In this document: positions 1-40,085 of the stretch, one piece after another
Numbering within the stretch: position 1 is the stretch's first letter
Layout of the letters: each line of letters starts with the position of its first letter
Origin: a virus
IMG/VR virus record: IMGVR_UViG_3300008450_000116
Coordinates: 1-40,085 of that record
Length of the DNA: 40,085 bases
Reading direction: 5' to 3' (one strand)
Program-made: the position numbers and the translations under genes
Notes under the pieces: model-generated
Told to the model about the DNA's origin: nothing
Database searches by the model: none
The model's input: the letters and a program-made list of their open reading frames with translations, nothing else

Positions 1-114
1 CCCACTTGATCCAGCCGTCTGCGTTCGTTACGCCGCCGTGTGGAACTGGTGACGCGGTGTCACCGGATCGAGCAGCAAATGCACACTCGCCACGCAAAGC
101 AGCATAAGCCGCCT
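1..114. repeat. Terminal direct repeat, left copy
   Basis: These 114 bases are identical to the last 114 bases of the window. A gene reads in frame from the right end into the left end when the two copies are merged. This is most simply the overlap of a circularly closed assembly rather than a physical phage terminus. A real short terminal repeat cannot be excluded from sequence alone. Confidence 0.95.
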
Positions 115-337
115 CGTCCTCGTAGTTGTCGGCCTTGAACTCACCCTGCTGACTGCGAACCATCTTTAGCAGGCCCATAAACAACCAGCCCTGCTCCTCG
201 GTCATCTCGACGCCAGACACGCACTTGAAGGCGCCAACCGTGGCCGCCATTGAGCGTTCTCCTGTCGGCTTATCGTATGTAGCTGCCCGGTCTTGCATGT
301 GGCCCAGGCCTGCTTTTAGGAAGTCTTGTGCTTTCAT
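1..337 (-). CDS. DUF6378-family phage protein, N-terminal part (crosses the contig join)
   Basis: The ATG is at 337. The gene runs leftward through base 1 and continues at 39971 down to 39802, giving 168 residues in total. The signature TYDKPTGERSMAAT followed by TEEQGWLFMGLLKMVRSQQG and a DNYEDEAAYAALRGE segment matches the DUF6378 domain common in phages of Proteobacteria; its biochemical role is unknown. The start overlaps the stop of the upstream 33-residue membrane peptide (ATGA), so it is translationally coupled. The gene would be split into two fragments in a linear reading of this contig. Confidence 0.85.
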   Translation of the reverse strand, partial: MKAQDFLKAGLGHMQDRAATYDKPTGERSMAATVGAFKCVSGVEMTEEQGWLFMGLLKMVRSQQGEFKADNYEDEAAYAALRGECAFAARSGDTASPVPHGGVTNADGWIKW

Positions 338-435
338 ACCAACCACCCCACCAAATAGAAAAGAGAAACCGCGCCAACAAACAGCGCCATAGATACCACG
401 CACAGTGCGAATGCTGCTACCAATTTATTTTGCAT
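334..435 (-). CDS. Small single-pass membrane protein (33 aa)
   Basis: The peptide starts MQNKLVAAFALCVV and is hydrophobic almost throughout (AFALCVVSMALFVGAVSLFYLVGW), so it would form one transmembrane helix. It overlaps the upstream HTH gene by 11 bases. It ends in an ATGA overlap with the DUF6378 gene, which supports it as a real gene despite its size. I cannot assign a function; single-helix peptides of this kind in phage early operons often act on host membrane targets, which is only a general expectation. Confidence 0.6.
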   Translation of the reverse strand: MQNKLVAAFALCVVSMALFVGAVSLFYLVGWLV

Positions 436-595
436 CGAGCTTTTCCTTGCGACGTGCGCGCTGGCCATCATAAGCGGACGGATTCACGAGCTGGTAAAGC
501 CGGCTGCGGCTGATCCCGTAAATCGCCATAAGGTCAGCGACCGGCATTCCTTCTGCGTACTCGCGGCGCAGCATTTCGTTTCGTTCGTTTTTCAT
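425..595 (-). CDS. Small helix-turn-helix protein (56 aa)
   Basis: Residues 8-35 read MLRREYAEGMPVADLMAIYG then ISRSRLYQLV, the typical layout of a resolvase/homeodomain-like helix-turn-helix in which 'G-x-P-V-A-D-L' forms the first helix and 'SRSRLYQ' the recognition helix. The C-terminus is strongly basic (RARRKEK). The ATG overlaps the stop of the upstream 95-residue gene as ATGA. It is probably a DNA-binding protein of the early operon. Its target is unknown. Confidence 0.65.
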   Translation of the reverse strand: MKNERNEMLRREYAEGMPVADLMAIYGISRSRLYQLVNPSAYDGQRARRKEKLDAK

Positions 596-879
596 TTGTC
601 ACCGCCAGCTTTCACGCTGAACAACTCTTCTCCAGCGCTGTTAATGCAATGCACGGACACGTTACCAAGGCCATCATCCAACCACGTATGCGAATCAGGC
701 AGCTTGATATGTCCAGAGATATCGCCAAGCCCAAGCGCATCAGCAGACGCCTGCATGGCATCGCGCATGAGCGCAACTGTGATAAGCGCCTCAGCCAATT
801 CCGTCAGGCAATCTTTGATCCGATCAGCCGGAACTTTATTAAGCACGTCATTAATCGTCGTCAGTTCGTAAGTCTTCAT
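592..879 (-). CDS. Hypothetical phage protein (95 aa)
   Basis: This 95-residue soluble protein starts MKTYELTTINDVLNKVPAD. The first half is helical and acidic (CLTELAEALITVALMRDAM); the second half (HTWLDDGLGNVSVHCINSAGEELFSV) reads as a small beta unit. An AGGAAT ribosome site precedes the ATG. No family is recognised. It is coupled at both ends: the 17-residue leader peptide ends at its start codon, and its stop overlaps the HTH gene downstream. Confidence 0.7.
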   Translation of the reverse strand: MKTYELTTINDVLNKVPADRIKDCLTELAEALITVALMRDAMQASADALGLGDISGHIKLPDSHTWLDDGLGNVSVHCINSAGEELFSVKAGGDK

Positions 880-929
880 GCTTGCGGATTCCTGTAAACC
901 ATCATTGCGAAAAATAGTAGGGCGATCAT
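876..929 (-). CDS. Possible 17-residue coupling peptide
   Basis: The frame MIALLFFAMMVYRNPQA starts in an ATGA overlap with the gene upstream and ends in a second overlap with the ATG of the gene downstream. It is hydrophobic. The exact overlap on both sides suggests that ribosomes pass through it, either to couple the flanking genes or to make a tiny membrane peptide. It could equally be a chance frame; only translation data would settle it. Confidence 0.35.
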   Translation of the reverse strand: MIALLFFAMMVYRNPQA

Positions 930-1117
930 TCGTCAGTCTCCAGCCATTCGCCGCACTCGCACTTGCCTTCTAGTTCGCAGGCTTGCTCATGAGTGTAAGT
1001 CATTCCGCACTCCTCCTCAGGACAGAACGCGCTTGGAGGGCCGTAGTCTGGCTCCATGTTGTCGTATCGAGCCTGGGCGCGTGCCATATTTGCGTTTGAT
1101 CGGCGGTTAGTTAGCAT
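926..1117 (-). CDS. Hypothetical cysteine-containing protein (63 aa)
   Basis: The N-terminus is basic and the C-terminal half carries FCPEEECGMTYTHEQACELEGKCECGEW written in two parts: a C-x4-C pair and then C-x5-C-x-C. The cysteines are spaced like a small zinc-binding module. No named family is recognised. It overlaps the upstream gene by 11 bases and shares ATGA with the next frame, consistent with the tightly packed early operon. Confidence 0.65.
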   Translation of the reverse strand: MLTNRRSNANMARAQARYDNMEPDYGPPSAFCPEEECGMTYTHEQACELEGKCECGEWLETDE

Positions 1118-1310
1118 TGCGAAGCTCCTCAGTGCGGCAGCTATAAGCGTTGTCTGCCAGCTTACCCGCCAGCAGATACTCGGTGACGCTGATATGGTCC
1201 ATCTCTAGCATGGCGCCTAGATATCCAATTACAGCCATTCTCGGCCCGTGCGGATCGTGGTCTGCGTTACGGACAAGTTCGATTCGCGCCAACAAATTAC
1301 TCAGTTTCAT
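1107..1310 (-). CDS. Hypothetical phage protein (67 aa)
   Basis: This is a mostly helical small protein with the central segment GPRMAVIGYLGAMLEMDHIS. The ATG at 1310 is preceded by a GGAG-type ribosome site. It contains no cysteine cluster, HTH or membrane segment that I can define. It lies in the leftward early operon, 29 bases after the stop of the HTH-like gene at 1340-1528. Confidence 0.6.
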   Translation of the reverse strand: MKLSNLLARIELVRNADHDPHGPRMAVIGYLGAMLEMDHISVTEYLLAGKLADNAYSCRTEELRNAN

Positions 1311-1339
1311 ACCGTCACTCCAGTCATTGAGCGCCTAGT

Positions 1340-1528
1340 CTATCGCAGCCCGCGCGACTTGCCTAGACAAATCGCTTTAGAAAGACGCTCTGGGTTAATT
1401 TCAAACCGGCCCGCAACGTCAATCAGTCGCGCGCCGTTTTCGATCAGTTCGTAGCACCTGGCGAGCAGGTCAGTTTGAATTCCATTTATGTGCGTTTTGA
1501 GCCTGGCGGATCTTTGAGCATTTTGCAT
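1340..1528 (-). CDS. Small HTH-like protein (62 aa)
   Basis: I use the ATG at 1528 (MQNAQRSARLKTHING) because a GAGG ribosome site lies just upstream. An open frame continues 18 codons further up without a good start. The segment LIENGARLIDVAGRFEINPERLSKAI has the helix-turn-helix rhythm 'AR-I-D-V-A-x-x-F-x-I-x-P-x-x-L' seen in short phage DNA-binding proteins. It overlaps the zinc-ribbon gene 1470-1637 by 59 bases in another frame, a larger overlap than elsewhere in this operon. Confidence 0.55.
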   Translation of the reverse strand: MQNAQRSARLKTHINGIQTDLLARCYELIENGARLIDVAGRFEINPERLSKAICLGKSRGLR

Positions 1529-1637
1529 GGTTGCCTCGATTCCGATAGCCTCCGCAGATATTGCAAAGGCTGTGCACCTCAAGCGCCCTAACTGCCAGCG
1601 GGCGCGGTTTGGTTGTGGCGGTGTAGTTGATTAGCAT
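1470..1637 (-). CDS. Small zinc-ribbon-like protein (55 aa)
   Basis: The peptide begins MLINYTATTKPRPLAVRALE and carries CNICGGYRNRGNHAKC, a C-x2-C followed by H-x2-C, a plausible single zinc site, and then a basic tail (SKIRQAQNAHKWNSN). Its ATG directly follows the stop codon of the upstream membrane protein. I infer nucleic-acid or protein binding through the zinc site; no specific function is known to me. Confidence 0.55.
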   Translation of the reverse strand: MLINYTATTKPRPLAVRALEVHSLCNICGGYRNRGNHAKCSKIRQAQNAHKWNSN

Positions 1638-1796
1638 TTATATCGACCTATCCAGTTTGCTGGTTTTGCGCTGGCCAAATTCATCAAATCTTTTATTTGC
1701 CAATATGCCCACTATCATTCCGACTACTAATAGAGCTGACACAAAAAAACCAAGCCATGAGAAAACTTCCAGTATTTTGCCGGCGTTAATTTCCAT
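1638..1796 (-). CDS. Small single-pass membrane protein (52 aa)
   Basis: The start MEINAGKILEVF is chosen at 1796, where the ATG overlaps the TGA of the upstream gene. An open frame extends 19 codons further but runs inside that gene. One transmembrane helix is clear (WLGFFVSALLVVGMIVGILA), followed by a basic tail (NKRFDEFGQRKTSK), which favours a cytoplasmic C-terminus. Function is unknown. Confidence 0.6.
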   Translation of the reverse strand: MEINAGKILEVFSWLGFFVSALLVVGMIVGILANKRFDEFGQRKTSKLDRSI

Positions 1797-2089
1797 CACT
1801 CGCCCCCCGCAGCTTTTGCGCGGGATTTGGCGCATAACTGCCAGCCCTGCCACTTAAGATCGACGTCGACGTATTGATACGAGCCGTCGGCGAACTTAAT
1901 GCAGTGGTTTGGCTGCCTCTGCGCCTCAAACAACGCCCGCTCATTTTCCTCGTCGTACTGGTGAGAGGCTAGGTGGTCGGCGTGCAGGACGTAATCGCCA
2001 GTTGATGCCGGCTCCATAACTGCGCATGGCTGATAGTGGCAATCGAGGCCGTTCTGGTTGATGTCATACCGCTTTATCGTCGCGCTCAT
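1796..2089 (-). CDS. Hypothetical phage protein (97 aa)
   Basis: This soluble protein starts MSATIKRYDINQNGLDCHY. It contains the pattern 'GDYVLHADHLA' and ends with a short basic stretch (CAKSRAKAAGGE). Similar short proteins with a conserved 'G-x-Y-V-x-x-x-D-x-x' core are frequent in phages of Pseudomonas-like hosts and have no assigned role. It overlaps the zinc-ribbon gene upstream (ATGA) and the membrane protein downstream (TGATG). Confidence 0.7.
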   Translation of the reverse strand: MSATIKRYDINQNGLDCHYQPCAVMEPASTGDYVLHADHLASHQYDEENERALFEAQRQPNHCIKFADGSYQYVDVDLKWQGWQLCAKSRAKAAGGE

Positions 2090-2217
2090 GGCTTGGCCTC
2101 GTCGTCGTCATTTTCTCGGCCTGCGCACCATCCGCAGTACGGGCAAGAGTTTCCGCCAGAACAACCTAGATAGGCGCCGCATGCGGTATTTTGGCAATAC
2201 AAGTAAACACCGCTCAT
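2086..2217 (-). CDS. Cysteine-rich mini-protein, zinc-ribbon type (43 aa)
   Basis: Six cysteines lie in 43 residues: YCQNTACGAYLGCSG then NSCPYCGWCAG. The CPYCGWC block is the knuckle of a rubredoxin/zinc-ribbon fold. The acidic C-terminus (RENDDDEAKP) is flexible. The ATG overlaps the stop of the upstream gene (TGATG), and the stop overlaps the next ATG. This is too small for the usual gene-finding cut-off, but the coupling and the cysteine pattern support it. Function is unknown. Confidence 0.65.
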   Translation of the reverse strand: MSGVYLYCQNTACGAYLGCSGGNSCPYCGWCAGRENDDDEAKP

Positions 2218-2660
2218 CACACACCGCCCTTGCCGTTGAGGCGCGCGACTTCATCAAGTGCGCGGTTGTACCAGTCGCAAGCGTATTGAGCCGCTGTAAG
2301 GTCAGCGCCTTTGACCGTTGGAATTGCGGCCATACGCTCAGGCATCACAACCGCCCGCGCTTGAAGGGCTGCGACGATGCGGGCTCTGGCCGCCCAAGCT
2401 CTGTATGGCAGGAATGCCGCGCTGATAAATGTCGTGTCTATCGAGTCTGCAATTAGCTGATCGCGGCGGAACCATTGATCAAACAGAGCGCGCTCGTCTA
2501 CAACCTCCGGCACCTCGCCCGCAGGATTGGCGCTGACTGGCTTGCGGATGTTCAGAGCCTGGAATAACTCGGGGCCAAAATCATCTATCGCGCCCATGCT
2601 TATTAGGCGTTGGCGAATACCCTCAAGAATTTTCCGATCTATCATCACTTGATCACTCAT
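2217..2660 (-). CDS. Hypothetical phage protein (147 aa)
   Basis: The start at 2660 (MSDQVMIDRKILEGIRQR) is chosen because it overlaps the end of the upstream gene by only 8 bases; the open frame extends further upstream inside that gene. The C-terminal half contains DERALFDQWFRR and later AAQYACDWYNRALDEV, motifs that recur in accessory proteins of phages infecting Pseudomonas and relatives, usually next to Ea22-like proteins as here. No enzymatic motif is visible. Confidence 0.7.
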   Translation of the reverse strand: MSDQVMIDRKILEGIRQRLISMGAIDDFGPELFQALNIRKPVSANPAGEVPEVVDERALFDQWFRRDQLIADSIDTTFISAAFLPYRAWAARARIVAALQARAVVMPERMAAIPTVKGADLTAAQYACDWYNRALDEVARLNGKGGV

Positions 2661-3336
2661 CGCCTTGGCCCTCAGTGGTAGATGGCGCAGGGGCTGCTCG
2701 GTAGGCGGCAAGAGCATCACGAGCCAAAATGCCCATGTGCATCTTCGTGAAGCCTGGGTCTTTGATTCCGCTGCATGGCGCATAGGCAGCGACTTTCTCC
2801 AGCACCTCAACCAGCCCCGCATCCGCTGCCGGTGCTGCTGGGGCGGCATTTATGGCGGCGCGATAGGCTGCGGTAAGTCCAGCCTCAAACCCCCCAACAT
2901 CAACCACCAATCCCTGCATGGCCCGCAGAATTTCAGGCGTCGGCTCAACCGGCACCAGTCGCCACCCATCCGCCACCCCCTGCTGCTCGGCGCTTACCAC
3001 TGGGGCGGCGTAGAGCGGTAGCGGTTCGTGCCGTGGCGGGTTGCGAGTAGCCCTAACCACGATGTTGCTGTGGTCACGCAAGAATGCAGCGTCGACCCAC
3101 AGCGCCGGCTCCTGCGCTTTGATGGCGGCAAGTTCTGCGTGTAGCTTGCGGAACTCTCTAAGAGAATGCACAGACACAGTAACCGGCCCGTCAGCCTCCA
3201 GCTCAGCAATCCGCGCCAACGCATCCCGCTCAAGCACACACGGCTCATCCACAACAGTCTCCCGCTTCTCAAGTCCAACTGACTTGCGCGTTACGTTTCC
3301 TTCGATCTCTTCGTGGTAGTAGGCGACGATTCTCAT
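2653..3336 (-). CDS. Ea22-like/accessory phage protein (227 aa)
   Basis: Its domains appear to be a basic/acidic N-terminus (MRIVAYYHEEIEGNVTRKS), a helical middle (REFRKLHAELAAIKAQEPALWV), a linker AEQQGVADGWRLVPVEPTPE typical of many phage accessory proteins, and an alanine-rich C-terminal region. I recognise the GWRLVPVEPTPE block as widespread in phages of gammaproteobacteria but know no activity for it. Promoter 3364-3393 lies directly upstream, so this gene can start its own transcript inside the operon. Confidence 0.7.
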   Translation of the reverse strand: MRIVAYYHEEIEGNVTRKSVGLEKRETVVDEPCVLERDALARIAELEADGPVTVSVHSLREFRKLHAELAAIKAQEPALWVDAAFLRDHSNIVVRATRNPPRHEPLPLYAAPVVSAEQQGVADGWRLVPVEPTPEILRAMQGLVVDVGGFEAGLTAAYRAAINAAPAAPAADAGLVEVLEKVAAYAPCSGIKDPGFTKMHMGILARDALAAYRAAPAPSTTEGQGDE

Positions 3337-3363
3337 ACTGCATTCCTCCGTAGGTGAGCCGCG

Positions 3364-3393
3364 ATTATTGACTAGACTCGCGGCGTTTGTCTA
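3364..3393 (-). promoter_or_regulatory. Leftward promoter, CTAGACA type
   Basis: On the minus strand TAGACA (3388-3393), an 18-base spacer and AATAAT (3364-3369) precede the gene starting at 3336. The -35 is preceded by an AAATAACC tract, as at 36348 and 36815. A second CTAG-containing half (GTCTAG) inside the spacer makes a short inverted repeat with the -35. Confidence 0.55.
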
Positions 3394-3400
3394 GGGTTAT

Positions 3401-3790
3401 TTACATGGATTGGCCGATTTGTGCGGCGGCGCGGACGATGGCGCGGCGGGTGGCCGCAAAAGCATCACTTACAACAAGCTCTAAAGCTTCGCCACTACTT
3501 GCAGCAACGTGCGGAGATCCCGCTGCGTTTATGCTCATGCAGAAGAATGACGTTCCTCGCCTGTCTTTTGTTGTCGGATCTATTTGCGCCAGCTTTACCG
3601 CCAACCGCAGCGCATCACCGTCGTCGGTTAGTGGGTTCCATTTATCCTCAAAGAAAATCCCGGATCTTTTGACAAAAGGCCCGTAGAAATCCAGCATTTC
3701 AAAGTCGCCAACGTCTGATGCGCAGGGCCTCCAGTAAATATCGATACCTGAAGCCTTAGCCGCCAACTCCAACAACTCACGATCACTCAT
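3401..3790 (-). CDS. Phage ABA-sandwich-like protein (129 aa)
   Basis: The core 'FEDKWNPLTDDGDALRLAVKL' and the C-terminal 'FAATRRAIVRAAAQIG' are the two conserved blocks of the small phage ABA-sandwich family (DUF2591-like), which occurs in accessory regions of many temperate and virulent phages. Family function is unknown. It is a single transcription-operon member with a 52-base gap to the methyltransferase upstream and the internal promoter 3364-3393 just downstream. Confidence 0.75.
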   Translation of the reverse strand: MSDRELLELAAKASGIDIYWRPCASDVGDFEMLDFYGPFVKRSGIFFEDKWNPLTDDGDALRLAVKLAQIDPTTKDRRGTSFFCMSINAAGSPHVAASSGEALELVVSDAFAATRRAIVRAAAQIGQSM

Positions 3791-3842
3791 CGTATTTCTC
3801 CGTTTTGTTATAAAGTAACGTTTTAGCCGAGAATTAGAGCTG

Positions 3843-4409
3843 TTACTCTAAAATCCCCCACTGATCCGCCATCGCATCGGCGATCCCTTGGTAAGTCTCG
3901 CTTCGTTTTTTCCAGCGATCTTGACTTGGTGGCATCTTGTGAACTCTATTTTCCCGACCTTCAACGATGTCTGTAGGCGTAAGAGCCGGAAGGTTATGCA
4001 GCCAAAAACCAGTTTTTTTTGTTTCGCCATGCCCAAACTGCCAGGGCTGGACATACTGAGTTGCAGGCATTTGAATAACCCCCACTGGGTTTTCCATACA
4101 GACGCGCTCAGCATGGAATTTTGCCAGCTCCCAAAGCGCAACCGTCCAAGCCATAGAATCAATTCTAGCTTGATGCTTTGGCATTCCTTTTCCATACCAG
4201 CGATTGCCAGAAACACAAAGAGCCGTGCATGGTGGATGCATGATTATAAGATCCCATCCGCGCTTAATAACCTCCACGCAGTCGCCTTGAATGTGAAATT
4301 CACTTACATCATCAGCAGGCAAAATATCGTTAGACCAGGCTTCATGGCCTAACTTCCTAAAAGCCTCTCTAACCTTTCCGCTAGATTCGCAGGCAATTAA
4401 AACTTTCAT
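3843..4409 (-). CDS. C5-type DNA cytosine methyltransferase-like protein (188 aa)
   Basis: The start MKVLIACESSGKVREAF at 4409 shares ATGA with the upstream gene. LIACESSG resembles the SAM-binding loop; DLIIMHPPC (residues 53-61) holds the PPC catalytic loop with its nucleophilic cysteine; and CMENPVGVI (104-112) matches the EN-V motif of C5 enzymes. GFWLHNLPALTPT is typical of the shortened phage members. At 188 residues it is much shorter than restriction-type C5 methyltransferases and lacks an evident target-recognition domain. It probably modifies phage DNA against host restriction, or has another cytosine-modifying role. Confidence 0.8.
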   Translation of the reverse strand: MKVLIACESSGKVREAFRKLGHEAWSNDILPADDVSEFHIQGDCVEVIKRGWDLIIMHPPCTALCVSGNRWYGKGMPKHQARIDSMAWTVALWELAKFHAERVCMENPVGVIQMPATQYVQPWQFGHGETKKTGFWLHNLPALTPTDIVEGRENRVHKMPPSQDRWKKRSETYQGIADAMADQWGILE

Positions 4410-4594
4410 TCTGTGTCTCCGATTAGTTGTTTTAGGCATGGTTGTTCTGCGGCGTATTTTTCCAGCCTCACCTGATCCCGATCAGACAGCGTATATGACG
4501 CCAGGTAGCGCTCCTTAATGCCTGATTGCTTGGCGATTGTGGCGAGGGGATAGCCTTCGCGGAGGAGGGTGGCGATGATTTCGGCGTGGGTCAT
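4406..4594 (-). CDS. Small HTH protein (62 aa)
   Basis: MTHAEIIATLLREGYPLATIAKQ followed by SGIKERYLASYTLSD reads as a helix-turn-helix of the Fis/resolvase-like type ('G-x-P-L-A-x-I-A-K-x-S-G-I-x-x-x-Y'). It overlaps the methyltransferase start (ATGA) and the upstream gene by 4 bases. It is likely a small DNA-binding protein of the early operon; specificity cannot be predicted. Confidence 0.65.
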   Translation of the reverse strand: MTHAEIIATLLREGYPLATIAKQSGIKERYLASYTLSDRDQVRLEKYAAEQPCLKQLIGDTE

Positions 4595-4914
4595 TTCGCT
4601 TGCTCCATGGCGGCGTCGATGGCGGCGTCAAGCGTTTCAGCCCGACAGTTGTGGTTTTCATATTCGTTCATGTCGCCACCTTCCCCGCAATAGAACTCGT
4701 CCGGACCGACATACCACGCGCTATCACGCAACCACCGATACCGCCCAGCATCCTTGCGCAGCTCTGCGTTTTCGGCGCGCAGGGTGCGGAGTTCATACAG
4801 TAGGCGCAGCGTATGCTCTGGATATGCGTAACCCCCGTCGAGCGCTTCCTGCTCAATCTCCCCCAGCAACTCATCGGTAAGCTTTTGTACCGCCGCTGTA
4901 GTTTCCATCTTCAT
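4591..4914 (-). CDS. First gene of the leftward early operon, hypothetical (107 aa)
   Basis: The ATG at 4914 is taken (another lies at 4908); both follow a GAGGGG ribosome site. The N-terminal half is helical, with a heptad-like stretch LRTLRAENAELRKDAGRYRWLRD, and the C-terminus has LDAAIDAAM. The 'ENAELRKDAGRYRWLRD' block is very common in accessory proteins of phages and prophages of gammaproteobacteria, without a known function. It is the promoter-proximal gene of the operon started at 4946-4973. Confidence 0.75.
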   Translation of the reverse strand: MKMETTAAVQKLTDELLGEIEQEALDGGYAYPEHTLRLLYELRTLRAENAELRKDAGRYRWLRDSAWYVGPDEFYCGEGGDMNEYENHNCRAETLDAAIDAAMEQAK

Positions 4915-4945
4915 CACCCCTCATCCGGTCAATTCCCGTCTGGTG

Positions 4946-4973
4946 ATAGTAGCTTGTCTAGTAGTGGTGTCAA
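4946..4973 (-). promoter_or_regulatory. Leftward early promoter
   Basis: On the minus strand TTGACA (4968-4973) and TACTAT (4946-4951) are separated by 16 bases, with the first gene starting 32 bases further on. A CTAGACA heptamer like the phage's other promoters lies inside the spacer. It is the best candidate to drive all leftward genes down to 38683. Confidence 0.65.
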
Positions 4974-4995
4974 GAAAAATGTTTTATCCGTTTAT

Positions 4996-5010
4996 CGGTA
5001 TTTTTTACCG
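4996..5010. repeat. Inverted repeat CGGTA-N5-TACCG
   Basis: A 15-base perfect inverted repeat with a T5 centre sits 23 bases upstream of the early promoter -35. It could be a regulator-binding site or part of an upstream promoter element. No other exact copy was noticed in the intergenic regions I read. Confidence 0.4.
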
Positions 5011-5355
5011 TTCTAGAAAAAATACACTTGTGCGATATTTTGAACAAATCAGCAAAAGCAGGCCAAAATCTGTCTAGTTGTAACAAGATGTTTCACCTAT
5101 AGAGGGTTTTAATAACAAATATCTATATAAATAATATATATCTATAGCTTCTATCTATATCTCTATTGTCTTTTTTCTTTTTTCTTTTTTTCTCTCTCTT
5201 TCCAGTGTCTCAACGTATTTACTGGCTTTAGGTCATTTTTGTGCCTTTTATGTGTATATCTCTATATAGGGTTTTCTAAAAAAAAGAAAAAATCAGCTCA
5301 AAGCCGCGCAGCACTAGGGCTTTAGCGTTTTCTTAGGCCAGAAAAAGTTTTCATC
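5011..5355. other. AT-rich gene-free segment, candidate replication origin
   Basis: This stretch has no credible gene. It contains TATCTATA at 5120-5127, 5139-5146 and 5152-5159, the variant TATCTCTA at 5158-5165 and 5257-5264, and a polypyrimidine tract at about 5169-5202. Two related blocks, TATAGAGGGTTTT near 5098 and TATATAGGGTTTT near 5263, flank the repeats. It directly adjoins the 3' end of the primase-helicase gene. Iterated sequence, easily melted DNA and this position together suggest an origin. That is inference; the segment may instead be only a long untranslated or regulatory region. Confidence 0.45.
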
Positions 5356-5382
5356 AAAAAAAAAGGAGCCTTTCGGCCCCTT
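5356..5382 (-). terminator. Intrinsic terminator of the primase gene
   Basis: On the minus strand AAGGGGCC, a GAAA tetraloop and GGCTCCTT form an 8-pair stem (one G-U) followed by a run of nine T. It lies 3 bases after the primase stop codon. Confidence 0.9.
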
Positions 5383-5385
5383 CGG

Positions 5386-7644
5386 TTACACGTTGAATAT
5401 CTTTGGCCCCTCTCTCCTTAGCGTATTGGCCGAAACCATAGCGTCAATCAGCTTGAGTATCTGGTCGCGCGTTACGCCCTTGCGTGACAGCCTGTATGAC
5501 GCCGTAGAGACGTAAACTCCTTCATCTCCGCACAAGGACACCACCCTGGCCGAAAGCCCCTCAGAAACGCTCTCCGGGGCTGCCGTTAGCTTGCTGTCGG
5601 TGTACTGGATAAGGCGTATCTTTTCGTCAAGGTCGCGCTTGATAAGTTTGGCTGCCCATGTGACGTGCTCGGCTGTTCGCAGGCCGCCAGGAATGGCCAG
5701 GATCAACGAAACCTTGCAGATGTACTCATAAGCGCGACGGGCTACCGCCTCAAACCCTGTCGTTGCCTTGTGGTGCTCGGCAAAGTGCCATTGCCAATCA
5801 AGAAGCTGGGCCAATAGTTCTTTTGCTCCAATGTCGGAAGGCACTGGTCGGCGATCCTTGTAGCTTTCGATCCGAACGCGATCAGAGTTTCCGGTTGATC
5901 CGATTCCGGCCAACGTCATCTTGTATGGGTCAGGCAGCGGAGTGCGGACGTACTTCTTATTTGGCTTCGGGTTCGTTTCGCGCTCTTCAATCAGGATGGC
6001 GCGGTTAAGAAACCCGTTCTTTGCCAGCTCGCTGGATAACGCCCCCTCCAAGGACTCAAGCGTGGTAAAGCCGATCAGGCTGACAAATGGTTTTGGCAGC
6101 CCGCCCAACGTCTCGATGCTGTTGCGCAGATTTTCCATGCTGTCGATGGCTGATTGCAGGCGCCCAGTCTTGTCGCCGTCTTCTTCCATCTTGCGCATCG
6201 CTTGGGCGAGCTTGGCGTTAATTTCCTTGAGCATGTCGCGGCGAACGTCACCTGAAACAGCCATGTAGCCGTCCGTTTTGGTGAAGGCCGACATAAGCTG
6301 CCCCGTCACACCCTCAAGATATGCCGCGCCACCTTTCTTCTTGGCATTCTCGATGGTGCGCAGTATCTCGCCAATTTCATCGGTGGCGTAGCAAACAGCC
6401 TGGTGCTCGATAAGGTTGCGGACAATTTCCTGCTTCGATTTGATATCACCAGCTATGCACCCGGCAATCCCGCCAGCCCGCATAAGGTCAGCAAAACATT
6501 GCTGGATTGATTCCTTGCCAGTGCCAGAGCCTGCCACGCACAGCGACATGATGTTGGATGTAACGCCGGTAACGTCGTCTTTGTTGGTTAGCCCGCCGAT
6601 GTTTCCGACTGCCGTCAATGCCGTGATCGCTGAGATGTTTTCGCGCAGGTAGTAGCTGTTGGTGTTGATCCACTCTGCCAGCTTCCCGACAAAGCCAGGC
6701 GGACGCAAAAGGTCGATATGGTCGGTGCTGAATGGAAGGTCGGTTGGCTTGGCGGTAGGAGCTGAATAGTTAGCCCCAAGATCGAACGTGACAGACCGCG
6801 CCCATCCGTTTTGCTCGGCCATGTAAATCAGCGTGCCGATGGTCACCGGGTTTGCCGACTTGCCAAAGCTATGCCACTTATATTCCATGTCCTTGCCGTC
6901 ATACTTCGACGACTGCTGCGCCCAGTTGTCCCACATTGAGAAGCTGGCGCCAGACGAATGTAGAGCCATGCCAATCTGTATGAAAGAGTCATAGTCAAGG
7001 TCAGCGTTTGGAATGTACGACAACATGCTCAATAGTTCGTCGTCGGTGACGTCGAATTGCTCGCCAGCGTATTCCGCGCGGTGGTGCATTGGTTTGGCCA
7101 GCATCTCCAATAGCCGCGACGGCGCTTGCGTCAATTCATCAGGGAACCCCTTGGAGCGCTCATACTGACCGCCGCTGATGTGACTAGAGCCGCAGCCAAC
7201 CACAAAGCCATTGCCCTTGAAGTCGATACCCTCATAGCCTTTAAGGTGTCCAAGCAAGGCCGACTTCGGACGGCTGAAATAAATGTGTCGACCATTACCG
7301 CCGGTTCGCACGACAAAGCCGCTCACGGCCTCAAAATCAATCCCGGTATCGGCAACCAGCTTGTCATAGGACTCATTACCGCCATTGCGCGGGTCAATGT
7401 CGATAACGAGGTGATCGTCTAGGCATACGCCAAAGCCGGTTTCGATGATGTATTGCAGTTGCGCGTCAAGCTGCTCTACGCTCCAGACTGGCGAGTTCTG
7501 CCATGCTCCAATGCGCGGGTGTTTGCCGGCCGCCTTACATTCCTCGTCGCCGCACTCGCACCTTCCGCCGACGATATTCCATAGCGCGAACACCCGAAAT
7601 CCGGCGTCCGCGTAGTCGCGCATAATTTCCAGTTCTCCGCTCAT
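5386..7644 (-). CDS. PrimPol-type DNA primase-helicase (752 aa)
   Basis: The N-terminal domain (about 1-190) is an archaeo-eukaryotic primase/polymerase: CECGDEECKAAGKHP (29-43) is the usual zinc-binding insert, VIDIDP (80-85) gives the catalytic DxD, and GRHIYF (119-123) the conserved histidine. Residues about 200-280 fit the PriCT-type primase C-terminal domain (ADLDYDSFIQIGMALHSSG). The remainder is a DUF3987-like ATPase/helicase with Walker A AGSGTGKES (371-379) and a Walker B-like CYATDEIGEI. It should prime and unwind DNA at the replication fork; no phage DNA polymerase is visible. It overlaps the upstream HTH gene (ATGA) and ends in a strong terminator. Confidence 0.9.
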   Translation of the reverse strand: MSGELEIMRDYADAGFRVFALWNIVGGRCECGDEECKAAGKHPRIGAWQNSPVWSVEQLDAQLQYIIETGFGVCLDDHLVIDIDPRNGGNESYDKLVADTGIDFEAVSGFVVRTGGNGRHIYFSRPKSALLGHLKGYEGIDFKGNGFVVGCGSSHISGGQYERSKGFPDELTQAPSRLLEMLAKPMHHRAEYAGEQFDVTDDELLSMLSYIPNADLDYDSFIQIGMALHSSGASFSMWDNWAQQSSKYDGKDMEYKWHSFGKSANPVTIGTLIYMAEQNGWARSVTFDLGANYSAPTAKPTDLPFSTDHIDLLRPPGFVGKLAEWINTNSYYLRENISAITALTAVGNIGGLTNKDDVTGVTSNIMSLCVAGSGTGKESIQQCFADLMRAGGIAGCIAGDIKSKQEIVRNLIEHQAVCYATDEIGEILRTIENAKKKGGAAYLEGVTGQLMSAFTKTDGYMAVSGDVRRDMLKEINAKLAQAMRKMEEDGDKTGRLQSAIDSMENLRNSIETLGGLPKPFVSLIGFTTLESLEGALSSELAKNGFLNRAILIEERETNPKPNKKYVRTPLPDPYKMTLAGIGSTGNSDRVRIESYKDRRPVPSDIGAKELLAQLLDWQWHFAEHHKATTGFEAVARRAYEYICKVSLILAIPGGLRTAEHVTWAAKLIKRDLDEKIRLIQYTDSKLTAAPESVSEGLSARVVSLCGDEGVYVSTASYRLSRKGVTRDQILKLIDAMVSANTLRREGPKIFNV

Positions 7645-7802
7645 AGCAGGTAGTCACTCAGTCGTTTAACGGTTTCATAGGTTGGCTTGTGCTGCTCGTT
7701 CATCATCCGGTAAAGCGTGTGCTTATTTACGCCGGCCTCCTTTGCGACCTTGCTTAGGTTGTATGGCTGTAACGCCGCTCTGATTTGCTCGACAGTCATC
7801 AT
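7641..7802 (-). CDS. Small Cro/CI-type HTH regulator (53 aa)
   Basis: The peptide MMTVEQIRAALQPYNLSK continues with VAKEAGVNKHTLYRMMNE and then KPTYETVKRLSDYL. This is a complete Cro-like helix-turn-helix ('L-S-K-V-A-K-E-A-G-V-N-K-H-T-L-Y-R-M') with the characteristic final 'P-T-Y-E-T-V-x-x-L'. It lies divergently from the Sak4 operon across an 86-base regulatory gap and overlaps the primase start (ATGA). It is a good candidate for the switch protein controlling the two divergent operons and itself. Confidence 0.8.
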   Translation of the reverse strand: MMTVEQIRAALQPYNLSKVAKEAGVNKHTLYRMMNEQHKPTYETVKRLSDYLL

Positions 7803-7892
7803 TTGTTTGCTTCCTTGTTAATTTGTGTTGACAAGATACCACCGGGGCGCAAGAATGGCCACACCAAAACGAGAGAGAGGCAAACAAAATGA
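7799..7892. promoter_or_regulatory. Divergent promoter/operator region
   Basis: Rightward: TTGACA (7828-7833), 17 bases, AAGAAT (7851-7856). Leftward: TGGCCA (7856-7861), 17 bases, TATCTT (7833-7838 read on minus), so the two promoters overlap face to face. GCAAACAAATGA on the minus strand (7799-7810) mirrors GCAAACAAAATGA on the plus strand (7880-7892) across both start codons. This is a possible operator pair for the adjacent HTH protein. Confidence 0.55.
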
Positions 7893-8638
7893 GTATCCTT
7901 CAACAGATTTGCAAGCCAGCAAATCGGCCAATTGTGGCGACATTTCTTGGCGATAGCGGTATGGGTAAAACCTCGCTGGCGGCGACATTTCCTAGCCCGG
8001 TATTCCTTCGGGCAGAGGATGGCTTGCAGGCAATCCCGGAGGAGAACCGCCCGGACGCCCTGCCGGTAATCGGCACAGCTGATGATGTGTTCCTGCAAAT
8101 CAAAGCGCTGATCGAAGAAGAGCATTCTTACAAGACGCTTGTAGTCGACTCGGTTACAGCGCTTGAACGCCTGTTCATCCAGTCGGTTATCGACAGCGAC
8201 CCCAAGAAGCCACGCAGCATTAACCAGGCACTCGGCGGTTATGGTGCAGGCCTTGGTGCGGTTGCGTCAATGCACCAGCGCGTTCGCAAAGGCTGCGGCA
8301 TCCTGAATGACAAAGGCATGCACATCGTTTTCATTGCTCACGCCGAAACCGAGACTATCGAGCTGCCTGATAGCGACCCGTACACGCGCTATAATTTGCG
8401 ATTGGGCAAAAAATCAGTTGCGCCATACGTCGATGACAGCGATATTGTCGGCTTCATCAAGCTGCAAACCTTCACAACTGGCGATGGCGAGCGCAAGAAG
8501 GCGATTTCTAATGGTGATCGTATCTTGGTGGCGTATGCTACTGCGGCCAACGTTTCAAAGAACCGTTTCGGTATCAAAACTGATTTGCCAATCCAGCTTG
8601 GCGTAAACCCACTCTCCGGCATCGTGCCATCACTGTAA
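7889..8638 (+). CDS. Sak4-like AAA ATPase / annealing recombinase (249 aa)
   Basis: Walker A is GDSGMGKTS (21-29), Walker B TLVVDSVT (83-90), and a later sensor-like VFIAHAETE follows. Size, motif spacing and the context of a putative ssDNA-binding protein, a RecB-type nuclease and helicase fit the phage Sak4/RadA-like single-strand annealing group (AAA_24 family). It would load on ssDNA and promote annealing or strand exchange during phage recombination and replication. It is the first gene of the rightward operon. Assignment rests on motifs and neighbours; a generic phage NTPase of the same fold is the alternative. Confidence 0.8.
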   Translation: MSILQQICKPANRPIVATFLGDSGMGKTSLAATFPSPVFLRAEDGLQAIPEENRPDALPVIGTADDVFLQIKALIEEEHSYKTLVVDSVTALERLFIQSVIDSDPKKPRSINQALGGYGAGLGAVASMHQRVRKGCGILNDKGMHIVFIAHAETETIELPDSDPYTRYNLRLGKKSVAPYVDDSDIVGFIKLQTFTTGDGERKKAISNGDRILVAYATAANVSKNRFGIKTDLPIQLGVNPLSGIVPSL

Positions 8639-8653
8639 GAAAGGAAAAACACA

Positions 8654-9154
8654 ATGAGCTTTTGGACTACTAGCGACAACGCACCAATTCAAGCAACCGG
8701 CCAGGCCGAGATGGGCGGCGTTGATCTTCCACCGATCCCGAGCGGCACTGTCCTGACTGCAATGGTCACCGAGGCAAAATGGGACTCGAACGAGTCGACA
8801 GGCGAGCGCATTATTAAAGTACGTTGGGACGTACTGGAGGGCGAATACAAGAAGCGCGTTGTATTCCAGAAGGTGCGCGTACTCGATGCCGATGCAAAGA
8901 AAAAGGACAAGGCACTGCGCATGCTGGCAGCAATCGACGCTAACGCAGGCGGTCGCCTGATGGCATTGGGTAAAGAGCCGAGCGACATGGACTTGGCTTC
9001 GTGCCTGACCAACAAGCCGCAAAAGATCAAGGTGGCGATTTGGGCGATGGACAACGAAGCCACGGGTGAAAAGATGTCCGGTAACTGGGTGCAGTCGGTC
9101 TCGGGCATGAATGCACCGGCTGCTGCTCAAGCGCCATCCGGTATCGGTTTCTAA
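8654..9154 (+). CDS. Putative ssDNA-binding protein, DUF669-like (166 aa)
   Basis: The segment 'PPIPSGTVLTAMVTEAKWD' followed by 'ERIIKVRWDVLEGEYKKR' has the beta-strand pattern and the 'G-x-Y-K-x-R' turn of DUF669-type phage proteins, which usually sit beside Sak4 or Erf recombinases and are considered ssDNA-binding. An AAAGGA ribosome site precedes the ATG. The C-terminus is a flexible Ala/Pro stretch (PAAAQAPSGIGF) rather than the acidic tail of bacterial SSB. A terminator follows at once, so Sak4 and this gene can be produced in excess over the downstream genes. Confidence 0.65.
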   Translation: MSFWTTSDNAPIQATGQAEMGGVDLPPIPSGTVLTAMVTEAKWDSNESTGERIIKVRWDVLEGEYKKRVVFQKVRVLDADAKKKDKALRMLAAIDANAGGRLMALGKEPSDMDLASCLTNKPQKIKVAIWAMDNEATGEKMSGNWVQSVSGMNAPAAAQAPSGIGF

Positions 9155-9160
9155 ATCACG

Positions 9161-9181
9161 ACGGGGCTTAGGCCCCGTTTT
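9161..9181 (+). terminator. Intrinsic terminator inside the recombination operon
   Basis: ACGGGGC, loop TTAG, GCCCCGT and four T lie 7 bases after the stop of the DUF669-like gene and 15 bases before the next start. The short T run suggests partial readthrough into the nuclease-helicase genes. Confidence 0.75.
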
Positions 9182-9195
9182 CCATCGGAGTGGAT

Positions 9196-10116
9196 ATGAA
9201 CATCCCCGATATCATAGCAACAGACCGACTGCCAAGCGCCATAACCGGAAGTCGCTGGCACGCTTGTAGCCGCCGCATGTGGTTTCAGTTTCGCCATGTT
9301 AAAGCGCCAGCATTCAAGCAGGAAACTCTGCGAACATTCCAAATAGGTCACGCCTTGGAAGACTTGCTTTGCGAATGGCTAGGCCGAGAAGTTCACATGC
9401 GCGAAGCAAAACTTCTTAACCGCTGGGGAGGTACGCTTGGCCTAATTGACGGCATGTTTAAAGACGGCGAAGAGTTCTTTCTACTGGAAAACAAGACTGC
9501 CAACGATAAACGCTGGAAGGAAATGGCGAAGAAAGGCATTGATCGCGCCTATCTCACCCAGGTGCAGCTATACATGCACTCAAGCGAACAGCTAAGCATG
9601 CACGGCAACAAGCTGACAAAGTGCCTATTCGTTGTGTTCAACAAAAACACCAGCGAGATATTCACCGAGGTTGTCGAGTACGATCCTGTTTTCGCCACGC
9701 AAGAATATGACCGCATCCATGATGTTATGGCGTCCGAATCTGTTCCGTATGCTGACAATGACGTGCATTGTAACTGGTGCGACTACCGAGCGTTTTGCAA
9801 TGGTGACGGCGAGATTCCGCTAGTCAATTGCCGCACTTGCGCGCATGTATCAATGCAGGACGGCCAGTTTACTTGCCAGCACGGCACGACAGCGTGCGAG
9901 CTGCATTTGTTTCACCCGCAAATTATGGCGCTGTCTGGCTATGAATTGGAGCGCGCAGACCAGGCCGAGAACACGATCTATTACAAGACAATGGCGAACG
10001 GGCTTAAGGGTTTGTCGAGCAACCACTTGCGCGGACTGGCTGACGCCATGCTTATGGACGAGCCAGACTTGGCCACTATCAAGCTGGTGTTTGATGCTAA
10101 GGAGATTGCGGAATGA
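9196..10116 (+). CDS. Cas4-like PD-(D/E)XK exonuclease (306 aa)
   Basis: The ATG at 9196 follows GGAG with ideal spacing; a GTG two codons earlier is less likely. The nuclease core is GHALEDLL (51-58), LIDG with the metal-binding Asp (about 85), LENKT (97-101, E-x-K) and the QxxxY-like TQVQLYMHS. One N-terminal cysteine (WHACSRR) and a C-terminal CNWCDYRAFC cluster are placed as in Cas4/AddB-type iron-sulfur nucleases; two further cysteine pairs follow. It probably resects DNA ends for the Sak4-like annealing protein. It overlaps the helicase start by 4 bases. Confidence 0.8.
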   Translation: MNIPDIIATDRLPSAITGSRWHACSRRMWFQFRHVKAPAFKQETLRTFQIGHALEDLLCEWLGREVHMREAKLLNRWGGTLGLIDGMFKDGEEFFLLENKTANDKRWKEMAKKGIDRAYLTQVQLYMHSSEQLSMHGNKLTKCLFVVFNKNTSEIFTEVVEYDPVFATQEYDRIHDVMASESVPYADNDVHCNWCDYRAFCNGDGEIPLVNCRTCAHVSMQDGQFTCQHGTTACELHLFHPQIMALSGYELERADQAENTIYYKTMANGLKGLSSNHLRGLADAMLMDEPDLATIKLVFDAKEIAE

Positions 10117-11930
10117 CGCTACGTTGGTATCAGGCCGAAGCCGTCGAAGCCGCTATGCAATGGGTAAAAACCTGCATTGATCCGGCGCTTATTATCGCTG
10201 CGACTGGCGCTGGTAAGAGTCATATCATAGCCGCCATTGCTGAACAAATTCACGCCATGTCCGGTAAAAAGATTCTTTGTCTTGCGCCATCTGGAGAACT
10301 CGTAGAGCAGAACTATGCAAAGTATCGCGCAACCGGCGCCCTTGCCAGTATCTACAGCGCAAGCCTTGGCAAAAAGGACATGAAGCACAGCGTGGTTTTT
10401 GGCACTCCGCAAACTATCGCCAACTCATTGCGCAAGTTTGACAGCCGTTTTGCTGCTGTTATCGTTGACGAGGCACACGGCATAACGCCAACGATTCGAC
10501 GTATCATTGAGCACATGCGCAGCCAGAACCCTCTGTTGCGCGTCATCGGACTGTCTGCAACGCCTTACCGGCTTGGCACGGGCTATATCTATCAGCACCA
10601 TTACCTCGACGGCTTTCGGGAGGATGCAATCGAGCCATTTTTCCACACTTCCATCTATGAGATTGGCGCACGCGCATTGATTGCGGAGGGATTCCTTACG
10701 CCGCCAGTGTTCGACACCGTATTGGAGCACTATGACGCGCTAGGCCTTACCTTGAACGCTAGGGGCCAGTTTGACGCCGAGCAAGTGGAGACTGCATTCG
10801 TAGGGCAAGGCCGCAAAACATCAGGAATTGTCGCGGACGTTGTGGCAAAAAGCCGCGACAGAAAAGGCGTGATGATATTTGCTGCCACTATCCAGCACGC
10901 AAAAGAGGTGCTGCAAAGCCTACCGCATGGCGCGCGATTGGTGACTGGCGAAACCGACAAGGACGAGCGCCGCAAAATCCTTGACGCCTTCAAGCGCCAA
11001 GAATTCAAGTATCTTGTGAACGTGGCAGTGCTAACCACTGGTTTTGACGCAAGCCACGTCGATGTTATCGCCATCATGCGCGCTACTGAGTCTGTCGGCC
11101 TGCTTCAGCAAATTATCGGGCGCGGCCTTCGCCTTGGCGACGATAAGCGCGACTGTCTTGTGCTTGACTATGGCGAGAACATCGAACGCCATTGCCCAGG
11201 CGGTGATATTTTCGACCCGGTAATCACTGCGCGGATCGCAAAAGAAGGCGGCGATAAGGTGTCTGCTTGCTGTCCTGACTGCGGATATGACAATAAATTT
11301 TCGCTTCGTGACGATCTTGTTGGCTTTGGAATTGACGAGCAAGGCTATCAGATTGATATGGGCGGCATTCGCCTAACAAATGAGCATGGCCAACCATTGC
11401 CGGGGCACTACGGACGCCGATGCCTTGGGGAGGCAATCATTGCCGGAATTCATTCGCGCTGCAATTACCGCTGGACGTGCAAGGTCTGCGAGGCGTGCCA
11501 GACTGAGAACGACATCGCAGCGCGATATTGTTCAAGCTGCAAAGTCGAGATTATCGACCCGAACGAAAAATTGCAGGAGCTGGCTGCCAAAATTGCAAAC
11601 GATCCTTACCGGCTTCGCACCTCAGCAGTGATAGGATGGACAATGGCGCGCCACGTCAGCATGGGCGACAAGCCCGACACGCTAAAGGTTGTTTACGACA
11701 TAGCTGAGAAGCCGCACAAGCTAACTCAGTGGCATTCGCTAGAGAGCGGCAACCATTGGTCACGCAATCGAGCTGACGCTTTCTGTCGCGCAGTATGGGG
11801 GCAGACGATGCCGGACATTCAAACTGCGATTGATTCTTTTTCAGACGCAAAAATACCATCCGTGATTGCCTACCGCAAAAAGGCTGGCTCCAATTTCTTT
11901 GACGTAATCAGCGTGGGACATCATGAATAA
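10113..11930 (+). CDS. Superfamily 2 DNA helicase with zinc-ribbon tail (605 aa)
   Basis: Motif I is ATGAGKS (30-36), motif II VDEAH (118-122), motif III SATP (149-151), and the second RecA domain ends in motif VI QIIGRGLR. The N-terminal 'LRWYQAEAVEAAM' is the Q-motif-like region of the UvsW/SSL2/type III restriction helicase group. Two cysteine clusters follow (CCPDCGYDNKF and CEACQTENDIAARYCSSC), suggesting DNA-binding zinc ribbons. Its likely role is branch migration or replication restart with the flanking nucleases. It couples to the nuclease before it and to the VRR-NUC gene after it. Confidence 0.88.
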   Translation: MTLRWYQAEAVEAAMQWVKTCIDPALIIAATGAGKSHIIAAIAEQIHAMSGKKILCLAPSGELVEQNYAKYRATGALASIYSASLGKKDMKHSVVFGTPQTIANSLRKFDSRFAAVIVDEAHGITPTIRRIIEHMRSQNPLLRVIGLSATPYRLGTGYIYQHHYLDGFREDAIEPFFHTSIYEIGARALIAEGFLTPPVFDTVLEHYDALGLTLNARGQFDAEQVETAFVGQGRKTSGIVADVVAKSRDRKGVMIFAATIQHAKEVLQSLPHGARLVTGETDKDERRKILDAFKRQEFKYLVNVAVLTTGFDASHVDVIAIMRATESVGLLQQIIGRGLRLGDDKRDCLVLDYGENIERHCPGGDIFDPVITARIAKEGGDKVSACCPDCGYDNKFSLRDDLVGFGIDEQGYQIDMGGIRLTNEHGQPLPGHYGRRCLGEAIIAGIHSRCNYRWTCKVCEACQTENDIAARYCSSCKVEIIDPNEKLQELAAKIANDPYRLRTSAVIGWTMARHVSMGDKPDTLKVVYDIAEKPHKLTQWHSLESGNHWSRNRADAFCRAVWGQTMPDIQTAIDSFSDAKIPSVIAYRKKAGSNFFDVISVGHHE

Positions 11931-12270
11931 CACACCGCTAGAGACGCACGAACAAGTCGCATTCGTTAACTGGTTCGAGCGTGAATACCCGGATGTTTTT
12001 ATCCACGCCATTCCTAACGGCTTGCACATCGGCCACAGGCAGCGCGAAAAGGCGCAAGCGGAAGGCGTGCGCAAGGGGCCGAGCGATTTGCATGTTCCGC
12101 GCTGGCAGCTATATATCGAGATGAAACGTCAGAAAGGTAGCGTATGGGGCGCGGATCAGAAAAAATACAAGGCAGAAGTAGAGGCAGGCGGTGGCGTTTA
12201 CCTGCTCTGTCTTGGTTTTGAGGATGCAAAACGACAGCTAAAGGAATTCTTATCGTGCCACGATCAATAA
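11923..12270 (+). CDS. VRR-NUC domain nuclease (115 aa)
   Basis: THEQVAFVNWFEREYPD, then IHAIPNG, RKGPSDLHVPRWQLYIEMKR, and DQKKYKAEVEAGGGVYLL are the ordered motifs of stand-alone phage VRR-NUC (PD-(D/E)XK) proteins: catalytic D in GPSDL, E-x-K in IEMKR, and Q in DQKKY. Members act as structure-specific nucleases, possibly on recombination intermediates, which suits its place behind the SF2 helicase. It overlaps both neighbours. Confidence 0.88.
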   Translation: MNNTPLETHEQVAFVNWFEREYPDVFIHAIPNGLHIGHRQREKAQAEGVRKGPSDLHVPRWQLYIEMKRQKGSVWGADQKKYKAEVEAGGGVYLLCLGFEDAKRQLKEFLSCHDQ

Positions 12271-12746
12271 TCCGCGAAGTCGAAGAGGAATACGGAGAGC
12301 CGTTTTGGTATGTCGTAGCCGGATATGCTGCGGACGGACATAGCATCCACTCGACGGCAGACATGCTCGGATATGCGTCTGATACGCCGTTTCGCAGGCT
12401 GATTGCTCGGCATGGCATAACTATTCAGTTTGCCAGCGCACAAGAGTCTGTATTCCAGAAAGAGGCGCGCGCCAGCAGGATTGGGAGATGCTCTGAGGCG
12501 CAACTGGCAGCAGCCAAGAAGGCCAGCGCCGCAAACACTGGCTATATTTATCTTGACTACAAAGGCGTTCGGGATACACTCGCCGGGCACGCTAGGCGAC
12601 TAGGCATGTCGATTAGCACGGTTCGCAAGCGGTATACTGCAAATCCTGACCCTGTGCATGTGTTCTTTAAGGGGTCGCATGTTGTGGTGCCGATTGGGAA
12701 AGGCTGGGGCGAGTTTAAGGATAGTGACAGGGGGGGTTGGTTGTGA
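12255..12746 (+). CDS. HTH-domain phage protein (163 aa)
   Basis: Two HTH-like segments are seen: residues about 28-52 (GHSIHSTADMLGYASDTPFRRL) and about 106-125 (TLAGHARRLGMSISTVRKRY), the second a convincing recognition unit. Between them lies a basic, alanine-rich linker. The protein follows the VRR-NUC gene in phages of this type and may recognise DNA for the nuclease or regulate the operon; this is inference. It overlaps the preceding gene by 16 bases and the following one as GTGA. Confidence 0.65.
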   Translation: MPRSIIREVEEEYGEPFWYVVAGYAADGHSIHSTADMLGYASDTPFRRLIARHGITIQFASAQESVFQKEARASRIGRCSEAQLAAAKKASAANTGYIYLDYKGVRDTLAGHARRLGMSISTVRKRYTANPDPVHVFFKGSHVVVPIGKGWGEFKDSDRGGWL

Positions 12747-12874
12747 CCACCCGTCGCTACCAAGTAAAAACAACCGGCAAGCCAGCGTTTAGCCTGATCT
12801 GCACAGACGATCTAGAAGAGGCGCGCAGAATTTGCATTGCCATTTTTGGTGATCGGTTTGAGCGCATAGAATAA
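12743..12874 (+). CDS. Small hypothetical protein with GTG start (43 aa)
   Basis: The frame reads MTTRRYQVKTTGKPAFSLI then a helical DDLEEARRICIAIFGDRFERIE. GTG overlaps the stop of the HTH gene (GTGA), and its stop lies in the left arm of a strong terminator, so it is the last gene of the rightward operon. The beta-beta-alpha pattern is typical of tiny phage accessory proteins. No function can be named. Confidence 0.6.
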   Translation: MTTRRYQVKTTGKPAFSLICTDDLEEARRICIAIFGDRFERIE

Positions 12875-12896
12875 AGCCCGCAAATCGCGGGCTTTT
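12873..12896 (+). terminator. Intrinsic terminator of the recombination operon
   Basis: AAAGCCCGC, loop AAATC, GCGGGCTTT then T: a 9-pair stem followed by TTTT. Its left arm contains the stop codon of the 43-residue gene. Facing the leftward endolysin unit, it may also stop that transcript weakly. Confidence 0.9.
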
Positions 12897-12899
12897 CCT

Positions 12900-12959
12900 T
12901 TACTGCTTTGGCTTATCCTTGCCGTACCTCGACGCCAGCATGTAGTCCTGGGTATTCAC
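12900..12959 (-). CDS. Possible 19-residue peptide after endolysin
   Basis: A GTG overlapping the endolysin stop (GTGA) opens MNTQDYMLASRYGKDKPKQ, ending just before the terminator. The coupling and the lack of other stops are suggestive only. It could be a tiny lysis-associated peptide or chance. Confidence 0.25.
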   Translation of the reverse strand: MNTQDYMLASRYGKDKPKQ

Positions 12960-13351
12960 GGATATTTTCCCTTCAATAGTTCAAAGTGAGGCCCATCATA
13001 AAACTTTTCGTCCTTCGAGTCGCCATCCATATCCCAATCGCCGCCCCATCGGATCGGAATGCTTAGCATCCTGGAAGCCGCAAACATGGCCTCAGCGATA
13101 GATGGGCATCGATCCCACGGCGTAGGCTTTCCGACTGGATAAAGGTCAACGGCGTGGCCGGTTAGGTGCCTGCTGACCATTGTCTTGCTTGCGCCTTTGG
13201 CGACGTATTCGCGCTGTTTCTCGATGGTGCGCACGCCTTCGATGACCGCAAAGTCGATGTCAGACAGCGTTAACGCCAGCTTGACGACTTTGATTAGGTC
13301 TGGATGCACGCCGATTAGGCGCTCGGTGCTGCGTTTTGATAGGTCGAACAT
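12956..13351 (-). CDS. Endolysin, M15-family L-Ala-D-Glu (or D,D-) peptidase (131 aa)
   Basis: The zinc peptidase motif S-R-H-x-x-G-x-A-x-D is SRHLTGHAVD (60-69). The third metal ligand is His122 in DGPHFEL, and the substrate-side arginine lies in EGVRT. The size and motif layout fit the T5-endolysin/CwlK-like group that cuts the peptide stem of peptidoglycan. There is no signal peptide or SAR helix, so a holin is needed for release; holin candidates are about 22 kb away at 34526-35578. It is transcribed alone, leftward, between two rightward blocks. Confidence 0.9.
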   Translation of the reverse strand: MFDLSKRSTERLIGVHPDLIKVVKLALTLSDIDFAVIEGVRTIEKQREYVAKGASKTMVSRHLTGHAVDLYPVGKPTPWDRCPSIAEAMFAASRMLSIPIRWGGDWDMDGDSKDEKFYDGPHFELLKGKYP

Positions 13352-13379
13352 TTATGCAGGTTCCGTGCCATGTAGAGAC

Positions 13380-13388
13380 AGTATATCA
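13380..13388 (-). promoter_or_regulatory. Extended -10 promoter of the endolysin gene
   Basis: On the minus strand TGATATACT is an extended -10 element (TGn-TATACT) 29 bases before the endolysin ATG, preceded by an AT-rich tract (CAAACTTTTTATTTC) but no good -35 at 16-18 bases. A CTAGACA heptamer occurs about 40 bases upstream. Confidence 0.5.
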
Positions 13389-13462
13389 GAAATAAAAAGT
13401 TTGACGGGGCGGATGGTGTTGTCTAGTCTATGGCGTACACGGACACAGCGGAGTAAGCGGAA

Positions 13463-13696
13463 ATGAGTGGATGGATTAGTGTTGATGAGCGGTTGCCGAA
13501 TGCTAGCACGGACGTGCTTGTATGGAATTCTCACGGCTGGAGCAAATCGTCTGTTATTACGGCCGGGCTGTTTGAAGGCTACGGAGATATACAGATTGGC
13601 AAAAGCAAGGACCTTGGGTGGGCGTCATGGGAAACCGAGGAAGAAGTGCGTGGCAAGGTCACCCACTGGCAACCACTCCCGGAGCCGCCAAAATGA
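13463..13696 (+). CDS. DUF551 protein (77 aa)
   Basis: WISVDERLPNASTDVLVW at the start and VTHWQPLPEPPK at the end are the two hallmarks of DUF551, a small family found in many phages and prophages with no known activity. The length is normal for the family. It starts a short rightward operon whose genes overlap by 4 bases; a weak TTGACG-N17-TAGTCT promoter lies at 13401-13429. Confidence 0.9.
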   Translation: MSGWISVDERLPNASTDVLVWNSHGWSKSSVITAGLFEGYGDIQIGKSKDLGWASWETEEEVRGKVTHWQPLPEPPK

Positions 13697-13875
13697 AAAA
13701 CCTACGCCAATGGTGGTCAACCAAAACCACCCACAAAAAACAAAATTGGTACATGCTTTCGATCCTGTTCCTCCTGATCGGCTCAGGCTTCTGCGAGTTT
13801 TCGCCGTGGATGGCGCTTGTTGCGGTAATCCCAGCGCTAGCGATGGTCGCACTTGAAGTGAGCACGCCGGAGTGA
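13693..13875 (+). CDS. Two-helix membrane protein (60 aa)
   Basis: ATG at 13693 overlaps the stop of the DUF551 gene (ATGA). A basic N-terminus (MKNLRQWWSTKTTHKKQN) precedes two hydrophobic helices, YMLSILFLLIGSGFCEF and PWMALVAVIPALAMVAL, separated by a short turn. The basic start favours both termini in the cytoplasm. It could be a holin-like or superinfection-exclusion protein; there is no evidence for either beyond topology. Confidence 0.65.
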   Translation: MKNLRQWWSTKTTHKKQNWYMLSILFLLIGSGFCEFSPWMALVAVIPALAMVALEVSTPE

Positions 13876-14066
13876 CTTTCGGCGTGTTCATCCAGCGCGG
13901 TATGGGGCTGCCCACGCTTGTCTGCTGGCGTGACACGCGCGGCGCTGCTGCTATAATTGCGCACAGGATCAAGGCTGACGGACTAACCCCCAGTATTTAC
14001 CCGATAGAGTGGCCCGACAATGGATCTAAAAGAGATGCTGCAAGCAATGCTTGTGGCTCAGTATAA
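13872..14066 (+). CDS. Hypothetical protein with GTG start (64 aa)
   Basis: GTG at 13872 overlaps the preceding stop (GTGA). The sequence MTFGVFIQRGMGLPTLVCWRD continues with RGAAAIIAHRIKADG and IYPIEWPDNG, a compact alpha/beta unit without a known motif. The last 46 bases overlap the next gene. Coupling supports translation; function is unknown. Confidence 0.5.
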   Translation: MTFGVFIQRGMGLPTLVCWRDTRGAAAIIAHRIKADGLTPSIYPIEWPDNGSKRDAASNACGSV

Positions 14067-14232
14067 CTACCACCGCTGCGAGAATTCCGAACTGGCAATG
14101 AACGCTGGAATTTATCGAAAGGCGCGCACGGCATACATGGTTGCCTGCGCTGATTATGTAACTGGATTGATTGCAAATGACACCGATTTACCTAGCTGGC
14201 CAGACGGCGCGAATGATGGGGCTGCCCTGTGA
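14020..14232 (+). CDS. Hypothetical helical protein (70 aa)
   Basis: The frame MDLKEMLQAMLVAQYNYHRC leads into a helical segment ending ANDTDLPSWPDGANDGAAL. Its stop TGA overlaps a GTG that opens the zinc-ribbon frame 14229-14408, in the GTGA arrangement used throughout this genome. No family is recognised. Confidence 0.55.
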   Translation: MDLKEMLQAMLVAQYNYHRCENSELAMNAGIYRKARTAYMVACADYVTGLIANDTDLPSWPDGANDGAAL

Positions 14233-14359
14233 CATTATCAAAGGACGCGATCCAAAGTATCAGGCGGCATGGCTTAACGGCTACTCCGAAGCCGTGCCAT
14301 TGCGACCACAAACGAACCGGGACGGGCGCCGTGTTTTACCAGTCTGTCGGTGTGCTTGA
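14177..14359 (+). CDS. Ribosome-modulation-factor-like small protein (60 aa), uncertain
   Basis: The frame MTPIYLAGQTARMMGLPCD followed by GRDPKYQAAWLNGYSEA resembles the 'G-x-x-A-x-x-G-x-x-x-x-P-x-x-x-x-x-x-x-x-W-x-x-G-Y-x-E-A' pattern of Rmf-like phage proteins. However, it lies entirely under two other frames (14020-14232 and 14229-14408). The pattern is good but the overlap is extreme, so either this or one of the others may be untranslated. Confidence 0.4.
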   Translation: MTPIYLAGQTARMMGLPCDIIKGRDPKYQAAWLNGYSEAVPLRPQTNRDGRRVLPVCRCA

Positions 14360-14408
14360 ATGCACGGTGTGCGGTGGGTTTCAGGAAATTAGAAAGCCCA
14401 TAAAATAA
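14229..14408 (+). CDS. Zinc-ribbon-like protein with GTG start (59 aa)
   Basis: GTG at 14229 overlaps the TGA of the 70-residue gene. The peptide has KPCHCDHKRTGTGAVFY and later VLECTVCGGFQEI: two pairs of cysteines (C-x-C-x-H and C-x2-C) about 20 residues apart, a classic zinc ribbon. The stop lies in the left arm of the terminator, so it is the last gene of the rightward unit. It probably binds nucleic acid. Confidence 0.6.
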   Translation: MTLSKDAIQSIRRHGLTATPKPCHCDHKRTGTGAVFYQSVGVLECTVCGGFQEIRKPIK

Positions 14409-14429
14409 GCCCTCCGAAGAGGGCTTTTT
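14407..14429. terminator. Terminator between converging operons
   Basis: AAGCCCTC, CGAA tetraloop, GAGGGCTT and TTTTT end the rightward unit. On the minus strand the same stem is followed by a T-rich stretch (TTATTTTA), so it can also stop the late leftward transcript, whose last gene ends 3 bases to the right. Confidence 0.9.
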
Positions 14430-14432
14430 CTA

Positions 14433-14747
14433 TTATGGGATAACTGATCGCCTTGCTGAATCACGAAGAGCAGATACATCACCAGGGATTGGGGTTTTCG
14501 TCTCAATCCATCGTGTGACATACCAGTCTGTCATTAAGAGATAAGATCTTGCATCTGAGTTTATCTGTTCCTGGCTTTTTGATTTATTTGAATTATAGAC
14601 ATCATCATATTTCGCAATGATAGCTCCATCAGGAGGTATGATGCCAATGTCTATAACTGAGATTTCGCCAGATTCCAATACATATGCTCGCTGATTTACG
14701 CGAACAGAATTGCCGAATATATCTGTTTCGGTTCTAAAAATATCCAA
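14433..14747 (-). CDS. Probable tail fibre assembly/accessory protein (104 aa)
   Basis: The C-terminal block 'ARSYLLMTDWYVTRWIETKTPIP' followed by 'DVSALRDSARRS' is typical of the end of small phage tail-fibre assembly-like proteins (Tfa/XkdW-like group). The gene directly follows a fibre gene, as expected. The N-terminal half is beta-rich. It may chaperone the fibre or sit on it. It is the last gene of the virion operon. Confidence 0.65.
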   Translation of the reverse strand: MDIFRTETDIFGNSVRVNQRAYVLESGEISVIDIGIIPPDGAIIAKYDDVYNSNKSKSQEQINSDARSYLLMTDWYVTRWIETKTPIPGDVSALRDSARRSVIP

Positions 14748-14750
14748 TTT

Positions 14751-15986
14751 TCAGCCCTCAATAATAATGTTTACTGATCCGGCATCAAAAGTATCGGTGC
14801 CGTTCACTGTGGTTAGGCGGATGCGGTCGAGCGTGCCTGCGAGGGTTTTGTTACCGAATCCGGCCCCCACGTTAGTGCTTAAGGATGTCCCAATACTTGC
14901 CCCAGCAACCCACTGATTACCAGATAAATTAGCAATCGTAGATATCCCGTGGAAGATATTAGCCGCGCTTGCGCCAATCCCTACCAGGATGCCAGTGGTT
15001 TCAGGTGCGCCCACTGAGGGCGCGCCGGGGGATGCGAACACCAATTGACTCAAATAACCAGTTGACTCAATCCCACCAGATACACCAAGACGGATAACCA
15101 GACTGCTTGTCCCGTTGGTACTCACCCCACTCAACATTACCGTGATCTTCTTCGCCCAGCTCGGAATGCCGGTGAAGTCAAAAGAAACGCCAGATGTTGT
15201 TGCTTGAGAAACCCCCATTGTCAGCCTTTGCACTCGTGAGTACATTGTCACCTGTACAACGTTGGCAGCCGTGGAGATGATGGAGCATGTATCGCCGGCA
15301 ACCGTGACAATATCCGCGCCTGTCTGAGTAACAAGCGAGGCGCTGTTTGTCAGGGTAAGCGCAGCATTGAAACGTACAAAGTACCGCTGGCCAGCCGCCA
15401 CGGTAAAGCCGGTGATCGTGGTTGTCCCGGTGATATTGATATTTCGAGTGTTTGGAGCGGACGCCGTAAGGTTTACGGCTGAAGAAGATGCAACGTCAAG
15501 TTGCGCGGTGTTCAGGTAATCAATACTTGCAACCGCTTTCCGCTGGATTTCAAGCCAGTTGTTCGTTGCATCGTATACCAGGGTTACCCGGCCTGAAATA
15601 TCGCCAGGGGCCGGGTCTACGCCGCCTGGATACTTTAGCGATTTTACGCCAAGCCCGACAAAGGAGGCCGTCGATGGCCCGGTGTTGGCGTTTGCCGTGG
15701 TAAAGCCAAGCTGAATTCCGTCCTTGTACTGCGTAGGAACGTTCGTGTTTGACTTCTGCGACAAGATGTAAGCATTCGCCGCGCTGCCTCCACCTGTATT
15801 GTCGTTAAAGTAGAACGTGCCATCTACCAGGGCGGTCTCGGTGGCCAACGGAAAGCCGCCAGCAGTTACGCCGTCCTGCACAACGATAGTGTCTTTGTCG
15901 GTGTCGATAATCAGCTCGCCCTGCGCGCCAGTAAACGCCAGAACCTGCGCAGTGGTGCCGCGCCGCAGTTGTAATTGGTCAGCCAT
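14751..15986 (-). CDS. Tail fibre with Mtd-like N-terminal domain (411 aa)
   Basis: Residues 4-45 (LQLRRGTTAQVLAFTGAQGE, then IVVQDGVTAGG) match the N-terminal domain shared by Bordetella phage major tropism determinant and many fibres. A beta-rich middle and a C-terminal lobe (FDFTGIPSWAKKITVML) resemble receptor-binding tips of other phage fibres. The ATG overlaps the stop of the head-binding adaptor (TAATG), so both are made together. It is the best candidate for the host-recognition protein. Confidence 0.8.
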   Translation of the reverse strand: MADQLQLRRGTTAQVLAFTGAQGELIIDTDKDTIVVQDGVTAGGFPLATETALVDGTFYFNDNTGGGSAANAYILSQKSNTNVPTQYKDGIQLGFTTANANTGPSTASFVGLGVKSLKYPGGVDPAPGDISGRVTLVYDATNNWLEIQRKAVASIDYLNTAQLDVASSSAVNLTASAPNTRNINITGTTTITGFTVAAGQRYFVRFNAALTLTNSASLVTQTGADIVTVAGDTCSIISTAANVVQVTMYSRVQRLTMGVSQATTSGVSFDFTGIPSWAKKITVMLSGVSTNGTSSLVIRLGVSGGIESTGYLSQLVFASPGAPSVGAPETTGILVGIGASAANIFHGISTIANLSGNQWVAGASIGTSLSTNVGAGFGNKTLAGTLDRIRLTTVNGTDTFDAGSVNIIIEG

Positions 15987-16552
15987 TAGAGTGCCCCTAG
16001 ATCGGTGATTGTATTGCCTTGCGCAAGGTCAAAGCGTTTTACGGGAATGTTCTCGATGTCAAACGGCGCGACTCCGATATCTCCAAGATTCATGTTAGGC
16101 TTGTTGTCAGCGTAATAAGTCGCCCAGCTAGTGTTTGAGTTAAACAGGTAGCTGTTGACGAATCTGTTTGTCAGATCCATTGTCAGCGGGATTAGCTGAG
16201 TTTTAACAATCGTACATGGCCTTAACGCGCTTATCAGGCTTGGCGCGTAGTACACCTGCGCGCCGGAGCTGTTAAGCACCTTTATCGAATACTCGCCATC
16301 AACCTGCAATTGTACAGGGGAACCGTTTAGCATTGGTACGCCGCCTGCGCCAGTGCGGATAGGCTGAGCGATGTTTACCGATGCGCCATCCTCCTGAAAA
16401 GCCTTGACCTGTAGCTGATTTGCGGTAATCTGAGGGTCTGTATCCGGTTGACCGACATAGATTGACCCGTTGAACACGGGGCGCCCTTTTGTCGGGTCTG
16501 GATAGTAATTGAACGGTAAGCCGACCTCGTTTATGTTCGTGTCGTTTGCCAT
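15986..16552 (-). CDS. Stand-alone P22-tailspike head-binding domain protein (188 aa)
   Basis: LPFNYYPDPTKGRPVFNGSIY and YVGQPDTDPQITANQLQV, followed by IRTGAGGVPMLNGSPVQLQVDG, match the first ~110 residues of P22 gp9 tailspike and related spikes. The beta-helix enzymatic part is absent: only about 75 further residues follow. It likely docks on the tail and recruits the separate Mtd-like fibre encoded next, forming a two-part receptor-binding device. Confidence 0.88.
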   Translation of the reverse strand: MANDTNINEVGLPFNYYPDPTKGRPVFNGSIYVGQPDTDPQITANQLQVKAFQEDGASVNIAQPIRTGAGGVPMLNGSPVQLQVDGEYSIKVLNSSGAQVYYAPSLISALRPCTIVKTQLIPLTMDLTNRFVNSYLFNSNTSWATYYADNKPNMNLGDIGVAPFDIENIPVKRFDLAQGNTITDLGAL

Positions 16553-16594
16553 GTTTTCACCTTTTTGGTTTGGTTTTGGTGGGTTATGATCTAT

Positions 16595-18733
16595 TTACTT
16601 GCTTGGCTTGGTTTCTTCTTTATCGTTTACCGTCTGACTAAGCCATGATAATGCCCCGTTAGACTGCACAGCCGCACGAGACGCCTTGTCGAGCTTTCCA
16701 AGCCAGTCCCTATATGGCTTTGATGCAGATAGCGACTTTTCTACAGCCGCAGCTCGCTTTGCGTTATCTCCTGATTTTGCATACTCTGCAACAGCGTTTC
16801 TAAATTGCTGGCTTGACAAAAGATTGTCTGCAGCCTTAATGACTGGAGTTTTCTCGCTGCTCATGACGCGAGTAATTACGCTAGCAGTCCCGGCGCCAGG
16901 AACGCCGATTGCAGAGCCTGCGCCCTCCGCAGCCGCAACCTGCTTGCCGATACCGTAAAGCTTGCTAAGCATACCGCCTTCCTGGGCAAAGCCCTCCATC
17001 AACCCCTGAATGCGGCCCGTAGTGATTCGCTCCTTGCTTGCTTCTCGCATGCCGCGCGCAACTCGATAAATGTTCTCAAGCTCTCCGCGAGATCCTTTTG
17101 GCATGTTTGAATATAGCCGGCTTTTTGCTTGCTTGTTGCGCTGCAATCCTTCAAACCAGTCAACAAAACCCGGAGCAGATAGCTGCTTTTCCATACGGCT
17201 GCCAGCAGTAAGTGCATCGTTTAGTGAAGTCATAACGACGCGCTGACGCATATCCTTCGGGATTGACTGCATCAGCTTGTCAAAATCCTTATAGTTTCCC
17301 GTGCCGAGCGACTTGATTGCATTTCCAGTTTTTGCTGTGATTGCGCCAGACAAATCCTTACCAAGAACTGCTGCAAGGTTGTCCTCAATTGATTTTCTGC
17401 TTGCCACAAGCTGTTTTGCTGCGCTAAACATTTCACCAGCGCCAAGCGCTTCTGCTGCTGACTGCTGGTCGTCTGATAACGCCCCATAAAGACGCTTAAG
17501 CGATGCGCCCTCAGAGTCCTTGAACGGCCCGCGCCCGCGCATGCCTTCGCCAACCTGCTTGCGGATAAGGTCTAGGCGAGCATATGTCGGATCTGTCGAT
17601 GCGGCATTAAGTACTCGACGCTCGATGGCGCTTAGGTATTCAAGGCCGCCAAGCTCATCTGCCTTATTCTTTAGCGCGCTCACTGTTCCGCTTGCATTTA
17701 CTTTAGATGCGGGCGGGATAGCTTTAGAAACCTGGCTATATAGTTCATCGCTTTGCTTTGCCAGGCCCTCAATCGTAGCAAGCCCCTGATTCTTGAAGTC
17801 AGCAGAAAGAGCTGCCTTGTCAATGTCACCGCCGTACTTCTGAATTAGATCGTCGGCCTTTTGCGCAAGCATTGTTGCGGCCTGCTTACTTTGCGCATTT
17901 AGCTGTGACCCTGGGATGCTGGCCAAACCCTGCTCGATCTCACGATAAGCTTGGCTGCGCGAGTATTGAGACGGGATCAGCTGATCTTTTAGGCCAAGTC
18001 GCTCTGCAGCCTGCAAGATTGTCTCGTCAGGCATAACCTCAGCGGCCAGTCTCTCCATGGTTGGAATCTTTTTCTTACCGGAAGCAAGCGCAGAAGTGGT
18101 TATGTTCTTTGATACACCCTCAACAGTTTGCGCTGGAGCTGCGCCCATATCTCCAACTAACGGCTCGACGCGTGCTGCAATTTTTTCAGCCATTGGGATT
18201 GATTTTGATGGGATCATTCCGCGCGCAATAGGCGCCACATTCTTAACGCCCTGCGTTATAGCGCCAAGCTCGCCAGCCATTGGGCCAATTGCGGCTAGCG
18301 GCGCAAGTGCCTCGCCAACTGCCTGAGTCTGTTCTTGGCCTGCTTCAGTTCGCGGGGCATAGGTAAACGCGCCGCTTGACTCCATTGCCTGCTGCTCGAT
18401 CCGGTCAGCGGCTTCCTGGCTACCAAGCTTGCCGGATCGCAGCTCATCAATCAGGCCTTTGATAGTTCCGCCAACCATGCCTGCCGCGCCACCAGTCATG
18501 CCGCTGCCAACGGCCAATGCAGCCTCGCCTGCGCCAACTAGCGACTCGCCAAGTCCTCGCGCTGGCGCTGGTTGCTGGGTATTGATTGGCTGTCCATCTG
18601 CGCCAATCATTGGTACGTCTTCTGAGCGGCGTGCCGGAGCAGCGGCAACAGGAACCCCGCCGAACTTGCTAACTTTTGAAGCCGGCGCCGCAGCCTCGGC
18701 CGCAACAGGAATACCGCCAAATTTACTTGCCAT
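16595..18733 (-). CDS. Ejection (internal virion) protein, P22 gp16 position (712 aa)
   Basis: ATG at 18733 is chosen; a TTG two codons earlier is less likely. The N-terminus carries two copies of SKFGG(I/V)PVAA, a repeat seen at the start of large ejection proteins. Gly/Ala-rich segments at about 75-100 and 620-650 could insert into membranes; the rest is helical and Lys/Gln-rich. As the last of the gp7-gp20-gp16-ordered genes, it should be packaged in the virion and ejected to help DNA cross the envelope. Function rests on order and composition. Confidence 0.7.
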   Translation of the reverse strand: MASKFGGIPVAAEAAAPASKVSKFGGVPVAAAPARRSEDVPMIGADGQPINTQQPAPARGLGESLVGAGEAALAVGSGMTGGAAGMVGGTIKGLIDELRSGKLGSQEAADRIEQQAMESSGAFTYAPRTEAGQEQTQAVGEALAPLAAIGPMAGELGAITQGVKNVAPIARGMIPSKSIPMAEKIAARVEPLVGDMGAAPAQTVEGVSKNITTSALASGKKKIPTMERLAAEVMPDETILQAAERLGLKDQLIPSQYSRSQAYREIEQGLASIPGSQLNAQSKQAATMLAQKADDLIQKYGGDIDKAALSADFKNQGLATIEGLAKQSDELYSQVSKAIPPASKVNASGTVSALKNKADELGGLEYLSAIERRVLNAASTDPTYARLDLIRKQVGEGMRGRGPFKDSEGASLKRLYGALSDDQQSAAEALGAGEMFSAAKQLVASRKSIEDNLAAVLGKDLSGAITAKTGNAIKSLGTGNYKDFDKLMQSIPKDMRQRVVMTSLNDALTAGSRMEKQLSAPGFVDWFEGLQRNKQAKSRLYSNMPKGSRGELENIYRVARGMREASKERITTGRIQGLMEGFAQEGGMLSKLYGIGKQVAAAEGAGSAIGVPGAGTASVITRVMSSEKTPVIKAADNLLSSQQFRNAVAEYAKSGDNAKRAAAVEKSLSASKPYRDWLGKLDKASRAAVQSNGALSWLSQTVNDKEETKPSK

Positions 18734-18735
18734 CG

Positions 18736-20061
18736 TCAAGGCTTCCTGTACTGCACGCCGTCTTCAAGGTATACCGCGCCAGATGGCAGGGCGTCGAATT
18801 GTTCTGCGGTTGTTACTTCTTGCGGGGCGCTAGATCCGCTAGCGCTTGGTGCGCCGCCTCTCTCTTTCCACGCCTTAAGCATTCCGCGTTCGTTTCCTGT
18901 GTCGGAAATGTACTCGGCCTTGAAGTTGTTGAAATCGGCATTGTATTGCTCTAGCTTGGAAACGCCGCGAAGCCAAGAACCCCACTGTTCTTTGGATGCA
19001 TTATCAGATGGCATTGGCTGCTTAGCCATTGCGACGTCAGGATCAGACGCAGCACCAGGCGGAAGGTTTGCCATAACCTGAGATGCACGCACTTGTTGCG
19101 CCCGCTTCTTTAGCTCAGTAACGGCATCTTGGCTGCCAGTAATATCCTTAATCGTTTCGCCAACAGTTCCGCCAAAGTATCCACCGCTCAACTCAGATCC
19201 TTCAATCTGATCAGCAAGCGATAAGAACTCGGACGCATTTCTCTCTGCCTTTATTCCGTCATCAGTCGCAGTAGACAGCCGCTTCTGCAAATGCCCAGAA
19301 AGCTCTTGGCCTTCTTTGCTGATAAATCCGCGCTCTGCGCCGAATGACTCAGCGGCGGCAGGATCTTCTTTCTTGAGTTGCTGGTAATACTGGAAGTCTT
19401 GCATCCCGGCAGTTGGCTTGCCGTTAGTACCTGGCGCTGCATTGCGGGCTGCACGGGCGTTTCGGCCAGCTTCTGCTCGGTTGAACTGAGATTCCTGCTG
19501 TGCGAGCTTCTGCGCCGCCAATTCCGCAGCCTGCTCTGCCTTCTTCTGATCCGAAATAACCATGTACTCCTTAGGCGCGATTGCCGCCCAAGTAGACTCA
19601 AGAGCTTGAAGCTCTCCGTTTGGATTTCTGCTGTAATCCTTAAACGACTGCACGGTATGCGATGGATCGCGCCCCTGATCGGTAAGTGCGGTGATGCGTT
19701 CCTGATAGATGGCAGAACGATCAGCCGGGTTAGCTAGCAGCAGACGCTTGGCAAATTCCCCGGCTTCCTTTTGCTTGGCCTCATCAACAAGGCCGATAGC
19801 CGCAGTCAATCCCTCGCGGATCTCAGGGAATTGCAGGGATGCCCGAGCAACCTCTGACGGGTCGCCGCTCTGGAATGCAGCCTGAGATGCGGCTTGCGCC
19901 TCCTGCATGCGAGCAGCGGCGGCGGCTTCTTTTTCATCTGCGCGCTGCTTCTCTGCGGCAACCATGCGATCCTGCCGAACGTTTGACATGGTGTTAGATA
20001 GGCCCGACAGAGCCTGCCCCATGTCGTTGCCAGGTGCAACAAAAAACGGATTACCTTGCAT
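18736..20061 (-). CDS. Ejection protein, P22 gp20-like (441 aa)
   Basis: The start MQGNPFFVAPGNDMGQALSG is at ATG 20061, with GGAG six bases before it. Residues about 25-75 and 180-215 are highly helical, Ala/Gln/Glu/Arg-rich coiled-coil-like stretches, as in P22 gp20 (471 residues). The C-terminus ends in a compact block (AEQFDALPSGAVYLEDGVQYRKP written across 'LPSGAVYLEDG'), a short domain common at the end of such phage proteins. It should be an internal virion protein ejected with DNA. Confidence 0.7.
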   Translation of the reverse strand: MQGNPFFVAPGNDMGQALSGLSNTMSNVRQDRMVAAEKQRADEKEAAAAARMQEAQAASQAAFQSGDPSEVARASLQFPEIREGLTAAIGLVDEAKQKEAGEFAKRLLLANPADRSAIYQERITALTDQGRDPSHTVQSFKDYSRNPNGELQALESTWAAIAPKEYMVISDQKKAEQAAELAAQKLAQQESQFNRAEAGRNARAARNAAPGTNGKPTAGMQDFQYYQQLKKEDPAAAESFGAERGFISKEGQELSGHLQKRLSTATDDGIKAERNASEFLSLADQIEGSELSGGYFGGTVGETIKDITGSQDAVTELKKRAQQVRASQVMANLPPGAASDPDVAMAKQPMPSDNASKEQWGSWLRGVSKLEQYNADFNNFKAEYISDTGNERGMLKAWKERGGAPSASGSSAPQEVTTAEQFDALPSGAVYLEDGVQYRKP

Positions 20062-20063
20062 TG

Positions 20064-20570
20064 TTAGCTCCAAAGCCCAGTCCAGCGGCCAATGTCTCTA
20101 GCGGCTAGGCCGCCTGTTAGTTCGCTTTTAATCAGCTTGCCGGGCGATGTTAGCGCCTCACGGTTGCCGTGCTGCCACTGGTATGACTCATTTCCAAGTG
20201 CGGCGCCGATGATTGTGCCTACAGGCCCGAACTGTGAGCCGGAAGCCGCACCCTGGCCGGCAGCAGCCATAGAGCCAGCAAACGACCCCTGGTCCCGCCC
20301 AGCAACGCCTTGCTGAGTCTGCATGCCTTGGCCAACTCCGTATGCGTCTTTGGCCATGTTTAGACCTCCAAGAACCTGGCCGCCCATTGTCCCGCCGGCA
20401 GATCCGCCTGCGCTATATGCGTCATACGCTGCCTTACCGCCCTTAGCAGCCTTTACAAGCTGCCCGGCAGCCTCGCCTTGTTGCTGCTGGCGAGTTGCTG
20501 AGCGCGCCTGGAAAGGCTTGTACTGGTCAGCCTGTTGCGGCTGCATCTGGTAAGGGGAATAGTTATACAT
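20064..20570 (-). CDS. Gly/Gln-rich virion-associated protein (168 aa)
   Basis: ATG at 20570 (MYNYSPYQMQPQQADQYK) overlaps the end of the upstream gene by 8 bases. The centre is glycine/alanine-rich (AGGSAGGTMGGQVLGG; GPVGTIIGAALG), possibly a membrane-active hairpin. It lies between gp7-like and gp20-like ejection genes, so a role in the ejection complex is likely. No family is recognised with certainty. Confidence 0.6.
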   Translation of the reverse strand: MYNYSPYQMQPQQADQYKPFQARSATRQQQQGEAAGQLVKAAKGGKAAYDAYSAGGSAGGTMGGQVLGGLNMAKDAYGVGQGMQTQQGVAGRDQGSFAGSMAAAGQGAASGSQFGPVGTIIGAALGNESYQWQHGNREALTSPGKLIKSELTGGLAARDIGRWTGLWS

Positions 20571-21339
20571 AGGCAGGAACCCCGATGGCCGAGTAATCAA
20601 CTTGCTTGAAGCCGTCGCGCTCTGTCACTGCTTGCGGATGGGTTTTCTCGACCTCTTGCGCAAGCACGCCATAAGACCGACCAACCAGGCCAAGCGCGCC
20701 TGCTGCTTCATTCCACAGCCAGCTATAGATGTTATGTCCGTTGCTTTCGCCGATCAGTTCAATCTCGTCCTTCAGGCGGACATCGGAAAAGGTTTCATAG
20801 CCCTGCATACCTAATTGAAACGCGCCGGCAGCATTGTTGATGTTTGCTTGCTGTTGTGCCGCTGCGCTGTTCGCCGAGCCGATCATGCCCTGGCCAAGCG
20901 TCTGGCCGATGCCTGACATTGCGCCTGCGATATTGTTTGCGTTAGATGGAAGCTGCGCCATGCCTTGCAGGCCGCTAAGCTGGTTTGCATATGACGACAT
21001 GAGCGCATTCTGGTTAACCGCAGCCAGAGCCTCGTTGGCGCTACCCGAGCGAAGCCCGCCAGTTGCAGATGCGTTGCGCAGCACGCCCTCTTCGCCGCGC
21101 TGCACGGCTGTCTTGTAGAATGGGCTTGCCTCTGCGCGCTGGATAATCGACATGCCATCAGTGCCGTACTTCCCATTTGCATCAAAGCCGTATTCTGCGC
21201 CAAGTCCGGCAAGCGCGCCTTCGCGGTATGCTTGAGGTAGTCGCTCGGTTTGCTTTAGATACTCAAGCGCATCGCGCTGTGATTGAGCCTGAATATTCGC
21301 TGCGTCTTCCGCCGCATTATCTCCACCGCCGCCGCCCAT
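20563..21339 (-). CDS. Ejection protein, gp7 position, with C-terminal S74-like chaperone domain (258 aa)
   Basis: The N-terminal 180 residues are helical and Ala/Gln-rich, as in DNA-ejection proteins. Residues 184-258 (FSDVRLKDEIELIG, then NIYSWLWNE and YGVLAQEVEKTHPQAV) match the Peptidase_S74/intramolecular chaperone domain, usually found at the end of tailspikes, with the expected Ser185 and Lys190 dyad. If active, the domain would cut itself off after helping trimer formation. Such fusions occur in some P22-like phages in this position. Confidence 0.75.
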   Translation of the reverse strand: MGGGGGDNAAEDAANIQAQSQRDALEYLKQTERLPQAYREGALAGLGAEYGFDANGKYGTDGMSIIQRAEASPFYKTAVQRGEEGVLRNASATGGLRSGSANEALAAVNQNALMSSYANQLSGLQGMAQLPSNANNIAGAMSGIGQTLGQGMIGSANSAAAQQQANINNAAGAFQLGMQGYETFSDVRLKDEIELIGESNGHNIYSWLWNEAAGALGLVGRSYGVLAQEVEKTHPQAVTERDGFKQVDYSAIGVPAYV

Positions 21340-21671
21340 TATCTGTACCTCGCAAAAACTGTTAGTTGTTTGTGGCTGATGACGTATTCAAAGCCGCACT
21401 TTTTAACCAATCGGGCAACGCTGCCAAGCTTGACTGACGCCATTATTGCTGCACACCAAGGCATCAAGTTAAACGCTAAATCACAGAACTCATTGATGAT
21501 CTTCTTTAGCGAGCGAAGCGCCTGCGGCTTTGCGTAGAAGTGGCAAAACATTGCCGGGCCGCGCCGTGTCATCGACACGTATAGATCGCCGCCATTCCAC
21601 TTCCATACTTGGTGATCCGGCTCGTGCCACAGATCGCCCATGTCCTCGCACAAATGCGCCTGAGTAAACAT
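21339..21671 (-). CDS. GNAT-like/gp14-position head protein (110 aa)
   Basis: ATG at 21671 (MFTQAHLCEDMGDLWHEP) overlaps the upstream stop (TGATG). The pattern 'FCHFYAKPQALRSLKKIINE' and the end 'VARLVKKCGFEYV' resemble shortened acetyltransferase-like proteins encoded in the tail/ejection region of many podoviruses, at the position of P22 gene 14. No acetyl-CoA loop (Q/R-x-x-G-x-G/A) is seen, so enzymatic activity is doubtful. Confidence 0.55.
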   Translation of the reverse strand: MFTQAHLCEDMGDLWHEPDHQVWKWNGGDLYVSMTRRGPAMFCHFYAKPQALRSLKKIINEFCDLAFNLMPWCAAIMASVKLGSVARLVKKCGFEYVISHKQLTVFARYR

Positions 21672-21946
21672 CACACGGCAACCCATCCAGTCAAAGCACC
21701 GACTACAGGGTTACAGTATAACGTACCAGTGGTCGTATCGAAATACTGGCGAGATGCGTTGGCGGTCACCGACGATTCCGGCGACCCGCTGCCTACCTGC
21801 ATGTATTCAATCGCGGCGGCCAGAGTTCGCAAGCTGCTAAGCACTGACGTGTAATCGTTAACTAGCGCATCAGGCCAGCCGGTTAGAGACTTGACCTCGC
21901 CATCAGTTAGCGCGAGGCCAATGTACTGTTGATTGAAATTAGCCAA
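21671..21946 (-). CDS. Hypothetical virion-region protein (91 aa)
   Basis: The protein begins MANFNQQYIGLALTDGEVKS and ends with the motif YFDTTTGTLYCNPVVGALTGWVAV, a beta-rich end resembling collar or fibre pieces. It follows the gp10-like stabiliser gene with an 8-base overlap and precedes the gp14-position gene. It is much shorter than P22 gp26 (tail needle) and lacks its coiled coil, so it is not a needle. Its role in head closure is a guess. Confidence 0.6.
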   Translation of the reverse strand: MANFNQQYIGLALTDGEVKSLTGWPDALVNDYTSVLSSLRTLAAAIEYMQVGSGSPESSVTANASRQYFDTTTGTLYCNPVVGALTGWVAV

Positions 21947-23345
21947 CTTCTAGATACCCCCTGCCAAATGCCATGCGAGCGCGAGCCACGCCACGCAGCT
22001 TGAAGCCAATCCAGTTGCGCACGAACCCTAGCCGGTTAACGATGTAGCGCGTATTGCGGTCGCCTGGAACGCCATATGTAGCGGTGTATTCCTTGCCGTA
22101 TGTGGCGCCGTCATAGGTGACAGACACGAATACAGTGGCGTCGTTGTATGGTGACTCGCCTGGTATTGTCTCGATGTTTAGGCTGTCAACTGACATATCC
22201 TCAAGATACATAAACGGCGTATACAATACCCACTCGCAAAGCTGGTCGTACTGGGTCGTCACCATCTCGTCAAGAACGCCTAGGCGCCGGTCTACTTTGT
22301 CGCCATATACCCACTTTCCAAGGCGGGGCTCAAACACGCCATTAATTCCGCGCCATGGCTCGCCTGCGGTGCCGCGCTTAAGCACTGACCAGGCGTTATC
22401 AAGCCCGGATGACGCTGCAATCGTCGAGTTGAACAGCAGCGTTTCATTAGGAAGATGCACATAGATAAAAGAGTTTCCGTCCTGAATGCGCGACTCCATG
22501 CTCATGTTCGCAAGCTGCGGCTCTGTGTACTTGCCAAGGATCTTGTCGATTGATCGGTTAGAAACCTGTTGCGTAGATCCGGCGCCAAGAACGTGGATAC
22601 CTAGAGCGCCCTCCTTACGACTTCCGCAAATGTACCAGTCCTGATTCAGCTCGCACTTCGCATGGGTGGCGACGATCCCGATCTTGATTGCGCGACCCTG
22701 CACCAGCGAGAACGCGAAGTTAGTCGAGCCAGTGTTAGCGAAGAACTCGGTTGTGTATCGGTTGAACACAATCGCCTTGTTGTCCGATGTCTTACCGACG
22801 CCAAGCGTTGGGTCTGGCGAGAACTCTGCCGTGGCAAAGTTTAGCGGCTGAATTGCCATCTCGTCGTTTAGCTGGGTGTGGTACAGGTATTCACCATCAG
22901 TTAAGAAGTAGTAACCGGCAATCCATGTGCCGTCAATCGGCTTTTTAACATCAGGGTCGGTAACCTGGCGGAAACCATTAACTGCGTCATACAGATAGAA
23001 GTTGCCATCAACGATAATGGCTTGAGTGTTGAACGAGTACGGCATCGAAGCCTGAGACGTTCCGGGGATATTGCCAAACCGCTCGTTTGTGCCATCACTG
23101 TTCACAATGATGAACTGAGTATAAGAAACTCGATAATGAGCCTGCTGGCGCTCATTCCACACGCCGCCGCGATCAGGGCCGGATGCTGTGCCGTACTCAG
23201 TCAGCCCCGGATGCTGCTGCATGTACCCGGACGCGCCGAACATTGGGCGGGCAATGGCGTACATATTTTCAGGCAGCGCATCAAGATAGTCCGTGCCCGG
23301 AGTTACCTTGTCGCCTTTGATTAGGGTGATTGGTACTTGCGGCAT
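21939..23345 (-). CDS. Packaged DNA stabilisation protein, P22 gp10-like (468 aa)
   Basis: The length equals that of P22 gp10 (472). The start MPQVPITLIKGDKVTPGTDYLDALPENMYA and blocks such as GASGYMQQHPGLTEYGTASG, here given in parts, are the conserved N-terminal signature of the Phage_stabilise family; the beta-propeller-like repeats follow. It forms the hub under the gp4-like adaptor and closes the portal after packaging. A GCGAGG-type ribosome site precedes the ATG. Confidence 0.9.
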   Translation of the reverse strand: MPQVPITLIKGDKVTPGTDYLDALPENMYAIARPMFGASGYMQQHPGLTEYGTASGPDRGGVWNERQQAHYRVSYTQFIIVNSDGTNERFGNIPGTSQASMPYSFNTQAIIVDGNFYLYDAVNGFRQVTDPDVKKPIDGTWIAGYYFLTDGEYLYHTQLNDEMAIQPLNFATAEFSPDPTLGVGKTSDNKAIVFNRYTTEFFANTGSTNFAFSLVQGRAIKIGIVATHAKCELNQDWYICGSRKEGALGIHVLGAGSTQQVSNRSIDKILGKYTEPQLANMSMESRIQDGNSFIYVHLPNETLLFNSTIAASSGLDNAWSVLKRGTAGEPWRGINGVFEPRLGKWVYGDKVDRRLGVLDEMVTTQYDQLCEWVLYTPFMYLEDMSVDSLNIETIPGESPYNDATVFVSVTYDGATYGKEYTATYGVPGDRNTRYIVNRLGFVRNWIGFKLRGVARARMAFGRGYLEVG

Positions 23346-23380
23346 GTGAGCCTCGCGTGTTTATTGCCTGCAAGTATAAC

Positions 23381-23408
23381 AAAAAAGCCCGGATCAATGT
23401 CCGGGCTT
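23381..23408 (-). terminator. Terminator of the 639-aa structural gene
   Basis: On the minus strand AAGCCCGGA, loop CATTGA, TCCGGGCTT and TTTTTT lie 20 bases after the stop. A TTATACT -10-like element follows immediately and may restart transcription for the downstream gp10-like gene. Confidence 0.9.
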
Positions 23409-23427
23409 GAAGGTCTAGATCAATGGA

Positions 23428-25347
23428 TCAACTCAACCGCGCAATCTGCACCCTCGTTTCGCTTTTGCTGAGAGACTGAGGCACTGACGACTTGTTCTGC
23501 ACATATGCGCGAAACCCGAAGCCATGAGGCAGAACAATTACCGAATTGAATGATGGGTTGTATTCATCCTTTGCGTCGAATGACATATTTGCGTATGTAC
23601 CGAGTGCCCCTAGCATGGTGGCATACATCTGGCCGGATGTGCCTGAGTTCATAAACACGCTAAGCGTCACTGTCAGCGTGATAGGCGCACCTGTAAGGTT
23701 TACAAGGTAATCACTGTCACCTCGATACAGGCCAAGCACAGACATATCTGGGCCGGCGTAAAGTTCGGGGAACTTCAAATACCGAAACTCACCTGGAGCC
23801 AATTCTAGATCCTCAAGAACCGGCCCCTCGGTGTAAATCGAAGTTAACCCCTGCCATGATGGTGTTGGCGCAACGAAGGTGATAACCGGGTTATGCGGAT
23901 CAGTGTTATCTACTGCTGGCCCGCTAACCGTCAGCACGCCAGTGTTAGTAACTACCGGATACTGCTCGCTGCTGGAGTCTACGCTTATCCCTGTACCGGC
24001 TTGAACCTGCATTACATAGGCCTGATCCTGCAGCGACTTGAACACAGCAGCCTGGCCGCTGATGTCGATTGACGGGATAAAACGCTCGCCGAACGGGGTT
24101 GGTACAGTCTCGCCAACCAGGACGATATTGCCGCCGATCTCCTGAGTGAACACGGTCACATAGTAGACATCACCTCGACGGAACAGCACTGGCTCAGCAA
24201 GCACGACCTCAAACCGCACATTTCCGCCAGTTGCGTCAGGGAAAGTCTCGTAATGCTCGCCGCCGAAAGCAGTAAAGCTATCGTAAACGACCTTATCGCT
24301 ACCAAATCCATCTGCGCAGATGCGGAAAACAACTTTTGTTACTTCTGGATTGCCAGACGGAACAGTCAAGAACAGAGAACGCGCAAGCGTGTTGTCATTA
24401 ACCGCCACAAAGAAATCAAGCGGGTTGCCAAATCCTGCGCCGGTTGACGGCACTGGAGACGGGAACAGCTCAAGCGCGCCAGCTTCCATGTAGGTAAGGC
24501 CGGTAGATCCGTCTATAGTCAGCTCGCTAGTCGGGAACAGGCGATCAGATCCTCTGACGTTATCATGCAGGCGCGCAAGCCCTGCGCCGCCCATTAGGGT
24601 TGCCGTGCCGACATTGAAGCCCTGAGAGCCTGGTGAAACGACTTGACGATCCGAGAATATCTTGCCATCCACCGACTTGAATCCAGAGTCATCCGCAACC
24701 ATCACAAACGGGTTGTCAATCTCTGCGCGATACAGTGCCGGAATGCAGCCCTCTTTGATTGGCGCGAAGTCGACAAACTGTGGGGTTTCTGGGCCTTGGA
24801 CGCCTACCGCAGAAACGGTATCCACCCAACCGCTCTCCAGTAACTGCTGCCCAACCAGGTCTGTCTGCGTCCCGTCTTTCCATGTCAGGAAAACGCCGGC
24901 ATCAGGGCTGGACAGGTAGTATGCTCGCCATTCAGGGTGCGCCAATTCGTAAGCGTCACGAATGCGAGTAGCCTCGGCGCGGTCATAGGCCGGCTGAACG
25001 CTGGGGGTATCTGGAGAGATGTCACCAGCAGTGGCGCCGAAGTAGTTTGCAGACGGGCCAACCTTAAACAGTCCGCCGCCGCCAGTTGAACCAACTGGGA
25101 ACAGAGTTCCTGTCTCGTTATCCATCTGACCCACAAAATAGCCGTCAGAGCACCGACAGTTAATAATGGCATTACGCCAGCCAAAGCCGTTTGTGTCTGG
25201 GCCGTCAGATACGGAGAAAGGGCATTTCAGGAAGTAGCCTGGCTGCTGCACTTCAATGATCGAATCTTCGGTGCGGTAGGAGTAGCTATTGAATACATGA
25301 GACGACTGAGTAGTAGCCTGCACGATATTTGAATTGTTTAATGACAT
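23428..25347 (-). CDS. Unassigned virion structural/fibre-like protein (639 aa)
   Basis: This long beta-rich protein has no enzymatic motif. Residues about 445-490 (VQAGTGISVDSSSEQYPV, then GPAVDNTDPHNPVI) have the 'A-G-x-x-I-x-V-D...N-P-V' repeat seen in phage fibres and head decorations. It sits between the gp4-like adaptor and the gp10-like stabiliser, where P22 has no gene, and has its own promoter (25500-25528) and terminator, suggesting a high and separately controlled level. It may be a head or collar fibre. Confidence 0.6.
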   Translation of the reverse strand: MSLNNSNIVQATTQSSHVFNSYSYRTEDSIIEVQQPGYFLKCPFSVSDGPDTNGFGWRNAIINCRCSDGYFVGQMDNETGTLFPVGSTGGGGLFKVGPSANYFGATAGDISPDTPSVQPAYDRAEATRIRDAYELAHPEWRAYYLSSPDAGVFLTWKDGTQTDLVGQQLLESGWVDTVSAVGVQGPETPQFVDFAPIKEGCIPALYRAEIDNPFVMVADDSGFKSVDGKIFSDRQVVSPGSQGFNVGTATLMGGAGLARLHDNVRGSDRLFPTSELTIDGSTGLTYMEAGALELFPSPVPSTGAGFGNPLDFFVAVNDNTLARSLFLTVPSGNPEVTKVVFRICADGFGSDKVVYDSFTAFGGEHYETFPDATGGNVRFEVVLAEPVLFRRGDVYYVTVFTQEIGGNIVLVGETVPTPFGERFIPSIDISGQAAVFKSLQDQAYVMQVQAGTGISVDSSSEQYPVVTNTGVLTVSGPAVDNTDPHNPVITFVAPTPSWQGLTSIYTEGPVLEDLELAPGEFRYLKFPELYAGPDMSVLGLYRGDSDYLVNLTGAPITLTVTLSVFMNSGTSGQMYATMLGALGTYANMSFDAKDEYNPSFNSVIVLPHGFGFRAYVQNKSSVPQSLSKSETRVQIARLS

Positions 25348-25499
25348 TTAACACCCCGAGATCAGATTGGCGCGAAGGGTATTAAAGCACCCCTCCAGGG
25401 AGGGGCTTATTGCATTTACGGCGAAGGGTGCGAAGGGTAGTAGGTGGCAGCCGGCTGCCGGTTTTGCCTGCCACCCCTTCACAAATGGCAGGCCCGCCT
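25348..25499. other. Hairpin-rich leader of the 639-aa structural gene
   Basis: The leader contains the perfect 14-base palindrome GGCAGCCGGCTGCC (about 25447-25460) nested in a larger GGTGGCAG/CTGCCACC stem, three copies of GCGAAGGGT (25374, 25423 and 25431 regions), and a CCCCTCC-GGAGGGG hairpin (about 25391-25407) that on the minus strand is followed by TGCTTT. It may be an attenuator or a processed leader between promoter 25500-25528 and the gene. Confidence 0.5.
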
Positions 25500-25528
25500 A
25501 TTATAAGCGATCAGTCAGTTATTACCAA
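25500..25528 (-). promoter_or_regulatory. Leftward promoter with consensus -10
   Basis: On the minus strand TTGGTA (25523-25528), 17 bases and TATAAT (25500-25505) overlap the end of the gp4-like gene. It should drive the 639-residue structural gene after a 150-base leader. Confidence 0.6.
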
Positions 25529-26261
25529 CCGTCACATATGGCGCCACCTGATAGTTGAGCAGGCGAATATCCACGCGCCCTAGCGATGTTTCCACCCGGA
25601 TGCGCACCTGCTGCCATGTTCCAGACACCAAGCTCTCAGGCGCATTCAAACGATACCGGATAAGCGGCGATTCGTTTGCGCTAGAGATAACAACAAGGCC
25701 CGGATCGCAAACAACTTCGCTACCAACGATGATCTCATCCTTGTACAGATACGCCTCGAAAGACTCGGTGAAGTCGTTAGTTTCGCCTTGCGCGATAGAC
25801 AGAGTAGACGGCGCATTTGGTGGCAATGCCATGCCGGTATAGAACCGTGCCCAGCGCGAGTACACGCGATTGCCACTGCCGACAGGCTGGCGTGATGGGT
25901 ACTGAACCATGCGGATCTTATCGGCAGCACACCGAGCAGATGCGTTAGACATTGACTGCGATGCCTGAGCCAGTAATGCGTCTGGAACCACCTTGTTAAA
26001 GTCGGCAATCAGTCGCACTGCAAGGTTGCAGTTAATCATGTTCCAGAACTGCTGAGGAACGCCTAGCGAACTATTCGGATCAGGATCAAGCTCGAAGTTA
26101 TAACCTACCTCGATGCCGCGCGAGGCAAGTTCGGCCATCATGTTCTCAAGCTCAGCAAGTGCAAGCTCAAGATCAGACGGGTTAGGATCTACTGTAAGGC
26201 CGGAGATGCGCAGCTTAGAGTAAGCGGCCGATATCCGGTCTACCTTATAGGCATCGATCAT
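25515..26261 (-). CDS. P22 gp4-like head-to-tail adaptor (248 aa)
   Basis: RISGLTVDPNPSDLELALAE and ENMMAELASRGIEVGYNFE fit the N-terminal domain of P22 tail accessory factor gp4, which binds the portal ring. Helical AVRLIADFNKVVPDALL follows. The protein is about 80 residues longer than P22 gp4 (166): a beta-rich C-terminal extension (LVSGTWQQVRIRVETSLGRV) is added, possibly to contact the extra structural protein encoded next. P22 gp4 also has muralytic activity, but I cannot assign catalytic residues here. Confidence 0.82.
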   Translation of the reverse strand: MIDAYKVDRISAAYSKLRISGLTVDPNPSDLELALAELENMMAELASRGIEVGYNFELDPDPNSSLGVPQQFWNMINCNLAVRLIADFNKVVPDALLAQASQSMSNASARCAADKIRMVQYPSRQPVGSGNRVYSRWARFYTGMALPPNAPSTLSIAQGETNDFTESFEAYLYKDEIIVGSEVVCDPGLVVISSANESPLIRYRLNAPESLVSGTWQQVRIRVETSLGRVDIRLLNYQVAPYVTVGNN

Positions 26262-26483
26262 TTAACCCTCCAGCGCGGCGCGCAGGGTCTTGACTCGCTT
26301 AGTATCCCAACCTTCAATGCCGGCCTCTTTAGCGGCCTCGCGCACATCGTCATCGCTCATCTCGGCAGGTTTTTCGTCGAGATCAGCAGCCCAGCCATAC
26401 GACAAGTGCGCCTCAAACTGGTCATATTCAACCGTCACAGACTCGACGCCATTAGCGCCATGTCGAAAAAGAATAGAAGCCAT
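26262..26483 (-). CDS. Small head-region protein (73 aa)
   Basis: ATG at 26483 (MASILFRHGANGVESVTVEYD) is chosen; a TTG two codons up is less likely. A beta N-terminus is followed by an acidic helical part, SDDDVREAAKEAGIEGW, with a HeH/LEM-like pattern 'K-x-x-x-L-R-x-A-L' at the end (KTLRAALEG). It lies between coat and gp4 genes; similar small proteins occur there in P22-like phages. Function is unknown. Confidence 0.65.
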   Translation of the reverse strand: MASILFRHGANGVESVTVEYDQFEAHLSYGWAADLDEKPAEMSDDDVREAAKEAGIEGWDTKRVKTLRAALEG

Positions 26484-26500
26484 TTGCAATCCTCCAATAA

Positions 26501-26520
26501 GAAAAGGGGCCGAAGCCCCT
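26501..26520 (-). terminator. Terminator after the coat protein gene
   Basis: On the minus strand AGGGGC, TTCG tetraloop, GCCCCT and TTTTC follow the coat stop by about 17 bases. The short T run may allow partial readthrough into the tail genes, keeping coat in excess. Confidence 0.8.
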
Positions 26521-26537
26521 GATCTTAGTTTACATCA

Positions 26538-27821
26538 TCAGAACGTCGTTGCCACACCGCAGCGCGACGGATCTTTAACGGTCACGCCGTACCAGGTGAA
26601 CAGACGATACCGGAGCGACAGGTCATCAAGCTTGCCATCGTAGACCATAAACATCTTCTGGCCATTCTTCATGGTTTCGCTGATCACCTTGAAGCCGTCG
26701 AACTCGCGGAACAGGTTGGCAGGAATGTTGCCGCCCAGCACTTCAACAGCATCTTTGTCGAAGAACAGGTTGGTCTTCTTGCTGGCGTCCACGTTCACAC
26801 GGTTTACGGTGGCGGCGTTCAAGATCCGGGTGTTGACGTTGGCGTATGCCTTTTCCAGTGTGCCCAATGCCGGGTCATCCACAGCGATAGGCTTAGGATA
26901 CACTGTGATCGAGGTGCCGCTAGGCTTGTCCACGATGGTGAAGGTCATAGCCACGCCGGTGTCGGTCTTGTCAGCCAGGCCGATTGCCTTAATGGTCACG
27001 CCGCCGTTGGCAAAGGTCACCTTGTCGCCAATAGCGTAGGCAGCCGATGCAGTAACCGGGATGGTCGCTACACGGTAGTCAACGTTGGTAACGATGCCGG
27101 TTGCGGTCACGCTACCAGCGGTAGGCGCGAACGATTGGTTAGCGGTAACGGTGGTGGCCGGGTCGGCGCCGCCGGTAATGGTCGGCAAGAACGAAGCGGT
27201 GAAGATGTCGAACTCGGCAACGTTAGCGCCAATCTGGCCGGTTTTCCAGGTTTCATCTGGGCGACCTTGCAGGGTTTGGCGGGCGGCCAAGTCTTTAGCG
27301 AACTTCAGGGTGTCGCGGTCGTTCAGCATGAACGTGCGGCCAGTGTTCTTCCCTTGGCGCTCGTTCATCAGCGCCTGGGCTTCAGCAACGAAGTCATAAC
27401 CGCTGGCGGCGTTGGAGCGATAGAACATCGAGCCTTGCTGGGCGATTGCGCTTGCCACGGCCTTGTTCAGCTGGGTAGCTTGCTGGCGACCGGACTCAAT
27501 GCCGCGATTCTTCCAGAAGGTCAGGTCGCGCATGTTGTCGGCGCGCTGGCCAACAAAGTCGTTCGACGGGGTGCCGAGAACTGCCGGATAGGTCTCTTCA
27601 ATGATGCCGGTTTCCAGGCCGGTCATGTCCCAACCTGGGATCACTGGTGCATGCTGCTGCACAGGGCGCCAGATGGCGTTGCCCGAGTTTTGCATACTGC
27701 CGGCATCCGGTTCGTAAAAGCTAACCTTATCGATCAGCATGTCTTGCGCTTCGTAAGTCTCGAGAGCATTCTCAAAGAGAACTTCCGCGATCTTACCTGT
27801 GGTCAATGCACCTACGGCCAT
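26538..27821 (-). CDS. Major coat protein, P22 gp5-like (427 aa)
   Basis: The length matches P22 coat (430). The N-terminal 'ALTTGKIAEVLFENALETYEAQ' and 'WRPVQQHAPVIPGWDMTG' are conserved in the P22_CoatProtein family. The centre (about 225-300) is a beta-rich stretch (IPVTASAAYAIGDKVTFANGG, shown in parts) corresponding to the inserted I-domain of the HK97 fold. The C-terminus closes with RYRLFTWYGVTVKDPSRCG. It forms the icosahedral shell together with the scaffold encoded immediately upstream. Confidence 0.93.
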   Translation of the reverse strand: MAVGALTTGKIAEVLFENALETYEAQDMLIDKVSFYEPDAGSMQNSGNAIWRPVQQHAPVIPGWDMTGLETGIIEETYPAVLGTPSNDFVGQRADNMRDLTFWKNRGIESGRQQATQLNKAVASAIAQQGSMFYRSNAASGYDFVAEAQALMNERQGKNTGRTFMLNDRDTLKFAKDLAARQTLQGRPDETWKTGQIGANVAEFDIFTASFLPTITGGADPATTVTANQSFAPTAGSVTATGIVTNVDYRVATIPVTASAAYAIGDKVTFANGGVTIKAIGLADKTDTGVAMTFTIVDKPSGTSITVYPKPIAVDDPALGTLEKAYANVNTRILNAATVNRVNVDASKKTNLFFDKDAVEVLGGNIPANLFREFDGFKVISETMKNGQKMFMVYDGKLDDLSLRYRLFTWYGVTVKDPSRCGVATTF

Positions 27822-27832
27822 GATTTAAATCC

Positions 27833-28840
27833 TTACCAAGTTTGAGTATTTACGCCGGCCAATTTGGCCTCGCGCTTCAGGCTGAATGCCTTTCCTACAT
27901 TTCCCGACTTGTGCGCTTCTTGATACTTCTTATGAAGCGCGCGGCCGGATTCGGAGGTAGCTACGTCACCCTTTACCTGCGTTGCAGGCGCCGGGGCGTT
28001 GCTCTTCCGTTTTGCTGGAGCGCTCAGCTCGGCCGACAATTTGCCCAAGAACATCGAAGCCCGCAGGCCGCTAGGATCTTGAGTCAGCAGGCTGCGAAGT
28101 TCGTTGAGCCGCGCACTGTTAACGCCAAGGTTAAAGAAGACGCGCTCTGAACCATCGCCAAGCCCTGCGATCAATGAGTCAGTGATCGAATCTCCGCCGC
28201 CCGGGAAAATACCCTCAATGGCGCTACGGACTCGAAAGTCTGCCGACTGATAAACCTCAGGATCGATGCCGCTTGTCGCTGCCAGCTTTGCTGCACGCTC
28301 GTAGTGCTGATCGACCGACTGCTCTGTTGCTTGCTTAAACTCAAGATGCTTACGCTGCTGCTCGTACTGTGCCTGGCTTGCCTGCTGCTGTGCAGCAGAG
28401 GTGCCCATCTTCCAATCAACCAGAGCCTCTGCATACGCATCGTCCGGGTCGTCATGGTCAAAGAACTGCTCTCGCGTTGGCTTTGCGGTTACAGTAGGAA
28501 CTTGCTGCTTTTGAGCGGCCTCAAGCTGTGCTCGCAGTGCCTCCAGTTCGGTCTGATGTTTCGCCTCAAGCTTGGCGCGCATCTTCGCTTTTACTGCGCC
28601 AATATCGCTGTCGGTGAACTTCTTATCAGCACCCTGCGACTCTGGTTCGTCGCCTTTCATCCAGTCTTCAGCGTCTGCCTTTGCGCCTTCTGCTAGCTCG
28701 CCAGAGTCCGCACCCTGATCGCCTGCTTCTTGCTCATCGACCGCATCATCGATCACTTCCTCGATCTCGGCTTGCGGAGCCGGTGCCGATTCTGCCTCTC
28801 GCGCTGCGTTTTCTGCTCTTAACTGATCCAGATTAGCCAT
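27833..28840 (-). CDS. Scaffolding protein, P22 gp8-like (335 aa)
   Basis: This protein is very acidic at the N-terminus (EIEEVIDDAVDEQEAG), has long helical Gln/Ala-rich coiled coils (LEAKHQTELEALRAQLEAAQ), and ends in a basic helical tail (HKSGNVGKAFSLKREAKLAG), the coat-binding helix-turn-helix of P22-type scaffolds. It lies directly upstream of coat with an 11-base gap. It directs procapsid assembly and then leaves the shell. Confidence 0.88.
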   Translation of the reverse strand: MANLDQLRAENAAREAESAPAPQAEIEEVIDDAVDEQEAGDQGADSGELAEGAKADAEDWMKGDEPESQGADKKFTDSDIGAVKAKMRAKLEAKHQTELEALRAQLEAAQKQQVPTVTAKPTREQFFDHDDPDDAYAEALVDWKMGTSAAQQQASQAQYEQQRKHLEFKQATEQSVDQHYERAAKLAATSGIDPEVYQSADFRVRSAIEGIFPGGGDSITDSLIAGLGDGSERVFFNLGVNSARLNELRSLLTQDPSGLRASMFLGKLSAELSAPAKRKSNAPAPATQVKGDVATSESGRALHKKYQEAHKSGNVGKAFSLKREAKLAGVNTQTW

Positions 28841-28920
28841 GTATTACTCGCTTGGTAACGATTGCCGTGTGGTGCCTCACACGTAAGGTCGCGTTTAGCC
28901 TGTTCGCCTCAGTAGGTGCA

Positions 28921-28949
28921 ATTGTAATGTTATTGCATAACAAAAGCAA
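28921..28949 (-). promoter_or_regulatory. Scaffold/coat promoter with internal palindrome
   Basis: On the minus strand TTGCTT (28944-28949), 17 bases and TACAAT (28921-28926) stand 80 bases before the scaffold ATG. The 13-base palindrome GTTAT-N3-ATAAC (28929-28941) fills the spacer, a classical operator position. A divergent TTGACT (28958-28963) may belong to a weak rightward promoter for the 29018 operon. Confidence 0.5.
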
Positions 28950-29017
28950 AATAGTGCTTGACTAGGCTTTTTGGCTGGATGTAGGCTCGGGATTAAATCG
29001 CAAAAGGAGTACAGGAA

Positions 29018-29215
29018 ATGGGAATTCGACTGACAAAAAAGGCGTCTCTGGTGCTATGCAGGATAGGTATGCACAAGCCTGGCTATATACTTTTCATTCC
29101 TACAGCAAAGCTTCAGTGCGTTGCGCTCGGATATGAATGCACCATTTGCGAGCGGTGCGGTGACGAGATTGAAAATAAATATTGCGAAAAACTTCCAATT
29201 CTTTATAAGCGCTGA
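29018..29215 (+). CDS. Small zinc-finger-like protein of inserted cassette (65 aa)
   Basis: Basic start MGIRLTKKASLVLCRIGMHK, then CTICERCGDEIENKYC: C-x2-C-x2-C and a later C, a likely single zinc site. A GGAG ribosome site lies upstream. The gene runs opposite to the surrounding head genes and is followed by an AT-rich gap. It is probably a moron gene; the function is unknown. Confidence 0.65.
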   Translation: MGIRLTKKASLVLCRIGMHKPGYILFIPTAKLQCVALGYECTICERCGDEIENKYCEKLPILYKR

Positions 29216-29281
29216 CATGAATGAAAAAGCCCGCAGGTTTTAATTTACGACCTTGATTATGTGTTAATACTGGATATGAAC

Positions 29282-29767
29282 ATGTCAGAATTTATTATTG
29301 TGGTTGATGTTGACAACAAGCGTGCGAGCGCAGCATATATTAAGGGTCTTTCAGATCTTGAATTGATATGGCCGCAAATTCTTTGTTATTCTTGCAAAAA
29401 GGATAAGATATTATCTGAAAGTCGGTCGCAAATTCAGGATGAGTATGATGCTGAAATGGCAGAATACAAATCAAAAACAGACGATTATTCTCGGCGCTTT
29501 GCGGCTTACAATAATGGTGGATTTTTCAGAGGGGCTCGGCCGCCAATAGAGTACATCCACAGGCCTCGTCCGCCTGCAGAATTATTTACTAATCGAAGTT
29601 ATTGCTCGCGCTATGAGAGCATCCGCGCAGAGCTTAAACGCATGGCCGATCTGTCTGGCGCTGCTCTTGGGCCATATCGGATGACCGAGATGCAAGTTGG
29701 CGAGATGATTGCATGGGAAGACGGAAGCAGAATTGACATGATAAAACAAGAAATATATAGGGATTAA
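29282..29767 (+). CDS. Unknown protein of inserted cassette (161 aa)
   Basis: ATG at 29282 (MSEFIIVVDVDNKRASAAY) is preferred because GGA lies 7 bases upstream; GTG 29261 and ATG 29276 are alternatives. The protein has an N-terminal beta-alpha unit, a CYSC pair near residue 37, a charged helical middle (EYDAEMAEYKSKTDDYSRRF) with an RPP-rich loop, and a C-terminal helix. AT-rich codons set it apart from the neighbouring head genes. No family is recognised. It is coupled within 2 bases to a membrane protein gene, which suggests a joint role such as host takeover or exclusion. Confidence 0.65.
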   Translation: MSEFIIVVDVDNKRASAAYIKGLSDLELIWPQILCYSCKKDKILSESRSQIQDEYDAEMAEYKSKTDDYSRRFAAYNNGGFFRGARPPIEYIHRPRPPAELFTNRSYCSRYESIRAELKRMADLSGAALGPYRMTEMQVGEMIAWEDGSRIDMIKQEIYRD

Positions 29768-29769
29768 GA

Positions 29770-29961
29770 ATGAAGTACTACCATGACTTTCAAAAAGCGC
29801 GGAGCTATACGTATCTTGGAGCCGAGCTTGGTGTTATTTCCGCATTGATTTTGTTTAATGCGCACGGTAATTACGCAGTCGCATTATTTGTTCCGCTGGG
29901 CGCTTACCTTGGGTTTATGACCGGGTCATGCTTTCTTATGGCGCTTGGCGCAAAATGGTAA
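29770..29961 (+). CDS. Two-helix membrane protein of inserted cassette (63 aa)
   Basis: After MKYYHDFQKARSYTY come two hydrophobic segments, LGAELGVISALILFNA and YAVALFVPLGAYLGFM, joined by HGN. The positive N-terminus suggests N-in/C-in topology. It ends at a bidirectional terminator. Small two-helix proteins in phage moron cassettes are often superinfection-exclusion factors; for this one it is a hypothesis only. Confidence 0.65.
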   Translation: MKYYHDFQKARSYTYLGAELGVISALILFNAHGNYAVALFVPLGAYLGFMTGSCFLMALGAKW

Positions 29962-29962
29962 A

Positions 29963-29992
29963 GAAAAGCCCCAATTAAGGGGCTTTCTTTTT
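29963..29992. terminator. Bidirectional terminator between cassette and portal gene
   Basis: AAAGCCCC, loop AATTAA, GGGGCTTT with T-rich flanks on both strands (TTTCTTTTT on plus; TTTTCTTT on minus). It ends the rightward insert and the leftward terminase-portal transcript. Confidence 0.92.
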
Positions 29993-32126
29993 ACATCTGC
30001 CGCTGCGGCGTAGCACTCGACCTAAACGCACCTGAAGCCTTGAAGATGTTGTCCATCTGCTGCCCGCTGGTCTTGACTCGCATGTACTCGATGTCAGCGC
30101 CAGCCTTTTGCGCATCAACCTGAACAGCGGCGCGATCAGTCTGCGCGCGGAACTGGTCAATTTGAAGCTTGGCGTTATTGTTTTCAGCGGTAGCCTGATC
30201 CTTCATCATCTCGCGCTGTGCATTCATCTGAGCGGCCTTGGCTTTTTCCATCTCGGCCTGGGCGAGCAGCATGTTAGCGTCTGGCTGCTGAGGCTTGTTC
30301 ATTTCCGCCTCGACCATTGCTTTCTCTTCGTCGGTTTCTGGCTCTGCGCCGCCAGCCATGATTAACTGCTTGCGCGCATACTTGCGGATGTCATCCATCG
30401 CCACGCCATCAACCAGGGTAAGCTGCTTGAGCACGAGCATCTTTGTCATCGTTGGATCAATTGCAGCCATCGACTCCGCCATCTGCCCAAGCTGCTCAAT
30501 GGTCTGCTCTTTCTTGCTGGCGTAACTTGGCCCGATATCTGCATAAACATCATACTCGGTATTGGTAAGATCGTTCAGCGTTACTAGGTTGCCGGTCTCC
30601 TTGTCCTGAATCGCCTGCATGATGCTGGCTTTCTTAGTGGTGCCATCCGGCAGGGTCAGGGTAACTTCGCGCGGGGCATCATAAACCTCGACGGCCATGC
30701 TCGCGTAGATCTCAGCATCCCGGCGCTTGGCGTGCTTCAGGTTCTGCTGGTACACGATAGACTGCTGATCGAGGCGATTGGTCAGCGCCATCACCGCCTT
30801 GCCAGACAGGTCAGGGTCTGCGATGTCCTGCGGCAAACCAGGGTTTGCGACATCCTCCACAGCCTGGCGAGACAGCTCGATAGACGCCATCAGCGCTTGC
30901 GGAATTGTCTGTTCAGGCATGACGGAAACAGGGCCAATCGGTAGCGCCTGACCGCTTGCGTCTGTGCGGTTCTGGAGTAGGTACGGATAGTTACTGTCCG
31001 CGCCGTTTTCCTCGTACATAAACTCGAAACCCTGAATCTGCTCAGGGTTGAAGATCGGCTTCGGGCGCGGGCTACGGCTAACGATGTCAGCCAGGTAGCT
31101 CATTTGAAAGTTGCGCAGACGCATCGGATCTTTTGCTATGCGGGTGATGCCTTCGTAGCACTCCTCGCCCTCGACAAAGGCGCGCTCGCCATAGGTCGGA
31201 ACCACCGGGATATTCTCGCCAGCGATTACTTCGCCGGTTCGTTCGCCGTCAATCAGTTCACCATTCAGGATCTCTTCGCCAGATGCGATGTACTTGCGCA
31301 CTTCCCATCGCTCAATGGCGCGCTCTGACTCGACTACATAGCCATCGTCGATCAGTTCATCCATCACGTCTTCAAGGTCAGACGCGCGCAACATAAGCGG
31401 CTGGCCGAGCGGGTCGGTCATGGTGATTACTTTGTCTTTGACCTTTTTCTTGTGGTAGAAGATCGCCACATAGATCAGGTCATTACCAGCGCCGGCCCAG
31501 GGGAAAGTATACGACTGCTCAGGGCTGGCAAAAGAAGACGGGTTGCATTCTTTCTCTTCGCCGGTAAGTTCCTCGACAAGCTCCTCATAGCCGTCCTGAG
31601 AATACGCCTCAAGGATCGACACATACATTGCATCAGACTTATCGAGGCGCTTGGCGTTCGGATCCCAGAAACAGTTATTATTTGCCTCATATACCGGGCG
31701 GCGCCGGATAACCTGGCGATCATTGCCAGCCCGGTTGCTTTCATACTCGGTGTAGAGTTCCCATGCGCCGACACCGCACACAACTGCCTCGCCAACGGCA
31801 TTGTCGTATGCCTCAAGCGATGTATTTGCGCGGTCATCAGTCAGATATAGTCCGTCAATGATATCGGCGCCATCTTCGCGCGAATCACTCTTAGGCTTGA
31901 AGTTAACCTGCACTGGATTTGAGCGAAGATCACCGACAATCTGCCGGCCTGCCTTGCGCAACAGGTCAAACTGCCCGCGATATGCCAGCGTTGAATCGCC
32001 AAGCGTTGTCTCATCCCACTGCGTAACCCAATAAAACAGCATGTCATCTGCTGCTTTCATTCGGGTATCTTGGCCGCGATTATAGGCCTTGTCGTGCAGC
32101 GTCTTGAGCTTCTTGAGTGTAATCAT
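29991..32126 (-). CDS. Portal protein, P22 gp1-like (711 aa)
   Basis: The size is close to P22 portal (725). The N-terminal block 'KAYNRGQDTRMKAADDMLFYWVTQWDE' (seen in two parts), 'RGQFDLLRKAGRQIVGDLRSNP' and 'DPNAKRLDKSDAMYV' are conserved in the P22_portal family. Residues about 540-690 form the long C-terminal helical barrel (KAKAAQMNAQREMMKDQATAE). It makes the dodecameric DNA entry ring. It overlaps the terminase gene by 4 bases, so packaging and portal proteins are coupled. Confidence 0.94.
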   Translation of the reverse strand: MITLKKLKTLHDKAYNRGQDTRMKAADDMLFYWVTQWDETTLGDSTLAYRGQFDLLRKAGRQIVGDLRSNPVQVNFKPKSDSREDGADIIDGLYLTDDRANTSLEAYDNAVGEAVVCGVGAWELYTEYESNRAGNDRQVIRRRPVYEANNNCFWDPNAKRLDKSDAMYVSILEAYSQDGYEELVEELTGEEKECNPSSFASPEQSYTFPWAGAGNDLIYVAIFYHKKKVKDKVITMTDPLGQPLMLRASDLEDVMDELIDDGYVVESERAIERWEVRKYIASGEEILNGELIDGERTGEVIAGENIPVVPTYGERAFVEGEECYEGITRIAKDPMRLRNFQMSYLADIVSRSPRPKPIFNPEQIQGFEFMYEENGADSNYPYLLQNRTDASGQALPIGPVSVMPEQTIPQALMASIELSRQAVEDVANPGLPQDIADPDLSGKAVMALTNRLDQQSIVYQQNLKHAKRRDAEIYASMAVEVYDAPREVTLTLPDGTTKKASIMQAIQDKETGNLVTLNDLTNTEYDVYADIGPSYASKKEQTIEQLGQMAESMAAIDPTMTKMLVLKQLTLVDGVAMDDIRKYARKQLIMAGGAEPETDEEKAMVEAEMNKPQQPDANMLLAQAEMEKAKAAQMNAQREMMKDQATAENNNAKLQIDQFRAQTDRAAVQVDAQKAGADIEYMRVKTSGQQMDNIFKASGAFRSSATPQRQM

Positions 32127-33766
32127 TTCCGCCCCATAGCGCGTATTGTTCGTGGGATTACTGGCTTGGCGCGGGTTACCTGCATATAACGCATCAGCAT
32201 CATCACCGAATCGCCAAGGTTAGGGCTGGCCATCTTAAACTTCGATTTCATTTCTTGCTTTGTGTACAGTTCAAATAAGCCATTGCCGTTTGGCTTGATT
32301 GGCATTCTGCACAGCTCAGCGCGAAGCTTAGGAAGCAGCTCGATTGATGAGTCGAATGATATCATTTTTGCAGGGTCTTGGTATTCACCGTGGACAACGG
32401 CCCTATAAGTGCGGTAGCAGCGGTCGCGCAATTCAAAGTAATACTGAGCGCGCTTATTCCTGAACGTGTCGCCAATCTTCTTCTGTTGCGCCACAGGGGA
32501 TACCAGGGCCGGGCTGTATACCGCATCTGGAAAGTCTGGTGATTCTGACCCGCGAAAGATGGTCATCTGAGTTGGCTTTCCGTCGAGATCCTGGCTCATC
32601 TGTTCGTTTAGCGCGATACCCATGCCGTCACCGTCCCACGTGAAGCAGTCAGCCTGGTACTGGATTGCCTCGCCTGCCGCCCAGTGGCCGCCATCGTTTA
32701 CAGTGCCATCGAGCATCTCTTTGACTACTTGCACGACCGACCCATGACGCGCAGCAAAGCCCTTGCTGTCTGGCCCAGTGTCTGACGGGTCGTGAGAAGC
32801 GATCCGCGCACCAGACGGCGCAAAGCCAAGCTTAACGTGTGCATCAATGCAGGCGTCAAACCATTCAGACATGATTAGCGCGTTTTCAACCGAGTCGTTG
32901 AAGGCGCCCATCCAGATATGATCGTACAGAGCGCGCGGACGGTTGGCGAAGTCCCATTGCCGCTCTTCTTCAAGGCCGGACTCGTGGAACCACGGGTTGT
33001 CCACATAGTTCATCGTAACGATCAGATGAAGGTCATCCTCATAGATCCCGTGACGGTCTAGGTGGTCCTTGAAAGGGTTGATGAATCGCTTGCTGAATGG
33101 CGCTTCAGAGCTGGATGGGTTGCCGATGAATAGCATAGACACGTCGCTATTGTCGGACTCGATCTCTTCCAGCTCATTAGGCATGCCTTTCTTTGGCTTC
33201 TTTCGGGCGGTAGGCGTCAGCGCGGTTAGCGATTCGTCGCTGATAAACTGCGCTTCCTCGACCTCATACCGCTTAAAGCCATGCGCCGACTTGATGCTGT
33301 CGACGTTCTTAGCAAGGCCGGCAAACTGGAATGCGTCGGCAGCGTTGTACTTGATGCCGTTAGACTGAGGGTCGAAGTTCTGAAACTCAAGGCGCTTGAT
33401 CTCTTCCTTCAGCAGCGAAAAGATCGAGTTCTTGATGCTGGTCTGATATTCGCGCAGACAATAGGTCTTTGACCCTGTGTCTTTCGCGTCGATCAGGCAG
33501 ATATCCGCAACGCCAACAGACTTGCCAGATCCGCGACCGCCGATAACGACGATGAATCGCTTATTGGATTTGAGCACCGGCTCAAGCTTGGCCGGCAGAT
33601 AGACGTCAGGATCTTTGTCAGTGTCGAGCCAGTCATTGCCAGACCTGACTACCGAATGAGTATGCCCGCGTTCAGGGTGAACCAGGCCGACCACAGTTGT
33701 GGTATTGCCTGCATGCACACTGACGCGAGCCTCAAGCTCAGCAATACGCTTGCTAAGCGCGGTCAT
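32123..33766 (-). CDS. terL: Terminase large subunit (547 aa)
   Basis: The ATPase has Walker A GGRGSGKS (76-83), an adenine/coupling region (TYCLREYQTSIKNSIF) and a Walker B-like RYEVEEAQ. The C-terminal nuclease domain is marked by RIASHDPSDTGPDSKG, where the first catalytic aspartate lies. It packages concatemeric DNA into the procapsid with the portal. The N-terminus includes a short coiled coil (LSKRIAELEARV). It starts 14 bases inside the preceding gene. Confidence 0.93.
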   Translation of the reverse strand: MTALSKRIAELEARVSVHAGNTTTVVGLVHPERGHTHSVVRSGNDWLDTDKDPDVYLPAKLEPVLKSNKRFIVVIGGRGSGKSVGVADICLIDAKDTGSKTYCLREYQTSIKNSIFSLLKEEIKRLEFQNFDPQSNGIKYNAADAFQFAGLAKNVDSIKSAHGFKRYEVEEAQFISDESLTALTPTARKKPKKGMPNELEEIESDNSDVSMLFIGNPSSSEAPFSKRFINPFKDHLDRHGIYEDDLHLIVTMNYVDNPWFHESGLEEERQWDFANRPRALYDHIWMGAFNDSVENALIMSEWFDACIDAHVKLGFAPSGARIASHDPSDTGPDSKGFAARHGSVVQVVKEMLDGTVNDGGHWAAGEAIQYQADCFTWDGDGMGIALNEQMSQDLDGKPTQMTIFRGSESPDFPDAVYSPALVSPVAQQKKIGDTFRNKRAQYYFELRDRCYRTYRAVVHGEYQDPAKMISFDSSIELLPKLRAELCRMPIKPNGNGLFELYTKQEMKSKFKMASPNLGDSVMMLMRYMQVTRAKPVIPRTIRAMGRK

Positions 33767-34229
33767 TCAGCACGGATTCCAGATGCTCAATACGCGCCTT
33801 AAGGTCGGTTGCCGCCTCGATATCAATGGCAGCCTTAAGCGTCTGCACAAAGATGTTGGCAACGTCTGGCGGAACCTGATTGGAGCTGGCAGCCTGCAGG
33901 ATCTGCGCGACTTGCTCGCCAACAGAGCCGGAGCGATCAAACTCAAACTCGATCAACGGCATAGTAGGCTTTAGCGCAGGATAAGCGCGAACTAGCATCT
34001 CCTTAAGAAGCATTCCGCTAGACGGGTCTTTCAGGTCATAAGCGCGGCGGGCAATGCTTCCGATGAACGCTAATTCCATCTCGTCACGGGTTGCATCCTC
34101 GCCGCACTCGACAAGCGCCTGCTCTTTAAGCGTCTGCAAAAGCAGAGTCTTGAAGGATTTATGGCGCCGATTCTCTGGCTGATAGTCCGGGCCAAATCGC
34201 CCGTTGCGTGGCTTTACTGCGCCAGTCAT
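33753..34229 (-). CDS. Probable terminase small subunit (158 aa)
   Basis: Its place directly before the large subunit (overlap 14 bases) is that of the small terminase. The N-terminal region is basic (TGAVKPRNGRFGPDYQPENRR), suited to DNA binding. The middle is helical (SIARRAYDLKDPSSGMLLKE), and the C-terminal helix (DLKARIEHLESVL) may bind the large subunit. No family motif is certain. It would recognise the packaging site. Confidence 0.65.
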   Translation of the reverse strand: MTGAVKPRNGRFGPDYQPENRRHKSFKTLLLQTLKEQALVECGEDATRDEMELAFIGSIARRAYDLKDPSSGMLLKEMLVRAYPALKPTMPLIEFEFDRSGSVGEQVAQILQAASSNQVPPDVANIFVQTLKAAIDIEAATDLKARIEHLESVLNDRA

Positions 34230-34516
34230 TAGGTGCGACCGCCAGCGCTTACGTTAAAGCTTGGAGTTCCGCCTGTAACCTGAATAACAAGGCCGCCCTG
34301 AGGAATGCATGGGATCATTAGGCTGGAAGGAAGAACTGTAACCGTGCCGCCCGTGAGCGGAACATATGCGCCGACGTCATTGATAATTCCTACAGTCAGA
34401 GTCGTCGGAAGTGTTGCGCCAGAAAAAACAAGGCAGCATCCGCCAGTGCTGTATTCCAGGAACTCAAAGCCAGGCTTATCTTTGTTGTAATCGCCAGCGG
34501 CGGTAATGTTCGGCAT
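34229..34516 (-). CDS. Beta-rich hypothetical protein, possible head decoration (95 aa)
   Basis: The sequence is almost wholly beta-strand and turn: EYSTGGCCLVFSGATLPTTL and LTGGTVTVLPSSLMIP. There is no charge cluster and no membrane helix. Its position upstream of terminase, together with its composition, would suit a small decoration or tail-tip protein, but it could also be an accessory. It overlaps the small-terminase candidate by one base (stop/start). Confidence 0.55.
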   Translation of the reverse strand: MPNITAAGDYNKDKPGFEFLEYSTGGCCLVFSGATLPTTLTVGIINDVGAYVPLTGGTVTVLPSSLMIPCIPQGGLVIQVTGGTPSFNVSAGGRT

Positions 34517-34525
34517 GATGACCCC

Positions 34526-34843
34526 TTAAAATATCTTATCAAGATTGGTGCCGATTACAGCAGCGGCAGCAGTCACAATGGTTAAAAGTGTGCTTCGATA
34601 CATTGACTTTGCAATGTCGAGAATTGGCTTATTATGCGCCGATTCGATCTGCATTGCATGTATCTGCTTTTCAGCGTCACCGACTCGCAGTGACACGCTA
34701 TCAAAGCTATCCTTCGTGTGGCGCAACTCCGTCACAAGAGTCTTCACCTCGCCGCACACGCCCGCCATCTGCGTCATCAGCTCTATATGGGCGCCCCGCA
34801 TCGAGCGTATCTCTTCCAGAACGTGATGAGTGGAGTCGGTCAT
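34526..34843 (-). CDS. Coiled-coil protein with C-terminal membrane helix (105 aa)
   Basis: Residues 5-75 are heptad-patterned (EIRSMRGAHIELMTQM, VKTLVTELRHTKDSFDSV); the C-terminus has a hydrophobic stretch, LLTIVTAAAAVIGTNL, followed by DKIF. This topology resembles haemolysin XhlA-type and some spanin/holin accessory proteins of phages. It is encoded beside two other membrane proteins, so a lysis role is plausible. Its start lies within the preceding membrane-protein frame. Confidence 0.6.
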   Translation of the reverse strand: MTDSTHHVLEEIRSMRGAHIELMTQMAGVCGEVKTLVTELRHTKDSFDSVSLRVGDAEKQIHAMQIESAHNKPILDIAKSMYRSTLLTIVTAAAAVIGTNLDKIF

Positions 34844-34943
34844 TGTGCAGTCTCTTTATTCTTAGGCCGTCCCGCGCGTGAAGTATCGCAAGGACTATAA
34901 AGCCGATCAGTGTGATAGTCGTTGCGATCTGCCAGCCATCCAC
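34707..34943 (-). CDS. Membrane protein with N-terminal helix, overlapping next gene (78 aa)
   Basis: MDGWQIATTITLIGFIVLAIL is a clear N-terminal transmembrane helix; the basic HARDGLRIKRLH follows, and then a charged tail that is read over the first 46 codons of the coiled-coil gene in a different frame. N-terminal anchor plus charged tail recalls inner-membrane spanin subunits, but the tail is short and not clearly coiled-coil. The first 100 bases are not used by any other gene. Confidence 0.5.
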   Translation of the reverse strand: MDGWQIATTITLIGFIVLAILHARDGLRIKRLHNDRLHSSRSGRDTLDAGRPYRADDADGGRVRRGEDSCDGVAPHEG

Positions 34944-35290
34944 GCGCTCAGCTCCTTATACATCCCAATGCAGATGCAGCCATTGATTAGCGCAGATAGA
35001 TAGATTGCGTTAGATAGTAACAAATCGCCGTTGTTTACGGACTCAAAGGAAAGCGCAACCATTACGACCGCGCTCAGGTATAGCGATGCCCGCTTTTTGA
35101 TAGACGCCAGCAGGAAATCACCAATAGCCAGAGCCGCAAACATCATCGCAAGAACTGAGCCATCAGCATACTCGACGCCGAGCAGCATCACGTTAGCCAA
35201 TGCGAACATGGCAAAGTGCGCAGCAATATCGCGCGACAATGGCATCGCCACAATCATAAGCGCCAGGCATGCCAATAGCTCAAAGGTCAT
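34907..35290 (-). CDS. Polytopic membrane protein, holin candidate (127 aa)
   Basis: About four hydrophobic helices are visible: LLACLALMIVAMPL, FAMFALANVMLLGVEYA, VLAMMFAALAIGDFLLASI and LYLSAVVMVALSF, then a last one around YLSALINGCICIGMY. It is followed by two further membrane proteins and preceded by two small genes from one promoter. A holin-like role is possible because the genome needs a holin for its signal-less endolysin, but no holin family is recognised. Confidence 0.6.
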   Translation of the reverse strand: MTFELLACLALMIVAMPLSRDIAAHFAMFALANVMLLGVEYADGSVLAMMFAALAIGDFLLASIKKRASLYLSAVVMVALSFESVNNGDLLLSNAIYLSALINGCICIGMYKELSAWMAGRSQRLSH

Positions 35291-35394
35291 CAGTAAGTAC
35301 CTAAACCGCTTTTCTTGGTTGATTTGACGCGAGGAATGAAACCGGCTGGTTTCTTTGCAGGCTTCTTTGCAGGCTTCTTTTTCGATGCTGCCAT
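35290..35394 (-). CDS. Lys/Pro/Ala-repeat basic peptide (34 aa)
   Basis: ATG at 35394 follows AGGAG by six bases. The sequence is MAASKKKPAKKPAKKPAG then FIPRVKSTKKSGLGTY; the AKKP repeats resemble histone H1 tails. It probably binds nucleic acid or anionic membranes. Its stop overlaps the ATG of the next gene, so it is coupled to the four-helix membrane protein. Confidence 0.65.
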   Translation of the reverse strand: MAASKKKPAKKPAKKPAGFIPRVKSTKKSGLGTY

Positions 35395-35404
35395 GTGAAT
35401 CTCC

Positions 35405-35578
35405 TTATTTTTGGTTTTGTGCTTTTCGGTAGTTACCGGCGAGAACGTCAAACAGCGCACTAATCGGCTTGATAGCCGCGACGATTGCAGGCTTCCCGAA
35501 GATTGCTGCGCCCTGGCTGACAACGACGAGAATCCAAGGGATCACTTGCATTGCCAGGTCGATATGTTCTGCCGTCAT
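35405..35578 (-). CDS. Small amphipathic membrane-associated protein (57 aa)
   Basis: The frame MTAEHIDLAMQVIPWILVV continues VSQGAAIFGKPAIVAAIKPIS and ends in a basic tail (NYRKAQNQK). It has one or two short hydrophobic helices with a central GKP turn, a build seen in small class III-like holins or antiholins. It is the first gene after promoter 35607-35636. Function is inferred only from build and neighbours. Confidence 0.6.
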   Translation of the reverse strand: MTAEHIDLAMQVIPWILVVVSQGAAIFGKPAIVAAIKPISALFDVLAGNYRKAQNQK

Positions 35579-35606
35579 GTCATCACCCGCTAAAATGGTT
35601 TTGCGT

Positions 35607-35636
35607 ATGATAGCGTGGTGTGCTATTTGGTGTCTA
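35607..35636 (-). promoter_or_regulatory. Promoter of the membrane protein-terminase-portal operon
   Basis: On the minus strand TAGACA (35631-35636), 18 bases and TATCAT (35607-35612) lie 29 bases before the first ATG. The -35 is the variant shared by the other leftward promoters. Confidence 0.6.
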
Positions 35637-35691
35637 TTGGGCGGGGTTTCAGGCGCGATTATTGCGATTATTTGCGGAAAAATAATTGGCG

Positions 35692-35716
35692 AAAAAAAGC
35701 CCCGGTTAAGGGGCTT
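35692..35716 (-). terminator. Terminator after the X-Gly repeat gene
   Basis: On the minus strand AAGCCCC, loop TTAACC, GGGGCTT and a run of seven T follow the stop by 4 bases. Confidence 0.92.
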
Positions 35717-35720
35717 ACTT

Positions 35721-35936
35721 TTAGCCGTCGCCGGAGCCTGAGCCGTCGCCGTAGCCGGAGCCGGAGCCGGAGCCTGAGCCGTCGCCTGAGCCGTCGCCGT
35801 AGCCGTAGCCGGAGCCGTAGCCGGAGCAGTCGCCGTCGCCGTAGCCGGAGCCGTAGCCGTAGCCTGAGTCGTCGCCGTAGCCGGAGCCGGAGCCGGAGCC
35901 GGAGCCGTCGCCGTCTGGCTTACTGAGCTTTGACAT
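35721..35936 (-). CDS. X-Gly dipeptide repeat protein (71 aa)
   Basis: After MSKLSKP the whole protein is 32 dipeptides, 30 of them Ser-Gly, Tyr-Gly or Asp-Gly (one Asp-Asp, one Asp-Cys). It has no fold-forming hydrophobics except tyrosine and would be a disordered, acidic, tyrosine-rich chain. It overlaps the end of the upstream gene by 17 bases and is followed by a strong terminator. Such YG/DG-rich small phage proteins are known, but without function. Confidence 0.6.
   Translation of the reverse strand: MSKLSKPDGDGSGSGSGSGYGDDSGYGYGSGYGDGDCSGYGSGYGYGDGSGDGSGSGSGSGYGDGSGSGDG
35724..35915. repeat. Imperfect hexanucleotide array (about 32 units)
   Basis: Units GCCGGA, GCCGTC, GCCGTA and GCCTGA alternate without interruption over 192 bases, encoding the X-Gly protein on the minus strand. 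Two units break the pattern (GTCGTC and GCAGTC). Unit number is likely to vary by slippage. Confidence 0.9.
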
Positions 35937-36306
35937 TTATGGCGCCCTCAATGCTTTTGATTGCTTTTTCACTGCAAGGAATCAACTCGATAGCATCAAG
36001 CCATACACTATCAACAGCTTCAGCCACCTTGCTTTTGCTTTCGACGATCCCATGAATTGCCACAGCGCTAAGACTAATGCTTTCTGCGGCCTTCCACTGC
36101 CAGAGGCGGCGCGCATTTTTTACGATAACCTCACTGCCTGACTTTTCGGCAATCTCGCCAAAGAAAACTCCAGCAGAATATGTGCGCACAATGCACTTTT
36201 TGCCGATCATGCTGGTTAGCGTTGACTGCTGCTGTGAGGATTGTTGATTACCGAAAAGAGCTGCGATCTGCTTCAGTTCGCCGAAAGTCATGCTGTCGAT
36301 GTTCAT
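35920..36306 (-). CDS. DUF6948-family phage protein (128 aa)
   Basis: IGKKCIVRTYSAGVFFGEIAEK followed in the next strand by ARRLWQWKAAESISLSAVA and the end CSEKAIKSIEGA are the conserved blocks of DUF6948, a small family spread in phages of Enterobacteria and Pseudomonas. It reads as an SH3-like beta barrel; the function is unknown. It has its own promoter 36348-36375 and shares its transcript with the X-Gly repeat gene. Confidence 0.82.
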   Translation of the reverse strand: MNIDSMTFGELKQIAALFGNQQSSQQQSTLTSMIGKKCIVRTYSAGVFFGEIAEKSGSEVIVKNARRLWQWKAAESISLSAVAIHGIVESKSKVAEAVDSVWLDAIELIPCSEKAIKSIEGAINVKAQ

Positions 36307-36347
36307 TTGTTTCTCCTGTTGTCCCTGCTTCGTGCTGGGGTTTGGAA

Positions 36348-36375
36348 AGTATACGCATGGCGCGAATGGTGTCTA
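36348..36375 (-). promoter_or_regulatory. Promoter of the DUF6948 unit, CTAGACA type
   Basis: On the minus strand AAAATAAAAC precedes TAGACA (36370-36375), then 16 bases and TATACT (36348-36353). This is the clearest member of the phage's promoter family together with 36815-36842. Confidence 0.75.
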
Positions 36376-36407
36376 GTTTTATTTTCGTGCAGGCGAAAAA
36401 AAGCCCG
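36370..36407. repeat. Promoter-terminator block, copy 1
   Basis: This 38-base block (the -35 with its A-rich flank, through to the terminator left arm) is repeated at 36837-36874 with a single mismatch (A/T at unit position 27). Confidence 0.9.
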
Positions 36408-36421
36408 CTAGGTGCGGGCTT
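36396..36421 (-). terminator. Terminator of the two-gene unit 36408-36769
   Basis: On the minus strand AAGCCCGC, loop ACCTA, GCGGGCTT and a T7 run. The stop codon of the 57-residue gene lies in the loop. Confidence 0.9.
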
Positions 36422-36581
36422 GGATGTTGCTCATAATAAAAGACTCTAGTACGTCATCAGGCCAGTCCGTGGCGTCAAGCCAGCCAGGATAAATTGCCTC
36501 CTGCTCAAATCCAACCATCCAGCGCGCCCGGCTTGCGTCTGGCGCGATAAAGAAACGTTTTCCGGCGTGCCCGGTGTGCAT
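36408..36581 (-). CDS. Small hypothetical protein (57 aa)
   Basis: ATG overlaps the upstream stop (TGATG). MHTGHAGKRFFIAPDASRA continues with WMVGFEQEAIYPGWLDATDW and PDDVLESFIMSN. Aromatic-rich and acidic, it is probably a compact domain. Its last codons form the terminator stem, and the TAG is in the loop. No family is recognised. Confidence 0.6.
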   Translation of the reverse strand: MHTGHAGKRFFIAPDASRARWMVGFEQEAIYPGWLDATDWPDDVLESFIMSNIQART

Positions 36582-36769
36582 CACAGGAAATCCACTACGT
36601 TAGACATTGTGTCGCCTTTCTTCATGTCTTGAAACTCAGAGGTGCAAATGTAGCAGGATTCAGCCTCAATAGTAGCGGCGAAGTTCAAAGCAGCAAGAAG
36701 CGTGTAGCTTGCGCGAATGATAGAGTTTGTTTCTACATCTACTACATAAACAGTTTCTTTGCGGGCCAT
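36581..36769 (-). CDS. Small hypothetical protein (62 aa)
   Basis: MARKETVYVVDVETNSIIRAS reads as two beta strands followed by a helix, LLAALNFAATIEAES, and CYICTSEFQ. It is the first gene of its own transcript from promoter 36815-36842, coupled to the 57-residue gene. It may be a small host-takeover protein; no direct evidence. Confidence 0.6.
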   Translation of the reverse strand: MARKETVYVVDVETNSIIRASYTLLAALNFAATIEAESCYICTSEFQDMKKGDTMSNVVDFL

Positions 36770-36814
36770 TTCGTTTACTCCGTCTGCCGTGGCGTTCTGC
36801 CTTGGTATGTGTCT

Positions 36815-36842
36815 AGTATACGGCAGCCGGAATACTTGTCTA
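36815..36842 (-). promoter_or_regulatory. Promoter of unit 36408-36769, CTAGACA type
   Basis: On the minus strand AAAATAAAAC, TAGACA (36837-36842), 16 bases, TATACT (36815-36820). A second TAGACA overlaps the downstream edge of the -10, giving TATACTAGACA. Confidence 0.75.
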
Positions 36843-36874
36843 GTTTTATTTTCGTGCAGGCGTAAAAAAGCCCG
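36837..36874. repeat. Promoter-terminator block, copy 2
   Basis: This is the second copy of the 38-base block at 36370-36407, with one mismatch. It joins the terminator of one transcript to the promoter of the next. Confidence 0.9.
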
Positions 36875-36890
36875 ATTGCTAGTCGGGCTT
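36864..36890 (-). terminator. Terminator of unit 36895-37262
   Basis: On the minus strand AAGCCCGA, loop CTAGCAA, TCGGGCTT and TTTTAC follow the stop at 36895 by 4 bases. Confidence 0.9.
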
Positions 36891-36894
36891 GCTG

Positions 36895-37089
36895 TTACTT
36901 AATAACGGACTCAACCCGCCCACCAACAAACTCCCCGCCACCAGGCAGCGCGTAAACAACCCGGCCAAATCGAATGATCGGGTCGCAGATTTTCTGCGCG
37001 GCGTTGGTGACTTCTACTTTTGCGACTAGCTCGATGCCGGCGTGCATGATGTTTGGGATGAAGCCCATGGTTGTGTTAGTGCCTTTCAT
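36895..37089 (-). CDS. Small hypothetical protein (64 aa)
   Basis: The sequence MKGTNTTMGFIPNIMHAG continues ELVAKVEVTNAAQKICDPI and ends in VVYALPGGGEFVGGRVESVIK. It is predicted beta-rich without a membrane helix. Its ATG overlaps the TAA of the upstream gene (TAATG). No family is recognised. Confidence 0.6.
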   Translation of the reverse strand: MKGTNTTMGFIPNIMHAGIELVAKVEVTNAAQKICDPIIRFGRVVYALPGGGEFVGGRVESVIK

Positions 37090-37262
37090 TATTCCTGCTC
37101 CGTAGATTGGTTATCAATAAATGCGCGAAGGTCGTCAGCGGTGCAAGTTCCGCGCTCAGATGAAACGGATGATGTTGGAAATAGCCAGTAGCCAGAGTCA
37201 CGAAATCCGAATCGCATAACCATCATTGCGGCTAGTTTTTGAAGGCGTTCGGTGTCGGTCAC
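37089..37262 (-). CDS. Small hypothetical protein with GTG start (57 aa)
   Basis: GTG at 37262 lies 8 bases after GGAG; the ATG just upstream runs into a stop and cannot be used. MTDTERLQKLAAMMVMRFGF continues with RDSGYWLFPTSSVSSERGT and a terminal helix, DDLRAFIDNQ. Such short proteins with 'D-S-G-Y-W' cores are seen among phage accessories. It is driven by promoter 37296-37324. Confidence 0.55.
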   Translation of the reverse strand: MTDTERLQKLAAMMVMRFGFRDSGYWLFPTSSVSSERGTCTADDLRAFIDNQSTEQE

Positions 37263-37295
37263 TGCATGTACTCCAAATCAATCGAATGTCTGGCC

Positions 37296-37324
37296 ATTGT
37301 GCATGGTGATCGGTGCGCAGGCAA
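37296..37324 (-). promoter_or_regulatory. Possible promoter of unit 36895-37262
   Basis: On the minus strand TTGCCT (37319-37324), 17 bases, CACAAT (37296-37301), 34 bases before the GTG. Both hexamers match the host consensus only in part. Confidence 0.4.
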
Positions 37325-37342
37325 GGATTATTTTATGTAGGC

Positions 37343-37368
37343 AAAAGAAAGCCCGCGCAGTGGCGGGC
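37343..37368 (-). terminator. Intrinsic terminator
   Basis: On the minus strand GCCCGC, loop CACTGC, GCGGGC followed by TTTCTTTT. It ends a transcript coming from the gene-poor stretch to the right, implying that something there is transcribed. Confidence 0.8.
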
Positions 37369-37856
37369 AATCAGTGGGCCAATTTGAGCATCACAGTATC
37401 GCGAGAGGCGTGGCACCTATTCGACCCAATGCGCCGTCGCCAGTAGTGTGCTAGGCGGCAAGGTTAGATTGTCGTGTTGCAGGTAATGAATGGGCCGGCG
37501 CTGATCTCCGGCTTTCGGCGCGTTTCAACGCAAGTTACCGATACTTCATATCGCATCAGCCTACGCATTCCATTCATTCGGCTGGTGACTGTTTGTACTG
37601 AGCCGGCACGTCTCACCGTGTTAACCCGACATCTTCCTGCCTGTCCACTGATAAAACAGGCCAATCACCATGCGAATAAATAGCCGAATCGAGCACGGTG
37701 GCTAGCCGCTATGAGGGATGCTACTACCCTGCCCTGGACCAATTATCTAACGCGCTCAAGCCGGAGTATGGCTATCAATGCAAACGTTTCGATCTTTGCG
37801 CTTGGCGCCCAACGCTTCCTGGTAGTTTAGCGCGTTTTTATTGGTGTGTGAATAGG
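37369..37856. other. Gene-poor stretch between two terminators
   Basis: About 490 bases hold no convincing gene. Frames exist on both strands (for example 37698 rightward, MASRYEGCYYPALDQL..., and the leftward one described separately), but none has a good ribosome site, family motif or coupling. No tRNA-like cloverleaf was found by eye. It could hold a decayed gene, an untranslated RNA or a packaging/regulatory site. Confidence 0.5.
37371..37664 (-). pseudogene. Possible decayed gene interrupted by one stop
   Basis: One minus-strand frame is open from 37664 (TTG; ATG at about 37577 and 37568) to TAA at 37464-37466, then stays open for 29 more codons to TGA at 37371-37373, which directly adjoins the terminator. 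Segments such as MRYEVSVTCVETRRKPEIS look protein-like, but the Arg/Cys content is high, as in non-coding frames. A short gene ending at 37464 is the alternative. Confidence 0.25.
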
Positions 37857-37880
37857 AAAAGCCGGCGTGGGGGCCGGCTT
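37857..37880 (-). terminator. Terminator after 37890-38620 unit
   Basis: On the minus strand AAGCCGGC, loop CCCCAC, GCCGGCTT and TTCC follow the stop at 37890 by 9 bases. The T tract is short. Confidence 0.8.
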
Positions 37881-37889
37881 GGTTGGTGG

Positions 37890-38420
37890 TTATTTGTCAG
37901 TGAATCTGAGTCCAGCGTCGTAAAGCAACCCACAGGCATCGGTTGGCGAAAGAATGGTTATAGGCAGCACAGAAACCATTTTTGTAACGTATGCCTCCCG
38001 CTCATCCTCCGCGATCTGCGCGAGGGTGCGGATTGGGCGGAATGTGCAGTACGGCGCGTATAGCACCTGCTCGTGGTCAAGGTGAGGGCAGTAAGCAACA
38101 ACGCCGCCGTCTGGGTGCTTGATCGTATAGCGAATCTCGCACTTATACCAAGTACCGTCACATACGCGATACTCACACACCGTCCCAACCGGCGGCAGAC
38201 CTTCGCCAGACCATGGGGTTGGTTGTGGGCGCGCAATCACGTTAGCAATATCCTTTTTTTTGCAAGCGCCAGGACCGCCGAGATCATAGCGGCCACCATT
38301 GTTTCTATCTACGTACTCGTACCATTTATCAGAAAACCACACGTAAAACCCGGCAATCCCAATTTCGCCTCGACCAATCGTGACTTCCGGCGCCTTACTC
38401 CAATCAATAACGTCGCTCAT
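37890..38420 (-). CDS. Phage accessory protein (176 aa)
   Basis: The sequence has a beta-rich N-terminus (FYVWFSDKWYEYVDRNN), then the segment WSGEGLPPVGTVCEYR, typical of many phage accessory proteins, a short beta domain (WYKCEIRYTIKHPDGGVVAY) and a C-terminal helix with FRPIRTLAQIAEDERE, another widespread phage module. These pieces are common in Pseudomonas/Enterobacteria phages without known function. It is coupled to the gene upstream (ATGA). Confidence 0.75.
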   Translation of the reverse strand: MSDVIDWSKAPEVTIGRGEIGIAGFYVWFSDKWYEYVDRNNGGRYDLGGPGACKKKDIANVIARPQPTPWSGEGLPPVGTVCEYRVCDGTWYKCEIRYTIKHPDGGVVAYCPHLDHEQVLYAPYCTFRPIRTLAQIAEDEREAYVTKMVSVLPITILSPTDACGLLYDAGLRFTDK

Positions 38421-38620
38421 CTTTTCGGCACTCCAGTTTTCGAGTCAATCCAGCTTAGTTGATAGGGCTTGATTAGCCAGGCCCAGTGGGTGATGTGCGT
38501 CGTGTCTGTCAGCGTAGAAAAATCACCTACAAGCAAGGGGCCATCCCAGTCCTTCATTCGGACAACCATGCCAACCTCCAGCCGATCCGGCGCGCCTTCT
38601 GTCCATTCGATGTTGATCAT
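38417..38620 (-). CDS. Small hypothetical protein (67 aa)
   Basis: MINIEWTEGAPDRLEVGMVV continues as a compact beta-barrel-like sequence (RMKDWDGPLLVGDFSTL; HITHWAWLIKPYQLSWID). Tryptophan-rich with an SH3-like rhythm. It is the first gene of its transcript from promoter 38651-38679 and overlaps the following gene by 4 bases. No family is recognised. Confidence 0.65.
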   Translation of the reverse strand: MINIEWTEGAPDRLEVGMVVRMKDWDGPLLVGDFSTLTDTTHITHWAWLIKPYQLSWIDSKTGVPKR

Positions 38621-38650
38621 ATTTCATTCCGTACCGTGAATTACCCGCAC

Positions 38651-38679
38651 ACCATATCGCTACGGCGTGCGGGTGTCTA
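38651..38679 (-). promoter_or_regulatory. CTAGACA-type promoter flanked by an 8-base inverted repeat
   Basis: On the minus strand AAATAAACC, TAGACA (38674-38679), 17 bases, TATGGT (38651-38656). ACCCGCAC and GTGCGGGT (38643-38650 and 38667-38674 on plus) bracket the -10, an arrangement suited to a repressor site or a hairpin. Confidence 0.6.
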
Positions 38680-38682
38680 GGT

Positions 38683-39801
38683 TTATTTGAGCATTTCAGG
38701 CGAAACGGTGTGCCGCGAAACTTCTCCGAACTCAGAGTGCATAACGATGCACTTCATGTTCTGTCTCGCCCGATAACCGCCAAATGCTGCCCATGCGTCC
38801 TTTGCCGTTAGCGTGTTGAACGATTCAACCGAGCAGCCGGCGTATTCCTTGACTGACTGGTGGTGAACATGGCCGAGGAACCAGTAACGGTGTTCGGTAC
38901 GCCCCCATGCTTGCGCTTGGTCGGTCGCCATAACTCCAGGCAATCGCTCGGCCTTGCAGGTATGACCATGATGCGTGCCGACCAGGCATTTGCCGTGCTC
39001 GATGTAGTTGAACGCCGTAGGCGCCTTGTCGATAGTCACGCGCGGCTCGTTAGCGTAGGCGTGACGCAGCGCAACAGACAACCATAGCGCGCCTGTGTCG
39101 TCGTGGTTCCCAACTACGTTGATCACTCGAACGTGCTCATGCTTGAGGAGAGCAGACGTAATGCACTGGCGCATAACCAGCACGCCAACGTCGATCATCT
39201 TTGCGTAACGCCCGTCAAGATCCATAACGTGACCTGAGCGCTCAGTCATGCCGGCCATGTTGTCAGCGTGAAACCAGTCGCCAAGGTTAATGATGACTGC
39301 TTCTTTCGCAGCCGGCGCAAGATCAACCAATGCAGCCATTGCGCCACATTGCACGGCGCTGGCAATTGTCATATCCCAGTCTTCACCCTGCGTTTCCTCA
39401 CCCCATGCGCGCATGCCGATGTGGGCATCACCGATTGGGTAAATTGCCATTAGGTGCGGTAGCGTATCGGATGGTGACTTGACGGCCTTAACGCGAGGCA
39501 GTTCGGCAGTCATTGCCTCGCACGCCTCGACCATCATCTGATAACGCCGCTCGTCGTCAGCGCTGGATTTAACCCACTGCGCCGACACCTGGCCCTCTTT
39601 GTTGTAGAGCGTCGAAACGCCTTTGACCTTGAACCCATCCGGCACGGTATGCGTCATATCGTGGTCAGGCGAGTGGCCGCGAAGAGCCAGGCGCTTAAGT
39701 CGGCGCTTGAGTGATCGCAGGTTCATTTCAAAATGCGCGGCAGTCTCGGCAACGGAATGCGTCTTTCGGTATGCGAGCAGATCATCCTCAGTCACTCGCA
39801 T
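38683..39801 (-). CDS. Winged-helix/metallophosphoesterase protein (372 aa)
   Basis: Residues 1-45 form an HTH (LLAYRKTHSVAETAAHFEMN, then LRSLKRRLKRL). The calcineurin-like phosphoesterase follows: IGDAHIG (D125, H127), LGDWFHADN (D175), VVGNHDD (N232, H233), THHGHT (H280) and FLGHVHHQ (H311, H313). All metal ligands are present. Proteins with this HTH-phosphoesterase fusion are frequent in phages, usually near replication or packaging genes, and may cut DNA or nucleotides; the substrate is unproven. It is the last gene of the early operon, starting directly after the DUF6378 stop. Confidence 0.88.
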   Translation of the reverse strand: MRVTEDDLLAYRKTHSVAETAAHFEMNLRSLKRRLKRLALRGHSPDHDMTHTVPDGFKVKGVSTLYNKEGQVSAQWVKSSADDERRYQMMVEACEAMTAELPRVKAVKSPSDTLPHLMAIYPIGDAHIGMRAWGEETQGEDWDMTIASAVQCGAMAALVDLAPAAKEAVIINLGDWFHADNMAGMTERSGHVMDLDGRYAKMIDVGVLVMRQCITSALLKHEHVRVINVVGNHDDTGALWLSVALRHAYANEPRVTIDKAPTAFNYIEHGKCLVGTHHGHTCKAERLPGVMATDQAQAWGRTEHRYWFLGHVHHQSVKEYAGCSVESFNTLTAKDAWAAFGGYRARQNMKCIVMHSEFGEVSRHTVSPEMLK

Positions 39802-40085
39802 TTATTCGCCCGCCTTGTGGATGCGGTAGGCGATGATGTCGTTCTGTTGATTTAGATGCGCCCATCGATACCCTCCAGCATGTGCGACCCAGTCGCTAAA
39901 GTTTTCCTTTGTCTCTGCCCGCTCAATGATCTGCACCATAGTGTCACCGCTAACAGGACACTCCCCGCCATCCCACTTGATCCAGCCGTCTGCGTTCGTT
40001 ACGCCGCCGTGTGGAACTGGTGACGCGGTGTCACCGGATCGAGCAGCAAATGCACACTCGCCACGCAAAGCAGCATAAGCCGCCT
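39802..40085 (-). CDS. DUF6378-family phage protein, C-terminal part (continues at 337-1)
   Basis: The frame is open through the end of the window and continues in the left end after merging the repeated 114 bases; the true ATG is at 337. This part gives ...TNADGWIKWDGGECPVSG and WVAHAGGYRWAHLNQQN, a small C-terminal beta module also found in other phage accessory proteins. Apparent starts inside this piece (for example TTG at 40068) are not real. The stop TAA is directly followed by the ATG of the phosphoesterase. Confidence 0.85.
   Translation of the reverse strand, partial: AAYAALRGECAFAARSGDTASPVPHGGVTNADGWIKWDGGECPVSGDTMVQIIERAETKENFSDWVAHAGGYRWAHLNQQNDIIAYRIHKAGE
39972..40085. repeat. 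Terminal direct repeat, right copy
   Basis: Identical over 114 bases to positions 1-114; see the left copy. It marks the closing point of a circular or circularly permuted genome. Confidence 0.95.

Follow-up and report, generated by a model that had tools for sequence, protein, structure and literature searches.

Reportedly, feedback control of scaffolding protein synthesis in phage P22 was described decades ago by King, Casjens and colleagues, and Wyckoff and Casjens are said to have found in 1985 that the protein lowers its own synthesis post-transcriptionally when it is unassembled. To our knowledge, no RNA target of this feedback has been defined so far. Described systems close to the locus presented here also include the morons of lambdoid phages and prophages, which are accessory genes placed between conserved operon genes, and the autogenous pseudoknot operator of phage T4 gene 32 (PMC3014915, PMC535899). 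In this work, a viral DNA of 40,085 bp (hereafter the window, meaning the whole stretch analysed) was examined around a three-gene cassette lying between its portal and scaffold genes, and the scaffold gene was found to be preceded by a covarying RNA leader that bounds the cassette site in related phages.

Genome and Head Module

A direct terminal repeat of 114 bp makes it probable that the window is a complete phage genome. The head module, of P22-like type, is encoded on the minus strand. Among named phages the nearest is Pseudomonas phage AH02 (69% DNA identity across 70% of 4 kb), in which terminase, portal, scaffold and capsid genes follow the same order as in the window. The portal protein gene (29991..32126, minus strand) shows 50-87% identity to its relatives, the best segment of the L032 portal reaching 87%. 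The head scaffolding protein gene (27833..28840, minus strand) was assigned by its match to PHROG 648, head scaffolding protein (E 1e-15), and its product shares 57% identity with the AH02 scaffold. Of the proteins of the window that were scanned, none was recognised as an integrase or repressor, so that lysogeny is doubtful and expression from a prophage is not evident.

The adjacency of portal and scaffold in P22-type genomes, on which the sequence-only reading of this DNA had relied, was confirmed in the P22-type phage Emek, where the two genes are 13 bp apart. The same junction measures 113 bp in AH02, 142 bp in L032 and 1,150 bp in the window.

Layout and Composition of the Cassette

The junction of the window holds three ORFs of 65, 161 and 63 aa on the plus strand (29018-29961), antisense to the portal and scaffold genes, both on the minus strand. 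The cassette that the sequence-only reading had placed here is thus real; its description as reverse-strand holds relative to the head genes and not for the window, on whose plus strand it lies. Its AT-richness and its difference from the flanking head genes were likewise borne out, with a GC content of 0.434 vs 0.533 for the genome and GC3 values of 0.39-0.48 in the cassette genes vs 0.57-0.72 in the head genes. The genome minimum for 944-bp windows falls here, and the cassette lies within the lowest 0.6% of such windows by GC.

On the portal side, the proposed bidirectional terminator was recovered as a two-way intrinsic hairpin (29965..29986, both strands, fold z -4.5) common to the cassette (plus strand) and the portal gene (minus strand), with a T-rich tail on each strand seen by inspection. 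A terminator after the portal gene is also present in some relatives with an empty site (L032, L018 and L022). On the scaffold side, inspection revealed a candidate cassette promoter, TTGACT-18-TAGGCT (28958..28987, plus strand), which is weak, agrees with the consensus at 8/12 positions and was unreported by the promoter scan.

Proteins Encoded by the Cassette

The start of the second gene, of 161 aa (29282..29767, plus strand), was set by the alignment of its relatives; the mechanical ORF runs from 29261, and the alternative starts are GTG at 29261 and ATG at 29276. An ORF of this length was reached in 1/500 dinucleotide shuffles of the region, and five viral contigs, including a pair of near copies, contain relatives with identities of 50, 43, 39 and 37%. 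Judged from the sequence, this ORF is a gene because such a long frame is rare in shuffles and because of these relatives at 37-50% identity. Conservation in the family is confined to an N-terminal block, FIIVVDVDNKRA, and a C-terminal block, RAELKRMADL..GPYRMTE.QV.EMIAWEDGSRI, which are linked by a variable long helix.

Profile searches, proposed earlier as a check together with structure prediction, matched none of the three cassette proteins to a Pfam, PHROG, NCBIfam or PADLOC family, the PADLOC library covering anti-phage defence proteins, with anti-defence genes outside its coverage. The 161-aa protein was modelled at pLDDT 82.7 and pTM 0.62 as a small core of two strands and a helix with a long helix, and the single good fold match was an uncharacterised protein of Ralstonia phage Heva (E 9e-6, 18% identity). 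This match and the relatives in five viral contigs contradict the earlier statement that the protein resembles nothing known. Sequence and fold searches against the PDB gave nothing significant, and no relatives were found in named phages, plasmids or GTDB genomes. Weak matches to a Gordonia phage terminase (E 0.04) were taken as chance.

The relatives of the 161-aa gene occupy diverse positions. In L002 the gene lies in the early small-gene region of a 90-kb contig, and in the podovirus-like contig L083 it is found between the primase and the terminase region, whereas in the GC-rich contigs L084 and L085 it stands alone amid the tail and head genes of a contractile-tailed phage and is antisense to them (neighbouring genes identified by eye in the last three contigs). 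Two genes of the window, at 34526-34843 and 34907-35290 (minus strand), resemble by eye the L083 genes at 6049-6447 and 6505-6834, which are neighbours of the 161-aa relative, and the L083 phage may thus share further genes with the window.

The first gene (29018..29215, plus strand), with an AGGAG start region at 29005 seen by inspection, encodes a cysteine-rich protein of 65 aa with the patterns C-x4-H and CxxCxxC. From these residues it is probably a small zinc-binding protein; no family was above the cut-off, with DUF1272 at E 0.026. The third gene (29770..29961, plus strand) has its start codon directly after the stop of the 161-aa gene and encodes 63 aa with two hydrophobic segments, the 17-residue hydropathy means being as high as 1.6 around residues 15 and 36-43, so that the product is a probable membrane protein. 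Neither the 65-aa nor the 63-aa protein had relatives in the viral contigs or portal-bearing relatives searched, and it is position, start region and composition that suggest these two ORFs to be genes.

A Recurrent Cargo Slot between Portal and Scaffold

A survey of 80 portal relatives and named phages yielded 58 loci with both a portal stop and the scaffold leader, some of them near duplicates. The two were separated by at most 100 nt in 31 loci, by 175-180 nt in four, and by 300 nt or more, up to 2300, in the other 23. Cargo is always located before the leader, which remains adjacent to the scaffold start. The cargo usually differs between loci, contains ORFs on both strands and was AT-richer than the portal gene, at least marginally, in 19/19 loci. 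Identified cargo includes GIY-YIG/T5orf172 (L019), HNH_3 (L036), YopX (L043) and a large polyvalent-protein domain (L066), and the remainder comprises many small ORFs without a recognised family. The slot and the turnover of its cargo are evident from these comparisons, and since varied, AT-rich cargo occupies the same junction in many loci, the cassette of the window is, on this comparative evidence, one filling of a recurrent slot. The genes of the cassette themselves are absent from every portal-bearing relative searched, the junction there being empty or otherwise filled. The earlier suggestion of a moron-type site for accessory genes, which would have failed had all relatives carried the same genes, is therefore supported by the comparison of this junction.

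Several further elements were observed in these slots. A short ORF with the pattern MKTF..EF..P..VYR..DKEGS, noticed by inspection in L027, L031, L039, L043, L044 and L046, lies antisense to the head genes, has a start like that of Phd-type antitoxins and matched no family. The stretch GCATAAGGCTGCACCATGGAGCGGCTTGATGCC and its variants, followed by a terminator-like hairpin, occur near the end of the portal gene or of the cargo at the junctions of L003, L004, L005, L006, L009, L010, L012 and L015, and possibly represent a small repeated element. In addition, a gene of the early region of the window (3401-3790, minus strand, phrog_5086) appears as slot cargo in L013, as a 108-aa ORF, and in L014.

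Structured Leader RNA of the Scaffold Gene

The slot is bounded on the scaffold side by a conserved promoter and a structured RNA leader, both overlooked in the sequence-only reading. The leader, of about 75 nt, lies directly before the scaffold start codon at near-fixed spacing. In the window it consists of two tandem H-type pseudoknots (28864..28913, minus strand), supported by covariation and found by the covariance model in a single place (E 4e-12), and of a third element, the hairpin UCGUU-ACCA-AGCGA (28848..28861, minus strand), next to a weak ribosome-binding site. In an alignment of 37 leaders made by sequence alone, 91.5% of the cells of the pseudoknots were paired vs 71.3 in shuffles, two-sided changes were seen in 15/16 pairs, and covariation reached 0.517 vs 0.153 (sd 0.014) in shuffles and at most 0.113 in slid versions. 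The leaders had been trimmed by a structure-seeking parse, so that the choice of sequence leans towards structure; however, the slid control and the model matches outside the 37 speak against this trimming as the cause of the covariation. Support for the third hairpin is moderate and weaker than that for the pseudoknots (86.5% of cells paired; covariation 0.274 vs 0.133 in shuffles). Folded without pseudoknots, as a nested structure, the window leader was no stabler than shuffles (z 0.21). The possibility that the leader acts as a DNA-level site for packaging or recombination was set aside because its covarying pairs form pseudoknots, which need a folded single strand. Frameshifting was likewise set aside, as most loci have no gene that extends into the leader.

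The bond of the leader to the scaffold gene is evident from its distribution. The covariance model located it in 64/81 sources, in each of which the scaffold leader was the one main place; none of the 81 sources had a significant match elsewhere than at scaffold leaders. The matches include loci outside the model-building set. Leaders of this kind are present in 60+ loci, for instance at L001:4370-4419:-. The 17 sources without a match include the scaffold-less L002 and L083-L085, the P22-type Emek, some fragments and several divergent loci; for the divergent L038, L045, L056 and L072 a comparable fold can be traced by eye. A second tandem copy, weak by model score, was observed at L039:9392-9490, L040:9392-9490 and L046:4852-4950, and another was seen by eye in L029 near 4587-4640. 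Among 2.9 million viral contigs, a 22-mer of the leader gave 20 matches, 19 with scaffold downstream and the 20th in a contig that ends before it. A second leader pattern gave 16 matches in viral contigs, with scaffold downstream in 8/8 newly added loci. Rfam produced no match in the whole window at the gathering threshold. On the leader, nothing appeared at E values up to 5, and the closest match, a snoRNA at chance level, lies beside it on the opposite strand. A literature search found no description of such a leader, subscription papers being mostly beyond its reach. The leader thus appears to be a strongly conserved RNA fold that is apparently undescribed.

Upstream of the leader in the window lies the scaffold promoter, TTTGCT-18-TACAAT (28921..28950, minus strand), whose -10 element ends 7 nt before the leader. 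Among the 33 loci in which portal and leader are 30 nt or more apart, a sigma70-like site agreeing at 8/12 or more positions was present in 24, vs 5% of control stretches, and in 22 of these 24 the -10 element ends 6-7 nt before the leader. This spacing suggests that the first base of the leader is probably where transcription of the scaffold mRNA begins. The 14 loci with less room showed a sigma70-like site in two, and from its position the leader in such loci is read as internal to a longer mRNA. The leader is retained even at loci that lack a promoter and in which it overlaps the portal stop, a pattern that favours a function in translation or processing.

Proposed Function and Alternative Explanations

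We propose that the cassette forms an accessory transcription unit complete in itself, located at a boundary between transcription units, from the portal terminator to the scaffold promoter, and that it would be read from its own candidate promoter, independently of the late head operon. Its cysteine-rich, helical and membrane proteins would act on the host cell and not in the virion; the sequence-only reading had suggested exclusion, anti-defence or host modification. The pseudoknots of the leader may be the binding site of free scaffold protein, or of a different assembly protein, and, once bound, would together with the hairpin adjacent to the ribosome-binding site lower scaffold translation when scaffold is in excess. 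The leader would thereby act as an operator limiting scaffold synthesis, probably autogenously, and the slot would end at the leader because the latter has a function within the scaffold mRNA. Taken together, an accessory unit in a recurrent slot and a translational operator beside it form an explanation that we hold to be reasonably probable. A broader proposal, in which a double pseudoknot with a ribosome-binding-site hairpin constitutes a new operator class controlled by scaffold or coat protein across a broad set of P22-like podoviruses, with the slot as a main entry of accessory genes into the head operon, is put forward tentatively, its chances being a little short of even.

The position of the cassette among head genes, and the start of the 63-aa gene directly after the 161-aa stop, would also agree with a role as virion or assembly components specific to the window phage. 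However, the cassette lies on the strand opposite to the head operon and has its own terminator, its genes are missing from all relatives with the same head genes, and the relatives of the 161-aa protein come from early regions or from phages with a different type of virion. Given the strand of the cassette, its absence from relatives and the context of the 161-aa relatives, this explanation was rejected as very improbable. It is also unlikely that the cassette is selfish or decaying DNA of no benefit to the phage, such as the debris of a homing endonuclease. The GIY-YIG or HNH genes in the slots of some relatives can spread by themselves and drag neighbours along, but the cassette of the window contains no endonuclease, and the conserved blocks of the 161-aa family, with 37-50% identity across distant phages, suggest selection.

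As for the leader, pseudoknots at the predicted 5' end would cap the transcript in those loci where a promoter is seen, as expected if the element were a stabiliser of the mRNA 5' end or a processing site and not a translational operator. This role has some claim to consideration and is judged somewhat unlikely, because the leader of another group, which has no promoter and touches or overlaps the portal stop, is conserved although internal, and because the third hairpin and the near-fixed distance from the start codon indicate translation. Compact pseudoknots are a frequent ligand-binding architecture, and covariation attests the fold of the leader while its protein partner is only proposed, so the RNA could instead sense a host molecule (an ion, a metabolite, the ribosome or an sRNA) and tie capsid assembly to the state of the host. 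Nevertheless, the leader is tied to one structural gene of one phage group, which fits a phage protein better, and we regard host sensing as quite improbable. With regard to the favoured explanation, a translational operator beside an accessory slot, the occurrence of leader and scaffold gene in dozens of relatives, including the cultured Pseudomonas phage AH02, provides a ready target of 75 nt for tests, and the slot offers a defined place in which to seek uncharacterised accessory genes of the group, the 161-aa family among them.

Comparison with Known Systems

The proposed control of the leader and the autoregulation of P22 scaffold, the subject of the 1985 paper listed in PMC5744158, concern the same gene product. 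However, the precedent is P22-type, and unlike the window the P22-type Emek has no such leader (13-bp junction, no model match), so that the link to P22 scaffold feedback is one of analogy only. For the RNA itself, the closest precedent is the pseudoknot operator of T4 gene 32 (PMC3014915), which likewise is an H-type pseudoknot in a 5' leader and serves a product needed in controlled amounts. The scaffold leader differs from it in combining two tandem pseudoknots and a hairpin within about 75 nt, in preceding a capsid scaffold gene, and in that its binding is so far only proposed. The cassette resembles lambdoid morons in comprising accessory genes of deviant base composition between conserved operon genes, with their own terminator and absent from relatives. 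Unlike these morons, it resides in a genome in which no integrase or repressor was recognised among the proteins scanned, two of its genes have no known relatives, and its slot is bounded by the structured leader of the next gene.
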